From contig CAIJYI010000045.1 of assembly GCA_903824855.1 (NCBI GenBank), positions 1-44,208 on the forward strand: a stretch of DNA of 44,208 nucleotides. Direction: 5' to 3'. The position numbers were made by a program, and so were the translations under genes. Shown piece by piece: positions 1 to 44,208 of the stretch. The DNA is from an uncultured bacterium. GTDB lineage: Bacteria; Patescibacteriota; Minisyncoccia; Phycocordibacterales; CAIJYI01. Every line of letters starts with the position of its first letter. Position 1 is the first letter of the stretch. A model generated the notes under the pieces. That model saw nothing but the letters and a program-made list of their open reading frames with translations. It ran no database searches and had not been told where the DNA came from.

Positions 1-238
1 CATAAATATAATATTTTAATTATGATAATAACAATTGATATAAATTATGAGGGCATAATTATTTGTATCCACCCATTAATTTTTATTTCTTCTTTTTTTA
101 AATATAGTCTCTACTGTGCACAGAATTGAGTTAAATCCTCTCGGACTAGCACGATTTTGCTGATTGGGGGGGGCTATCCCCCAGCTTTGTGGAATTTCCT
201 AATTTAAGAATAGCATATCGACGGCTCTCGGGCGAATG

Positions 239-760
239 TTAAACGCTCTTTTTTACCAAACTCTCTATCCTGGAAAAAATTTCTGTAATATAACCTAGCG
301 TTTCATTTAATCCTGGGAAATAATCAGTTGGGTGAGCGCATTCGTTTCGTTTATTCAATAAACCATGTAATGCCTTTTTTTCCGATTTTGTACATAAACC
401 AACAAGCTCCGTCGTATCTATTATTTGAAATTCAGTTATTCCCTCCCTAAGATCATCGACGGAATTGGCTTTCCATGTAGGGCGAGTTACCCTGAGTTTA
501 ACGCCGGCATCTTCAAAAAACTTTTCTTCAAGAAAATCCATAAATGCTGCCCATGCCATCACATGAGCCGCACGAAAACAACCCTTTTCAAGACATGTAA
601 AAGCTTGCTTAAAGAGGTCGTCTTGTTTCAAGTTCAAGTTCTTTAAACTCACATAACTGGCTCGCAAAGAAACGATCCGAGAACTTGATTCTTCGTGAAC
701 TCCTAATATTTTATGAGCAGATGACTTAAATTCTTCAACTTTTTTAATCCAATCTTGCAT
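239..760 (-). CDS. HEPN-like domain protein (candidate RNase/Abi-type)
   Basis: 173-aa ORF, mostly helical, with C-terminal RNECAHP (R-x4-H HEPN motif); 6 bp downstream of the DUF5343 ORF. Confidence 0.55.
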   Translation of the reverse strand: MQDWIKKVEEFKSSAHKILGVHEESSSRIVSLRASYVSLKNLNLKQDDLFKQAFTCLEKGCFRAAHVMAWAAFMDFLEEKFFEDAGVKLRVTRPTWKANSVDDLREGITEFQIIDTTELVGLCTKSEKKALHGLLNKRNECAHPTDYFPGLNETLGYITEIFSRIESLVKKSV

Positions 761-765
761 ATCAT

Positions 766-1365
766 CTAATCAGTGAGAAGATATTTTTTCATCGCTTCAA
801 AAAAGTTCCTATAGACTTCTGGATCGTTTGTTGCAGGAATTTGTAATTCGATATTAATATTCACTGATGGAAAAGACTTAGCCTTGACGACTGCAATTTT
901 AGAAGTAGTTTCGATTTCTGGTGATAAAGTGTTTGCGGTTGCTGAAATATCTGACGCTTCAAAATCTGCCATTGAACTTAGAGCTTTAAATGTCGCTACC
1001 ATAGATTTTTGAGCAACATTCCCAACATTGGTTTTTGTTGCAAAAAAGTGAATTAGCGATTCGTTATCCTTAACATCAGCATCTGGATAAACGGTAAACA
1101 AATCAGAATATCCGTCTCTTATTCCCTGCGCAAGAATTTTTTGCCCATTTACTCCACGATATTCTTTGTATCTTTGTGTTGGAACTCCAGAACCGTCAAG
1201 AAACCCCACAAACTTTAAGGCAGCTATCGCGGGAAAATCATTACTGCTACTAAAACCAATCGTTTTCATGTGAGCATTTGTGAATTTTTCAGGAACGCCG
1301 GTCTGCTTAATTTTATCTAAGACATCTTTCAACACGCTCGATTTATTCACCGTAGGGTAGGTCAT
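766..1365 (-). CDS. DUF5343 family protein
   Basis: Start likely MTYPTVNKSS (1365). DUF5343-like pattern: L..IKQTGVPEKFT, LKFVGFLDGSGVPTQRYKEYR, RDGYSDLF, VATFKAL...ADF. Confidence 0.65.
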   Translation of the reverse strand: MTYPTVNKSSVLKDVLDKIKQTGVPEKFTNAHMKTIGFSSSNDFPAIAALKFVGFLDGSGVPTQRYKEYRGVNGQKILAQGIRDGYSDLFTVYPDADVKDNESLIHFFATKTNVGNVAQKSMVATFKALSSMADFEASDISATANTLSPEIETTSKIAVVKAKSFPSVNINIELQIPATNDPEVYRNFFEAMKKYLLTD

Positions 1366-1430
1366 ATAATATGCTTTCAACCTGAACGCTAATATTAATG
1401 ATCTTCGGGCGACCGAAATGATGCTCAAGT

Positions 1431-1504
1431 TGGCTAGGGGACTAGGAATCGAACCTAGATTAACAGCTTCAAAGGCTGCTGTCCTACCGTTAGACGATCC
1501 CCTA
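1431..1504 (-). tRNA. tRNA-Gln (anticodon TTG), CCA encoded
   Basis: TAGGGGATCGTCTAACGGTAGGACAGCAGCCTTTGAAGCTGTTAATCTAGGTTCGAATCCTAGTCCCCTAGCCA on minus strand; 7-bp acceptor stem, TTCGAAT T-loop, anticodon loop CTTTGAA. Confidence 0.95.
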
Positions 1505-1596
1505 ATGGATTTTTGGCTTTTTCTCTTTATACTACGCTGTACATCGTAACACAGAAATCGTTCAAAAACAACGGCGGTCAGAAAGTATTATGGGAC

Positions 1597-1844
1597 GACG
1601 TGGATTCTGAATCGAGTTCAGAATGACGCGAAGGACGGGCGACGTGGATTCTGAATCTAGTTCAGAATGACGACGAAGGATGGACGACGGACGACGAAGG
1701 ACGGACGACGGACGACGAAGGATGGACGACGGACGACGAGGGACGGACGACGTGGATTCTGAATCTAGTTCAGAATGACGACGAGGGACAGAACCCGTGC
1801 GACGAAGGACGGACGACGTGGATTCTGAATCTAGTTCAGAATGA
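1597..1844. repeat. Four copies of palindromic element GACGTGGATTCTGAATCkAGTTCAGAATGAC
   Basis: Copies at about 1597-1627, 1641-1671, 1748-1778, 1814-1844; near-identical, internal inverted repeat. Confidence 0.9.
1669..1752. repeat. 21-bp tandem repeat x4 (GACGACGAAGGAYGGACGACG)
   Basis: Four consecutive 21-bp units with only single-base variants; degenerate related units continue about 1845-1945. Confidence 0.9.
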
Positions 1845-1990
1845 CGACGAAGGACGGACAAAGGACGACGAAAGACGGATGACGGGCGACGAAAGACGGA
1901 TGACGGGCGACAAAGAACGGACGACGAGGGACGGAAGGGACGACGTGAATTTCGGGTCGTGGACAGGGATGACGAAAAAAAACGGCGTTG

Positions 1991-2650
1991 TTATCCTAGG
2001 TGGGTGTGGTCGTTCCAGATTCTTAGACGGAATTTATTGTCATTCACGAAACTTCCGTATTCGGCGATGGTGATGCCGGTGTTGTCGCCTATCATGAAAT
2101 AGCGCATCATTCGATAGAATTCTACGGCTTTATCGTCGTCTTGATTCGCCATGGCGGAAATTAATATTTTGATGAACATTTCGTGTGTCACAATGGTAAT
2201 ATCCGATTCCGGCAGGGCGCATAAAAATTCAAGGGCTTCTCTTGCTCGCTTCACTGCTTCAAATAAATTTTCTTCATCGAGATGATGCCATTCACGAATC
2301 GGTTCATTTTCAACGATGTCAGCCATAACTTTCACGGCGAATTCATCATTTTTTTCTTTTCCGATAATATCCGACGGTCTGCGTAATTCACGAAAAAGAG
2401 GCGATGATGTTACCGGATCACCGACAAATCGAGAAATAGCGCCTGCCGTTTCCATGGTGCGGACATAATCACTGGAGATGATAATTTCAGACGGAATAGC
2501 GATAAAGCGTTTCGCAACGAGTGAAGCCTGCGTCTTCCCTTTTTCGTTCAGTTCGTCATTCATTCCTTGATAAACATTATTGGCGTTATCAACCGTCTGC
2601 CCGTGGCGAACGAAATAAAAACGTTTGAGAACTTTATTGGTCGGATTCAT
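1991..2650 (-). CDS. Histidine phosphatase / phosphoglycerate mutase-like protein
   Basis: FYFVRHGQTVDNANNVYQGMNDELNEKGKTQA (RHG motif), later THEMF. Confidence 0.85.
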   Translation of the reverse strand: MNPTNKVLKRFYFVRHGQTVDNANNVYQGMNDELNEKGKTQASLVAKRFIAIPSEIIISSDYVRTMETAGAISRFVGDPVTSSPLFRELRRPSDIIGKEKNDEFAVKVMADIVENEPIREWHHLDEENLFEAVKRAREALEFLCALPESDITIVTHEMFIKILISAMANQDDDKAVEFYRMMRYFMIGDNTGITIAEYGSFVNDNKFRLRIWNDHTHLG

Positions 2651-3731
2651 TTTTTTCTTTAAAATTATTTTTTATGGCCAAATTTTTTTCAAACAAGGTA
2701 TTTTTTAAAATTTCGTCGAGGTCGGCAGCATTTTCAGGAAACGGAATATTTTTGCTTTTCAGAAAAGCCATCGAGGCCTCTGTCGCTGTCGTATTACGGC
2801 TTTTCCATCGATAATACAGGGACTGTATTTCTTCAGGAGTAAATTGGGAAGCATAATAACGGAGAAGTTCCTGCACTTTGCAAGAATCCTTTGTAACACG
2901 ATAGATGAGATGATTCAGTCCTTGACTCAGAATAAATTCACACAACGCTTTTTCTTTTATATCCTCGGTGATTTCTTTATCAAAAGTCGCTCTTCTTATT
3001 ATTTCAGTGATAAAACCAAAGAGCGGATTGCTTTTGTATTCACGAGAAACATTTTCTCCTCCTATTTGTTTCAAGAAATGATAAATAGCGGAATGACCGT
3101 CGCCGAGTGACATCAGAATGTGAATATCTTTTTTATTTAAAAGTTCGGGATTTTCGGAGATGATATTTCGTACTGATTCCGCAAAGTGCTCAATCATATA
3201 CTCTTCACGATGAATAACAATAGGGGGCACACTATTAACGAGGCCTTCTGAAAGAACGTGGAGAGCCTTTTCATAGGATGCTCGTTTCAGTTTCCATTCA
3301 AAACTTTCTTCCTCATACAATTCAGGAAAAGACTGACCTTCTTCCTTGGAAACATCGAGAAACATGACGGGTTTCTTAATTTCCGAAAGTTGTTTCAAAA
3401 TTTCATCATAAAAATCATCACCCATAGCTGGAGCTTCCGTGCCATCGCTTGCCTCTCGAAACAACGCCACACCACCACTGTCCCAACCAAAAAGCTCGGG
3501 CGCATAAATGTCTGAGTCTTTCAGGAGTGGTTTAATTCCTTTGGCATCATCCGCCGACTCGTGTGGACCGGAAAAAAGTTTAAGAAATAACGGCGGTAAT
3601 TTTTCACCGTTCCATTCTTTCCCTGCAAAAAGAGCCGTGAGTTCGGCTTTCGTCCGTTCAGAAATTTCCAAAACGGGACGTTTTGTTTTTTCTTCAACAA
3701 GGTTTCCCTCCTGTTCAGGTTTGGCTTCCAT
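2634..3731 (-). CDS. Hypothetical protein, 365 aa
   Basis: Long ORF between dnaX and the phosphatase with short or overlapping junctions (operon-like); no family recognised. Confidence 0.75.
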   Translation of the reverse strand: MEAKPEQEGNLVEEKTKRPVLEISERTKAELTALFAGKEWNGEKLPPLFLKLFSGPHESADDAKGIKPLLKDSDIYAPELFGWDSGGVALFREASDGTEAPAMGDDFYDEILKQLSEIKKPVMFLDVSKEEGQSFPELYEEESFEWKLKRASYEKALHVLSEGLVNSVPPIVIHREEYMIEHFAESVRNIISENPELLNKKDIHILMSLGDGHSAIYHFLKQIGGENVSREYKSNPLFGFITEIIRRATFDKEITEDIKEKALCEFILSQGLNHLIYRVTKDSCKVQELLRYYASQFTPEEIQSLYYRWKSRNTTATEASMAFLKSKNIPFPENAADLDEILKNTLFEKNLAIKNNFKEKNESDQ

Positions 3732-3742
3732 GAAATATAAAT

Positions 3743-4774
3743 TTATTTTTTTTCAAATAGATTGGCGATAGCAAGTTCAAGAGGAAGTTCGGAAATAAAA
3801 GCTTTTCCTGTTTCGCCGGAAGCTTTCAAAAAAGTCGCTAATACTTCTGAGAGTTTAAGTTCTTTATTTATCGGAAGACTGGAAAGAAAAGCAAAGTCTT
3901 CAACGGTAAAATCATCGGCAAGTGCCGTGCGCATTTCGGGAGCGAGTCGGATGAGCATTACCGCCCGCAATTTAGTAAGTACCAATTTTAGAAATACTGA
4001 AATATCAATATTCTCATCTTTGATTTGTCGAATAGCGAGATAGGCGCTTGATACATCTTCTTCATTTATCGCAGAGATGAAACCATTCACAATCGAACTT
4101 TTTGGTACGCCCGTGATTCGCTCCACTTCTTCTGCTCCTATTTTTTTCGTATCAGATGAATAGAGAACTTTTTGCAATGTTACGAGTGTGTCGCGGAATG
4201 AGCCGTCACCAAGAAGCGCGATCAGGTCTGCGGAAGCACTTTCAAGAACTCTCCCCTCTTTTTTGGCGACATCCAAAACCATGTTCTTTAATAACTCAAT
4301 GGATGGTTTTTTAAAAGTGAAAACCTGACAACGGGAAAGTACAGTATCTAAAACTTTGTGCGGTTCCGTCGTCGCCAGAATGAAGATGGCGTGCGCAGGC
4401 GGTTCTTCGAGAGTTTTCAAAAGAGCATTCGCGGCGTCTTTGGTAAGCCCATGAACTTCGTCGATAATATATACTTTATATTTACCCTCAAAAGGAAAAG
4501 TTTTGACCGCTTCGCGAAGTTCGCGGATGTCATCGATTCCGCGATTTGATGCGGCGTCTATTTCATAGAGGTCGCTGTTTTTGCAACCGACAGCAGAGGC
4601 GAAGATTCGAGCGACGGAAGTTTTTCCCGTCCCTCTTGAACCGCAAAAAAGGTACGCGTGCGCGATATTTCCGCTTTTTATTGCGCCTTCAAGGACTCGG
4701 ACAATATGATCCTGACCAAGGACTCCGCTAAAATCATGCGGTCGATATTTTCTATAGAGTGCTGTTTCAGACAT
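3743..4774 (-). CDS. dnaX: DNA polymerase III subunit gamma/tau (short, gamma-like)
   Basis: ALYRKYRPHDFSGVLGQDHIVRVL, GSRGTGKTSVARIFA, YEIDAASNRGIDDIRELRE, YIIDEVHGLTKDAANALLKTLEEPP. Confidence 0.95.
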   Translation of the reverse strand: MSETALYRKYRPHDFSGVLGQDHIVRVLEGAIKSGNIAHAYLFCGSRGTGKTSVARIFASAVGCKNSDLYEIDAASNRGIDDIRELREAVKTFPFEGKYKVYIIDEVHGLTKDAANALLKTLEEPPAHAIFILATTEPHKVLDTVLSRCQVFTFKKPSIELLKNMVLDVAKKEGRVLESASADLIALLGDGSFRDTLVTLQKVLYSSDTKKIGAEEVERITGVPKSSIVNGFISAINEEDVSSAYLAIRQIKDENIDISVFLKLVLTKLRAVMLIRLAPEMRTALADDFTVEDFAFLSSLPINKELKLSEVLATFLKASGETGKAFISELPLELAIANLFEKK

Positions 4775-4887
4775 AGTGAAAGTATACCAGAAAATGCGGC
4801 GGGTGAAAAATTGATGAAAGTAAGTAATTCGTCATGGATATATGAATAATGGTTATTCTGGATTTGATACGATATCAACGCTTTGAC

Positions 4888-5123
4888 GACGTGGATTCCG
4901 GGTCAAGCCCAGAATGACGAACTAAACGCCGCCCCGCAAATTGCACGGTCGTCATTCTGGAGTTGATTCAGAATCCATGTTTAACATAATGAGTGGATTC
5001 CGGGTCAAGCCCAGAATGACGAACTAAAAAAAGTAAACCGCCGTCCCTGTCGTCATTCTGAACTTGATTCAGAATCCATGTTTAACATAATGACGTGGAT
5101 TCCGGGTCAAGCCCAGAATGACG
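4888..5123. repeat. Five copies, alternating orientation, of palindromic element (GACGTGGATTCCGGGTCAAGCCCAGAATGAC / GTCATTCTGAACTTGATTCAGAATCCA)
   Basis: Copies at about 4888, 4950, 4991, 5051 and 5092; shared linker CCATGTTTAACATAATGA. Confidence 0.9.
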
Positions 5124-5134
5124 ACTAGATTTAT

Positions 5135-5166
5135 AAAAACATCCGGGAATTTTCCCGGATGTTTTT
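5135..5166. terminator. Bidirectional intrinsic terminator
   Basis: AAAAACATCCGGGAATTTTCCCGGATGTTTTT. Confidence 0.85.
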
Positions 5167-5169
5167 ATT

Positions 5170-5316
5170 TTATTCTAAATCAATTTTTTCGTCACTGTCG
5201 CAGGATGGGCACTTTTCGCCGTCACCCTCAAATTCTCTCTCGCACTCGCTACATATTTTCGGATCTTCATTGGATTCTGTATCGCTATCAAAATCCATGT
5301 TCAAATCTTCGTCCAT
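5170..5316 (-). CDS. Small acidic zinc-ribbon-like protein, 48 aa (absent from ORF track)
   Basis: MDEDLNMDFDSDTESNEDPKICSECEREFEGDGEKCPSCDSDEKIDLE*; two CxxC pairs; ends at terminator. Confidence 0.7.
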   Translation of the reverse strand: MDEDLNMDFDSDTESNEDPKICSECEREFEGDGEKCPSCDSDEKIDLE

Positions 5317-5367
5317 ATGCAATTTTATTAATGAATAAACAATATTTGTTCTTCGATTATATTGAGT

Positions 5368-5787
5368 TTATTTGATGGCGCTCATTGGGAGAGATTCGAC
5401 TGCAGGAGCGGGTTTCTTAGCTTTTGGAGCCGGTTTCTTTTTTGGTTTTGGTTTTGTATCTTTTACTAAATTTTTCCAATGCTTCTTCATGTCTTTGACG
5501 AGATCCTGAACTTCAGCAGGATCAATGTCTTTTACCTTTGCATATTTTTCAGCGATAGTATCGATAACTTTATGATAGGTCTCTTCGTCGACTGATTTTA
5601 ATTTTTCAATTTTTTCAAGAGCTTCTCCTTTTGCTTTCAATATCCATCCTTTGATTTTTTTCTTATTTGCCGGTGAGGTTTTTCCCTGTCCGTACAAAAA
5701 GTATGTCCCTGCTATACCCGCAATTAAACCTGCGGCTAAAGGAAGTCCCATTCCTCCTTTCGACTCCTGCTTTTTCTTCGTTGCCAT
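5368..5787 (-). CDS. Membrane-anchored protein with Lys/Pro/Ala-rich tail (YtxH-like layout)
   Basis: N-terminal GMGLPLAAGLIAGIAGTYFLYGQG segment; tail KPKPKKKPAPKAKKPAP. Confidence 0.65.
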   Translation of the reverse strand: MATKKKQESKGGMGLPLAAGLIAGIAGTYFLYGQGKTSPANKKKIKGWILKAKGEALEKIEKLKSVDEETYHKVIDTIAEKYAKVKDIDPAEVQDLVKDMKKHWKNLVKDTKPKPKKKPAPKAKKPAPAVESLPMSAIK

Positions 5788-5827
5788 ATCGTTTATCTAT
5801 GATTAACTATTAATAATTAAACAACAA

Positions 5828-6139
5828 TTATTTCCCGTTTCCGTTTTCTTTTTTCTTTTTTGTTTTTCCTTTTTCTTCAAGAGAAAATTTTTCAGCGAAT
5901 TTTTTAATCGCTTCAATAATCGGACGAAGACCAAACTGTGATTCGCGAAGTGTGGCATGGACCGTAGTGAAATCAGAAACGAATCTATTTGCTTCGCCGG
6001 CGATTTTGTCGGAGACGGAACGAACATCTCTTAATATCCTGATGACTTCCGTAAGAACAATGATGATGAGCGCCGTGACCACACAAACGCAAATCGTCGT
6101 TACGAAAAAAAATACATCGGATTTTATAAAGCTTTCCAT
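5828..6139 (-). CDS. Small membrane protein with coiled/basic tail
   Basis: Likely start MESFIKSDVFFFVTTICVCVVTALIIIVLTEV; tail KGKTKKKKENGNGK. Confidence 0.6.
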   Translation of the reverse strand: MESFIKSDVFFFVTTICVCVVTALIIIVLTEVIRILRDVRSVSDKIAGEANRFVSDFTTVHATLRESQFGLRPIIEAIKKFAEKFSLEEKGKTKKKKENGNGK

Positions 6140-6204
6140 GGCTATAGTATACCGCATGCTGTGATTCACGCAAAGGATAAGAAATCCACACCCGATATTT
6201 ACAG

Positions 6205-6240
6205 AAAAACCACTTGGCGGTGAAACCGCCAAGTGATTTT
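6205..6240. terminator. Intrinsic terminator downstream of rnpB
   Basis: AAAAACCACTTGGCGGTGAAACCGCCAAGTGATTTTT. Confidence 0.85.
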
Positions 6241-6365
6241 TATAGGTTCTCGTATCGATAAGCCGAGTTCTGTATTCCGACTTGCGCCGGAACGACAATC
6301 ATTTATCTGGGAATTATGTTACCACAACCCTCGAGCGGCACTTTCCATCGCACCTCACTAGGCGC

Positions 6366-6464
6366 GAAGTTCATCAAGTTTAATGTTCATCAAGTTCATC
6401 AAGTACGACTGTTACGGCGTTACTTTATAAACTTTATGAACTTGATAAACTTTATGAACTTCAA
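6366..6464. repeat. rnpB hairpin insertion B made of 9-bp AAGTTCATC-type repeats
   Basis: GAAGTTCATCAAGTTTAATGTTCATCAAGTTCATCAAGTACGACTGTTACGGCGTTACTTTATAAACTTTATGAACTTGATAAACTTTATGAACTTC. Confidence 0.9.
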
Positions 6465-6664
6465 GCGCAGCGAGGTGCGACGGAACACGGCCTTGCACAC
6501 AGGTAAGAGTTTAGCCGTTTCACCTCGTATGTTACCATACGAACTCTCCCCGAAGGGAGTTTGTTTTCTTTCAAAAACAAACGTCTCTGCTCGCATCTCA
6601 CGGATTGCTCCGGACGGGTGTTACCCGCTACCCTGCTACGGTCGCACCTCGCGAAGCGCGAGGG

Positions 6665-6764
6665 AGTTCATCAAGTTAAAAAGTTATAAAGTTTATCAAG
6701 TTACGACTGTTACGGCGTTACTTGATGAACTTGATGAACTTGATAAACTTGATGAACTTTATAA
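6665..6764. repeat. rnpB hairpin insertion A made of 9-bp AAGTTCATC-type repeats
   Basis: GAGTTCATCAAGTTAAAAAGTTATAAAGTTTATCAAGTTACGACTGTTACGGCGTTACTTGATGAACTTGATGAACTTGATAAACTTGATGAACTTTATAAC. Confidence 0.9.
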
Positions 6765-6913
6765 CATCATACCTCGAGAGGTACGACCGTGTGTGCTCGG
6801 ACTTTCCTCCCCGACGTAAACGCCGGAGCGATTGTCTGATACGGGAACCTATATCAAGTATACCATTTTTTAGAAGTCTTGACAATAGCATTATTATATT
6901 GCGTTTACGGATT

Positions 6914-6943
6914 AAAAAAACGGACACCATTTCTGGTGCCCGT
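6914..6943 (-). terminator. Intrinsic terminator after gcvPB
   Basis: Minus strand ACGGGCACCAGAAATGGTGTCCGTTTTTTT. Confidence 0.8.
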
Positions 6944-6963
6944 GTATTTTGTGTATTTCTACT

Positions 6964-8424
6964 TTATTGTTTTTTCCAGCGAAGGTTTAATTTCTTCGGA
7001 TGGTTTGCTTCGGCTTCATTTACCCTTTGAACGGGAGTGATGTGTGGAGCTTCGTGGAGAAGGTCAGGAGTTTCCTTTGATTCTTCCAAAACTTCACCCA
7101 TCGCTTTAATGAATTCATCGAGCGTTTCTTTTGTTTCCGTTTCTGTCGGTTCAATAAGCATTGCGCCATGAACAGTGAGCGGGAAATAAATGGTCATCGG
7201 ATGGAAGCCCTTGTCTATCAACCGTTTGGCGACATCAAGAGTAACAACACCTTTTGGCATATTTTCTTCGCTCAATAAACATTCGTGCATACAAGGACGA
7301 TTAAAAGGAACTTTGTATCCGAGAGCCGCAAGCGAAACGCGAAGATAGTTCGCATTCAATACTGCTGCTTCTGCAACATCGCGAAGCCCTTTATCCCCCA
7401 TTGTGCGAAGGTAAACATACGCGCGAAGGAGAACAAGAAAGTTTCCATAATGAGAATGAATACGTCCGATAGATTGTTTATCAAAATATGGGGCGAATCT
7501 TCCGTCTTTGTCTTTAATAATTCGAGGACAAGGCAAGAATGGAATGAGTTCCTTTTTTACTCCGACAGGGCCGGCACCGGGACCACCACCACCGTGTGGA
7601 GTGGAAAATGTTTTATGTGTGTTCGTTTGAATCACATCAAAACCCATATCACCGGGGCGAGCTTTTCCGACAAGAGCATTTAAGTTTGCTCCGTCGCAAT
7701 AAAGATATGCGCCCTTCGCATGCAACATATCGGCAATCTTTTTAATGTTTGTTTCAAAAAGACCGAGTGTGCTTGGATTGGTAATCATCATCGCGGCGAC
7801 GTTTTCATCAAGAACTTTTTCCAAAGCTTCGATATTAACGGAACCATCGGGGTCCACTTCAATGTTGATTGGAGTGAATCCTGCAAGCACTGCGCTTGCG
7901 GGGTTGGTACCATGTGCTGATGTGGGGATAAGAACCTTTTCTCTTTTTTCTCCGCGGGCGCGAAATGCGGCGCGAATAATTTTAAGACCGGTTAATTCTC
8001 CATGAGAACCTGCGACAGGATTAAGCGTAAACGCATCCATACCGCAAATTTCATTCATCATCTGTTCAAATTCAAAAAGCATTTTAAAAGCGCTTTGTGT
8101 TTCGGAAACGGGCATGTACGGATGAAGTCCTGTCCATCCTTTCATAGATGCGACACGTTCATTCATCCGAGGATTATGTTTCATCGTGCAGGAACCGAGC
8201 GGATAAAATGTACCATCCACACCGACGTTCTTTTGAGAAAGCCGAGTGTAGTGGCGTATCATTTCCGGTTCGGAAACTTCGGGAAATCCTTCAAGCTCTC
8301 CCCTTGTTTGAAGCAATTTCCTCGGTAATACTTTCAAGTCAGAAGGAATTTCCGGTAAATCAACTCCGATTCGCCCGGCACTTCCTTGTTCAAAAATGAG
8401 TTTTTCCGGTTCATTATGAATCAT
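6964..8424 (-). CDS. gcvPB: Glycine dehydrogenase (decarboxylating) subunit 2
   Basis: LGSCTMKHNPRMNE, NPVAGSHGELTGL, TNTHKTFSTPHGGGGPGAGPVGV (PLP lysine region). Confidence 0.95.
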   Translation of the reverse strand: MIHNEPEKLIFEQGSAGRIGVDLPEIPSDLKVLPRKLLQTRGELEGFPEVSEPEMIRHYTRLSQKNVGVDGTFYPLGSCTMKHNPRMNERVASMKGWTGLHPYMPVSETQSAFKMLFEFEQMMNEICGMDAFTLNPVAGSHGELTGLKIIRAAFRARGEKREKVLIPTSAHGTNPASAVLAGFTPINIEVDPDGSVNIEALEKVLDENVAAMMITNPSTLGLFETNIKKIADMLHAKGAYLYCDGANLNALVGKARPGDMGFDVIQTNTHKTFSTPHGGGGPGAGPVGVKKELIPFLPCPRIIKDKDGRFAPYFDKQSIGRIHSHYGNFLVLLRAYVYLRTMGDKGLRDVAEAAVLNANYLRVSLAALGYKVPFNRPCMHECLLSEENMPKGVVTLDVAKRLIDKGFHPMTIYFPLTVHGAMLIEPTETETKETLDEFIKAMGEVLEESKETPDLLHEAPHITPVQRVNEAEANHPKKLNLRWKKQ

Positions 8425-9770
8425 TTTAAAATCTCCGTAAGTGCATGAACGAATTTATCAACGTCTTCATCGGTATTCATTTCCGTAACAGAAATGAGAA
8501 TATCGTTTTTATTTTCAGGATAATTATCTGCAAGAGCGATGCCGCCGAAAATTTTATAATCGGAGGCAAGACGGTGCAAGAGTTCACATCCTGATAATTT
8601 TGTACGAATGACAAATTCATTGAATGTTGTTCCTGAAAATGGTTCTTCAATATTTTTTATGAGAGAAAGACGAGATCTGAGAAGAAAGGCTTTTTCATAA
8701 TTCAACTCAGCCAATTGAGGCAATCCTTTTTTTCCGTGAAGAGTAAGATACATCGCTGCGGTAGTCGCACACAATGCTTCATTCGTACAAATATTTGAAG
8801 TCGCCTTCTCACGTTTGATATGTTGTTCGCGAGTTGCGATAACAATTACGAAAGCATCTTTCCCTTCTTTATCTTTACCGCGTCCGATGAGACGGCCGGG
8901 CAGGTTGCGAACATTCGCAGTGCCGGTGGCAATCAAACCTAAAAGCGGTCCGCCGAATGATGGTGGCAATCCGAATGATTGTCCTTCACCGACGAAGATA
9001 TCAACGCCGAATTCGCCCGGTGGTTTTAAGAGAGCGAGTGAGAGCGCTTCGGTTGTTACCGAGATAAGAAGTGTTTCAACTTTCGTCGCAACTTCTTTCG
9101 CTTCACCTAAATCTTCTATCACACCGAAGTAATTTGGATAGCCGACAACCATACACATGGCGTCAGTTATTTTTTCGGGATCAAAAATTGTTTTGCCTGT
9201 TTTTTCATCAAAAGGCAATTCGACAATCGGTACATCTATGTCACGCATATAAGTACTGAGTGTTTCTCTATAATGTGGATGAAGTGCTTTTGATACATAA
9301 ACAATTTTTCCTTTTCTGGAAAGTCGTTTAGCCATAAGTACCGCTTCCGCAGTTGCTGTTGCTCCGTCATAAAGAGAAGCATTCGCAACATCCATACCTG
9401 AGAGCATCGCGATGTATGTTTGAAATTCATACAAGGCTTGAAGTGTTCCTTGGGAAGCTTCGGGCTGGTATGGAGTATATGAGGTCAAAAATTCTTCACG
9501 AGAAAGAAGTGCTGAAATAGCAGCCGGTATAAAATGGCGATTTATGCCACCACCCAAAAAGGATGTTTTTTTAACGGCGGCTTCACTTTCTTCCGCAAAT
9601 TTTTCCATGACGGCGGTGAGTTCCATTTCGGAAAGCGGGGCCGGCAAATTAAGCGGTTTTTTCAAACGCAATTCCGACGGAATTTGTTCGAAGAGTTTAT
9701 CAACGTGATCTACGCCAATGGTTTCAAGCATCGCGTCATGATCACTTTTTGTTTCGGGAATATATCTCAT
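8421..9770 (-). CDS. gcvPA: Glycine dehydrogenase (decarboxylating) subunit 1
   Basis: FLGGGINRHFIPAAI, YTPYQPEASQGTLQALYEFQT, NASLYDGATATAEA; 4-bp overlap with gcvPB. Confidence 0.95.
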   Translation of the reverse strand: MRYIPETKSDHDAMLETIGVDHVDKLFEQIPSELRLKKPLNLPAPLSEMELTAVMEKFAEESEAAVKKTSFLGGGINRHFIPAAISALLSREEFLTSYTPYQPEASQGTLQALYEFQTYIAMLSGMDVANASLYDGATATAEAVLMAKRLSRKGKIVYVSKALHPHYRETLSTYMRDIDVPIVELPFDEKTGKTIFDPEKITDAMCMVVGYPNYFGVIEDLGEAKEVATKVETLLISVTTEALSLALLKPPGEFGVDIFVGEGQSFGLPPSFGGPLLGLIATGTANVRNLPGRLIGRGKDKEGKDAFVIVIATREQHIKREKATSNICTNEALCATTAAMYLTLHGKKGLPQLAELNYEKAFLLRSRLSLIKNIEEPFSGTTFNEFVIRTKLSGCELLHRLASDYKIFGGIALADNYPENKNDILISVTEMNTDEDVDKFVHALTEILK

Positions 9771-9895
9771 ACATCCTCCTGTTTTTCGATAGTTTTACCA
9801 ATTTTTTTTCGCTTTTCAAAGTGCGAAATTCTGAGTCTAGTATAACCACTTTTTGACGTAAAAGTCAACCCCCTGACCGATGAAAATAGTACACA

Positions 9896-9925
9896 AAAAA
9901 AAGACGGAAATATCCGTCTTTTTTA
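9896..9925. terminator. Intrinsic terminator
   Basis: AAAAAAAGACGGAAATATCCGTCTTTTTT. Confidence 0.8.
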
Positions 9926-9931
9926 TTTTTT

Positions 9932-10549
9932 TTATAGGTGCATTCCCTCTTGAAAAACATTTCCGCTTCGTGTCTGAATGGCTTCTTCTATTTTCTTCAG
10001 AACTTCGGGTATTCCTTCTTTTTTTTCTGCAGAGAATGGTATGAATGGAACCTTGCCGATGACCTCCATTATTTCTTTCAATTGTTTCGGTCTGGCGGTT
10101 TTGTTGATTCGGTCAAATTTATTTCCGATTACAATAAAAGGAATATTTCCTTCGGTGAGTGCTTTTATCATTTCGGTGTCGCGCTCGGTAGGTCCGATAT
10201 AGGCATCAATGAGAACGAGGACGAGAGATATCGGCGCATCGGATTCAAACAAATACCACATGATATATTTCACCAATTTTTCTTTATCACCGTCAGGGGC
10301 TCTGGCATAACCGTATCCGGGAAGATCGACAAAATAAAATTCTTTATTGATGAGGAAGAAATTGATCTCCTTGGTTTTTCCGGGAGATGAACTGGATTTA
10401 GCCAAACCTTTGTGATTGACCAGCGCATTGATGACGCTCGATTTTCCCACGTTTGAGCGCCCAACAAAAGCGAACTCCAACTTGGGATCGCCTAATATCG
10501 GATCCGTTCCGCGGATACCCTTTACAAATGTGGCTGAATCTATTTTCAT
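9932..10549 (-). CDS. engB: Ribosome biogenesis GTP-binding protein YsxC/EngB
   Basis: FAFVGRSNVGKSSVINAL, SPGKTKEINFF, VDLPGYGYA, GNKFD; likely start MKIDSATFVKG. Confidence 0.92.
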   Translation of the reverse strand: MKIDSATFVKGIRGTDPILGDPKLEFAFVGRSNVGKSSVINALVNHKGLAKSSSSPGKTKEINFFLINKEFYFVDLPGYGYARAPDGDKEKLVKYIMWYLFESDAPISLVLVLIDAYIGPTERDTEMIKALTEGNIPFIVIGNKFDRINKTARPKQLKEIMEVIGKVPFIPFSAEKKEGIPEVLKKIEEAIQTRSGNVFQEGMHL

Positions 10550-10611
10550 ACCCTCATCATAGCACATAATCAGGAAAAATACAGACAAAAAAACCCCGTA
10601 ACTCCTCACAA

Positions 10612-10690
10612 CTGTCATTCTGAACTTGATTCAGAATCCACTTCAATTGCGATAAACATGGATCCTGAATCAAGTTCAGGATGACGACCG
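10612..10690. repeat. Two facing copies of palindromic GTCATTCTGAACTTGATTCAGAATCCA element
   Basis: Same family as 1597-1844 and 4888-5123, in an intergenic spacer. Confidence 0.85.
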
Positions 10691-10735
10691 ACATTATAAA
10701 ATATACAATTTATAGAGGCGTGATTAATTACAGAA

Positions 10736-10757
10736 AACCCGGCAGGTGATGCCGGGA
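10736..10757. terminator. Hairpin after LysE-like gene
   Basis: AACCCGGCAGGTGATGCCGGGAATTT. Confidence 0.6.
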
Positions 10758-10763
10758 ATTTAA

Positions 10764-11387
10764 CTAATACATACTGAATGCTTTATAAAAGAACCAAAAA
10801 GAAAAGAGAATAAGGATGAACGCTGCAATTTTTGTCATACGAAATGCAATATCATTCGACACGTTTGCTCTCAGTCGTGACGTCGCAAAAACAACAACTG
10901 ACAAAACAAGGAGTTCTCCGAAAATAACTCCGGATCCATCGATTGCGGCAATGAACCAGCTATTTTTTAGCATGTCTGCGATTATTAACGGAGAAAGAAC
11001 TCCAATCCACCAAAAAAGATTAATCGGATGGACGGCGGTAAGAAGGAACCCGGTAACAAAAACATTTCCTCCTTTTTTTACATTTTGTCTCGGATGAAAA
11101 GAATTTATCGACGAACGAATTCCCTGATATCCGGCGAAGAGCAAAGTAATTCCGCCGAGAACCCAGAGATATATCTCAGGAATTAATTTTTGAAAAATTA
11201 CCGCTGAACCCGAAAGAGAAAGAAAAAGATATCCGGTCTCTGCAAGACAAAAGCCTGCAACTGCCGTCATTCCCAGAAAAAATCCTCTTTCCATACTTTT
11301 TTGAAAAATATAAAATGAAGATTGCCCGAACTGAAGCGAAGCGAAAAAACCGATGGAGAAACAAACGAAGAAATTTTGAGTTATCAC
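10764..11387 (-). CDS. LysE-family translocator-like membrane protein
   Basis: Multi-TM; FVTGFLLTAVHPINLFWWIGVL resembles the LysE family GxxLxxxNPK region. Confidence 0.7.
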   Translation of the reverse strand: MITQNFFVCFSIGFFASLQFGQSSFYIFQKSMERGFFLGMTAVAGFCLAETGYLFLSLSGSAVIFQKLIPEIYLWVLGGITLLFAGYQGIRSSINSFHPRQNVKKGGNVFVTGFLLTAVHPINLFWWIGVLSPLIIADMLKNSWFIAAIDGSGVIFGELLVLSVVVFATSRLRANVSNDIAFRMTKIAAFILILFSFWFFYKAFSMY

Positions 11388-11457
11388 GATAACCCTCCAT
11401 GTAAAATATGTCTTTTTTCAAGATAACACATATGTACAGAAATATCAAATAAAAGAG

Positions 11458-11484
11458 AACCCTCAATATAAATTGAGGGTTCGT
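11458..11484. terminator. Intrinsic terminator
   Basis: GAACCCTCAATATAAATTGAGGGTTC. Confidence 0.7.
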
Positions 11485-11518
11485 GTTATTACAGAATAGA
11501 AATCTTGAATTTTAATAA

Positions 11519-11698
11519 TTATCTATCGTCCCATTCGCGAGCTTCTTGTTCGGTCATAAGCTGTCCTCGGAAGAGAACGTGCTTGACGAAACGATCAGGA
11601 AAGATTGGTTCTTTTTTTGGAACTTCTGTTTGTTCAACGGTTGTATCGATTATAATACCCATACTACCGGCTGAGCGATAAATTGCTTGTACTTGCAT
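11519..11698 (-). CDS. Small hypothetical protein, 59 aa (absent from ORF track)
   Basis: MQVQAIYRSAGSMGIIIDTTVEQTEVPKKEPIFPDRFVKHVLFRGQLMTEQEAREWDDR*; AGGAG 5' of ATG; terminator downstream. Confidence 0.7.
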   Translation of the reverse strand: MQVQAIYRSAGSMGIIIDTTVEQTEVPKKEPIFPDRFVKHVLFRGQLMTEQEAREWDDR

Positions 11699-11733
11699 GG
11701 AAACACTCCTGTGGTGTTAAAAGTGAAAGGCTT

Positions 11734-11820
11734 ATTCAGGACGAATTTTATAGCCACCGCGTGAGTTAGTAAATAAAGTTAAATAATAATTAGGTGGTGG
11801 CTATAAAGCTCATTCCGAAT
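11734..11820. promoter_or_regulatory. 25-bp imperfect inverted repeat (candidate leader hairpin)
   Basis: ATTCAGGACGAATTTTATAGCCACC (11734-11758) versus reverse complement of 11796-11820 ATTCGGAATGAGCTTTATAGCCACC. Confidence 0.6.
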
Positions 11821-11920
11821 ATTTCATTTATTTTATCTTCCTATTTCTAAGTTTATTTTATCATATTAAATTATTTTGTCAAGTGTTACAAAACGCCTTA
11901 TTTTAGAGTATTATATGGTA

Positions 11921-12796
11921 ATGGAAAACAAACAAAAAATTATTGTCGTAACGGGCGGAGCCGGCTTTATCGGTTCACATTTGATTGAAAGCCTGGTCAC
12001 TTCCCCTCTAAATCGTGTTATCTCTCTCGATAATTATTTTACCGGAAAAAAAGAAAATCATATTCCCGGTGCCGAATATCGTGAAGGTCATACAAAAGAT
12101 ATTGAGAAATTAATTCCTGAAACGCCGGATATAATTTATCACTTGGGAGAATATTCTCGAGTCGAAAAAAGCTTTGATGATGTATCAATTGTCTGGGACA
12201 TGAATGTCGCCGGTACTTTTAGCGTGCTTGAATTTTGTCGAAAAAAAGGCTCGAAGATTCTTTACGCCGGTTCCAGTACCAAATTCGGAGATGGTGGAAT
12301 GGGAAGAGACCAAAGCCCTTATGCGTGGACAAAAGCGACGAATACTGATTTAGTCGTAAATTACGGAAAGTGGTTCGGCATTGATTTTGCCATTACTTAT
12401 TTTTATAACGTATACGGCGGAAGAGAAATTTCGAAAGGAGAATATGCGACACTTATGGGTATTTTTAAAGAGCGATATTTATCAGGAATGCCTTTTTCTA
12501 TTGTTTCCCCGGGAACACAACGAAGAAATTTCACCCATGTCGACGACATCGTATCAGGTCTCATTCTTGTCGGAGAAAATGGACACGGAGATGAATACGG
12601 GCTTGGTGCGACCGAAAGTTATTCCATTCTTGAAGTTGCGCAAATGTTTGGCGGCGAAATAGAGATGCTTCCGGAAAGACCCGGAAACCGTATGGGTTCG
12701 TCGCTGGATATTCACAGAGCGACACAAGAGCTCGGATGGAAAGCAAATCGAAAACTAACCGACTTTATTGAAGAAATTAAATCGAAGAAAAAATAA
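11921..12796 (+). CDS. NAD-dependent epimerase/dehydratase (UDP-sugar epimerase-like SDR)
   Basis: IIVVTGGAGFIGSHLIESL; SPYAWTKA (YxxxK); start likely MENKQK. Confidence 0.88.
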   Translation: MENKQKIIVVTGGAGFIGSHLIESLVTSPLNRVISLDNYFTGKKENHIPGAEYREGHTKDIEKLIPETPDIIYHLGEYSRVEKSFDDVSIVWDMNVAGTFSVLEFCRKKGSKILYAGSSTKFGDGGMGRDQSPYAWTKATNTDLVVNYGKWFGIDFAITYFYNVYGGREISKGEYATLMGIFKERYLSGMPFSIVSPGTQRRNFTHVDDIVSGLILVGENGHGDEYGLGATESYSILEVAQMFGGEIEMLPERPGNRMGSSLDIHRATQELGWKANRKLTDFIEEIKSKKK

Positions 12797-14004
12797 TGAA
12801 AAAGATTCTTATTTTTTCACTGGCCTATTATCCGAAACATGTCGGTGGGGCTGAAGTGGCAATAAAAGAAATTACCGATAGAATCTCATCTGAAGAGTTT
12901 GAATTCCACATGGTAACTCTCCGTTTTGATGACACTTTACCGAAAGAAGAAAAAATTGGAAATGTTTTTGTGCACAGAATCGGACCGACAAAACATAATC
13001 CTACCATATCGGACTTACGGAAGTTCCCGCTGTACGCAAATAAAATCGTGTATCAATTTCTCGCTGTTTGGGAGGCTCATCAATTACACAAAAAATATCA
13101 TTTTGATGCCACGTGGGCAATGATGGCACATTCCTCCGGAGTGCCGGCGGGTATTTTCAAAACACTTCATCCGGAAGTTAAGTATTTGCTGACTCTTCAA
13201 GAAGGTGATCCGATTGATTATATCAAGAAAAAAATGCGTCCTATTTATCCGCTTTTTGCTCGTGCATTTACCAAAGCCGATATGATACAAGTTATCTCTA
13301 CCTTTCTCGGCAAGTGGGCTCGTGATATGGGATTTAAGGGAAGAATGGCCATCGTTCCAAATGCGGTAAACACCAAACACTTCTCACAGGATTACAAAAA
13401 GGAAGATATCGAAGCCCTCAAACAAAAACTCGGGAAAAAAGAAGGTGATATTTTTCTCATAACTTCCTCGCGTCTCGTGAAGAAAAATGCTATAGACGAT
13501 GTTATCAAATCTCTTACTTTCCTTTCTGAAAATATAAAATTTCTTATTTTGGGAATTGGCCCCGACGAAGAAACACTCCGCAATCTGGCAAAAGATAAAA
13601 GTGTTTCCGGACGCGTTATGTTTCTTGGTCAGATAGACCACAAAGAAATGCCGTTATATTTAAAAGTATCTGATATTTTTATTCGCCCTTCCCTTTCAGA
13701 AGGATTCGGCAATTCATTCATCGAAGCTATGGCTTCGGGAATTCCCGTTATCGCCACACAAGAAGGTGGAATATCCGATTTTCTTTTTGATCCCGAATTA
13801 AATCCTGAAACTCCCGCAACCGGCCGAGCCGTAAAGCCAAACGACCCACAAGGGATAGCGAGAGCCGTTACCTTATTTATCGATAAAAAAGATGAGACGG
13901 AAAAGATTATTGCCACCGCAAAGAAAATGGCTTTTGAGAAATACGACTGGGATATCATTGCAAAAGATATAAAAGAACAGGTTTTTGAAAAACTTCTTAA
14001 ATAA
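12796..14004 (+). CDS. Glycosyltransferase family 4 protein
   Basis: YYPKHVGGAEVAIKEI, IVPNAVNTKHFS, RPSLSEGFGNSFIEAMASGIPVIATQEGGISDFL. Confidence 0.92.
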   Translation: MKKILIFSLAYYPKHVGGAEVAIKEITDRISSEEFEFHMVTLRFDDTLPKEEKIGNVFVHRIGPTKHNPTISDLRKFPLYANKIVYQFLAVWEAHQLHKKYHFDATWAMMAHSSGVPAGIFKTLHPEVKYLLTLQEGDPIDYIKKKMRPIYPLFARAFTKADMIQVISTFLGKWARDMGFKGRMAIVPNAVNTKHFSQDYKKEDIEALKQKLGKKEGDIFLITSSRLVKKNAIDDVIKSLTFLSENIKFLILGIGPDEETLRNLAKDKSVSGRVMFLGQIDHKEMPLYLKVSDIFIRPSLSEGFGNSFIEAMASGIPVIATQEGGISDFLFDPELNPETPATGRAVKPNDPQGIARAVTLFIDKKDETEKIIATAKKMAFEKYDWDIIAKDIKEQVFEKLLK

Positions 14005-14016
14005 AATTTAGTTTTT

Positions 14017-14056
14017 AAAAAAATCTCCGAAGGACAATCCTTCGGAGATTTTTTAT
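14017..14056. terminator. Bidirectional intrinsic terminator between convergent genes
   Basis: AAAAAATCTCCGAAGGACAATCCTTCGGAGATTTTTT. Confidence 0.9.
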
Positions 14057-14063
14057 AATGATT

Positions 14064-16331
14064 TTATCTCGCCATCATTCCTTCGGCATCTTCGAATTTG
14101 ATAGAGAGGATTTTTGAAACACAATCTACACCAACCGTGACGCCATAGATAATTCCCGCGTGGGACATTGTTTCTCTATTATGAGTGATGATAATTAACT
14201 GAGACGTAACGGAGAGTGATTCCAGCATCATTCCGTATTTTTTGGAATTTGATTCATCGAGGGCGGCATCAGTCTCGTCGAGAACGAGGAATGGCGGTGG
14301 GTTTACTTGAGAAACGGCAAAGAGCAAAGCTATCGAAGTGAGGGTTCTTTCGCCTCCTGAGAGCATCTGAATGCCACGCAAACGCTTGTGTGGAAGCGTA
14401 ATGTTGATTTCCAAGCCTTCCTCTTCATCTTCCTCGGGGATTGGAACATCGGTTGCCGTCAGGACTTCTTCCACCTCATTCTTTTTCTTCTTCTCAGGAA
14501 GAACCGCTTTGAGCGAAGCCGTACCTCCTCCAAAAAGAATGGTAAAATATTCTTGGAATTGTCGGTTAATCTTATCCAGTCCTTCCTTAAATTCAACGGT
14601 AAGTTTTTCGGAAAGTTCGGTAATTAATAAACCTAAAGATTCTGCGCTCTTGGTTAAGTCTATAAGTTCTCGTTCAAGGAAAGCATCGCGTTCAATAACA
14701 TCTTCATATTCTTTGAGTACGTCTTCCCCTCCGCCGACACCGAGCTCCTCGATGCGGATTTTCATTCGTTCAATCGTCTTTTTTCTCTCGCGCTGTTTTT
14801 CTCTTTCCTCGTTAATCACTTCTTCTTCAGTGATAAGAAGATTTCCGTAATCAAGTATCTCACGCCCGATTAATACACCGGCTTCTCCAAGTTCATTCTT
14901 AAAATCTTGTTCCTCGTGCTCAACTTCGTACATGCGACTTCGGCAGGAATTTACTTTTATTGCGGCATCGCTCCGATCAGACATCATCTGGAAAAGTTCG
15001 CGTTCAATATCTCGCGTAGCATCCTTTTCTTTTTCCATCTCAGATTTCATTGCGGCATAAAGCGCCTGCACTCTGTCTTCTTCCTCTTTAAGCGCATGCA
15101 TTTCCTTTTCAACCCTTTCCTTTTCCTCCCGCATTTTTACGAGCTCCGCTTCATTTTCTTCGGTTTTCTCAATTTCCGGTTTTTCGGTGTTTTCTGTGTG
15201 AGATTCTACTAATGCGTGTAAATAACCTTTTATTTTTTCCAGAATATCTTTTATACGGCCCATGTCTTCAGAACCGGATGCTTCAATTAATAAGCCCTCG
15301 GCAATAGTAACCATTTCACGAACCTTCGATAGTGGTACAAAGGTTTCTTTAATTTTTATGGCAACCTGCTTATCTCTTTCTTTTCGACGAATCTCGAATT
15401 CTATCATTCCTTCCAAACGTCCGAGAGCACGAGAAAATTCATCTTTCTTTGCGCGAACGGAGCGAATATCTGTTTCCAGTTTCAAAATTTCCGAAGAACC
15501 GGATTTTTCTTTTTCAGAAAGAGCGATTACTTCTCTGGCTTTTTCGATTTTCTCATCAAGAGCGCGAAGTTCTTCTTTCGGCCCTCTGGCTTCATCTTCA
15601 AGAGCGCGTTTTTTCCAGTTCACGTATAATTCCTCTTTCTTCAAATATTCCGCATAAGAACCGGAAAGCTCCGAACGAAGTTTTTTGACTCGTTCAATTC
15701 GTTCTACCTGTTTTTTTAAAAATGAAATGCGTGGGGCGAGTTCTTTTCGAAGTAAGGAAACTTCTCTGACATTCTCTTCGGTTTTCTTTAATTTTTTCTC
15801 GCTCTCGCTGATCTTGTATTGATAGATACGAAGTCCGAGCGCATCTTCAATCATGATACGACGCTCTCGAATACTGGAAAAAAGAAAGCGGTCGGTTTCA
15901 CCTTGAGAAATAATATGATGTGCGGAAGACCCAATGTGGGCCACAGAGAGAAGCTCGACGATATCTTTAAGGCGAACAGAAGTGCCGTTTATTGTGTAAT
16001 TATTGGCGCCATCTCGAAAGACTTCGCGCCCGATAACAACTTCATCATAATCAATATCAAAGACTCGGTCGACATTGTCGAAAGTAATAAAAACAGATGC
16101 ATGATTCAATCGTCCTGCCATTTTTGAACCGTTCCAGATGAGGTCTTCTCCTCTTTTTCCGCGCATGGATTTAATGGATTGTTCTCCGAGAACAAAGCGC
16201 ATCGCTTCCGCAACGTTTGATTTCCCTGAGCCGTTCGGTCCGACAATCGCAGTAACAGAAGCGCTGAAATCCAGCGTCGTTTTACGCGCAAACGATTTAA
16301 ACCCCGTTAACTCTATTTTCTTCAGTCTCAT
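14064..16331 (-). CDS. smc: SMC-type chromosome segregation ATPase, short (755 aa)
   Basis: IELTGFKSFA, IVGPNGSGKSNVAEAMRFVLGEQS, LSGGERTLTSIALLFAVSQVNPPPFLVLDETDAALDESN. Confidence 0.9.
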   Translation of the reverse strand: MRLKKIELTGFKSFARKTTLDFSASVTAIVGPNGSGKSNVAEAMRFVLGEQSIKSMRGKRGEDLIWNGSKMAGRLNHASVFITFDNVDRVFDIDYDEVVIGREVFRDGANNYTINGTSVRLKDIVELLSVAHIGSSAHHIISQGETDRFLFSSIRERRIMIEDALGLRIYQYKISESEKKLKKTEENVREVSLLRKELAPRISFLKKQVERIERVKKLRSELSGSYAEYLKKEELYVNWKKRALEDEARGPKEELRALDEKIEKAREVIALSEKEKSGSSEILKLETDIRSVRAKKDEFSRALGRLEGMIEFEIRRKERDKQVAIKIKETFVPLSKVREMVTIAEGLLIEASGSEDMGRIKDILEKIKGYLHALVESHTENTEKPEIEKTEENEAELVKMREEKERVEKEMHALKEEEDRVQALYAAMKSEMEKEKDATRDIERELFQMMSDRSDAAIKVNSCRSRMYEVEHEEQDFKNELGEAGVLIGREILDYGNLLITEEEVINEEREKQRERKKTIERMKIRIEELGVGGGEDVLKEYEDVIERDAFLERELIDLTKSAESLGLLITELSEKLTVEFKEGLDKINRQFQEYFTILFGGGTASLKAVLPEKKKKNEVEEVLTATDVPIPEEDEEEGLEINITLPHKRLRGIQMLSGGERTLTSIALLFAVSQVNPPPFLVLDETDAALDESNSKKYGMMLESLSVTSQLIIITHNRETMSHAGIIYGVTVGVDCVSKILSIKFEDAEGMMAR

Positions 16332-16370
16332 TACTTCTATTTTACAATTATTAAAGCTATTTTACAAAGT

Positions 16371-16401
16371 AAAACCCCCGAAGTTTTATTCTTCGGGGGT
16401 T
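16371..16401. terminator. Bidirectional intrinsic terminator
   Basis: AAAACCCCCGAAGTTTTATTCTTCGGGGGTT. Confidence 0.8.
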
Positions 16402-16470
16402 GAGCTCTGGGTTAATTATGTTCACTCAAAAGAGTTTTTTTCAGGCATCGGCGAGGTGAAATCTTCGGGT

Positions 16471-16731
16471 TCAACCTGATATTTTGTTTTCTGGAAAATC
16501 GCCGAAGATTTTTAAAAGACAATCCGCTTGTAGCTGATCATTTTTTTCAAGATTAGCTCTTGCTTCTTCCAAATATTTTTCGAATTGTGCTTGTTTTTTT
16601 TCTTTCTCGCAACGACACAGAACGTCTAGATGTCTGATGGTTCTATTCGGACCTATTTTGATCACGGGATATCGGACCTGTACTTCACCGCATTTTTCAC
16701 AAACGTTTACAATAATAGTATATTTCTTCAT
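16471..16731 (-). CDS. Small Cys-containing hypothetical protein
   Basis: MKKYTIIVNVCEKCGEVQVRYPVIKIG...LCRCEKEKK; CxxC plus CxC. Confidence 0.6.
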   Translation of the reverse strand: MKKYTIIVNVCEKCGEVQVRYPVIKIGPNRTIRHLDVLCRCEKEKKQAQFEKYLEEARANLEKNDQLQADCLLKIFGDFPENKISG

Positions 16732-16823
16732 TTTCTTCTCCTTTCTCTGGTGGGACAATAATTAATTTCATTAAGAACTAATGAACATACCGTTTTTTAG
16801 ACTACTATTTAATTTAAATTTTG

Positions 16824-17381
16824 TCAAACAGATTTTTCATCCAAAAATTCCTTCAATTTCTCCAGGGCGATTTTTCGCATTCCACTTTCGTGCCATTCTC
16901 CTTCGGTCATTTCGGCTCGGGTTTTCGTGTAGCCGTCGGGGATGAAAATTTTATCCCAACAAAAACCTCCTTCACCACGTGGTGATTCTGCGATTGTTCC
17001 CCGAACGAGTCCGGAAAAAATATGAACTTCCTTTCCGTCACAATACGCAAACTCGACTTCGGTTTGAGCTTTCCTTGTTTCAAAAGAATCGAGCATTCGA
17101 CACATCCCTTCGTTCCCCACCGTCTGGTCAAACCATTTAATGAGCGGCCCCGGAAGCCCTTTGAGCGCATCAAAAGTAACAGAGACATCCTCAATCAAAA
17201 CAGGTTTCCCCACCTCGGTAAAAGCTCTTCTCGCCTTATCTTCAACAACTTCGCGAAGGTCGAGCGACTGGATTTCAGGAAGGTCAAGTTTTTGATGTTC
17301 CACTTCCATGTGAAAATAATCCGCGAGGTATTTCGCTTTGTTGGCATTCCCCGTTATAAAAATAAGTTTATTATTTTGCAT
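16824..17381 (-). CDS. Non-canonical purine NTP pyrophosphatase (RdgB/HAM1 family)
   Basis: KLIFITGNANKAKYL, VLIEDVSVTFDALKGLPGPLIKWF. Confidence 0.88.
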   Translation of the reverse strand: MQNNKLIFITGNANKAKYLADYFHMEVEHQKLDLPEIQSLDLREVVEDKARRAFTEVGKPVLIEDVSVTFDALKGLPGPLIKWFDQTVGNEGMCRMLDSFETRKAQTEVEFAYCDGKEVHIFSGLVRGTIAESPRGEGGFCWDKIFIPDGYTKTRAEMTEGEWHESGMRKIALEKLKEFLDEKSV

Positions 17382-19239
17382 TTTTCTTCACTCCCTTAAA
17401 GAACAATACCGAATTTCCGAGAGGTAAGAAGTCGGTGGCAAAATTATAAAATGCCGCGAAGGCAAGCCCGGCGATTCCACTGAAAACAAGATAGAACCCG
17501 ATGGCATTACTCAAAATCCAAATGATGATATCGGTCTTCACCACCTTTTGAGTTTGTCTTCCGAGATTAATCATTTCCGCAACCTTCGAAAGATCATCAT
17601 TTAATATTACGATATCGGCAGATTCAACGGCAACGGCGGTTCCTCCTCCTCCCATGGCAATTCCAACATCGGAACGTGAAAGCGCGGGCGCATCATTAAT
17701 GCCGTCTCCAATCATACATATCGGGCCACGAGGGATAAGTTTTTCAAGCTCATTCAATTTGTCTTCCGGTTTTAATGAAGATCGATATTCAACAATTCCC
17801 AATTCGCGAGCAATTTCTTTTGCGACAATTTCGTTGTCTCCCGTGAGCATAACTATACGAATCCCAAGTTCGTGCAATTTCTTCATCGCTTTTTTCGCTT
17901 CCGGTCGTATGGTATCGGCGATAGAAACAACACCCAGAATTTTTCTATTGGCGATAACGAAAAACGCCGCTTCTCCCCTTTCTCCTGCGGAATCGAAAGC
18001 ATTTTTTGCATTCTCAGAAAGCGGAACGTCGTGGTCGAATATCATCGACATATTTCCCACCAAAACATCTTCACCGGCAGTTCTCGCTCGAACACCTTTC
18101 CCCGCCACCAATTTATAATCATCAGGATCAGGAATTTCGCCGAAGTTTTTTACCGCTTCACGATAGACGGCCTTTCCGATTGGATGGTCTGAGAATTTTT
18201 CCGCAACACCGGCAGCGCGCCAAAAAACTTTTTCCGTAACGTTCGGTTCAAAAACAACCAGCTTCACCGCGATAGACCCGTATGTAAGTGTTCCGGTTTT
18301 ATCGAGAACAACCAGCTTCACGCGAGAAAGGGCATCAAGCCATTCCCCTCCTTTAATTATGACACCTTGTTTTGCCGCATGACCGAGAGCAGCAGCTACC
18401 GCCATAGGAATGGCAACGGCCATATCATCGGCACAGGCAATCAAGAATAAAGCGCCGGTCATTACCATGTTACGAGTAAAATAATAGGTGATAAGTCCTA
18501 AAACAATAACCACCGGCAAAAATATTCCTGCGAATTTATCAGCGAGACGTTCAGAACGAGATTTATTTTTTGATGCCTCAGAAACAAGCTTGATCATTCG
18601 CGAAAGAGTGGAATCTTCTCCGACACGCACGGCTTTCACTTTCAAAAAACCGGCCTCGTTTATTGTTCCGCTCAGAACGGTATCACCGATTATTTTTCCG
18701 ACAAGTCGCGATTCGCCGGTAACAGATGATTCATTGATATCAGCTTTTCCAAACACAACCGTTCCGTCGATGGGGATTACCGCGCCGTTTTTCACCATAA
18801 GAATATCATCTTTTCTAACAAGGCTGGCATCTATTTCTTCCAATTCTCCCGAAGGGGTTTCGCGTAAAGCAAGTCTCGGTTTAAGCGAAAGAAGTTCTTT
18901 GATAGCATTTCCCGCTCGCGATTCAGTCTTCCACTCAAGCAAATCCGCAAAAGTCAGCATGAGAACTATAAAGGCGGCAGAGGTAACTTCACCGGCAAAA
19001 AAAGCGATAGCAACGGCAAAAATATTGAAAGTATCAATTCCAATCTTTCTCTGAAAAATAGAGTTCATCGCCCCAACCGCGGTTTCCAGAGAACCGAGCA
19101 AAGCGATAACAAAAAGGATATTCCCTTGGTCTTTTCCTCCAAGAAAATAAAAATGAAAAAGCGCGAGGAGTATGGCTCCAATTAAAATATATTGTCGATA
19201 CGGCGGTATAAAATATTTATCTATATAAATTTTTATCAT
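17371..19239 (-). CDS. P1B-like heavy-metal P-type ATPase with non-canonical TM motif
   Basis: VLDKTGTLTYG, SDHPIGKAV, MLTGDNEIVA, MIGDGINDAPALSRSDVGIAMGGGG; FLIACADDMAVAIPMA where a CPC-type motif is expected. Confidence 0.88.
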   Translation of the reverse strand: MIKIYIDKYFIPPYRQYILIGAILLALFHFYFLGGKDQGNILFVIALLGSLETAVGAMNSIFQRKIGIDTFNIFAVAIAFFAGEVTSAAFIVLMLTFADLLEWKTESRAGNAIKELLSLKPRLALRETPSGELEEIDASLVRKDDILMVKNGAVIPIDGTVVFGKADINESSVTGESRLVGKIIGDTVLSGTINEAGFLKVKAVRVGEDSTLSRMIKLVSEASKNKSRSERLADKFAGIFLPVVIVLGLITYYFTRNMVMTGALFLIACADDMAVAIPMAVAAALGHAAKQGVIIKGGEWLDALSRVKLVVLDKTGTLTYGSIAVKLVVFEPNVTEKVFWRAAGVAEKFSDHPIGKAVYREAVKNFGEIPDPDDYKLVAGKGVRARTAGEDVLVGNMSMIFDHDVPLSENAKNAFDSAGERGEAAFFVIANRKILGVVSIADTIRPEAKKAMKKLHELGIRIVMLTGDNEIVAKEIARELGIVEYRSSLKPEDKLNELEKLIPRGPICMIGDGINDAPALSRSDVGIAMGGGGTAVAVESADIVILNDDLSKVAEMINLGRQTQKVVKTDIIIWILSNAIGFYLVFSGIAGLAFAAFYNFATDFLPLGNSVLFFKGVKKNAK

Positions 19240-19248
19240 GCAAAATAA

Positions 19249-19581
19249 TTATGCAAAAAGATACAAAAAAGTATTAACAAAGAAATAGACGATTCCAAAA
19301 ATAAATGCGGACCAGAATGATTCAATAAAAAACCCGGGGACAATTTCCGCTGCGAGGAGAATTATGGCGGTATTTATAACGAGAGCAAAAAGTCCAAGCG
19401 TTAAAACCGTCACGGGGAGAGTTAAAAATAGAAGTACCGGACGCAAAAAAGTATTGAGAACCCCGAGGACAATCGCGACAATGAGTGCTGTGGTAAAATT
19501 CGATACACGAACACCCGGCGTCACATATCCGGTAACAAAAACAGCAATAGTGCTTAAGAAAAGATGTAAGATAGTTACCAT
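19249..19581 (-). CDS. Phage holin family / YvlD-like small membrane protein
   Basis: MVTILHLFLSTIAVFVTGYVTPGVRVSNFTTALIVAIVLGVLNTFLRPVLLFLTLPVTVLTLGLFALVINTAIILLA. Confidence 0.8.
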   Translation of the reverse strand: MVTILHLFLSTIAVFVTGYVTPGVRVSNFTTALIVAIVLGVLNTFLRPVLLFLTLPVTVLTLGLFALVINTAIILLAAEIVPGFFIESFWSAFIFGIVYFFVNTFLYLFA

Positions 19582-19622
19582 GTTTTTATTATAGCATATA
19601 TTTAAAATGAGAAAAATTTCAT

Positions 19623-19651
19623 TTGACCACACTGTGCTTATATGATAAAAC
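19623..19651 (+). promoter_or_regulatory. Sigma70-like promoter with extended -10
   Basis: TTGACC - 17 bp - TAAAAC, with TGA just before the -10 (TGATAAAAC). Confidence 0.5.
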
Positions 19652-19684
19652 AGCACTAGATTCGTTACATCAAAAGGAGGAATA

Positions 19685-19849
19685 ATGTGCTGGCTTATTT
19701 GGTATTTACGATCTGTTTTCTGCAAACACTCTTGGGAGTTTGAGGAAATAGTTCTTACAAAAAAGGGTCCCGATTGGATCGTATCAAGAATAAGGGTTTC
19801 CGCCACGTGTAAAAAATGCGGGTGGCACCGCTCATTCTGGAAATACTGA
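19685..19849 (+). CDS. Small Cys/Trp-rich protein, 54 aa (absent from ORF track)
   Basis: AAAGGAGGAATAATG; MCWLIWYLRSVFCKHSWEFEEIVLTKKGPDWIVSRIRVSATCKKCGWHRSFWKY*. Confidence 0.65.
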   Translation: MCWLIWYLRSVFCKHSWEFEEIVLTKKGPDWIVSRIRVSATCKKCGWHRSFWKY

Positions 19850-19862
19850 AGAGAGGTAAAAA

Positions 19863-20045
19863 ATGATAATTACAAAAGCGGGAAAAAGGATTGTTAATAA
19901 ATGGGTATCCAAGGTCATTATCTGCCCGAGATGCGCATGTGAATTTCGCCTTGAAGAAAAGGATAGACAAAGCGAAGTGGAACACGTCCTCATCTGCCCG
20001 AACGTGTACTGCAAATATAAGTTCGTTCAATATATTGAGGATTAA
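19863..20045 (+). CDS. Small zinc-ribbon-like protein, 60 aa
   Basis: GAGAGG before ATG; CPRCAC...CPNVYC. Confidence 0.65.
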   Translation: MIITKAGKRIVNKWVSKVIICPRCACEFRLEEKDRQSEVEHVLICPNVYCKYKFVQYIED

Positions 20046-20093
20046 AAAGCGTATAAACGAATAGTTTTTTGAAATTTAACAAAGGAGATAACA

Positions 20094-20435
20094 ATGAATA
20101 CGTTTTATTGTTTGCTTTCCTCATTTGTACTCTTTGCTTTCATTATATATTGTATGAAACATGTATGCGCAAAGAACTGCAATGAGGCTCCACGAGATGA
20201 TAAAGAAGAACCTATCTATTGCCGATGGAGAGACGGTAAATGGGATGGAGAATATCGCAATAAAGAAGGAGAAATAATAACTATGGCTCAGAAGAAAAAA
20301 GTAACGGAAAAAGAAAAAATCAAAACGAGACTAGAAGAAACAAAAAAAGAATTTAAACAACCTTTTTACTGTCATTGGATTAACGGTAAATGGGATAGAA
20401 AATTTCGCGACGCCGAAGGTAATATCGTCGAATAA
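20094..20435 (+). CDS. Membrane-anchored protein with duplicated YC.W..GKWD motif
   Basis: AAAGGAGATAACAATG; EPIYCRWRDGKWDGEYRNKEGEII and QPFYCHWINGKWDRKFRDAEGNIV. Confidence 0.7.
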   Translation: MNTFYCLLSSFVLFAFIIYCMKHVCAKNCNEAPRDDKEEPIYCRWRDGKWDGEYRNKEGEIITMAQKKKVTEKEKIKTRLEETKKEFKQPFYCHWINGKWDRKFRDAEGNIVE

Positions 20436-20443
20436 CAAGACCC

Positions 20444-20472
20444 CGCCCCGAATAACATCGGGGCGTTTTTTT
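20444..20472 (+). terminator. Intrinsic terminator
   Basis: CGCCCCGAATAACATCGGGGCGTTTTTTT. Confidence 0.9.
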
Positions 20473-20493
20473 ATTTCTAATTATAATTCCATT

Positions 20494-20576
20494 TGTCGTC
20501 ATCCGGTACTCCGACACGAGATGATTCATTCAGACACAAAACGTGGATACCGGATCGCTGTCCGGTATGACGACGG
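20494..20576. repeat. Divergent palindromic CGTGGATACCGGATCGCTGTCCGGTATGACGAC-type element pair
   Basis: GTCGTCATCCGGTACTCC ... CGTGGATACCGGATCGCTGTCCGGTATGACGACG. Confidence 0.7.
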
Positions 20577-20585
20577 GACACAAAA

Positions 20586-20618
20586 AAAGCGCTCCATGAT
20601 CTACATCATGGAGCGCAC
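20586..20618 (-). terminator. Intrinsic terminator of helicase gene
   Basis: AAAAAAGCGCTCCATGATCTACATCATGGAGCGC. Confidence 0.85.
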
Positions 20619-20623
20619 TCTAT

Positions 20624-23047
20624 TTATTGACTTGTTTTTTTATTACTATGGCCTTTATGGCTATAGCGACGAGTGTGTTTCTTTTCTAACTTATCTTCTG
20701 CAAGTTCGAAAATTCGAAACTTCACATCGGCAAAGAACATGTCACCTTTTTTGGTTCTCTCTTTACGTAACACGGCAAGATATTTGGGACCGGCAATTGG
20801 CTCAATAACTGAGTTTCTTGAGATCTCATATTCATGACCTGAAACGAAAGCAGAAATACCACCGTGGCGAGATTCTTTCTTGGTGAAAGTTATCTCAACA
20901 CATCCTTCTTTTTTCGCACGAGCGATGGTTTCTTTTTGAATTTTTACGGCCTCTTTCAAAGAGACTTTTTCATCAACAAGACTTCCTTCACTTCGAACGG
21001 TAGCAACGCTTGAACCGCGTTTATATCCGACTACGATTTTATTACCGCCGACAAATTTATCGGGAGATAATTCTTCGAGCCATTTTGGATCAACAAATGA
21101 ACACATTCTCATATATTCTTTTGTTGTACGAACCACTTCAAGAGTACACAACATTGGAGGTTTAGAGCCAAAAGTACTTGAACCGGGGTGTATAAACACA
21201 GGGTCATTAACACGACCTGGGACGACCGGGTAATAGGCATTGCTTCCGCCTGAACGACGGTTGTTTTTACCTTTACGTTCGTCTGTACGTCTGTCACCGG
21301 TGTCGGTTCTTTCTTCTTCCTTGGTTTTATACAAGTTGTGGACTAAGCCTAATGCAATCGCTTTCAATATTTTTTCAACATTGTTAGTGGTTGTTGCATC
21401 AATGCCAAACTCAGCAAGCATTTCAAGCAATTGATTACGAACGTCTGACATTTCCATCAGACCTTTGTCGTTCATATAGTTTTCCAAACACCACTCGGTA
21501 TCGCCGACGTGTTCTTGGTATTCATCCCAAATATTCAAGAATGTTAAAGCATCTGAAACTTGAGATTCAAAACGTTTATGAGCCGCGTCTGATTTTACTT
21601 GTTCTTCTTCTTCAGGAGGACGAAGCATAATATGACCGGCAGCAATAGCTGAAACGATGGTTGCGATTTGTTCCACACAACCGTATTTAACAGAGTTCAA
21701 CAACATGTTAGCTAATACAGGTTCTAAAGGCAGTTTTGCCATTTTTTTACCATGATCAGTTAACACTTCGTTTTTATCCATTGCGCCCATTTTCTTCAAT
21801 GATTCATAAGCTGATACAAACAGCGCATGAGAAGGAAGATCTATGAACGGAAAGTGTTCAACGTCTTCGATACCGATATATCTCATATTAAGAATAACGG
21901 AATCAAGACTTGTGCGACAGATTTCAGGTTTAGTGAATTCAGGTAATGCTTCGTATTCCTCTTCGGTATACAAACGGTAGCAAGTACCTTCTTGTGTACG
22001 ACCAGCACGGCCTTTACGTTGGTTCACACCTGATTTTGAATGCGGTTTGGTTTGCAAACTTGACCTTCCGCTATTCGCGTAAAAGTCCATTTGTTTAATC
22101 GTACCGGGGTCAACAACAAATTTTACACCAACCGGAGTAATAGAAGTTTCAGCCACGTTAGTAGCAATGATAACTTTTCTTTTACCGGGATAGTCTAAAA
22201 ATATCGCAGCCTGTTCATTCAAGTCCATATGACCATAAGCGGGAAGTATTTCAATATTCTCAAGCTCTCTGGCTTTCAAAAATTCGATACAAGCAGCTAT
22301 TTCATTACGACCGGGTAAGAACGCAAGGATGTCACCAACAGCGCCACCTTCGTGGATGTCGGCAATTTTTTGAGCTACTTCAAGCGGTGCACCACGGGGG
22401 TTAAAAAGTTCCCTTTCAAAATGTGGTACTTCACTGTAAATAACTTCAACGTCATATGTACGGCCGGGAATTTCAATGATAGGAGCATCATTAAAAAACT
22501 TTGAGAACTTAATCGCGTCGATTGTCGCAGAAGCGATAATGATACGAAGTTCAGGACGGCTTTTTCTGATGTTCTTCAAATGACCTAAAATATAGTCGAT
22601 GTTTGTACTACGCTCGTGAGCCTCGTCAATCATAACGGCACTATATTCTGTCAATTCGGGGTCATACAACATTTCTTCAGTTAAAATACCATCAGTCATA
22701 TACTCAATTTGAGTATCAGCATTAGTGGTGTTCCAGAAACGAGTATGTCCGGCAACGATGTTTTTTTCTGAATCAATGAAGCCTGCAACATACGGCATTA
22801 AGCTGTGTGCTGCAATACGACGAGGTTCAGTTACACCAATTTTACCGAAATATCCCAAACCTGCTTCAAGCAAGAATAAAGGAATCATTGTTGTTTTACC
22901 GCAACCGGTTTCACCGAGTACGACAACAACTTGATTGTCTTTAATTTTCTGAATAATCGATTCTCTTTTTAAAAGAATCGGTAAATCGGGGAGCGGGTGT
23001 ATACCAACCACTTCCGATAAATTTCGTGCGTATGGTATTACGTTCAT
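20624..23047 (-). CDS. DEAH-box ATP-dependent RNA helicase, HrpA-like
   Basis: VVLGETGCGKTTMIPLF, VTEPRRIAA, MIDEAHERSTNIDYIL, IIASATID, NQRKGRAGRTQEGTCYRLY. Confidence 0.93.
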   Translation of the reverse strand: MNVIPYARNLSEVVGIHPLPDLPILLKRESIIQKIKDNQVVVVLGETGCGKTTMIPLFLLEAGLGYFGKIGVTEPRRIAAHSLMPYVAGFIDSEKNIVAGHTRFWNTTNADTQIEYMTDGILTEEMLYDPELTEYSAVMIDEAHERSTNIDYILGHLKNIRKSRPELRIIIASATIDAIKFSKFFNDAPIIEIPGRTYDVEVIYSEVPHFERELFNPRGAPLEVAQKIADIHEGGAVGDILAFLPGRNEIAACIEFLKARELENIEILPAYGHMDLNEQAAIFLDYPGKRKVIIATNVAETSITPVGVKFVVDPGTIKQMDFYANSGRSSLQTKPHSKSGVNQRKGRAGRTQEGTCYRLYTEEEYEALPEFTKPEICRTSLDSVILNMRYIGIEDVEHFPFIDLPSHALFVSAYESLKKMGAMDKNEVLTDHGKKMAKLPLEPVLANMLLNSVKYGCVEQIATIVSAIAAGHIMLRPPEEEEQVKSDAAHKRFESQVSDALTFLNIWDEYQEHVGDTEWCLENYMNDKGLMEMSDVRNQLLEMLAEFGIDATTTNNVEKILKAIALGLVHNLYKTKEEERTDTGDRRTDERKGKNNRRSGGSNAYYPVVPGRVNDPVFIHPGSSTFGSKPPMLCTLEVVRTTKEYMRMCSFVDPKWLEELSPDKFVGGNKIVVGYKRGSSVATVRSEGSLVDEKVSLKEAVKIQKETIARAKKEGCVEITFTKKESRHGGISAFVSGHEYEISRNSVIEPIAGPKYLAVLRKERTKKGDMFFADVKFRIFELAEDKLEKKHTRRYSHKGHSNKKTSQ

Positions 23048-23285
23048 TTCAATCTCCACAAAGCAGCGTCTGTTGTTTTCACAACAGGCCCGGCTACTTT
23101 GCGCACGATAATCGCGCTTCCCTCATCACTGAGAGCAAAAGAGCCGGACAGCTCGTGGCCTTTTCACCGTTCGGTAAAAAGGGAGGAATCTGTCTATTGA
23201 CGTTCAGTTGTCAAAGGACTTCGATACCCTTTCATACTACCACAACCTACATAAAAAGTCAAGGATACACGAGCCTATAAAAAAA

Positions 23286-23318
23286 TAACCCCGCTCGTTA
23301 AACGAGCGGGGTTTTTAC
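23286..23318. terminator. Intrinsic terminator
   Basis: ACCCCGCTCGTTAAACGAGCGGGGTTTTT. Confidence 0.9.
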
Positions 23319-24416
23319 TTATTTTATCTTCCCTTTTTTGTTTCCTTTATACTTCATTTTTGGTAAAGGTTCAACAAATTCTTCTCTTGGGGAAATAACG
23401 GCACGACGATCTTCCCAACCTGTTTCTTTCTGTATTTCTCTCCAATTTTTTGGATCATTAATAGATGCTTCCAACTCGGTAATACGCAACGCAACACTCT
23501 TGATGTTGGTTATTTCTTCATACAACCAAATTGGTGTTGAAAGCGCATTGATAACTTCTCCGAGAGCATAGCTTGTTTTTGAAACAATACCGTATTTCAC
23601 AAATCCGGAGAATACATTATATCCAAAGAACGTAATAGGAAGCACCGACCACAACTGAGCATATAAGCCAATCCAGAGATCATACCAAAGTTTATTGTGG
23701 AATAATCGTAGATTTTTTTTCCTCATATTAATCATTAAATCGGTAAGCTTAGCGCAAGAATCATCACGATTTTTATTTCGTTGAAAAAATTCCAGAGCAC
23801 TTCGATATACAGCTTCTGCATCGTTTATGTCATATCTGCATTTTTTTAAGTTGATACCAAAAAATGAAGTAATCATAAGCGCTACGATACAGATGATAAG
23901 AACAATCCAAAATAATTTTCCGGGAACTTCACTGAAATAAAAGAAATCATAATATTTACTCAGTGCCCAAATTTGAGGTACAAACATAAAGAGTACTAAA
24001 ATCGCACGAACTGAAGATTTGACGACTCCCAGGAATTTATTTACAAACTCCTTGATGCTTACTTCCAGACGTTGTGATGGTCCGTCAATATCGCGAAGTG
24101 TTTTATTCCAATTCGGTAAATAATAGTATGTCATTGCTTCATACCAGAACCAACAATACAAACTTGATACTAAGTTAATGACCGCTCCTATTCCGATGAG
24201 GATAGCAGCAATTTTAACCGCTTCAAAAATAAATTTATCAAGAAGCTGTTCAAGCGAATAATCTTTTGATCCTGAAACGACATCCCCAAGTACCTGCATC
24301 CACTCGCCTAAACGAGAAGACGTTTCTACTTGAAAATAGAACAACGACAATAAGATAATGGCACCTCCAAAAGCAAGAGGCGCCCATTTCCAGCTTAAAA
24401 AATAAGACCGAAACAT
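23319..24416 (-). CDS. SbmA/BacA-like peptide transporter homologue
   Basis: Remembered SbmA order of motifs: WYEAMTYYYLPNWNKTLRDIDGPSQRLEVSIKEF, FFGINLKKCRYDINDAEAVYRSALEF, MRKKNLRLFHNKLWYDLWIGLYAQLWSVLP, LSTPIWLYEEITNIKSVALRITELE. Confidence 0.75.
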   Translation of the reverse strand: MFRSYFLSWKWAPLAFGGAIILLSLFYFQVETSSRLGEWMQVLGDVVSGSKDYSLEQLLDKFIFEAVKIAAILIGIGAVINLVSSLYCWFWYEAMTYYYLPNWNKTLRDIDGPSQRLEVSIKEFVNKFLGVVKSSVRAILVLFMFVPQIWALSKYYDFFYFSEVPGKLFWIVLIICIVALMITSFFGINLKKCRYDINDAEAVYRSALEFFQRNKNRDDSCAKLTDLMINMRKKNLRLFHNKLWYDLWIGLYAQLWSVLPITFFGYNVFSGFVKYGIVSKTSYALGEVINALSTPIWLYEEITNIKSVALRITELEASINDPKNWREIQKETGWEDRRAVISPREEFVEPLPKMKYKGNKKGKIK

Positions 24417-24495
24417 ACGACACCTCCGATGGGGTTAATGTTTTGTCAAAGAAATCTTATTTTTACAATAACATATAAATTATTATTGTGCAAGT

Positions 24496-26844
24496 CTACT
24501 CTTCTTCCCTTGTTGGGAAAAACCACCAGACAAAGAAAAAGTGAACGAAAGAGAATGTGGCAACAAATAATACGATTCCGTTTAATTTCACGAGGGGAAT
24601 AGGTACCACATTAAAAAATTCCGAAAGAATAGGCGATAAGAAAACAATGAGCATTACCATTATTTCAAGAATACCGAGCCATAAAAAGTGAAACTTTTTT
24701 TGTGTTGAAGTATGGCCTTCATAAACTCTTGATGAGAATAAAAAGAAGATATATCCGACTGAGGCGAACGAGATTACCATAAGAGTTCTCATTTCACCGG
24801 CAGAAACAGAATTGATATTCATCATATAGATTCCCATTATACAAACAGATTGAAAAAATGCGGCGAAAAAAGGAAACGGTAAAACTCTTTTTAAGAATGA
24901 TTCATTTTTTTCTCTTAATCCATTTTCAATTGGTCTGATGGCCCAATAGGAAACTAAAAGCCCGGGAAGACCAATAGCAAAATAATTTATAAGAGTTACA
25001 TTAAGTGGAGTCAAAGGATAGGAAAAACCAAGAAAACTTATCCAAAGAAAAAGAAAGAAACCGACGAAAGTTTGGTTAAGAAAAATACCGGCAAAAATTT
25101 CGATGTTCTTAATAATACTATCGGCCATTTTTACCCCTCCAGGAAGTTCCGCAAAACTGTTATTCGTAAGAACGACGGAGGCAATTTGTCTTGTCGCCGG
25201 AGCGCCGTCAAACATCGCAATTCCGATATCCGCTTTTTTTATGGCGAGTGCATCGTTGGCTCCGTCTCCAATCATAGCCGTGAATCCATCCTTCTTCAGC
25301 GCCTCGATAATTTTTTCTTTTTGCTCAGGTTTAATTCTTGCAAAAATTGTATAAGAAGAAGTTTTTTCGAGATAGTCCTTTTTGCTCCATTTTTCAAGCT
25401 CATTTCCGATAATCATCTTTTCCGAATTATGAACACCTGAAAGTGATGCGATGGTCTTAACGGTTTCCGGATTGTCTCCGGAAATAATTCGGATAAACAC
25501 TCCCCTTTTTTGAAAAAAATCTACGGTATCACGAATACCCGGCCGAAGATTGTTATTCAATATATATACGGCAACCAAAGAAAGAGATGAATCTTTAAGA
25601 TTGCGAGTGAACCCAATCCCCGCAGCTTTAACAACTGCAATGATTCGTTTTCCGGAAAGAGCGTGAGAATCCATAAGAAGCTCAAGCCATTCTTTCTCAC
25701 TTTTTTTAGCAAGGTGTGAAATAAATATTTCCGGCGCCCCCATGAGTACCGCCTCTCTTTTGTGGGAATGTTTCAAGATAACCAAACCATAACTTCTTTC
25801 CGAAGAAAAAGAGAGTGCTTCAGAAACTTCACTGCCACGAACCGGGCCAAGATATTTCTTTATGGCGAAAACGGACTCAGATGAATCTCCGGATTCAGAT
25901 AAATATGTAGAAGAAAGATATTTTGCTTCTTCCTGCGAAATCCCCGGTGGTACATGCATTTCCATGACCGTCAGTATGTTCTCGGTAAGAGTCCCTGTCT
26001 TATCCAAACAAAGATTTTTTATTCGCCCTAGTTTTTCGGTGGCATTTACATCCTGAAGAAGCACGTGCTTTTGGAACATTCGAACGGAACCATAAGCAAA
26101 AAGAAGCGTTGTGGCAATAACTAAACCTTGAGGAACAATGGTACTCGCAAGAGCTCCTATAATTTTAATAATAGAAAGCCCGGATTGCCCGAGGGAATCG
26201 CCCCGATAGACAATGTAAAAGATAACACCAATTAAAACATATCCGGAATATTTCACCATCTTTTCCACGGCGATTTGGATGGGGCTTAAATTCTCAGAAT
26301 ATCGTTTAATCTTCTCCGTCATTTTCGCAAGACGGCTTTCTTGAAATGTTGAATTTACCGAGACAGTGGCCGTGCCTGAGGTTACGATACTTCCGCCAAG
26401 CACTGTTTCTCCTACTTTTTTTAGAAAAGATAATGATTCCCCGGTAATGAGAGATTCGCTGACCTCAAAACTTTTTTCATCAATAACCGTTCCGTCACAA
26501 GGGACTTGATCTCCAAGATGAATAATAATTTTATCATTTTTTTGTATATCCTCCGGCGAAACCGACGTAGTACTCTCGTCATTATTTAAACGAAGAATTT
26601 TTACGACCGTTAGAAGACGCAGCCTTTCAAGAGTAAGCCATACATGAATATCTTGTGCCAAACCGAGCGAAATATTTACAAAAATAATAATGCCAAGAAA
26701 AATACCTTCTTTGGTATTTCCATAGTAGATAAGGAGAATCGAAACGGAGAAAATTATGGCATTAACAAGCAGAAAAACATTCCGGGCAAAAAGATGCCAC
26801 AGTTCAAAGATTTTTTCTTTTTTTATGCCAAAAAACGTGTTCAT
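24496..26844 (-). CDS. HAD-IC P-type cation ATPase (CtpE-like layout)
   Basis: SLITGESLSFLKKVGETVLGGS, CLDKTGTLTENILTV, AMIGDGANDALAIKKADIGIAM; TM4 STIVPQGLVIATTLLFAYG. Confidence 0.9.
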   Translation of the reverse strand: MNTFFGIKKEKIFELWHLFARNVFLLVNAIIFSVSILLIYYGNTKEGIFLGIIIFVNISLGLAQDIHVWLTLERLRLLTVVKILRLNNDESTTSVSPEDIQKNDKIIIHLGDQVPCDGTVIDEKSFEVSESLITGESLSFLKKVGETVLGGSIVTSGTATVSVNSTFQESRLAKMTEKIKRYSENLSPIQIAVEKMVKYSGYVLIGVIFYIVYRGDSLGQSGLSIIKIIGALASTIVPQGLVIATTLLFAYGSVRMFQKHVLLQDVNATEKLGRIKNLCLDKTGTLTENILTVMEMHVPPGISQEEAKYLSSTYLSESGDSSESVFAIKKYLGPVRGSEVSEALSFSSERSYGLVILKHSHKREAVLMGAPEIFISHLAKKSEKEWLELLMDSHALSGKRIIAVVKAAGIGFTRNLKDSSLSLVAVYILNNNLRPGIRDTVDFFQKRGVFIRIISGDNPETVKTIASLSGVHNSEKMIIGNELEKWSKKDYLEKTSSYTIFARIKPEQKEKIIEALKKDGFTAMIGDGANDALAIKKADIGIAMFDGAPATRQIASVVLTNNSFAELPGGVKMADSIIKNIEIFAGIFLNQTFVGFFLFLWISFLGFSYPLTPLNVTLINYFAIGLPGLLVSYWAIRPIENGLREKNESFLKRVLPFPFFAAFFQSVCIMGIYMMNINSVSAGEMRTLMVISFASVGYIFFLFSSRVYEGHTSTQKKFHFLWLGILEIMVMLIVFLSPILSEFFNVVPIPLVKLNGIVLFVATFSFVHFFFVWWFFPTREEE

Positions 26845-26905
26845 GAGTATACAAACATTTTACCTCTTAATAATACCATAAAAAAAACTAAATAGGCCAA
26901 AGTCT

Positions 26906-26934
26906 TTGACAATTTCAAGATGTTGGAGTATCGT
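26906..26934 (+). promoter_or_regulatory. Sigma70-like promoter
   Basis: TTGACA - 17 bp - TATCGT. Confidence 0.6.
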
Positions 26935-26972
26935 ATTTGAGGGTATGTTCACTAAAAAACCGGGAGGTTTTC

Positions 26973-27395
26973 ATGTTTTTAGATATAGCGAATGATGTCA
27001 TCAATGATCATTTATTTTTATCCCTTGGAGTACTTTTAGTCGCAATAATAGGTTTCTCTCTTGTGAAATCAATATTCCATTTTACGATAAATAATTTCTT
27101 TCTTTCGAAGGAAGTAGATTTTGCAAAACTTATCTCTAAAGAAGAAATTAATTATTACGGAAACATTTCCGATATGTATGCGTACGGAATGGGGACAGAC
27201 GCATTCGTCCCGGTAAAGCAATTTAAATTTGAATTTATAATGAATGATATTTTATATTTTCATTATGTCCCCTATAGACTTTACGAAAGAGCCGTCGAAG
27301 GGGGAAAATTAGCGATAGTTTATTCTACCACTCGATTGACGAAGGAAATCATTATTAAGGATATCTATTTTCTGAAAGGTAAAATAAATAAGTAA
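26973..27395 (+). CDS. Hypothetical membrane protein
   Basis: GGGAGGTTTTCATG; N-terminal TM LFLSLGVLLVAIIGFSLVKSIF; followed by terminator. Confidence 0.65.
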   Translation: MFLDIANDVINDHLFLSLGVLLVAIIGFSLVKSIFHFTINNFFLSKEVDFAKLISKEEINYYGNISDMYAYGMGTDAFVPVKQFKFEFIMNDILYFHYVPYRLYERAVEGGKLAIVYSTTRLTKEIIIKDIYFLKGKINK

Positions 27396-27401
27396 AAAAG
27401 T

Positions 27402-27430
27402 AAAACCGCCGAAGTTTTCGACGGTTTTTT
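27402..27430. terminator. Intrinsic terminator
   Basis: AAACCGCCGAAGTTTTCGACGGTTTTTT. Confidence 0.75.
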
Positions 27431-27452
27431 ATTTGCCCAAAGATTATGAAAA

Positions 27453-27719
27453 CTATAAATAAACTTCAATCGCGCCTTCCCCGCCATCTTCTATTTTTGA
27501 CTGGCTGAAAGAAATATTCTTTTCCTCTAAAATTGATTTAACAAAATCTCGAAGAACTCCTCCTTTTTCCCGAAAAGTACCCTTCCCTGTAATAATGCGA
27601 ATATGGTGATACTTATTTTCAGAAAAAAGACTAAGCAAAATATCTTTTGCTTCATTACAGGTCTTCCCGTGAAGATCAAGGATATAATCAGGTATTTTTT
27701 GATACTTGTTCATAAACAC
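27453..27719 (-). CDS. Smr-domain protein
   Basis: LDLHGKTCNEAKDILL and HIRIITGKGTFREKGGVLRDFV. Confidence 0.85.
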   Translation of the reverse strand: MFMNKYQKIPDYILDLHGKTCNEAKDILLSLFSENKYHHIRIITGKGTFREKGGVLRDFVKSILEEKNISFSQSKIEDGGEGAIEVYL

Positions 27720-27787
27720 AGTATATGCAAAAAGGCGGAATTTACAAAATATTTAATTCGGATACCAAATCATGATATAATTAAACC

Positions 27788-28690
27788 ATGGAAAATGAAA
27801 AAACAAACTTTCGTATAATTTTTATTGTTATAAATACGGTTGTTCTCATTGCCCTATTTTTAGGCGCTTCATACGTGGGCTACCAATATTATCTCTCTCA
27901 AATAAATCTCAACATCGCAAAACAGGAACTTTCCGGTGCAAAGAAAATGTACCAAGCAAAAATCGCCCTACTTGAAACAGCTCTCGGTCAGAAAAATATC
28001 GAAAATGTCGGATTAAACCAAACACTCACATCAGAACAAAACAAGAACAACTTGTTTGAATCGCAAATACAAGCAATCGGAGGAACCGTGGGAACACTTA
28101 CCAAACTTTCTCAAACAGATAAAGAATTATTACAGAAATATTCCAAAGTGTATTTTTTGAATGAGAATTATATACCACAAAACCTGATGGTCATTAATCC
28201 GAGCTATGTATATAATAAAAGTAAATTACAACAATTCCATACGAGCGCCTATCCATATCTCGTTCAAATGATGGAAGCGGCAACTTCGACAAACCCTCTG
28301 CTGGTTATCAGCGCTTACCGTTCATTCGGAGAACAGGCTTCGCTTAAAGCTAATTACCTTGTCACCTACGGAACGGGAGCAAATAAATTTTCCGCAGATC
28401 AGGGATTCTCAGAGCATGAACTTGGAACGACGGTTGACCTGACGACACCAAAGCTTGGCGCAGGTTTTACAAAATTTGATACGACTACCGCCTATGCATG
28501 GTTGAATGAAAACGCATACAAATACGGTTTCATTATTTCTTACCCAAAACAAAATACTTATTTTCAGTACGAACCATGGCATTGGCGCTTTGTGGGGATT
28601 GAACTGTCGGCGAAACTTCATAGTAGCAATCAATTCTTCTACGATCTTCCGCAGAGAGAAATTGATTCCTATCTCGTCTCCATTTTTTAA
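27788..28690 (+). CDS. D-alanyl-D-alanine carboxypeptidase, VanY/M15 family, membrane-anchored
   Basis: N-terminal TM then SAYRSFGEQ, GFSEHELGTTVDL, EPWHWRFVG. Confidence 0.9.
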   Translation: MENEKTNFRIIFIVINTVVLIALFLGASYVGYQYYLSQINLNIAKQELSGAKKMYQAKIALLETALGQKNIENVGLNQTLTSEQNKNNLFESQIQAIGGTVGTLTKLSQTDKELLQKYSKVYFLNENYIPQNLMVINPSYVYNKSKLQQFHTSAYPYLVQMMEAATSTNPLLVISAYRSFGEQASLKANYLVTYGTGANKFSADQGFSEHELGTTVDLTTPKLGAGFTKFDTTTAYAWLNENAYKYGFIISYPKQNTYFQYEPWHWRFVGIELSAKLHSSNQFFYDLPQREIDSYLVSIF

Positions 28691-28742
28691 TCTCCATAGA
28701 TTAGTGATAAATCGCCAAATCATCAATACCATATATTTACCA

Positions 28743-28773
28743 AAACCACCTTCATTACGAAGGTGGCTTTTTA
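28743..28773. terminator. Intrinsic terminator
   Basis: CCACCTTCATTACGAAGGTGGCTTTTT. Confidence 0.8.
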
Positions 28774-28795
28774 ATATATTTTCTCGACCTAACTT

Positions 28796-31546
28796 TTAGT
28801 ACTCCACGTAATTAATCAGCGTTCTCTTTGCTGAACAATCCACCGCTGTTCCTTGAGTACAAGTCCAATTCCACTTACCGGTCGTGTTGTTGGGGGTTAC
28901 CGCAGATGCCGTACCGATTGAGCAAAGATTTGTCGTAGGTTTAAGCAACGAAGCTTTCCCATTAGCTGTACCGCATGATCCATTTAGTATAACGGAAATC
29001 GTCGCCGTTTTAGTAGTGGATCCTCCTAACCCGGTACAAGTGAGTGTGTAGGTTTTGTCTGCCGTGATATTGTTTACGGCGGTCGTTCCTCCTGTTGTAT
29101 ATATTGATCCAGACCAAGCTCCTGATGCAGTACACGATACCGCATTTGAAGCAGCTGACCAAGTGATATTGCTTGAACCACCTTGAGCTACTGTACTAGG
29201 TGAAGCGGTCAAAGTGAAGTCCGGCAGGGGAATTACTGTAACAATCACTGTATTACTGGTTGTTCCTCCGGGTCCGGTACAAGCGAGAGTGTAAGCGGTG
29301 GAAGTATTAGGATTAACAACAAAACTTGACCCGGTAGTAGAGATAAACGTTCCGCCGGATGCCGTGCAATAAGCCGAATTCGTGGGAGCTGACCATTGGA
29401 GAGTGCTTGAACCCCCCGGTGCTACAGAAGTAGGCGTGGCAGTAAAAGTGAACGCCGGTCGAGGAATTACGGTAACTGTTACCGAATGAGCAACCGTTCC
29501 TCCGGGTCCGGTACAAGTGAGAGTGTAAGTTTTATCGTTCCCGGTAGAGGTAACACCAAGGATTCCGCCTGCGATAGACCTATCTCCTAATGTTCCTCCA
29601 CCTGTTGATGTACAGGATGTCGCGTTGGTGACGGCTGACCATTGAAGAGTACTCCAATCGCCGATTTTAATAGAGGTAGGTGAAGCGGTGAAGGTAAATG
29701 CAGGGAGATCAATGACAGTGTAAGGTGAGTCTATTTTTGATGTAAGGCAATCCATATCAATATCACACAAAGTTCCATAATTCAAACCATAATTCAGCCA
29801 CCAGACATGATTGGTCATTACATGCCCTTTAATGACGGCGTTATACGTCCCTGCCACAGACGGAGCAGTCCATGTATTTGTGGTTTGATTAATTGTCCAA
29901 TCTTCATGATTAAGATATGTCGGGACAGGGGTTTGGATCCAATAACCCGCTTGTAGACTTTTATTTTCCCCGTTAATATTTGCAACAGTATATAAACCCA
30001 ACTCATTGAGACATGCCGCAGAAAAACTTTCTGAAGAGAGAGTCATCGTATCTCCCGGGTTATAATACGGCTTATCGTAATTCCATACATAGCTGATGTC
30101 AAAATAATTATGCACTGCATTCCAAGCAGGCATAACATAAGTATCAGCCTTCGCTGTCCCGGCAAAAGAGAAGATACCAAGCCCTAGCATTAATCCAAGA
30201 AAAACATTCATTCTTTGTGAAGCATTTCTTTTCTTCATAAAATACCAGATCATGGCTCCAATGATTAAGAGAAATACCACGTATAGGACAATTTCCGTTA
30301 CGTTATTCGTTGAATTGTTCGAAAGATTGGCAACGTTTTTTGATTGGATATCGTATGATTTTTGCGCCAGGATTTTTCCGGAAGGATCGACAATCTTAAC
30401 TGAAACCATTGGGTTTGCACAATTGTTGATAACAGAAAGAGCAATCTTTTCCACTCCTCCATTCGAACCCGACTCAATTTTCTTTGAATAATTAGCAATG
30501 CAGAGTTGCTTCTGATCGTTCAACAAAGACAACGAGAGAACTGTGCCTGTGGCAATCCGTGTCGGAGCAAGACGTGAATCAGGGAAGGCATCTGCTGGGC
30601 CGGACCATGTGAGTGTCAAATTAGCCGTGTCTCCTTTTGCATAGTAGTCTTTATCTAATACAAGATTTCCTATCGTCGCACTTGGCCCTTTCTGCACGAA
30701 GTGAAAAGTTACTGAAGGAGAAATTTGTTTACCTTCCGCGTCGGTAAAATATAAAACAGTGTCATATGCTTGTGGTTCAGCTATTTTTGGAATTTGAGAG
30801 GTAAAGTCTAATTTTTTGCCCGGCTCGACAACTATATCTTTTCCTTTTTCCGTCCCAACCTTTTTTCCAAAACTGGAGCGATAATACGTTTGAAAAAGTG
30901 GAGTTATTGTAATATTTTTCGCAGCTATGTTCTCAATAGAACAATGAGCGGTCAATGTTTCCTCCTGGGAAATATCAACGCCTTGTCTGATAGTATATTT
31001 TACGTCATCTCCTTTAACCGTCAAAAAGCATTGAGATGCGTCAAAAGAAACACCGCCTTCCGTTTTGGTTAGAGTAACTTCGGGAGATTGGAGAAAACCG
31101 AAAAGCATACCGTCGGAATTTCGAGCTTCAACCCGAAGACTATATTTTCCGCTCAAATACCCCTGTGCCACATAGGTAGCATTTTTATGAATCGTGGTTC
31201 CGGCGCCAAGAGAAAGTATGTCGTTTTCATACACTTTTTTATCTACTACGGTCAGCACACCCTTGCTGTTTTTTTGAAGAAGGCTAACGGAATAAATGAC
31301 TTCGGGCTGAATACCTACGCGGTTAAAAACATCAAAAGCAATAGCAAAAGCATTTTCCTTTTGATTTACGATGGTAAGATTATATAGATTTACCGTAGCA
31401 ATAATAGTTCCTTCGGTCGGTGTTGCTGGCCTTCCCTCTAGCGGTGGCAGTTCTCTCGCCGCAAACGCGGATGAAAAAGAAAGCGCAAAAATGATGATGG
31501 GCATTAAGAGAAAAATTCTCGACATCTGCGCAAAAAGTGTCTTCAT
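28796..31546 (-). CDS. Large surface protein: signal peptide, ectodomain, internal double TM, three Ig-like repeats
   Basis: Signal peptide MKTLFAQMSRIFLLMPIIIFALSFSSAFA; internal EIVLYVVFLLIIGAMIWYFMKKRN...MNVFLGLMLGLGIFSFAGTAKA; repeats of FTFTAxPTSxxxGxxSTLQWSAxTNxxxCTxxGG...TLxCTGPGGT. Confidence 0.85.
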   Translation of the reverse strand: MKTLFAQMSRIFLLMPIIIFALSFSSAFAARELPPLEGRPATPTEGTIIATVNLYNLTIVNQKENAFAIAFDVFNRVGIQPEVIYSVSLLQKNSKGVLTVVDKKVYENDILSLGAGTTIHKNATYVAQGYLSGKYSLRVEARNSDGMLFGFLQSPEVTLTKTEGGVSFDASQCFLTVKGDDVKYTIRQGVDISQEETLTAHCSIENIAAKNITITPLFQTYYRSSFGKKVGTEKGKDIVVEPGKKLDFTSQIPKIAEPQAYDTVLYFTDAEGKQISPSVTFHFVQKGPSATIGNLVLDKDYYAKGDTANLTLTWSGPADAFPDSRLAPTRIATGTVLSLSLLNDQKQLCIANYSKKIESGSNGGVEKIALSVINNCANPMVSVKIVDPSGKILAQKSYDIQSKNVANLSNNSTNNVTEIVLYVVFLLIIGAMIWYFMKKRNASQRMNVFLGLMLGLGIFSFAGTAKADTYVMPAWNAVHNYFDISYVWNYDKPYYNPGDTMTLSSESFSAACLNELGLYTVANINGENKSLQAGYWIQTPVPTYLNHEDWTINQTTNTWTAPSVAGTYNAVIKGHVMTNHVWWLNYGLNYGTLCDIDMDCLTSKIDSPYTVIDLPAFTFTASPTSIKIGDWSTLQWSAVTNATSCTSTGGGTLGDRSIAGGILGVTSTGNDKTYTLTCTGPGGTVAHSVTVTVIPRPAFTFTATPTSVAPGGSSTLQWSAPTNSAYCTASGGTFISTTGSSFVVNPNTSTAYTLACTGPGGTTSNTVIVTVIPLPDFTLTASPSTVAQGGSSNITWSAASNAVSCTASGAWSGSIYTTGGTTAVNNITADKTYTLTCTGLGGSTTKTATISVILNGSCGTANGKASLLKPTTNLCSIGTASAVTPNNTTGKWNWTCTQGTAVDCSAKRTLINYVEY

Positions 31547-31671
31547 AGTTTTATGATTACTTATAAAAAGGTTAATATTAATACTTTCAGTATATCATAG
31601 AAAAAATGGGGTCGGAAAAAAGTTATGCACATATTTTTACGATGCACGGCAAAATTAATTCTACCAACAAA

Positions 31672-31697
31672 AAACCCGCCGAAGCGGGATTTTTTGA
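31672..31697. terminator. Intrinsic terminator of rplU
   Basis: AAAAAACCCGCCGAAGCGGGATTTTTT. Confidence 0.85.
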
Positions 31698-31700
31698 GTA

Positions 31701-32012
31701 TTAAATTTTTGAGACGGTAACTTTGGAAAAAATCTGTCGGTGACCTCTTTTCTTCAAGTAACGGCTTTTTTGTTTGTATTTAATGGTGGTAACTTTAGCA
31801 TTTCGTCCATTACCTTCGTAAGCGCATTCAATGACCGTTCCTTCAATATACGGGGTGCCGATAGTAACTTCTCCGTCGTCTGAAGTCAAAAGAACCTTAT
31901 CAAAAAGGACTTTGTCTCCCTCTTTTTCGACAGCAAGCTTCTCAACATGGAACGATTGTCCCTGTTCAATTCTGTACTGTTTACCTCCTGTTTCTATAAT
32001 TGCGAATTTCAT
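31701..32012 (-). CDS. rplU: 50S ribosomal protein L21
   Basis: MKFAIIETGGKQYRIEQGQ...VTTIKYKQKSRYLKKRGHRQIFSKVTVSKI. Confidence 0.93.
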   Translation of the reverse strand: MKFAIIETGGKQYRIEQGQSFHVEKLAVEKEGDKVLFDKVLLTSDDGEVTIGTPYIEGTVIECAYEGNGRNAKVTTIKYKQKSRYLKKRGHRQIFSKVTVSKI

Positions 32013-32157
32013 AGTTCTTACATCATACACTAATATCAATAAATTGCAAGCAAATAGAGCTCCTTTCCTTCGGATTACTCATTCCCGGGGTTTAAGGTGA
32101 AAAAACCCCACAAAAAAGGACTATTTTCGTTATTTTTTGGCGTTCCTTATCCCCTTT

Positions 32158-33552
32158 TTACACTTTAAGACGAAACCATGTCTTTTTGCCCGCTTTTACG
32201 ACTTGTCCGTCTTTTGGAGATATTTGGGCGTGTTGGTCGGCAATCTTTTCATTACCGATAGTGATGGCTCCTTCGTCAAAAAGCCGGCGAATTTCCGTAT
32301 TACTCTTCTCTTCGCCAAAGCATTTCTTCACGATAGCAAACGCTTCTATTTCTTCAGAACCAACGCTGATTTCAGGCATATTTTCAGGTACTCCTCCTTT
32401 CTGAAAAGTCTTCACAAATTCTTCTTCCGCATGAATAGCTTTTTCTTCTCCGTGATAGATAGATACGATCTCCTTGGCTAATCGCATTTTTGCATCGCGA
32501 GGATTTCCTCCCTTTTTAATTTTTGAGAAAATATCTTCTATCATATCGAGAGGTGTATAGGTGCAAAGCTCAAAGTATATCGGAAGCGCACTATCAGGAA
32601 CGGACATTATTTTACCATACATATCAAAAGGCAAATCAGTAATCGCAACATAATTTCCCAAACTCTTGCTCATCTTTTCTTTTCCGTCTGTCCCGACCAA
32701 AAGTTCAAAAGACAAAACACTTTGTTCTTCGGAATGGTTCACTTTCATAACCTCACGGCCCATAAGCATATTAAAGGTCTGATCCGTACCGCCAACCTCA
32801 AGATCGCAACTTCCGTATATTTGAGAAAGTATAAACGAATCTATTCCCTGAATAACCGGGTATAACATTTCGTGCATATACAACTCCTCTCCATTTTTTA
32901 TTCTTTCCTGAAACATATCTCGCTGAATAAGTCGTCCGTGTGTAATGTGACGAAGCGTCCAAAGTAACCCTCGAAAAGTGAGACTTTCGATAGATTCTCG
33001 ATTGAGATGAGTTCTCTGCATACGAGTCTGCTCATACACCGCAGCTTTGGAAAGAAATGAGTTTGCAGGAAAAGTAAGAGATTTATCGCCTTCTGTCACG
33101 GTAACCGGATTCGGAGCAAAAATGTCGGCAACACCATAAAACCAATCGGAATTTCTTATCCATGAAAAAACGGAAGTATCGGTGCGGAGAATCTTGCCCA
33201 CCTGATCGAGATACGTTTGCATGTTTTCCTCAATTTCATTTTGTTCCACTTCCGGGCGCACTTTGCTTTTCCCCGTCGGATCGCCGATTGAGGCGGTATA
33301 ATCTCCAATCAGAAAAATAACTTTACAGCCGAGTTCTTGGAATCCGCGAAGTTTGCGCAAAATAACCGAGTGCCCTAAATGAATGTCCGGGCGAGTCGGA
33401 TCAACTCCAAACTTTATGATAATGTCTTTTGAATATTCACCTTTTGCTTTTGCGAGCAATTTTTTACGAAAAGCATCGCCGGGATCAACGAACTGCCCCA
33501 CCCCGCGGGTCAAAAGATCATCTATTTTTTTCTCAATTTCTTTAGTTTCCAT
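32158..33552 (-). CDS. tyrS: Tyrosine--tRNA ligase
   Basis: KFGVDPTRPDIHLGHSVILRKL (HIGH-type), IGDYTASIGDPTGK, EKMSKSLGNYVAI; C-terminal S4-like region. Confidence 0.95.
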   Translation of the reverse strand: METKEIEKKIDDLLTRGVGQFVDPGDAFRKKLLAKAKGEYSKDIIIKFGVDPTRPDIHLGHSVILRKLRGFQELGCKVIFLIGDYTASIGDPTGKSKVRPEVEQNEIEENMQTYLDQVGKILRTDTSVFSWIRNSDWFYGVADIFAPNPVTVTEGDKSLTFPANSFLSKAAVYEQTRMQRTHLNRESIESLTFRGLLWTLRHITHGRLIQRDMFQERIKNGEELYMHEMLYPVIQGIDSFILSQIYGSCDLEVGGTDQTFNMLMGREVMKVNHSEEQSVLSFELLVGTDGKEKMSKSLGNYVAITDLPFDMYGKIMSVPDSALPIYFELCTYTPLDMIEDIFSKIKKGGNPRDAKMRLAKEIVSIYHGEEKAIHAEEEFVKTFQKGGVPENMPEISVGSEEIEAFAIVKKCFGEEKSNTEIRRLFDEGAITIGNEKIADQHAQISPKDGQVVKAGKKTWFRLKV

Positions 33553-33600
33553 ACCATATAATTTACCACAAAAAAAACGCTCCCGCCACCCAAACCAAAC

Positions 33601-33640
33601 AAAAATCTGTCCCGAGGTTCAACCTCTGAGACAGATTAAA
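33601..33640. terminator. Hairpin terminator between histidine kinase and tyrS
   Basis: AATCTGTCCCGAGGTTCAACCTCTGAGACAGATT. Confidence 0.7.
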
Positions 33641-33659
33641 TTAATGTGTTGTAATATTT

Positions 33660-35294
33660 TTATTCTTCACTCATGAGTTCGACGAGGAATTTTGAGCCTT
33701 TGCCTTCTCCTTCCGACTCAATCCAAATACGCCCATGGTGCGCCTTAACGATTTCCTGCGCAATATAAAGTCCGATTCCGCTTCCGTCAGTATAAACCTT
33801 TTGCACTTCTTTTGCTCTACTGAATTTCTGAAAAAGATTACTTATCGTATCCTGCGAAAGCCCCATTCCCGTATCGGTGATAGTGATGAGAGTTTTACCG
33901 GTATCGGTGTCTTTCATAAGACGAACTTCAATACCTCCCGTCGCGGTATATTTTATTGCATTATCCAAAAGATTTGAAAATACCTGGCGAATCTTCCCGA
34001 CATCTGCCGTAATATTATAAGTATCATAATTATCTGTCGTAAAATGAAGAAATAATTTCTTATCTTGAATGGGAACAAGGAATTCATCAAGAAGTGTTCC
34101 TATCATTTTTCTCATTTCTACGGTCTCAAACTTATATGACATTTTCCCCTGCTCAATATGACTAATAGTAAGAAAGTCATCAATGATTGCCGCCAATCGA
34201 CGACCTGATTCATATACTTTAGTGACGACCTCTGAGGTTTTTACAGAAACCTGCCCGTATGTACCTTCGAGGAGCATAGAAGAATATCCGATGATAACCG
34301 TCACCGGCGTTCGAAGCTGATGCGAAGCGATAGAAACAAATTCGGATTTTTTCTTATCCATTTCACGAAGATGTTCATTTGCAACCTCAAGTTCTTCCGC
34401 GATTTTCCGAAGACTCTCACTTTGATCAATTTCACGATGGACGGTATTAATAAGAATGAGACCACCACCGACGACAAGAGCAAAAAGAATGCTGTTTACG
34501 ACAAGGTCCATAATTGATCCTGAAAGGAAGAGACGCATAAGCATCGCCACCCAGAGAACAAAAGTGACCGATTCAACCGCAACAGATTTTATATTGAATA
34601 AATTATGTCTGATAGTTGAATATCCGACAAAAATGGTCATAATAACGGAAGTAACGGGCCCGAACCAGTAGAGATTCCACCAGCCAAAATATGGCAAAAC
34701 AAGGTCTGTCATGACACAAATGAGCGAAGCAGAAAATGTTCCGGTAAAAAGAAAGAGAATTTGTTTTTTTACAATTGGACTTTCTGCACGATAATATTTT
34801 TCCAAAAGTAAATAAAAACAAGCAAAAAAATATATCAATATATACAAACCATAAAATATATATCCCGGACCAAAAATAAATTCCTTAACAGAAATACTGT
34901 CGGGTGGCGAAATGATAAAATCGGGAATATTTATTAAAACAACAATCCATATGTAAATGAGTATTGCGAGTATTTTTTTTCGCAAAGGCAAAAGAGAAAC
35001 GCTTCCATCAATTGATTCAACAAGAAAAAATAGAAAAAAAGGAAAACTTGCCGCTGAAAGATAAAGACATTTTGAAATAATACTTACCAAAACCAAACTG
35101 GTGGAATAATAAAATATTGCCATGCTAAAAACCCAAAGAGAAACAGAAACAGCGAGAAGTGAGAAGAAAATATTTTTTTCCTTATGTCTGTCTGTAAAAT
35201 AGATGAGAAGAGCAAAAACAAAATTAACTGTCCCGACAGAAAGAAGAAGAACATTCTTCATCTCCATTCCAATAAAAAAAGTAACGAGGTTCAT
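33660..35294 (-). CDS. Membrane sensor histidine kinase
   Basis: Multi-TM N-terminus; FVSIASHQLRTPVTVIIGYSSMLLEG (HisKA), N/G boxes VFSNLLDNAIKYT, ITDTGMGLSQD, GSGIGLYIAQEIVKAH. Confidence 0.92.
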   Translation of the reverse strand: MNLVTFFIGMEMKNVLLLSVGTVNFVFALLIYFTDRHKEKNIFFSLLAVSVSLWVFSMAIFYYSTSLVLVSIISKCLYLSAASFPFFLFFLVESIDGSVSLLPLRKKILAILIYIWIVVLINIPDFIISPPDSISVKEFIFGPGYIFYGLYILIYFFACFYLLLEKYYRAESPIVKKQILFLFTGTFSASLICVMTDLVLPYFGWWNLYWFGPVTSVIMTIFVGYSTIRHNLFNIKSVAVESVTFVLWVAMLMRLFLSGSIMDLVVNSILFALVVGGGLILINTVHREIDQSESLRKIAEELEVANEHLREMDKKKSEFVSIASHQLRTPVTVIIGYSSMLLEGTYGQVSVKTSEVVTKVYESGRRLAAIIDDFLTISHIEQGKMSYKFETVEMRKMIGTLLDEFLVPIQDKKLFLHFTTDNYDTYNITADVGKIRQVFSNLLDNAIKYTATGGIEVRLMKDTDTGKTLITITDTGMGLSQDTISNLFQKFSRAKEVQKVYTDGSGIGLYIAQEIVKAHHGRIWIESEGEGKGSKFLVELMSEE

Positions 35295-35296
35295 AA

Positions 35297-36358
35297 TTAT
35301 AAAATAATTTTTCCCCAACTTCTGAGGGGGGCTCTTTTAAATCCATTTTCTCGAGCTAACCGGGCAATAGTATCTACATTCTCCAAACTCACATGCCCGA
35401 CGGAAAAATCGTCATTGTATTTTTCTTTTGCGAGGATCATTGTTTCCGCCATACAAGAGAACGCTTCTCCTTTCGAAAGTCCCATTTTTGTCGTATACCC
35501 CACTCCTTCCGGCAGTTTAGATATAGCTCCGTCCACGACAACAACATCAGGTCTTTCTAGAGAGATTGATTTGGAAACATTTTGCGGTTGCGTCACATCA
35601 TATATGATTGCATTTTTCTTGAGCTTTTCAGATGTAAGGATTGTTCCTTCCGCACTGGTTGCAACAACGACAACATCGACATCGGCCACTTGCGTTAAAT
35701 TATCAGATACTTCAATTGATAAATTTGGATTTAATCGTATAAATTCCGCTTTTGCTTTTTGTAAATGTTCAGGCGTCCTTCCTATTAATATTGCATTTTG
35801 AACTCCTCCATCACGAATGAGTAATTTTGAAATACCGCTACCAATAGAGCCGGTCGCCCCGATGATTGCAAATTTCGCTTTCGACATATCAATATCTTTT
35901 TTTTGACAGATTGTTCGGATTCCCTCAAAGGCCATAAATACCGTAAGAGCGTTTCCGTTGGTAATTTTTGTTTTATACTTTCCGACCATATCTACGCCAC
36001 CTGAAACAACAACCGAGGTTAAGGATCCAAGCCCGATAATACGATTACCACGATTTGATGCAAGTTTGACTCCTCTCTCCACTTCACGAGATGCTTTTTT
36101 CCTATCTTTCATCATATCTCGCCCGGTCATGGGAATAGCAATAATTTCTCCTTTTACCTCTTCCCCATCATTAGTTTTTAGTCCATAAATTTTCCCCACA
36201 ACGAGAGGTCCCGTCATTAAAAGAATTTTTCTTAAAAGCCATTTGGGAATATATCGCGCTATGGGATATTTTACGTAAATATCTTCGAATCCTCGCGGGT
36301 GTATAAGAAAAGCAAAACGAAATTCTTTTAAGTTATTTTTTTTAATTAATTGATTCAT
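35297..36358 (-). CDS. Long-chain acyl-ACP reductase-like (AAR-family-like) oxidoreductase
   Basis: GLGSLTSVVV, ITNGNALTVFMA, AKFAIIGATGSIGSGISKLL (Rossmann), EAFSCMAETMILAKEKYNDDFSVGHVSLENVDTIARLARENGF, matching the cyanobacterial AAR layout including the catalytic Cys region. Confidence 0.7.
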   Translation of the reverse strand: MNQLIKKNNLKEFRFAFLIHPRGFEDIYVKYPIARYIPKWLLRKILLMTGPLVVGKIYGLKTNDGEEVKGEIIAIPMTGRDMMKDRKKASREVERGVKLASNRGNRIIGLGSLTSVVVSGGVDMVGKYKTKITNGNALTVFMAFEGIRTICQKKDIDMSKAKFAIIGATGSIGSGISKLLIRDGGVQNAILIGRTPEHLQKAKAEFIRLNPNLSIEVSDNLTQVADVDVVVVATSAEGTILTSEKLKKNAIIYDVTQPQNVSKSISLERPDVVVVDGAISKLPEGVGYTTKMGLSKGEAFSCMAETMILAKEKYNDDFSVGHVSLENVDTIARLARENGFKRAPLRSWGKIIL

Positions 36359-36363
36359 AAAAA

Positions 36364-36396
36364 AATATTTATGAACATATCATGTTCATAAATATT
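36364..36396. promoter_or_regulatory. Perfect 15-bp inverted repeat 5' of the AAR-like gene
   Basis: AATATTTATGAACAT-ATC-ATGTTCATAAATATT. Confidence 0.75.
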
Positions 36397-36428
36397 ATAT
36401 CATATTAAGAAACTAAAAACACAGAAAT

Positions 36429-37442
36429 TTATTTTTTTCTCAATTCTGCTTCTGGTTTTTTGACTATTGCCGAGATTACTTCAGAAATCCCACTTTGAAA
36501 CTCCACCGCCGGTTCATAGTGCAAAATTTCTTTTGCCAAACTTCCATCAAGCATAATATCTTTTCCGAGCATTGATACGGAAGATACCGTTAAAAGTGGG
36601 CGCTTTTTGACGTGTCGGACTCTGGCCCAAGTTTCCATTACGTACGCCAGAATATAGGCAAGAAAATATGGAAGGCAAGGGATTTTTCTGTTCATGTGAA
36701 CGGAATTTGATATTTTGTCAGTCAAATCTTTCCATGTCAGATGCCCGTCAACCGCAATAAAAATATTTTCTTTTTTTAATGTTGCCGTTCCTGCTTCTTT
36801 GATTAATCCCGCTAAATTATCGACATGAACAAAAGGAATATGATTCTCGGGGTTTCCAATAATCATCATCATTTTTTTTCTTGTTTGATACACTATTTCA
36901 GGAATAAAAGTAGAATCATTATATCCATATATCCAGCTTGGTCTGATAATAGCTACATCAATAAGTCCTTTTTTGTGGTAAGAAAGGAGCATTTCCTCCG
37001 CGACTCTCTTTGTTCCCGGATACCAATCGCGAGTTTGCACGAGGGGTGAATTTTCATTTTTTATTCCGCGTTGAGTAAAATCTATGACAAACAAAGTGCT
37101 AATAAAAACGAATTTTTTTACTCCACTTTTTATTGCTTCTTCAACAAGATTTCTCGTCCCCTCAACATGAACATCCCTATAAAGAGATTTCGGAGCCCAA
37201 TCGGTAACCACACCGGCAAGATGATAGACGATATCAACTCCTTCTAGTTTTCCATTTAATGTTTCTTTTTTTGTGATATCCGCTCTCACAAAATCAATTC
37301 CGGAAAAATTATTTGGGATAGGCTCATCATTATAAACCATTGCCTTTATGGTGTAGTTATCAGGAGAGAATTTTTTTAACAACGCTTCCCCAAGAAACCC
37401 AACTGAGCCGGTTATAAAAACAGTTTGTTTATTTAGATTCAT
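36429..37442 (-). CDS. NAD(P)-dependent extended SDR (3-beta-HSD/epimerase-like)
   Basis: TVFITGSVGFLGEALLKKF, VYHLAGVV, YPGTKRVAEEM (YxxxK). Confidence 0.85.
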   Translation of the reverse strand: MNLNKQTVFITGSVGFLGEALLKKFSPDNYTIKAMVYNDEPIPNNFSGIDFVRADITKKETLNGKLEGVDIVYHLAGVVTDWAPKSLYRDVHVEGTRNLVEEAIKSGVKKFVFISTLFVIDFTQRGIKNENSPLVQTRDWYPGTKRVAEEMLLSYHKKGLIDVAIIRPSWIYGYNDSTFIPEIVYQTRKKMMMIIGNPENHIPFVHVDNLAGLIKEAGTATLKKENIFIAVDGHLTWKDLTDKISNSVHMNRKIPCLPYFLAYILAYVMETWARVRHVKKRPLLTVSSVSMLGKDIMLDGSLAKEILHYEPAVEFQSGISEVISAIVKKPEAELRKK

Positions 37443-37461
37443 ACTTAAAAAGTTTTTTGAA

Positions 37462-38181
37462 TTATTTTTTAGAGTTCGGGATTTCTAGTATTTTTTTCAT
37501 TATTCTTTCCTCGGCAATTTTCGAAAAATTTTCGGGAGTAGCATCGTCATATCCTGCAAAAATTTCCTCAGGATAGATTGGTTTACCAAAAGTAAGGATG
37601 GAATATCTTTTACGCAAGAAAAAATCTGAAGCACTCGTGTTTCCGTGACCGGATAAGTAAATAGGGATAACCGGTAGCCCTGTGGCTTTCACAAGCGCAA
37701 CCACGCCGCCTCTAATTTCCGCAGGGTTATCATTGCGCTTTACTTTGCCTTCCGGAAAAATCTCAACATTTTTACCTTTCCTTAAAAATTCAATGTGACG
37801 ACTAAGAGATTTATCAAAATCTTTAATCCCCTTTTCCACCGAGTAAGCCCCGATAAAACTGAATAACCACGGTCTATAAAAAAAACTTCTTGTTGTGTTT
37901 TGTTCTTTATAATACTTTCGTTTTAATGCAACACAATATATCGGTATATGTTTTGAGAAAATATTAAAAGCGCAAGAAGGCATCAGTGCGTCCATTTCAC
38001 TTATGTGGTTAAGCGCAAAAATTACGTTTGTTGAAACATTTTCAAGATTTTCCTTTCCTCGAACCTCAAAGTGCAAAAAGAATTTAAAAATAGGAGTTAA
38101 TAGTATCCATGCAATTCTTTGCCCAATCTCGGCGACCCAAGAAGGAAACTCAAAATTTGAATCATTTAATTCAGGTTTCAT
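37462..38181 (-). CDS. 1-acyl-sn-glycerol-3-phosphate acyltransferase-like (PlsC family)
   Basis: FALNHISEMDALMP (NHxxxxD), VEIFPEGKVKRN, LPVIPIYLSGHG. Confidence 0.88.
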   Translation of the reverse strand: MKPELNDSNFEFPSWVAEIGQRIAWILLTPIFKFFLHFEVRGKENLENVSTNVIFALNHISEMDALMPSCAFNIFSKHIPIYCVALKRKYYKEQNTTRSFFYRPWLFSFIGAYSVEKGIKDFDKSLSRHIEFLRKGKNVEIFPEGKVKRNDNPAEIRGGVVALVKATGLPVIPIYLSGHGNTSASDFFLRKRYSILTFGKPIYPEEIFAGYDDATPENFSKIAEERIMKKILEIPNSKK

Positions 38182-38243
38182 ATTTTAACAATTAGAAATA
38201 TTTGATTAACTATATATAGTATATCACAAAAATTATCAGTAAT

Positions 38244-38278
38244 AAAAAACTCGTTGAAATTAATCAACGAGTTTTTGT
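38244..38278. terminator. Intrinsic terminator
   Basis: AAAAACTCGTTGAAATTAATCAACGAGTTTTT. Confidence 0.85.
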
Positions 38279-38279
38279 T

Positions 38280-39362
38280 TTATATTCCCTCTCCTTTTAA
38301 TTCTTCAAAAAGCTTTTGGGCTTTTTTGGAGAGTTTTTTCGGTAAATTAATATTGAGTTTAATGAGGAAATCTCCGCGACGGGTTTTATCTATCGGGACG
38401 CCTTTGCCTCTGACACGAAGGATTTCTCCGTGAGTAACTCCTTCGGGAATCTTTACGGAAATCTTTCCATCTAGTGTTTCAATGGGATATTCTGATCCGA
38501 GAAGCGCATCGGTTAATTTGATACCCAGGTCCATGACAAGATTGACGCCCTCCCGCTTTATGAAAGAATGCGGGGTGCAATGAATCTTAATGTAGAGGTC
38601 TCCTGAAACTCCGCCCGGCATGGCTTCACCTTTGGTGCTCATCCGAATAACTTCTCCATTTGAAATTCCTGCAGGGATAACAATTTTTATTTCTTCTTGT
38701 CCTTTCATCGCGCCCGCTCCGTAACACTTTCCGCATTTTTCAGTCGGGACTTCCCCTTTTCCTAAACAAGATGAACATTCGCGTACGGTACTAAATGTGC
38801 CGAACATTGTTTTCTTCGCATCGTGAACTTTTCCTTGTCCATTGCAGGGATCACATTTTTTCATCTTCGTACCGGGCTTCCCTCCTTTTCCGAGACATTC
38901 CGGACAGGTCATTGTTTTTGAAATCAAAACTTTTCGCTCGGTTCCAAAAATAGATTCAGCAAATGGAATTTCCAAGTCCATGGAAATATCACGACCGCGT
39001 TTAATTCTTCCTCTCTGTGCTCCACCGAAGAAATCACCGAAGATATCACCGAGGTCAAATTCCATTCCATTAAACCCTTGAGTCCCACCGTTCGCCTGTT
39101 GGAAGCCGCTAAAATCAAATCCTCCGAAACCTCCTTGTCCTTGATCTCCACCGTTGAAATTACTGCCATAGGTGTCGTAGGTGGCACGTTTGGTGTCATC
39201 AGAAAGAACCTGATAGGCTTCGTTAATCTCCTTAAATTTAGCCTCATTTCCACCCTGTTTATCAGGATGGTATTGGTGTGCGAGTTTGCGAAACGCCTTT
39301 TTAATATCGTCTTTGGTCGCACCTTTTGCGATACCGAGAATGTTGTAATAGTCTTTTCCCAT
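38280..39362 (-). CDS. dnaJ: Chaperone DnaJ
   Basis: [32 protein letters not shown]; CxxCxGxG zinc repeats; G/F region. Confidence 0.95.
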
Positions 39363-39418
39363 ATTGTTTTTATATTGATTGTATCAGCAATATACCACAA
39401 AACACCTTTTCAGACAAT

Positions 39419-39447
39419 TTGACACAAGGCGACAAAATGTATATTAT
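39419..39447 (+). promoter_or_regulatory. Sigma70 promoter
   Basis: TTGACA - 17 bp (CAAGGCGACAAAATGTA) - TATTAT. Confidence 0.75.
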
Positions 39448-39492
39448 TTGAGCAGATAAATTTGCTTTTTTCAAAACAAAAAGGAGAATAAA

Positions 39493-39732
39493 ATGACGCA
39501 TTGGTATCTCGTAATTCCTCTCGTTACAATTTTTTTGGTTTTAATAGCCGGTTATCTTTCTAGGTTATATAATCGCTGTAAGAATTGCGGTTCAACAAAA
39601 GAAAGATTCAATTCCTATACCGAATCAGTTCAAGGTGACTTTGGAAGTAATCTAAAAAAGATAGAAATAACCTCATGTAAAAATTGCGGTTTAATTAAAA
39701 AGAAAAAAGAAAGGATAGTACCAAACTGGTAG
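39493..39732 (+). CDS. Small TM protein with two CxxCG pairs, 79 aa
   Basis: AAAAAGGAGAATAAAATG; MTHWYLVIPLVTIFLVLIAGYLSRLYNRCKNCGS...SCKNCGLIKKKK. Confidence 0.7.
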   Translation: MTHWYLVIPLVTIFLVLIAGYLSRLYNRCKNCGSTKERFNSYTESVQGDFGSNLKKIEITSCKNCGLIKKKKERIVPNW

Positions 39733-39765
39733 TTACCACAACTCAATATCGTTAAAGGAGGAAAA

Positions 39766-39882
39766 ATGGATAAAGAATTAAAAAGAACCATTGTGATTGG
39801 GATACTTGCCCTTATCATGATACCCATTTCGATTTATGCTTTACCAATGCTCGAAGTTATCGTTGAGAGACTTCTGCAATAA
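39766..39882 (+). CDS. Small single-TM peptide, 38 aa (absent from ORF track)
   Basis: AAAGGAGGAAAAATG; MDKELKRTIVIGILALIMIPISIYALPMLEVIVERLLQ*; terminator directly after. Confidence 0.65.
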   Translation: MDKELKRTIVIGILALIMIPISIYALPMLEVIVERLLQ

Positions 39883-39886
39883 TCAA

Positions 39887-39914
39887 AAACCCCGACAGTA
39901 TGTCGGGGTTTTCT
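39887..39914. terminator. Intrinsic terminator
   Basis: AAAACCCCGACAGTATGTCGGGGTTTT. Confidence 0.85.
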
Positions 39915-39923
39915 TTTTGTTTC

Positions 39924-41816
39924 TTATTCCTGATAATCAGCATCGCGGAATTTATCCTCTTTCTTTTCCTCGGTCGGTTGTTCACCGGCAGGAGCTTCCG
40001 TCTTTGGCGCTTCGGCTTTTGCCATAGCGTCACCGATTTTCATAAGTTCTTCAGAGAGTTCATTAACCGCTTTTTTAAGCACATCCTTATCGGTGCTTTC
40101 TTTCAATGCTTTGAGAGCCGTAATTTTTTCCTCTACTCCGGTTTTAATAGCGGCATCAACTTTATCTCCGGCATCTTTAAGAGCATTCTCCGCCGTGTAA
40201 ATTAATGTTTCCGTATGATTCTTGAGTTCAATCATTTCCTGTTTTTCTTTATCGGCTTCCGCGTAGATTTCGGCATCTTTCTTCATCTTTTCAATATCCT
40301 CTTTAGAAAGACCTGATGATGCGGTGATACGAATTGATTGCTCTTTTCCCGTTGTTTTTTCTCTCGCTTTAACGGAGAGAATTCCGTTCACGTCGATGTC
40401 AAAAGTGACTTCAACCTGAGGCATTCCTCGGTGCGCCGGTGGAATTCCGTCCAAGATAAATCTTCCGAGAGATTTGTTGTCGGAAACCATCGGGCGTTCT
40501 CCTTGTACGATATGAATTTCAACGGAAGTTTGATTGTCGGCTGCAGTTGAAAATACTTGAGATTTTGATGCCGGAATGGTGGTGTTTCTTTCGATGAGTT
40601 TTGTTGCGACTCCTCCCATAGTTTCGATTCCGAGAGAAAGGGGGATAACATCGAGCAAAAGAACATCCTTCACATCTCCCTGCATAATTCCTCCTTGAAT
40701 AGAAGCGCCGAGTGCGACAACTTCATCCGGATTAATGGAACGGTTCGGTTCTTTCCCAAAGAAATTCTTCACCGCGTTAACGATTGCGGGCATTCTTGTC
40801 TGTCCTCCAACCAATATGACCTCGTCGATTTCTGAAATTTTGAAATGGGATGCCTCCATGGCGCGTTTTGTGATTTCAATGGAACGGTCAATATATTTCT
40901 TTGCGAGATCCTCTAATTTTGCGCGAGAGAGTTTCAAGAGTAAATGTCTTGGGCCTGAAGCGTCGCTTGTAATGAACGGAATATTGATTTCAGATTCAGT
41001 TGATGTGGAAAGTTCATGTTTCGCTTTTTCTGCAGCTTCTTTCAAACGCTGAACAGCGAGAACGTCTTTAGTAATATCAATTCCCTGATCTTTTTTGAAT
41101 TCATCTCCAATCCAGCGAATAATGTCTTGGTCGATATCTTCACCGCCCATGTGGACATCTCCGTCGGTTGATTTCACTTCAATGACATCATCTCCAACTT
41201 CAAGAACGGAAATATCAAAAGTACCACCTCCAAAGTCGTAAACAACGATCTTCTCATTTTTCTTTTTATTGAAACCATAAGCGAGAGCGGCGGCAGTCGG
41301 TTCATTGATAATACGGCGAACGTTGAATCCGGCAATTTCTCCGGCGTCTTTTGTAGCTTTTCTTTGAGAATCGCTGAAATATGCGGGAACGGTAATGATA
41401 GCTTCATCAATCTTTTCTCCTAATTTCGCTTCCGCATCTTGTTTTAATTTCTGAAGAACCATCGCGGAAATTTCCTGAGGGCGATAGAATTTATCATTCA
41501 TTTTAACTTTTACGCCAATTCCATCATCAGCTTTTTCAATAGCGAAGGCGACAATACCCTTGTCTTTCTGTACCCCCTCATCGGTATATCCATGACCAAT
41601 AAGTCTTTTGACTCCGTGGAGAGTATTTTGAGGATTAGTGACCGCCTGACGCTTTGCAACGGCACCAACAAGGCGCTCACCATTCTTGGCGATGGAAATA
41701 ACGGAAGGAGTTGTGCGTGCTCCTTCAATATTCTCAATAATTTTCGCTTCTCCTCCCTGCATGATAGCCATTGCAGAGTTTGTTGTTCCTAAGTCGATTC
41801 CTAATATTTTTCCCAT
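39924..41816 (-). CDS. dnaK: Chaperone DnaK (Hsp70)
   Basis: [51 protein letters not shown]. Confidence 0.97.
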
Positions 41817-41835
41817 ATAATTATTTTTTTATTAT

Positions 41836-42177
41836 TTAAATTGTTTTTTCTTTTTTACTTGATGTACTCTTTTTTAAACTCTTATTACTCTTTATCGGGC
41901 TTTTTATCCCCGCCTTTATCTTTTTCTCTTTGCCTGTCGCACGCGGGGGCGCTTTCTCTTTGGGCAGTTCATCGTCATCAGTTTCATAATGGTCTTCTCT
42001 TCGTGTCATTCCCATAACCATTTCGTCGTTTACATAGGCCCGCATCGCCGAACAAAGAACGGCCTTTAACGTCATTCCCTCATGCTTCGCTTTTTCAAGC
42101 GCCGCATCCTTTAATTCAGGATCGCTCTTAAACACAATCTGAATCTCTTCGTGATGGATAACAATTTTCTTTACCAT
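41836..42177 (-). CDS. Hypothetical protein, possibly RHH-like N-terminus with basic tail
   Basis: KIVIHHEEIQIVFKSDPELKDAALEKAKHEGMTLKAVLCSAMRAYV...; Lys-rich tail; immediately upstream of dnaK. Confidence 0.55.
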   Translation of the reverse strand: MVKKIVIHHEEIQIVFKSDPELKDAALEKAKHEGMTLKAVLCSAMRAYVNDEMVMGMTRREDHYETDDDELPKEKAPPRATGKEKKIKAGIKSPIKSNKSLKKSTSSKKEKTI

Positions 42178-42245
42178 AAAATTATCGTATAGTTATAAAC
42201 TATATTATAGCTATATCAAAAATTAAGTCAAGAGCATTTTTTTCA

Positions 42246-42285
42246 AAAAAAATACCGCTATTTCTAGCGGTATTTCTCTTTGAGT
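42246..42285. repeat. 40-bp direct repeat copy 1 (contains intrinsic terminator)
   Basis: AAAAAAATACCGCTATTTCTAGCGGTATTTCTCTTTGAGT, identical to 42801-42840. Confidence 0.93.
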
Positions 42286-42288
42286 CTT

Positions 42289-42507
42289 TTACGTACGTAT
42301 TTCAAATTCGTTATATGAAATATTTATATCTCGACATATTTTTAAAACCGTCCCCGCCATCACTTCTCCATTTCCGTGTTTTGGAACAACGGTAATTTTT
42401 CCTTCCTTATTTTCAAAAATTATGTGGCTTCCTCTTTGACGTTTTTCATTGTATCCGAAATGATTCAAAGCACATACGACTTGCTTAAATTTGAGGACTT
42501 TAGGCAT
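42289..42507 (-). CDS. hicA: HicA-type toxin (YcfA-like)
   Basis: MPKVLKFKQVVCALNHFGYNEKRQRGSHIIFENKEGKITVVPKHGNGEVMAGTVLKICRDI. Confidence 0.88.
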   Translation of the reverse strand: MPKVLKFKQVVCALNHFGYNEKRQRGSHIIFENKEGKITVVPKHGNGEVMAGTVLKICRDINISYNEFEIRT

Positions 42508-42763
42508 ATTCCATTTTATAAGGAATAACGCCCAAAAATCGGTTTTCACTTTTGATTATATTTAAAAACTTTTTTTCCCCGTAATGTTCTTTCAGTAATA
42601 ACATTACTTCATTCAAATTTTTTACCGCTTCTTCCAGTGTCATTCCATCAGCATGAGCACCAATTATTCCCGGAATAGAAACGATAAAACCGCCGGAAAA
42701 ATCTTTTTCCACAAGAATGTTGGCATCAAAAATTTTTTTATGAATTTTTGCAGTATTTTTCAT
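42500..42763 (-). CDS. hicB: HicB-type antitoxin
   Basis: NILVEKDFSGGFIVSIPGIIGAHADGMTLEEAVKNLNEVMLLLKEHY; 8-bp overlap with hicA. Confidence 0.85.
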   Translation of the reverse strand: MKNTAKIHKKIFDANILVEKDFSGGFIVSIPGIIGAHADGMTLEEAVKNLNEVMLLLKEHYGEKKFLNIIKSENRFLGVIPYKMEYA

Positions 42764-42800
42764 AAACAAATAATACCATAAATATGAGTCAAAAACAATC

Positions 42801-42840
42801 AAAAAAATACCGCTATTTCTAGCGGTATTTCTCTTTGAGT
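42801..42840. repeat. 40-bp direct repeat copy 2 (5S trailer/terminator)
   Basis: AAAAAAATACCGCTATTTCTAGCGGTATTTCTCTTTGAGT. Confidence 0.93.
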
Positions 42841-42846
42841 TCTTTG

Positions 42847-42955
42847 TTCCGGCGGCTACTTACTCTCCCCCTTTCGGAGTACCATCAGTACTACAGCGCT
42901 TAACTTCTGAGTTCGGAATGGGATCAGGTGTGACCACTGCGTCAAGCCACCGAAA
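42847..42955 (-). rRNA. rrf: 5S ribosomal RNA
   Basis: Minus strand: GGTGGCTTGACGCAGTGGTCACACCTGATCCCATTCCGAACTCAGAAGTTAAGCGCTG...GGGGGAGAGTAAGTAGCCGCC. Confidence 0.92.
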
Positions 42956-43349
42956 CAAAAAACTCAAAGAGGTTTTTGTATATAAATTTTACAGAATCAT
43001 TAGCAAGACTTATTTAATCAAAAATTATTTTCACACAAATGTTGTGATTTCCAACTTTCCTAATAGGAATCGATAAATTAGTACTTCTCGGCTCAACGCC
43101 TTACAGCGCTTACACCTAAAGCCTATCACGTAATCATCTCTTACGGATCTCAAACGATTCCTCATCTTGAAGCTGGCTTCCCTCTTAGATGCTTTCAGAG
43201 GTTATCCATTCCCGACATAGTTACTCGGCGGTGCTCCTGGCGGAACAGCCGATACACCAGAGGTCAGTTCATTCCGGTCCTCTCGTACTAGGAACAAATC
43301 TTCTCAAGAATCAACGCCTGCAGTAGATAGGAGACCAACCTGTCTCACG

Positions 43350-43815
43350 CTTGATACCATTCATTACTGAATGCAATGGACTATAATATAACCATAATTA
43401 ATTGCTTAATTTTAGGTCGCTGACGTTTAGTCTCTACGGGTGATAATGAGTTTATAAAGTTATAAAGTTTATCAAGTTGTAAAGTAACGACGTTTCCGTC
43501 CGAACTTTATGAACTTTATGAACTTTTCACTTGATGAACTTATTTTCTTCCCTCGGTATTATCCTCGTCGTTTTAGTCTATAACCTAAAAGCTATAACCT
43601 AAAACCTCGTCCGGACTTCACCGATATAAGTCAACTTGATTCAAATATATTTCTATACTTGACCGCCGTGATTCGATTAATTCTATCTCTTTTATTATTT
43701 CTTCATTTAGACGAAAATTCCTCGCGGGATTCAAACTGTTCATAAACCGTAGTTTCGAAAGTTGATATCTCTCCGCGTTATTTTCTATTACACAATGTGG
43801 ATATACCGTTTATAA
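43350..43815 (-). mobile_element. Group I intron in 23S rRNA (about E. coli 2593), ~466 nt
   Basis: Interrupts GGGTTCAAACCGT^CGTGAGACAGG; R-like GTAGAGACTAAACGTC and S-like TTATAGTCC (P7 GACTA/TAGTC), P4 TCGGT/ACCGA, P3 GTTGAC/GTCAGC, 3' end ...TCAAG (omega-G). Confidence 0.88.
43450..43542. repeat. AAGTTCATC-type 9-bp repeat hairpin in intron P6 region
   Basis: GAGTTTATAAAGTTATAAAGTTTATCAAGTTGTAAAGTAACGACGTTTCCGTCCGAACTTTATGAACTTTATGAACTTTTCACTTGATGAACTT. Confidence 0.9.
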
Positions 43816-44208
43816 ACGGTTTGAACCCAGCTCGCGTATCATTTTAATTGGCGAACAGCCAAACCCTTGGGACCTTCTCCAGCCCCAGGATATGATGAGC
43901 CGACATCGAGGTGCCGAACTCCGCCGTCGATATGGACTCTTGGGCGGAACTAGCCTGTTATCCCCAGAGTAGCTTTTATCCGTTGAGCTTCCCCCGCATC
44001 TAATGCGAAAGGTCGGATCACTTAGCCCCGCTTTCGCGGCTGCTCGAGATGTACCTCTTACAGTGAGGCCAGCTTATGCCTATACACTATCTGCACTGTT
44101 TCCATTCGCGCCTAGCTGACCTTTGGGCTCCTCCGTTACTTTTTAGGAGGATAGCGCCCCACTAAAACTGCCCACCAGATACTGTCTCCGTACGTTTTTG
44201 CCGTACAG

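What the first reader, a model, noticed from the sequence alone, without database searches (positions are those of the whole stretch)
6244..6850. RNase P RNA enlarged by two repeat-built hairpins
The RNA spans about 607 nt, versus roughly 350-400 nt for typical bacterial RNase P RNA. The excess is two hairpins built from 9-bp units (AAGTTCATC/AAGTTTATC/AAGTTTATA) with inverted arms and the same cap (ACGACTGTTACGGCGTTA). One lies 5' of the GGTAACACC hairpin, extending a GGTCGTACCTC/GAGGTGCGACC stem. The other lies in the arm after GCAAGGCC (P15-P17 region), extending GTCGCACCTC/GAGGTGCGAT. Both host stems end in a similar GAGGTGCGA, so one insertion may have been copied from the other by recombination.
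Basis: partly seen in the sequence, partly recalled or inferred. Interest (0 to 1): 0.75.

Follow-up and report, generated by a model that had tools for sequence, protein, structure and literature searches.

The report
Selfish hairpin repeats inside RNase P RNA
The gene for a near-universal tRNA-trimming ribozyme in this small-genome bacterium has swollen to about 610 bases because a hairpin repeat scattered through its genome, and also found inside its 23S rRNA gene, sits in two of the ribozyme's outer arms, while related bacteria carry quite different hairpin repeats in the same arms.

Summary
Confirmed and extended. The only rnpB of this Nomurabacteria-type (Patescibacteria) genome lies on the minus strand (about 6852 to 6243). 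Its core is intact, but it carries two ~140-nt hairpins: A in J5/7 (the place of P5.1 in type-B RNAs) and B in the P15-P17 arm.

The hairpins are not private to rnpB. Their 9-bp-unit arms belong to a repeat family with at least 36 loci in this genome and no match in the two held same-genus genomes or the one same-family genome. Two further copies lie in the 23S rRNA gene, where the sister genome lacks them. The sister's rnpB has a short stem at site A and a different dispersed repeat at site B.

A and B share an 18-nt cap found nowhere else in the genome, so one was very probably copied from the other.

The pattern is order-wide: 24 of 49 rnpBs have an insert of 75 nt or more at J5/7, P9, P17 or P19, and different arms of one rnpB resemble each other about 30 times more often than arms of different genomes.

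Best reading: tolerated palindromic repeats in peripheral helices, as in Rickettsia but reiterated and copied between helices. Mobility mechanism and retention in mature RNA were not shown.

The parts
6243..6852 (-). rnpB, RNase P RNA gene (5' end near 6852)
   Evidence: RF00010 match and direct reading of P1 and P4; core aligns with G001
6838..6853 (-). P1, 5' strand; its partner is 6241-6256
   Evidence: inverted repeat I11, 94% complementary
6799..6809 (-). conserved block GAGGAAAGTCC (P4 5' strand region)
   Evidence: read, aligned
6259..6273 (-). conserved block ACAGAACTCGGCTTA (P4 3' strand region)
6640..6788 (-). insert A with its stem, in J5/7 between the 5' strands of P5 and P7
   Evidence: in G001 the site holds only GGTTGTCACAAGCGACC
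6347..6481 (-). insert B with its stem, in the P15-P17 arm
   Evidence: in G001 the site holds an unrelated repeat
6702..6719 (-). cap of insert A, AACGCCGTAACAGTCGTA
6404..6421 (-). cap of insert B, identical to that of A
6205..6241 (.). inverted repeat with T runs, terminator-like, just after the rnpB 3' end; nearly identical hairpin after rnpB in G001
6857..6885 (-). promoter-like site TTGTCA-17-TATACT just upstream of rnpB
   Evidence: consensus match only
43449..43541 (-). third copy of the repeat family in the window, inside the 23S rRNA gene

Best explanation
Inserts A and B are members of a genome-specific family of dispersed palindromic repeats: two inverted arms of about 9-bp AAGTTYATM units around a short cap. 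The family expanded in, or was acquired by, this lineage and landed among other places in loops of structural RNAs, where a hairpin only lengthens an outer helix and leaves the catalytic core alone. One event placed a copy in one rnpB arm (probably J5/7); the second copy arose by copying that unit, with its cap and part of its stem, to the other arm (P15-P17). The RNA most likely still folds and works, with the hairpins as passengers. Shown: anatomy, dispersal, absence of the family from the held close relatives, unique shared cap, conserved core sequence. Inferred: how the repeats move, the direction of copying, neutrality, and retention in the mature RNA.
For: Dispersed family: 114 pattern matches against 1 in the control, 0 in G001, G002, G003. 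Sister rnpB lacks the family and has a different dispersed repeat at site B. Two copies in 23S rRNA at places where G001 has 20-31 nt instead. Cap unique to A and B; end-to-end alignment of A and B. Only rnpB in the genome, core aligned with G001 through all conserved blocks. Similar inserts in 24 of 49 relatives, several of them dispersed in their own genomes; none in P18.
Against: No RNA data; function and retention are assumed. No transposase is tied to the family, no target-site duplication was established, and arm length varies, so 'mobile' rests on distribution alone. Some relatives' inserts were found only in rnpB, so dispersal does not explain all cases.
Confidence: 0.8

Rival explanations
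1. The hairpins are cut out or nicked after transcription. Long AU-rich double strands would be RNase III substrates, so the working ribozyme would be a fragmented RNA held together by its core, as with 23S intervening sequences in some bacteria (established knowledge, not tested here).
For: Arms of about 40 bp in strong hairpins (-63.8 and -74.2 kcal/mol); both lie in peripheral arms where a nick would leave the core joined by base pairs. This is compatible with the best explanation for the DNA and differs only in the fate of the RNA.
Against: Nothing direct; the arms have mismatches and no transcript data exist. RNase III was not searched for in this genome.
Confidence: 0.3
2. The two inserts are functional: they stand in for the P6 contact of type A RNAs (J5/7 with L17) or the P5.1-P15.1 contact of type B, by pairing with or packing against each other.
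For: The two sites are the ones joined by P6 in type A RNAs (established knowledge; helix tables in PMC2858038). A and B can pair with each other about as well as with themselves (duplex -145.4 against -138.0 kcal/mol summed), and the minimum-energy fold of the whole RNA uses the crossed pairing.
Against: Crossed pairing follows automatically from A and B being copies of one palindrome. G001 has a short stem at A and an unrelated insert at B; relatives put copies at other pairs of sites, such as P9 with P19 or P9 with P17.
Confidence: 0.06
3. A and B are independent insertions of the same dispersed repeat, not copies of each other.
For: The family has at least 36 loci in the genome, so two hits are possible, and the flanks of rnpB inserts elsewhere look alike by architecture.
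Against: The 18-nt cap is unique to A and B although caps differ among the other copies; both share GTCGNACCTC/GAGGTGCGA stems; 9 of 49 genomes show the same within-gene similarity.
Confidence: 0.1
4. Assembly artefact: repeats wrongly joined into rnpB.
For: Draft genome of 45 contigs with many short repeats.
Against: It is the only rnpB in a genome rated 100% complete; both flanks of each insert are proper rnpB sequence; about half of 49 other genomes have comparable inserts.
Confidence: 0.03

Closest known systems
Rickettsia palindromic elements (RPE) inserted in the genes for RNase P RNA and tmRNA (Ogata 2002, as reviewed in PMC2229807)
   Same: Dispersed palindromic repeats of 100-150 bp forming long stem-loops, found inside RNA genes including RNase P RNA, presumed neutral.
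   Different: Unrelated lineage; arms built of 9-bp units; two copies in one rnpB with evidence of copying between them; relatives carry other families in the same arms.
STRR repeats in rnpB of heterocyst-forming cyanobacteria (Vioque 1997; title seen, content from memory)
   Same: Short tandem repeats dispersed in the genome that also enlarge RNase P RNA.
   Different: STRRs are heptanucleotide tandem repeats (from memory); here the units form inverted arms with a cap, at two sites, and the host is a Patescibacterium.
Diverged CPR RNase P RNAs with large helix extensions (Lui et al. 2021, PMC8172020)
   Same: Same radiation; enlarged helices, scores below Rfam thresholds.
   Different: The section read describes extended and missing helices but does not connect them to dispersed repeats or to copying within the gene.
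REP/REPIN elements with RAYT (Y1) transposases
   Same: Dispersed short hairpin repeats, non-autonomous; Y1_Tnp genes exist in this genome.
   Different: None of the four Y1_Tnp genes lies beside a listed repeat locus, and relatives without the family have such genes too.
Repetitive hairpin-forming elements of sponge mitochondria and double hairpin elements of other organelles (PMC2800124, title and abstract)
   Same: Hairpin repeats that invade small genomes repeatedly.
   Different: Organellar, unrelated sequences.

Membership tests
Bacterial RNase P RNA, class A (RF00010) | Covariance-model match | tested here: met
   E 3.6e-19 over the full model, but 65.5 bits against a 100-bit curated cut-off; 38 of 59 relatives have no match over the cut-off or none at all
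Bacterial RNase P RNA, class A (RF00010) | P1 closing helix and the two conserved P4-region blocks | tested here: met
Bacterial RNase P RNA, class A (RF00010) | P6 pairing of J5/7 with L17 | tested here: inconclusive
   Both partner sites are filled by inserts; no P6 assigned
Bacterial RNase P RNA, class A (RF00010) | tRNA-processing activity | not testable with these tools
   no experiment possible
Dispersed palindromic repeat of the RPE kind (as a kind, not the RPE family itself) | Many copies of a stem-loop repeat in one genome | tested here: met
   at least 36 loci
Dispersed palindromic repeat of the RPE kind (as a kind, not the RPE family itself) | Copies inside RNA genes that keep their conserved core | tested here: met
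   rnpB twice and 23S rRNA twice
Dispersed palindromic repeat of the RPE kind (as a kind, not the RPE family itself) | Sequence homology to RPE | not tested
   RPE sequences were not compared
REP/REPIN with RAYT | Repeats linked to a cognate Y1 (RAYT) gene | tested here: not met
   Y1_Tnp genes of this genome at C41:88509, C3:10077, C8:2234, C27:1067; nearest listed repeat locus is about 5 kb away on C41 and none is listed on the other three contigs
Group I or II intron | Match to an intron covariance model at the inserts | tested here: not met
   no intron family among the Rfam matches to the rnpB region or the window

The most novel reading that the evidence does not exclude
In this order rnpB is a standing niche for hairpin parasites: elements enter one peripheral helix and are then copied helix to helix within the gene (J5/7, P9, P17, P19), and one family (CCAATTTTGCCTGCC...GGTGGGCAAAATTGG), seen in the rnpB of nine genomes of nine genera, has its long copies only in rnpB.
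Probability: 0.35. Interest if true: 0.8.

Novelty: new variant of a known kind. Interest (0 to 1): 0.6.

Why it matters
It offers a reason why CPR RNase P RNAs look oversized and escape standard models: at least part of the excess is genome-specific repeat DNA and not ribozyme design. It supplies dozens of natural insertion experiments that map where an essential ribozyme tolerates additions of 100 nt and more, and a system for asking how palindromes copy themselves between sites inside one gene.

Tried and rejected
MIR7993, let-7, His_leader and other Rfam hits on or near the hairpins are below their curated cut-offs and reflect long AU-rich hairpins: rejected. A 22-mer around the cap found nothing in the GTDB collection; records of the window's own genome may be left out there, so this says only that no other listed species has it. 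Y1 transposase as the mover: not discriminating. GIY-YIG nuclease as a general mover: present in all ten genomes tested, so no correlation. I first took the GC-rich GAGGTGCGA stem as part of the mobile unit; in G001 and G030 mainly the AT-rich middle of the insert recurs in the genome, which argues that the GC-rich stems are local. Kissing of the identical caps: no self-complementary stretch seen by eye. G002 rnpB was not resolved: neither RF00010 nor a DNA query with the window's core gave a clear match. The Vioque 1997 and Ogata 2002 papers are not held, so they are cited second-hand.

Full report
Observation. The RNase P RNA gene is on the minus strand. RF00010 matches 6243-6683 with E 3.6e-19 and 65.5 bits, and this is the only match in the 1.106-Mb genome. 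The model match starts inside insert A, because A separates the 5' domain from the rest. Direct reading gives the true 5' part: P1 (6838-6853 with 6241-6256), the block GAGGAAAGTCC (6799-6809) and its partner ACAGAACTCGGCTTA (6259-6273). A promoter-like site lies just upstream and a terminator-like hairpin just downstream; the latter is nearly identical after rnpB in the sister genome.

Anatomy. Insert A (6640-6788 with its stem) lies between the 5' strands of P5 and P7, that is in J5/7. Insert B (6347-6481) lies in the P15-P17 arm, and the covariance model itself treats it as an insertion. Each has two arms of degenerate 9-bp AAGTTYATM units and the same 18-nt cap. Folded alone they give -63.8 and -74.2 kcal/mol; the A:B duplex gives -145.4. 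Local and crossed pairing are thus close in energy, and the minimum-energy fold of the whole RNA chooses the crossed form. That follows from A and B being copies of one palindrome and is not by itself evidence of function.

The repeats are dispersed. The pattern AAGTTYATMAAGTTYATMAAGTT with up to 3 mismatches has 114 matches in this genome against 1 for the reversed control. Grouping these with the BLAST matches by position gives at least 36 loci (my count). Of 13 loci read, 8 overlap no ORF of 100 aa or more. Caps differ among loci. The family is sporadic: with up to 2 mismatches 93 matches here, 0 in the two held same-genus genomes and the one same-family genome, 32 in G007 of another family, and few or none elsewhere.

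It also sits in ribosomal RNA. The copy at 43449-43541 is inside the 23S gene, within a larger insert in the hairpin just before the sarcin-ricin loop; there 168 nt replace 31 nt of G001. A second copy on contig C2 extends a hairpin near the 5' end of 23S, where 121 nt replace 20 nt of G001. G007, which also has the family, carries a similar copy at that same 23S site, so that site is either a shared old insertion or a repeated target.

Sister gene. At site B it has a different hairpin whose AT-rich middle recurs through its own genome (36 BLAST matches, both strands counted). Two species of one genus have filled the same arm with unrelated repeats.

Copying between A and B. The cap is found only in these two places in the genome, even with three mismatches. 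A and B align end to end, 85% over 118 nt, better than A with the best other copy (81%). A's stem resembles G001's site-A stem (GGTYGT/GCGACC), and B shares part of it; this weakly suggests that A was the source.

Order-wide pattern. I cut 49 rnpBs at conserved blocks. The segments at J5/7 and P17 form a single hairpin in 42 of 46 and 45 of 47 cases, while P18 never exceeds 24 nt. 24 of 49 genomes have an insert of 75 nt or more at J5/7, P9, P17 or P19. Inserts of G001, G007, G026 and G030 are clearly dispersed in their own genomes, those of G015, G019, G048 and G055 have a few further copies, and others were found nowhere else. Similar segments at different sites of one gene: 11 of 241 pairs, in nine genomes; between genomes: 16 of 10,942 pairs. 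G024 and G035 add two more genes with an element present more than once. Pairs within a genome are not independent and the genomes are related, so this is a strong tendency and not a calibrated test.

Interpretation. Tolerated palindromic passengers in outer helices best fit the sporadic distribution, the interchangeable content and the untouched core. Mobility, retention and any effect on activity remain inferred. The closest precedents are RPEs in rickettsial RNase P RNA and tmRNA (PMC2229807), STRRs in cyanobacterial rnpB (Vioque 1997, title seen, content from memory) and the CPR RNase P RNAs with helix extensions of Lui et al. (PMC8172020). Searches of the held library returned no paper tying CPR rnpB growth to dispersed repeats; that is an absence in that library only, and most subscription papers are not in it.

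Noticed in passing
rnpB of G043, G051, G014, G045, G037, G055, G018, G024, G035 (for example L167 around 22131-22260 of G043:C18; L170; L172): One hairpin family (CCAATTTTGCCTGCC...GGTGGGCAAAATTGG) occurs in rnpB of nine genomes at different helices (J5/7, P9, P17, P19). Its long copies were found only in rnpB; matches elsewhere are short, apart from one 44-nt copy about 150-180 nt upstream of rnpB in G056.
   Followed up: partly
L041:1597-1862, minus (G034:C9:18317-18595): The P17 arm of G034's rnpB holds a small GIY-YIG nuclease ORF (PF01541, E 1.7e-17) between inverted ends CCCCCACCACTTTA/TAAAGTGGTGGGGG.
   Followed up: partly
window 43345-43815, minus: About 470 nt inserted in the 23S hairpin just before the sarcin-ricin loop; most of it is shared with G001, with the 9-bp repeat as an addition inside it. 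No Rfam intron match.
   Followed up: partly
window 1593-1937 and 4888-5124: Tandem copies of GTGGATTCTGAATCxAGTTCAGAATGACG-type palindromes, another dispersed-looking repeat.
   Followed up: no
G013:C2:29474-29694 (L127): The P12 insert of G013's rnpB has relatives of 69-74% identity in G026, G017, G030 and G034, so this element is shared across genera.
   Followed up: no
window 6964-9770, minus: Two adjacent ORFs look like the two subunits of glycine decarboxylase (by reading the translation); apart from G001 the listed relatives of the first are mostly non-CPR bacteria, 45-55% identical. Unusual for a Patescibacterium and possibly acquired.
   Followed up: no
G002 (same genus): No clear rnpB was found by RF00010 or by the window's core sequence; either a missing stretch or a gene too distorted to detect.
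   Followed up: no

Follow-up and report, generated by a model that had tools for sequence, protein, structure and literature searches.

A candidate synthase/receptor cassette that pairs an AAR-like acyl-thioester reductase with a 7TM histidine kinase in a CPR genome

In the 44,208-nucleotide stretch of DNA from a CPR bacterium of very small size that we analyzed (the window), an AAR-like acyl-thioester reductase is encoded directly ahead of a histidine kinase with a 7TM sensor. These two genes form the conserved core of the locus, a two-gene cassette beside a resident plsC. Across related loci, a change of synthase gene goes with a change in the sensor half of the kinase, a coupling that neither the kinase half nor PlsC shows. 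The reading that best accounts for these observations, and that we favor with moderate confidence, is that the cassette encodes a synthase and a receptor for a fatty-aldehyde-type signal.

Organization of the locus

The four minus-strand genes described by an earlier, sequence-only reading of this DNA, which encode PlsC, an extended SDR, the AAR-like enzyme and the kinase, are all genuine and are confirmed at their coordinates (Table 1). The kinase start was likewise correctly placed close to the reductase stop, with the ATG beginning 2 nt past the stop codon. The proposal that all four genes form one operon is not supported, as the SDR and AAR genes are separated by a 70-nt gap that holds an inverted repeat, a T-run and a TATAAT, and an SDR between PlsC and AAR was found in no other locus examined. 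The SDR is a lineage-specific insert, and the suggested four-gene linkage is therefore conserved for PlsC, AAR and the kinase but not for the SDR. Judged from its sequence, the inverted repeat upstream of AAR may be either a transcription boundary (an A+T-rich terminator) or an operator. The core of the repeat has one perfect copy genome-wide, with the next best copies carrying 2–3 mismatches; because that perfect copy is the only one, evidence for a regulon is absent, and we rejected the palindrome as a regulon operator. The TATAAT is a weak candidate for a −10 box, since it is absent from the consensus-scan list.

Table 1. Coordinates of features at the locus, numbered within the window
Feature	Position	Strand	Basis
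Histidine kinase with 7TM sensor, 544 aa	33660..35294	-	PF16927 HisKA_7TM 3.1e-13, HisKA 1.1e-16, HATPase_c 9.3e-25
7TM sensor half of kinase, residues 1-268	34491..35294	-	AF2 model, tree tests
Kinase half (HisKA + HATPase_c), residues 316-540	33675..34349	-	Domain matches, tree tests
AAR-like acyl-thioester reductase (AAR/PigE N-domain family), 353 aa	35297..36358	-	HMM, PDB-sequence and fold matches
Codon of predicted catalytic Cys302, AAR-like enzyme	35453..35455	-	Alignment with cyanobacterial AAR catalytic Cys
Perfect inverted repeat, 15+15 nt arms, 3-nt loop, followed by T-run on minus (coding) strand	36364..36396		Sequence
TATAAT, possible −10 box of AAR-kinase transcript	36394..36399	-	Read from sequence
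Extended SDR (Epimerase/3Beta_HSD family)	36429..37442	-	Nearest NCBIfam: OleD-like reductases, far under cut-off
PlsC-family acyltransferase, 239 aa	37462..38181	-	PF01553 1.5e-16
Terminator-like hairpin, dnaJ-plsC gap	38245..38276		Sequence scan

The HisKA_7TM domain is N-terminal in the kinase, and an AF2 model of the sensor half is helical throughout (pLDDT 88.3). Six kinases were found in the genome, and this is the only one with the 7TM sensor type. A fold comparison of the sensor yielded nothing stronger than weak similarity to GPCR 7TM bundles (best E 3.5e-3), which we attribute to shared seven-helix topology and not to kinship. PlsC retains the NH-x4-D and FPEG motifs and is the sole PF01553 match in the genome; in many relatives its gene lies 3′ of dnaJ as a resident of the locus.

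The reductase belongs to the AAR/PigE family

Sequence and structure comparisons place the 353-aa protein firmly within the AAR/PigE family of thioester reductases. In an NCBIfam profile search its best-scoring family is NF053554 (PigE, 5.9e-48), followed by matches to TIGR04058, the cyanobacterial AAR profile (1.7e-30), and to the PDB sequences 4ppm (4e-24) and 6jzq (5e-17). Both profile scores fall under the curated equivalog cut-offs (for TIGR04058, 106.5 bits against 449.7), so we assign the protein to the family and not as an equivalog. The AF2 model (pLDDT 89.7) superimposes on 6jzz with a Foldseek E of 2.8e-24 and a TM of 0.79. The hallmark motifs were correctly recognized in the sequence-only reading: GATGSIGS, a GxxGxxG Rossmann motif, TNGNALT, and SCMAETM, whose Cys302 aligns with the AAR catalytic cysteine and is Cys in 28/28 of the relatives that cover the position. 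Full-length family similarity, the Cys and Rossmann motif, and the fold thus all agree. Pfam matches to Shikimate_DH, F420 and DapB cover the Rossmann part only, and an unrelated dehydrogenase was rejected on the NCBIfam, PDB and fold results. We predict that the protein is an NAD(P)H-dependent, fatty-aldehyde-forming enzyme. For the reductase and kinase, then, the family assignment, the retained cysteine and the conserved linkage described below all came out as the earlier reading had anticipated.

A kinase-linked slot for unrelated synthases

AAR is followed directly by the 7TM kinase in 22 of 26 genomes, usually 3′ of dnaJ-plsC. Of the other four, one has a single gene between AAR and the kinase, two are ended by the contig and one (G002) is an exception. 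AAR also adjoins a 7TM kinase in loci from Nitrospirae, Omnitrophota, Elusimicrobia and Chloroflexi. The AAR gene of Negativicutes sits in a kinase-free cluster of housekeeping type, so AAR is not always a signaling gene. Fusions of AAR domains to PlsY are present in other CPR.

In relatives that keep the 7TM kinase, the AAR slot is occupied by a PF12147 methyltransferase (MT20), by BioF/CqsA-like or FeeM/LuxI-like (Autoind_synth) enzymes, or by a 550-aa protein without assignment. Two genomes of one genus illustrate the exchange, with the order dnaK-dnaJ-c16-PlsC-AAR-HK-TrpRS in G531 and dnaK-dnaJ-c16-PlsC-MT20-HK-HK-TrpRS in G600; genus g451 shows the same AAR/MT20 swap between fixed neighbors. 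Every slot enzyme is also of a lipid-modifying type, an observation that speaks against a signaling role. Of the FeeM matches, only some adjoin a 7TM kinase, and the others are different GNAT-type proteins. Mutual exclusion of AAR and PF12147 was likewise set aside, with 0 joint genomes of 399 where 1.2 were expected, a difference that is not significant. No NCBIfam name supports the PF12147 methyltransferase as a PhcB homologue, and its plasmid matches are YnbC-like proteins.

The sensor half travels with the synthase

Over 40–41 kinases, the sensor-half tree requires 3 changes of synthase type against 12.3 when shuffled, whereas the kinase-half tree requires 11 against the same 12.3. The history of PlsC is independent of synthase type. 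The contrast is evident in individual pairs: G654 (AAR) and G631 (MT20), which belong to the same genus, share 22% identity in the sensor and 65% in the kinase, whereas G654 and G047, both with AAR but from different genera, share 56% and 24%, respectively. Among AAR loci, synthase distances correlate with those of the sensor (r 0.63, p 5e-4; partial 0.61) and not with those of the kinase half (r 0.16; partial 0.03). The MT20 loci taken by themselves show little contrast of this kind, with correlations of 0.42 for synthase and sensor and 0.38 for synthase and kinase. The mosaic resembles that of agr and comQXP and suggests the lipid product of the synthase as the ligand of the sensor.

This pattern could arise in part from recombination geometry, as the synthase and sensor half are adjacent and crossovers would naturally fall in the conserved HisKA region.

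A proposed fatty-aldehyde signal and its alternatives

In the mechanism we propose, AAR would use Cys302 and NAD(P)H to convert an acyl thioester into a fatty aldehyde, which may be used directly or after further modification. This lipophilic product would enter the membrane or exit the cell and serve as the ligand of the 7TM sensor, and the kinase would relay the signal to one of the small, unlinked response regulators of the genome. None lies beside the four genes, as the sequence-only reading had remarked; eight are encoded elsewhere, some without an adjoining kinase, namely those at C25:12346, C44:26693 and C33:28519 and one flanked by pilus-type genes at C21:12370. The locus thus has the conserved synthase-kinase adjacency of a communication cassette and a sensor that varies with the synthase while the kinase core does not, but lacks a linked cognate response regulator. 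Fatty-acid synthesis, which the earlier reading noted to be incomplete in many CPR, is absent here as well: the genome yielded no ketoacyl synthase, carrier protein or AMP-ligase, so the donor of acyl groups must be either external or derived from membrane lipid. PlsC running in reverse, from phospholipid to acyl-CoA, is a possible source. In relatives, a common receptor chassis combined with other synthases would yield distinct signal types.

More tentatively, and with somewhat less than even expectation, we propose that a fatty-aldehyde-type AAR signal exists in CPR and several other phyla and is served by a dedicated class of 7TM receptor kinases, that unrelated synthases are exchanged together with the sensor half, and that the signal is perhaps built from host lipids, since these organisms make no fatty acids of their own. 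Our literature search found no fatty-aldehyde quorum signal of this kind.

The chief alternative, which we regard as rather unlikely, is remodeling of membrane lipid with product feedback, which comes near the purpose inferred in the earlier reading, the remodeling of a membrane derived from a host: PlsC, SDR and AAR would modify acyl chains or lysolipids acquired by scavenging, and the kinase would sense and adjust the membrane of its own cell, with no cell-to-cell signal. The slot enzymes are all lipid or acyl enzymes, the genome has no match to PlsY and no fatty-acid synthesis, AAR-PlsY fusions occur in other CPR, and PlsC usually adjoins the cassette, its presence being associated with that of AAR or the PF12147 methyltransferase (Fisher p = 8e-4). 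Feedback sensing of a product would also couple sensor to synthase. However, known autoinducer synthases occur in the families of several slot occupants, the history of PlsC is unlinked to synthase type, the SDR is not conserved, and there is no obvious need to exchange a whole chemistry inside one genus. Remodeling alone does not predict unrelated synthases in the slot with only the sensor half co-traveling, and a synthase/receptor pair fits these two features better.

It is improbable that the synthase and sensor half merely move together as neighbors, with the HisKA region and plsC as crossover sites and a sensor ligand unrelated to the product. Physical linkage alone can produce correlated trees, and the identity change-point in the kinase (residues 239 to 304) does fall near the conserved HisKA start. 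Yet the sensor tree needs only 3 changes, so mismatched synthase-sensor pairs are rare over great divergence, and AAR precedes the same sensor type in other phyla too. Least credible, to the point of being very improbable, is a non-fatty thioester substrate (compare PigE, TamH domains and the carmabin terminal reductase domain) in a specialized-metabolite locus regulated by the kinase: the PigE N-domain is the best-scoring relative, the carmabin TAD matches the fold and a class-V aminotransferase adjoins AAR in G020, but the genome lacks a carrier protein or AMP-ligase and the window locus lacks an aminotransferase.

If the synthase/receptor reading is correct, AAR, familiar from alkane biosynthesis, would join the known classes of signal synthase. 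CPR bacteria, which lack most biosynthesis, would then have retained a dedicated means of chemical communication, or of sensing their own lipids, that draws on acquired acyl chains. The ready-made synthase/sensor pairs and natural swaps within a genus (G531/G600 and G654/G631) make the question of the ligand directly testable.

Relation to known systems

The window enzyme shares with cyanobacterial AAR (TIGR04058; PDB 6jzq, 6jzu and 6jzz) the whole-length fold, the Rossmann motif and the position of the catalytic cysteine, and differs from it in having ~22% identity in the fold alignment, a genome without ACP and a linked kinase. The N-terminal thioester reductase domain of PigE from prodigiosin biosynthesis (PMC8341465) is the nearest family by sequence and has the same catalytic cysteine; unlike PigE, the window enzyme has no fused aminotransferase, and the window contains no prodigiosin genes.

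Synthase genes adjoining membrane sensor kinases are already known from CPR, where 51 CqsA-kinase and 18 LuxI-kinase neighbors are reported (PMC7567580), and BioF/CqsA-like and FeeM/LuxI-like enzymes share the slot described here. AAR, the PF12147 methyltransferase, the slot exchange and the sensor/kinase mosaic are not among the pairs described in the portions of that report that we consulted, and on that footing AAR and the sensor-half exchange appear to be new. In contrast to CqsA/CqsS, the window has AAR in place of an alpha-oxoamine synthase. PhcB/PhcS of Ralstonia, whose signal is a fatty acid methyl ester (PMC8578825), also combines a methyltransferase with a sensor histidine kinase and a lipidic signal; the likeness to the PF12147 loci seen here is one of pairing.

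A parallel to the mosaic is found in pherotype loci, where the genes that make the signal vary, as does the sensing portion of the receptor kinase, and the kinase part is conserved. In agr, a hypervariable region spans signal and receptor genes (PMC10482373), and in comQXPA a variable N-terminal ComP domain stands beside a conserved cytoplasmic domain (PMC4008528). Those systems exchange variants of one peptide chemistry, whereas the enzymes exchanged here are unrelated and act on small molecules. If our reading holds, swapping an entire chemistry along with its matching sensor half is a step further than the exchange of alleles known from agr and comQXPA.

Identity and arrangement of the four genes

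All four minus-strand open reading frames proposed in a sequence-only reading are present in the window (table). SDR and AAR are separated by 70 nt that contain a perfect 15+15-nt inverted repeat followed by a T-run, as well as a TATAAT, and a terminator-like hairpin lies between dnaJ and plsC. These signals therefore point to two likely transcription units, plsC–SDR and AAR–kinase, instead of the single operon suggested by that reading. The kinase ATG (35294) falls 2 bases past the AAR stop codon.

Features in the window, its own genome (C, contig) and related genomes (G) or compared loci (L)
Feature	Position	Strand	Matches
PlsC	37462-38181	-	PF01553
SDR	36429-37442	-	Epimerase/3Beta_HSD; nearest NCBIfam models OleD-like reductases, far under cut-off
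AAR	35297-36358	-	NF053554 (PigE) 5.9e-48; TIGR04058 (AAR) 1.7e-30
Kinase	33660-35294	-	HisKA_7TM, HisKA, HATPase_c
HicA toxin overlapped by weak HicB-like partner	42289-42802	-	PF07927 7.2e-15
SbmA/BacA-like membrane protein	23319-24416	-	PF05992 6.2e-39
CheY-like response regulator	C21:12370-12705		
~550-aa slot protein	L089:3194-4855; L090:2950-4593		
~230-aa stand-alone proteins	L018:1085-2501 and 8760-10168; L015:5180-5863; L089:6533-7228		
PlsY–AAR fusions	L039:5954-7678; L040:6112-7863; L047:4852-6708		PF02660 2.2e-44 (L039); PlsY part by eye (L040, L047)
Second PlsC fragment	G002:C1:70702-71019		

Both AAR profile scores are under the equivalog cut-offs, and the PDB matches are 4ppm (PigE) and 6jzq (AAR). 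An AlphaFold2 model of AAR (pLDDT 89.7) is matched over its full length by cyanobacterial AAR structures, the best being 6jzz (E 2.8e-24, TM 0.79), followed by carmabin terminal reductase domains. The proposed catalytic cysteine, Cys302, is retained in 28/28 relatives that cover the position. The N-domain of PigE belongs to the AAR-like thioester reductases and carries Cys296 (PMC8341465).

The window makes up one contig of a CPR-type genome of 1.106 Mb, in which we found no match to PlsY, an AMP-binding ligase, a ketoacyl synthase or an acyl carrier protein with searches that were positive in control genomes. The genome holds one PF01553 protein, eight response-regulator matches and, by the kinase-half profile, six kinases, of which the window kinase alone carries a 7TM sensor. 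A CheY-like regulator between pilB-like and pilT-like genes (by eye) is possibly the output of an orphan kinase. Elsewhere in the window, HicA and its partner are a probable toxin–antitoxin pair, and an SbmA/BacA-like protein is encoded in this CPR genome.

Linkage of AAR to the 7TM kinase

AAR relatives were found in 11/149 relatives, 26/399 genomes of the order and 14/389 of the phylum, the last including some more distant proteins. Of the 26 AAR genomes of the order, 22 have a 7TM kinase immediately downstream of AAR; one gene intervenes in G020, the kinase is four genes away and adjoins PlsC in G002 (the window's genus), and in two the contig ends, leaving this position out of view. Distances between the genes range from -98 to +97 nt, and one recurring order is grpE-dnaK-dnaJ-(c16)-plsC-AAR-kinase-trpS. 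PlsC and either AAR or the PF12147 methyltransferase tend to occur together (14/20 vs 39/129, Fisher p = 8e-4). The proposed four-gene linkage stands for AAR–kinase and PlsC but not for the SDR, which among the loci compared sits between PlsC and AAR in the window alone. The second PlsC fragment next to plsC in G002 is possibly a decaying duplicate.

AAR also adjoins a 7TM kinase in loci titled Nitrospirae, Omnitrophota, Elusimicrobia and Chloroflexi, and Anaerolineae carry AAR–regulator–kinase strings. In L199-L248 (Chloroflexi, Anaerolineae) these read hexapeptide-repeat protein–AAR–response regulator–sensor kinase, often preceded by an alpha/beta hydrolase and a DUF4388 protein. The Negativicutes AAR cluster has no kinase: L188-L204 and related loci (Negativicutes, other Firmicutes) share CoaX–DusB–304-aa protein (no Pfam)–AAR–GreA–LysS, named partly by eye, and the family would have a different role there. 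In other CPR classes, AAR domains joined at the N terminus to a PlsY-like G3P acyltransferase keep the catalytic Cys and adjoin a GpsA-like gene (by eye), which suggests that AAR in other CPR also acts within phospholipid synthesis.

Interchangeable synthases in one slot

In relatives, other enzymes replace AAR in the position flanked by plsC and the 7TM kinase. The PF12147 methyltransferase (MT20) occurs in 19/399 genomes, in 17 of these directly upstream of the 7TM kinase. Other occupants, in few cases each, are a BioF/Kbl/CqsA-like PLP enzyme, a FeeM/Autoind_synth-type acyltransferase with a second methyltransferase, a 550-aa protein without Pfam or NCBIfam match, and PlsC2 with a HAD phosphatase. 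The ~550-aa family is a candidate synthase. In dnaJ–plsC loci without any slot enzyme (L091, L092, L093), the 7TM kinase was not seen. Within genus g431 the same neighbours flank AAR in G531 and MT20 in G600; genus g451 has AAR in G654 and MT20 in G631. The ~230-aa proteins beside cassette kinases apparently consist of membrane helices only, without a clear Pfam family.

The kinase is a mosaic

We labeled each locus by its nearest upstream gene, from mechanical gene calls. In a tree built from 59 sensor domains, the synthase labels cluster strongly, with 6 changes for AAR (19.9 shuffled) and 4 for MT20 (14.9 shuffled). When both parts of the same 41 kinases are compared, the labels need 3 changes on the sensor tree (12.9 shuffled) and 12 on that of the kinase part (12.8 shuffled). 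An independent build gave 3 and 11 changes (12.3 shuffled), with 0/1000 shuffles as low for the sensor and 277/1000 for the kinase part; after removal of long branches, near-copies and extra kinases, the values were 3 (0/2000) and 9 (P 0.39). The AU test rejects the tree of either part on the other part's data. The PlsC tree does not track the label (6 changes vs 6.2).

In pairwise comparison, G654 and G631, of one genus with different synthases, share 22% identity in the sensor and 65% in the kinase half; G654 and G047, of one family and both with AAR, share 56% and 24%. G531 and G600 share 29% and 65%; the window and G002, of one genus and both with AAR, share 29% and 64% (AAR ~38%). Change-points fall at kinase residues 239-304, ahead of the HisKA core. 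AAR distances correlate with those of the sensor (r 0.63, p 5e-4; partial 0.61) and not with those of the kinase half (r 0.16; partial 0.03). The contrast is weak for the methyltransferase (0.42 vs 0.38), and in the PlsC-bearing subset PlsC distances correlate with AAR (0.44) and the sensor (0.52).

Discussion

The synthase and the sensor half together act as a single unit, flanked by PlsC on one side and the kinase half on the other, both resident at the locus. Physical linkage alone could produce part of this correlation, but mismatched synthase–sensor pairs are rare across deep divergence, which argues against linkage as the whole cause. Most simply, the 7TM sensor would recognize the product of its own synthase. 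For AAR, this would be a fatty aldehyde or derivative, a ligand that fits a sensor lacking any large soluble domain; structure modeling predicts a helix bundle. The product would either exit the cell as a signal or remain in its membrane as feedback.

HdtS is a PlsC-family protein. A 2020 report describes CqsA- and LuxI-homologue genes adjoining sensor kinases in CPR and counts HdtS homologues among the possible AHL synthases (PMC7567580). Our literature search for AAR in Patescibacteria returned nothing relevant. Within the reach of our searches, the new elements are the occupation of one slot by AAR and by the PF12147 methyltransferase, synthase exchange at a fixed locus within a genus, and the sensor/kinase mosaic. 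In agr and comQXPA, receptor specificity tracks the signal.
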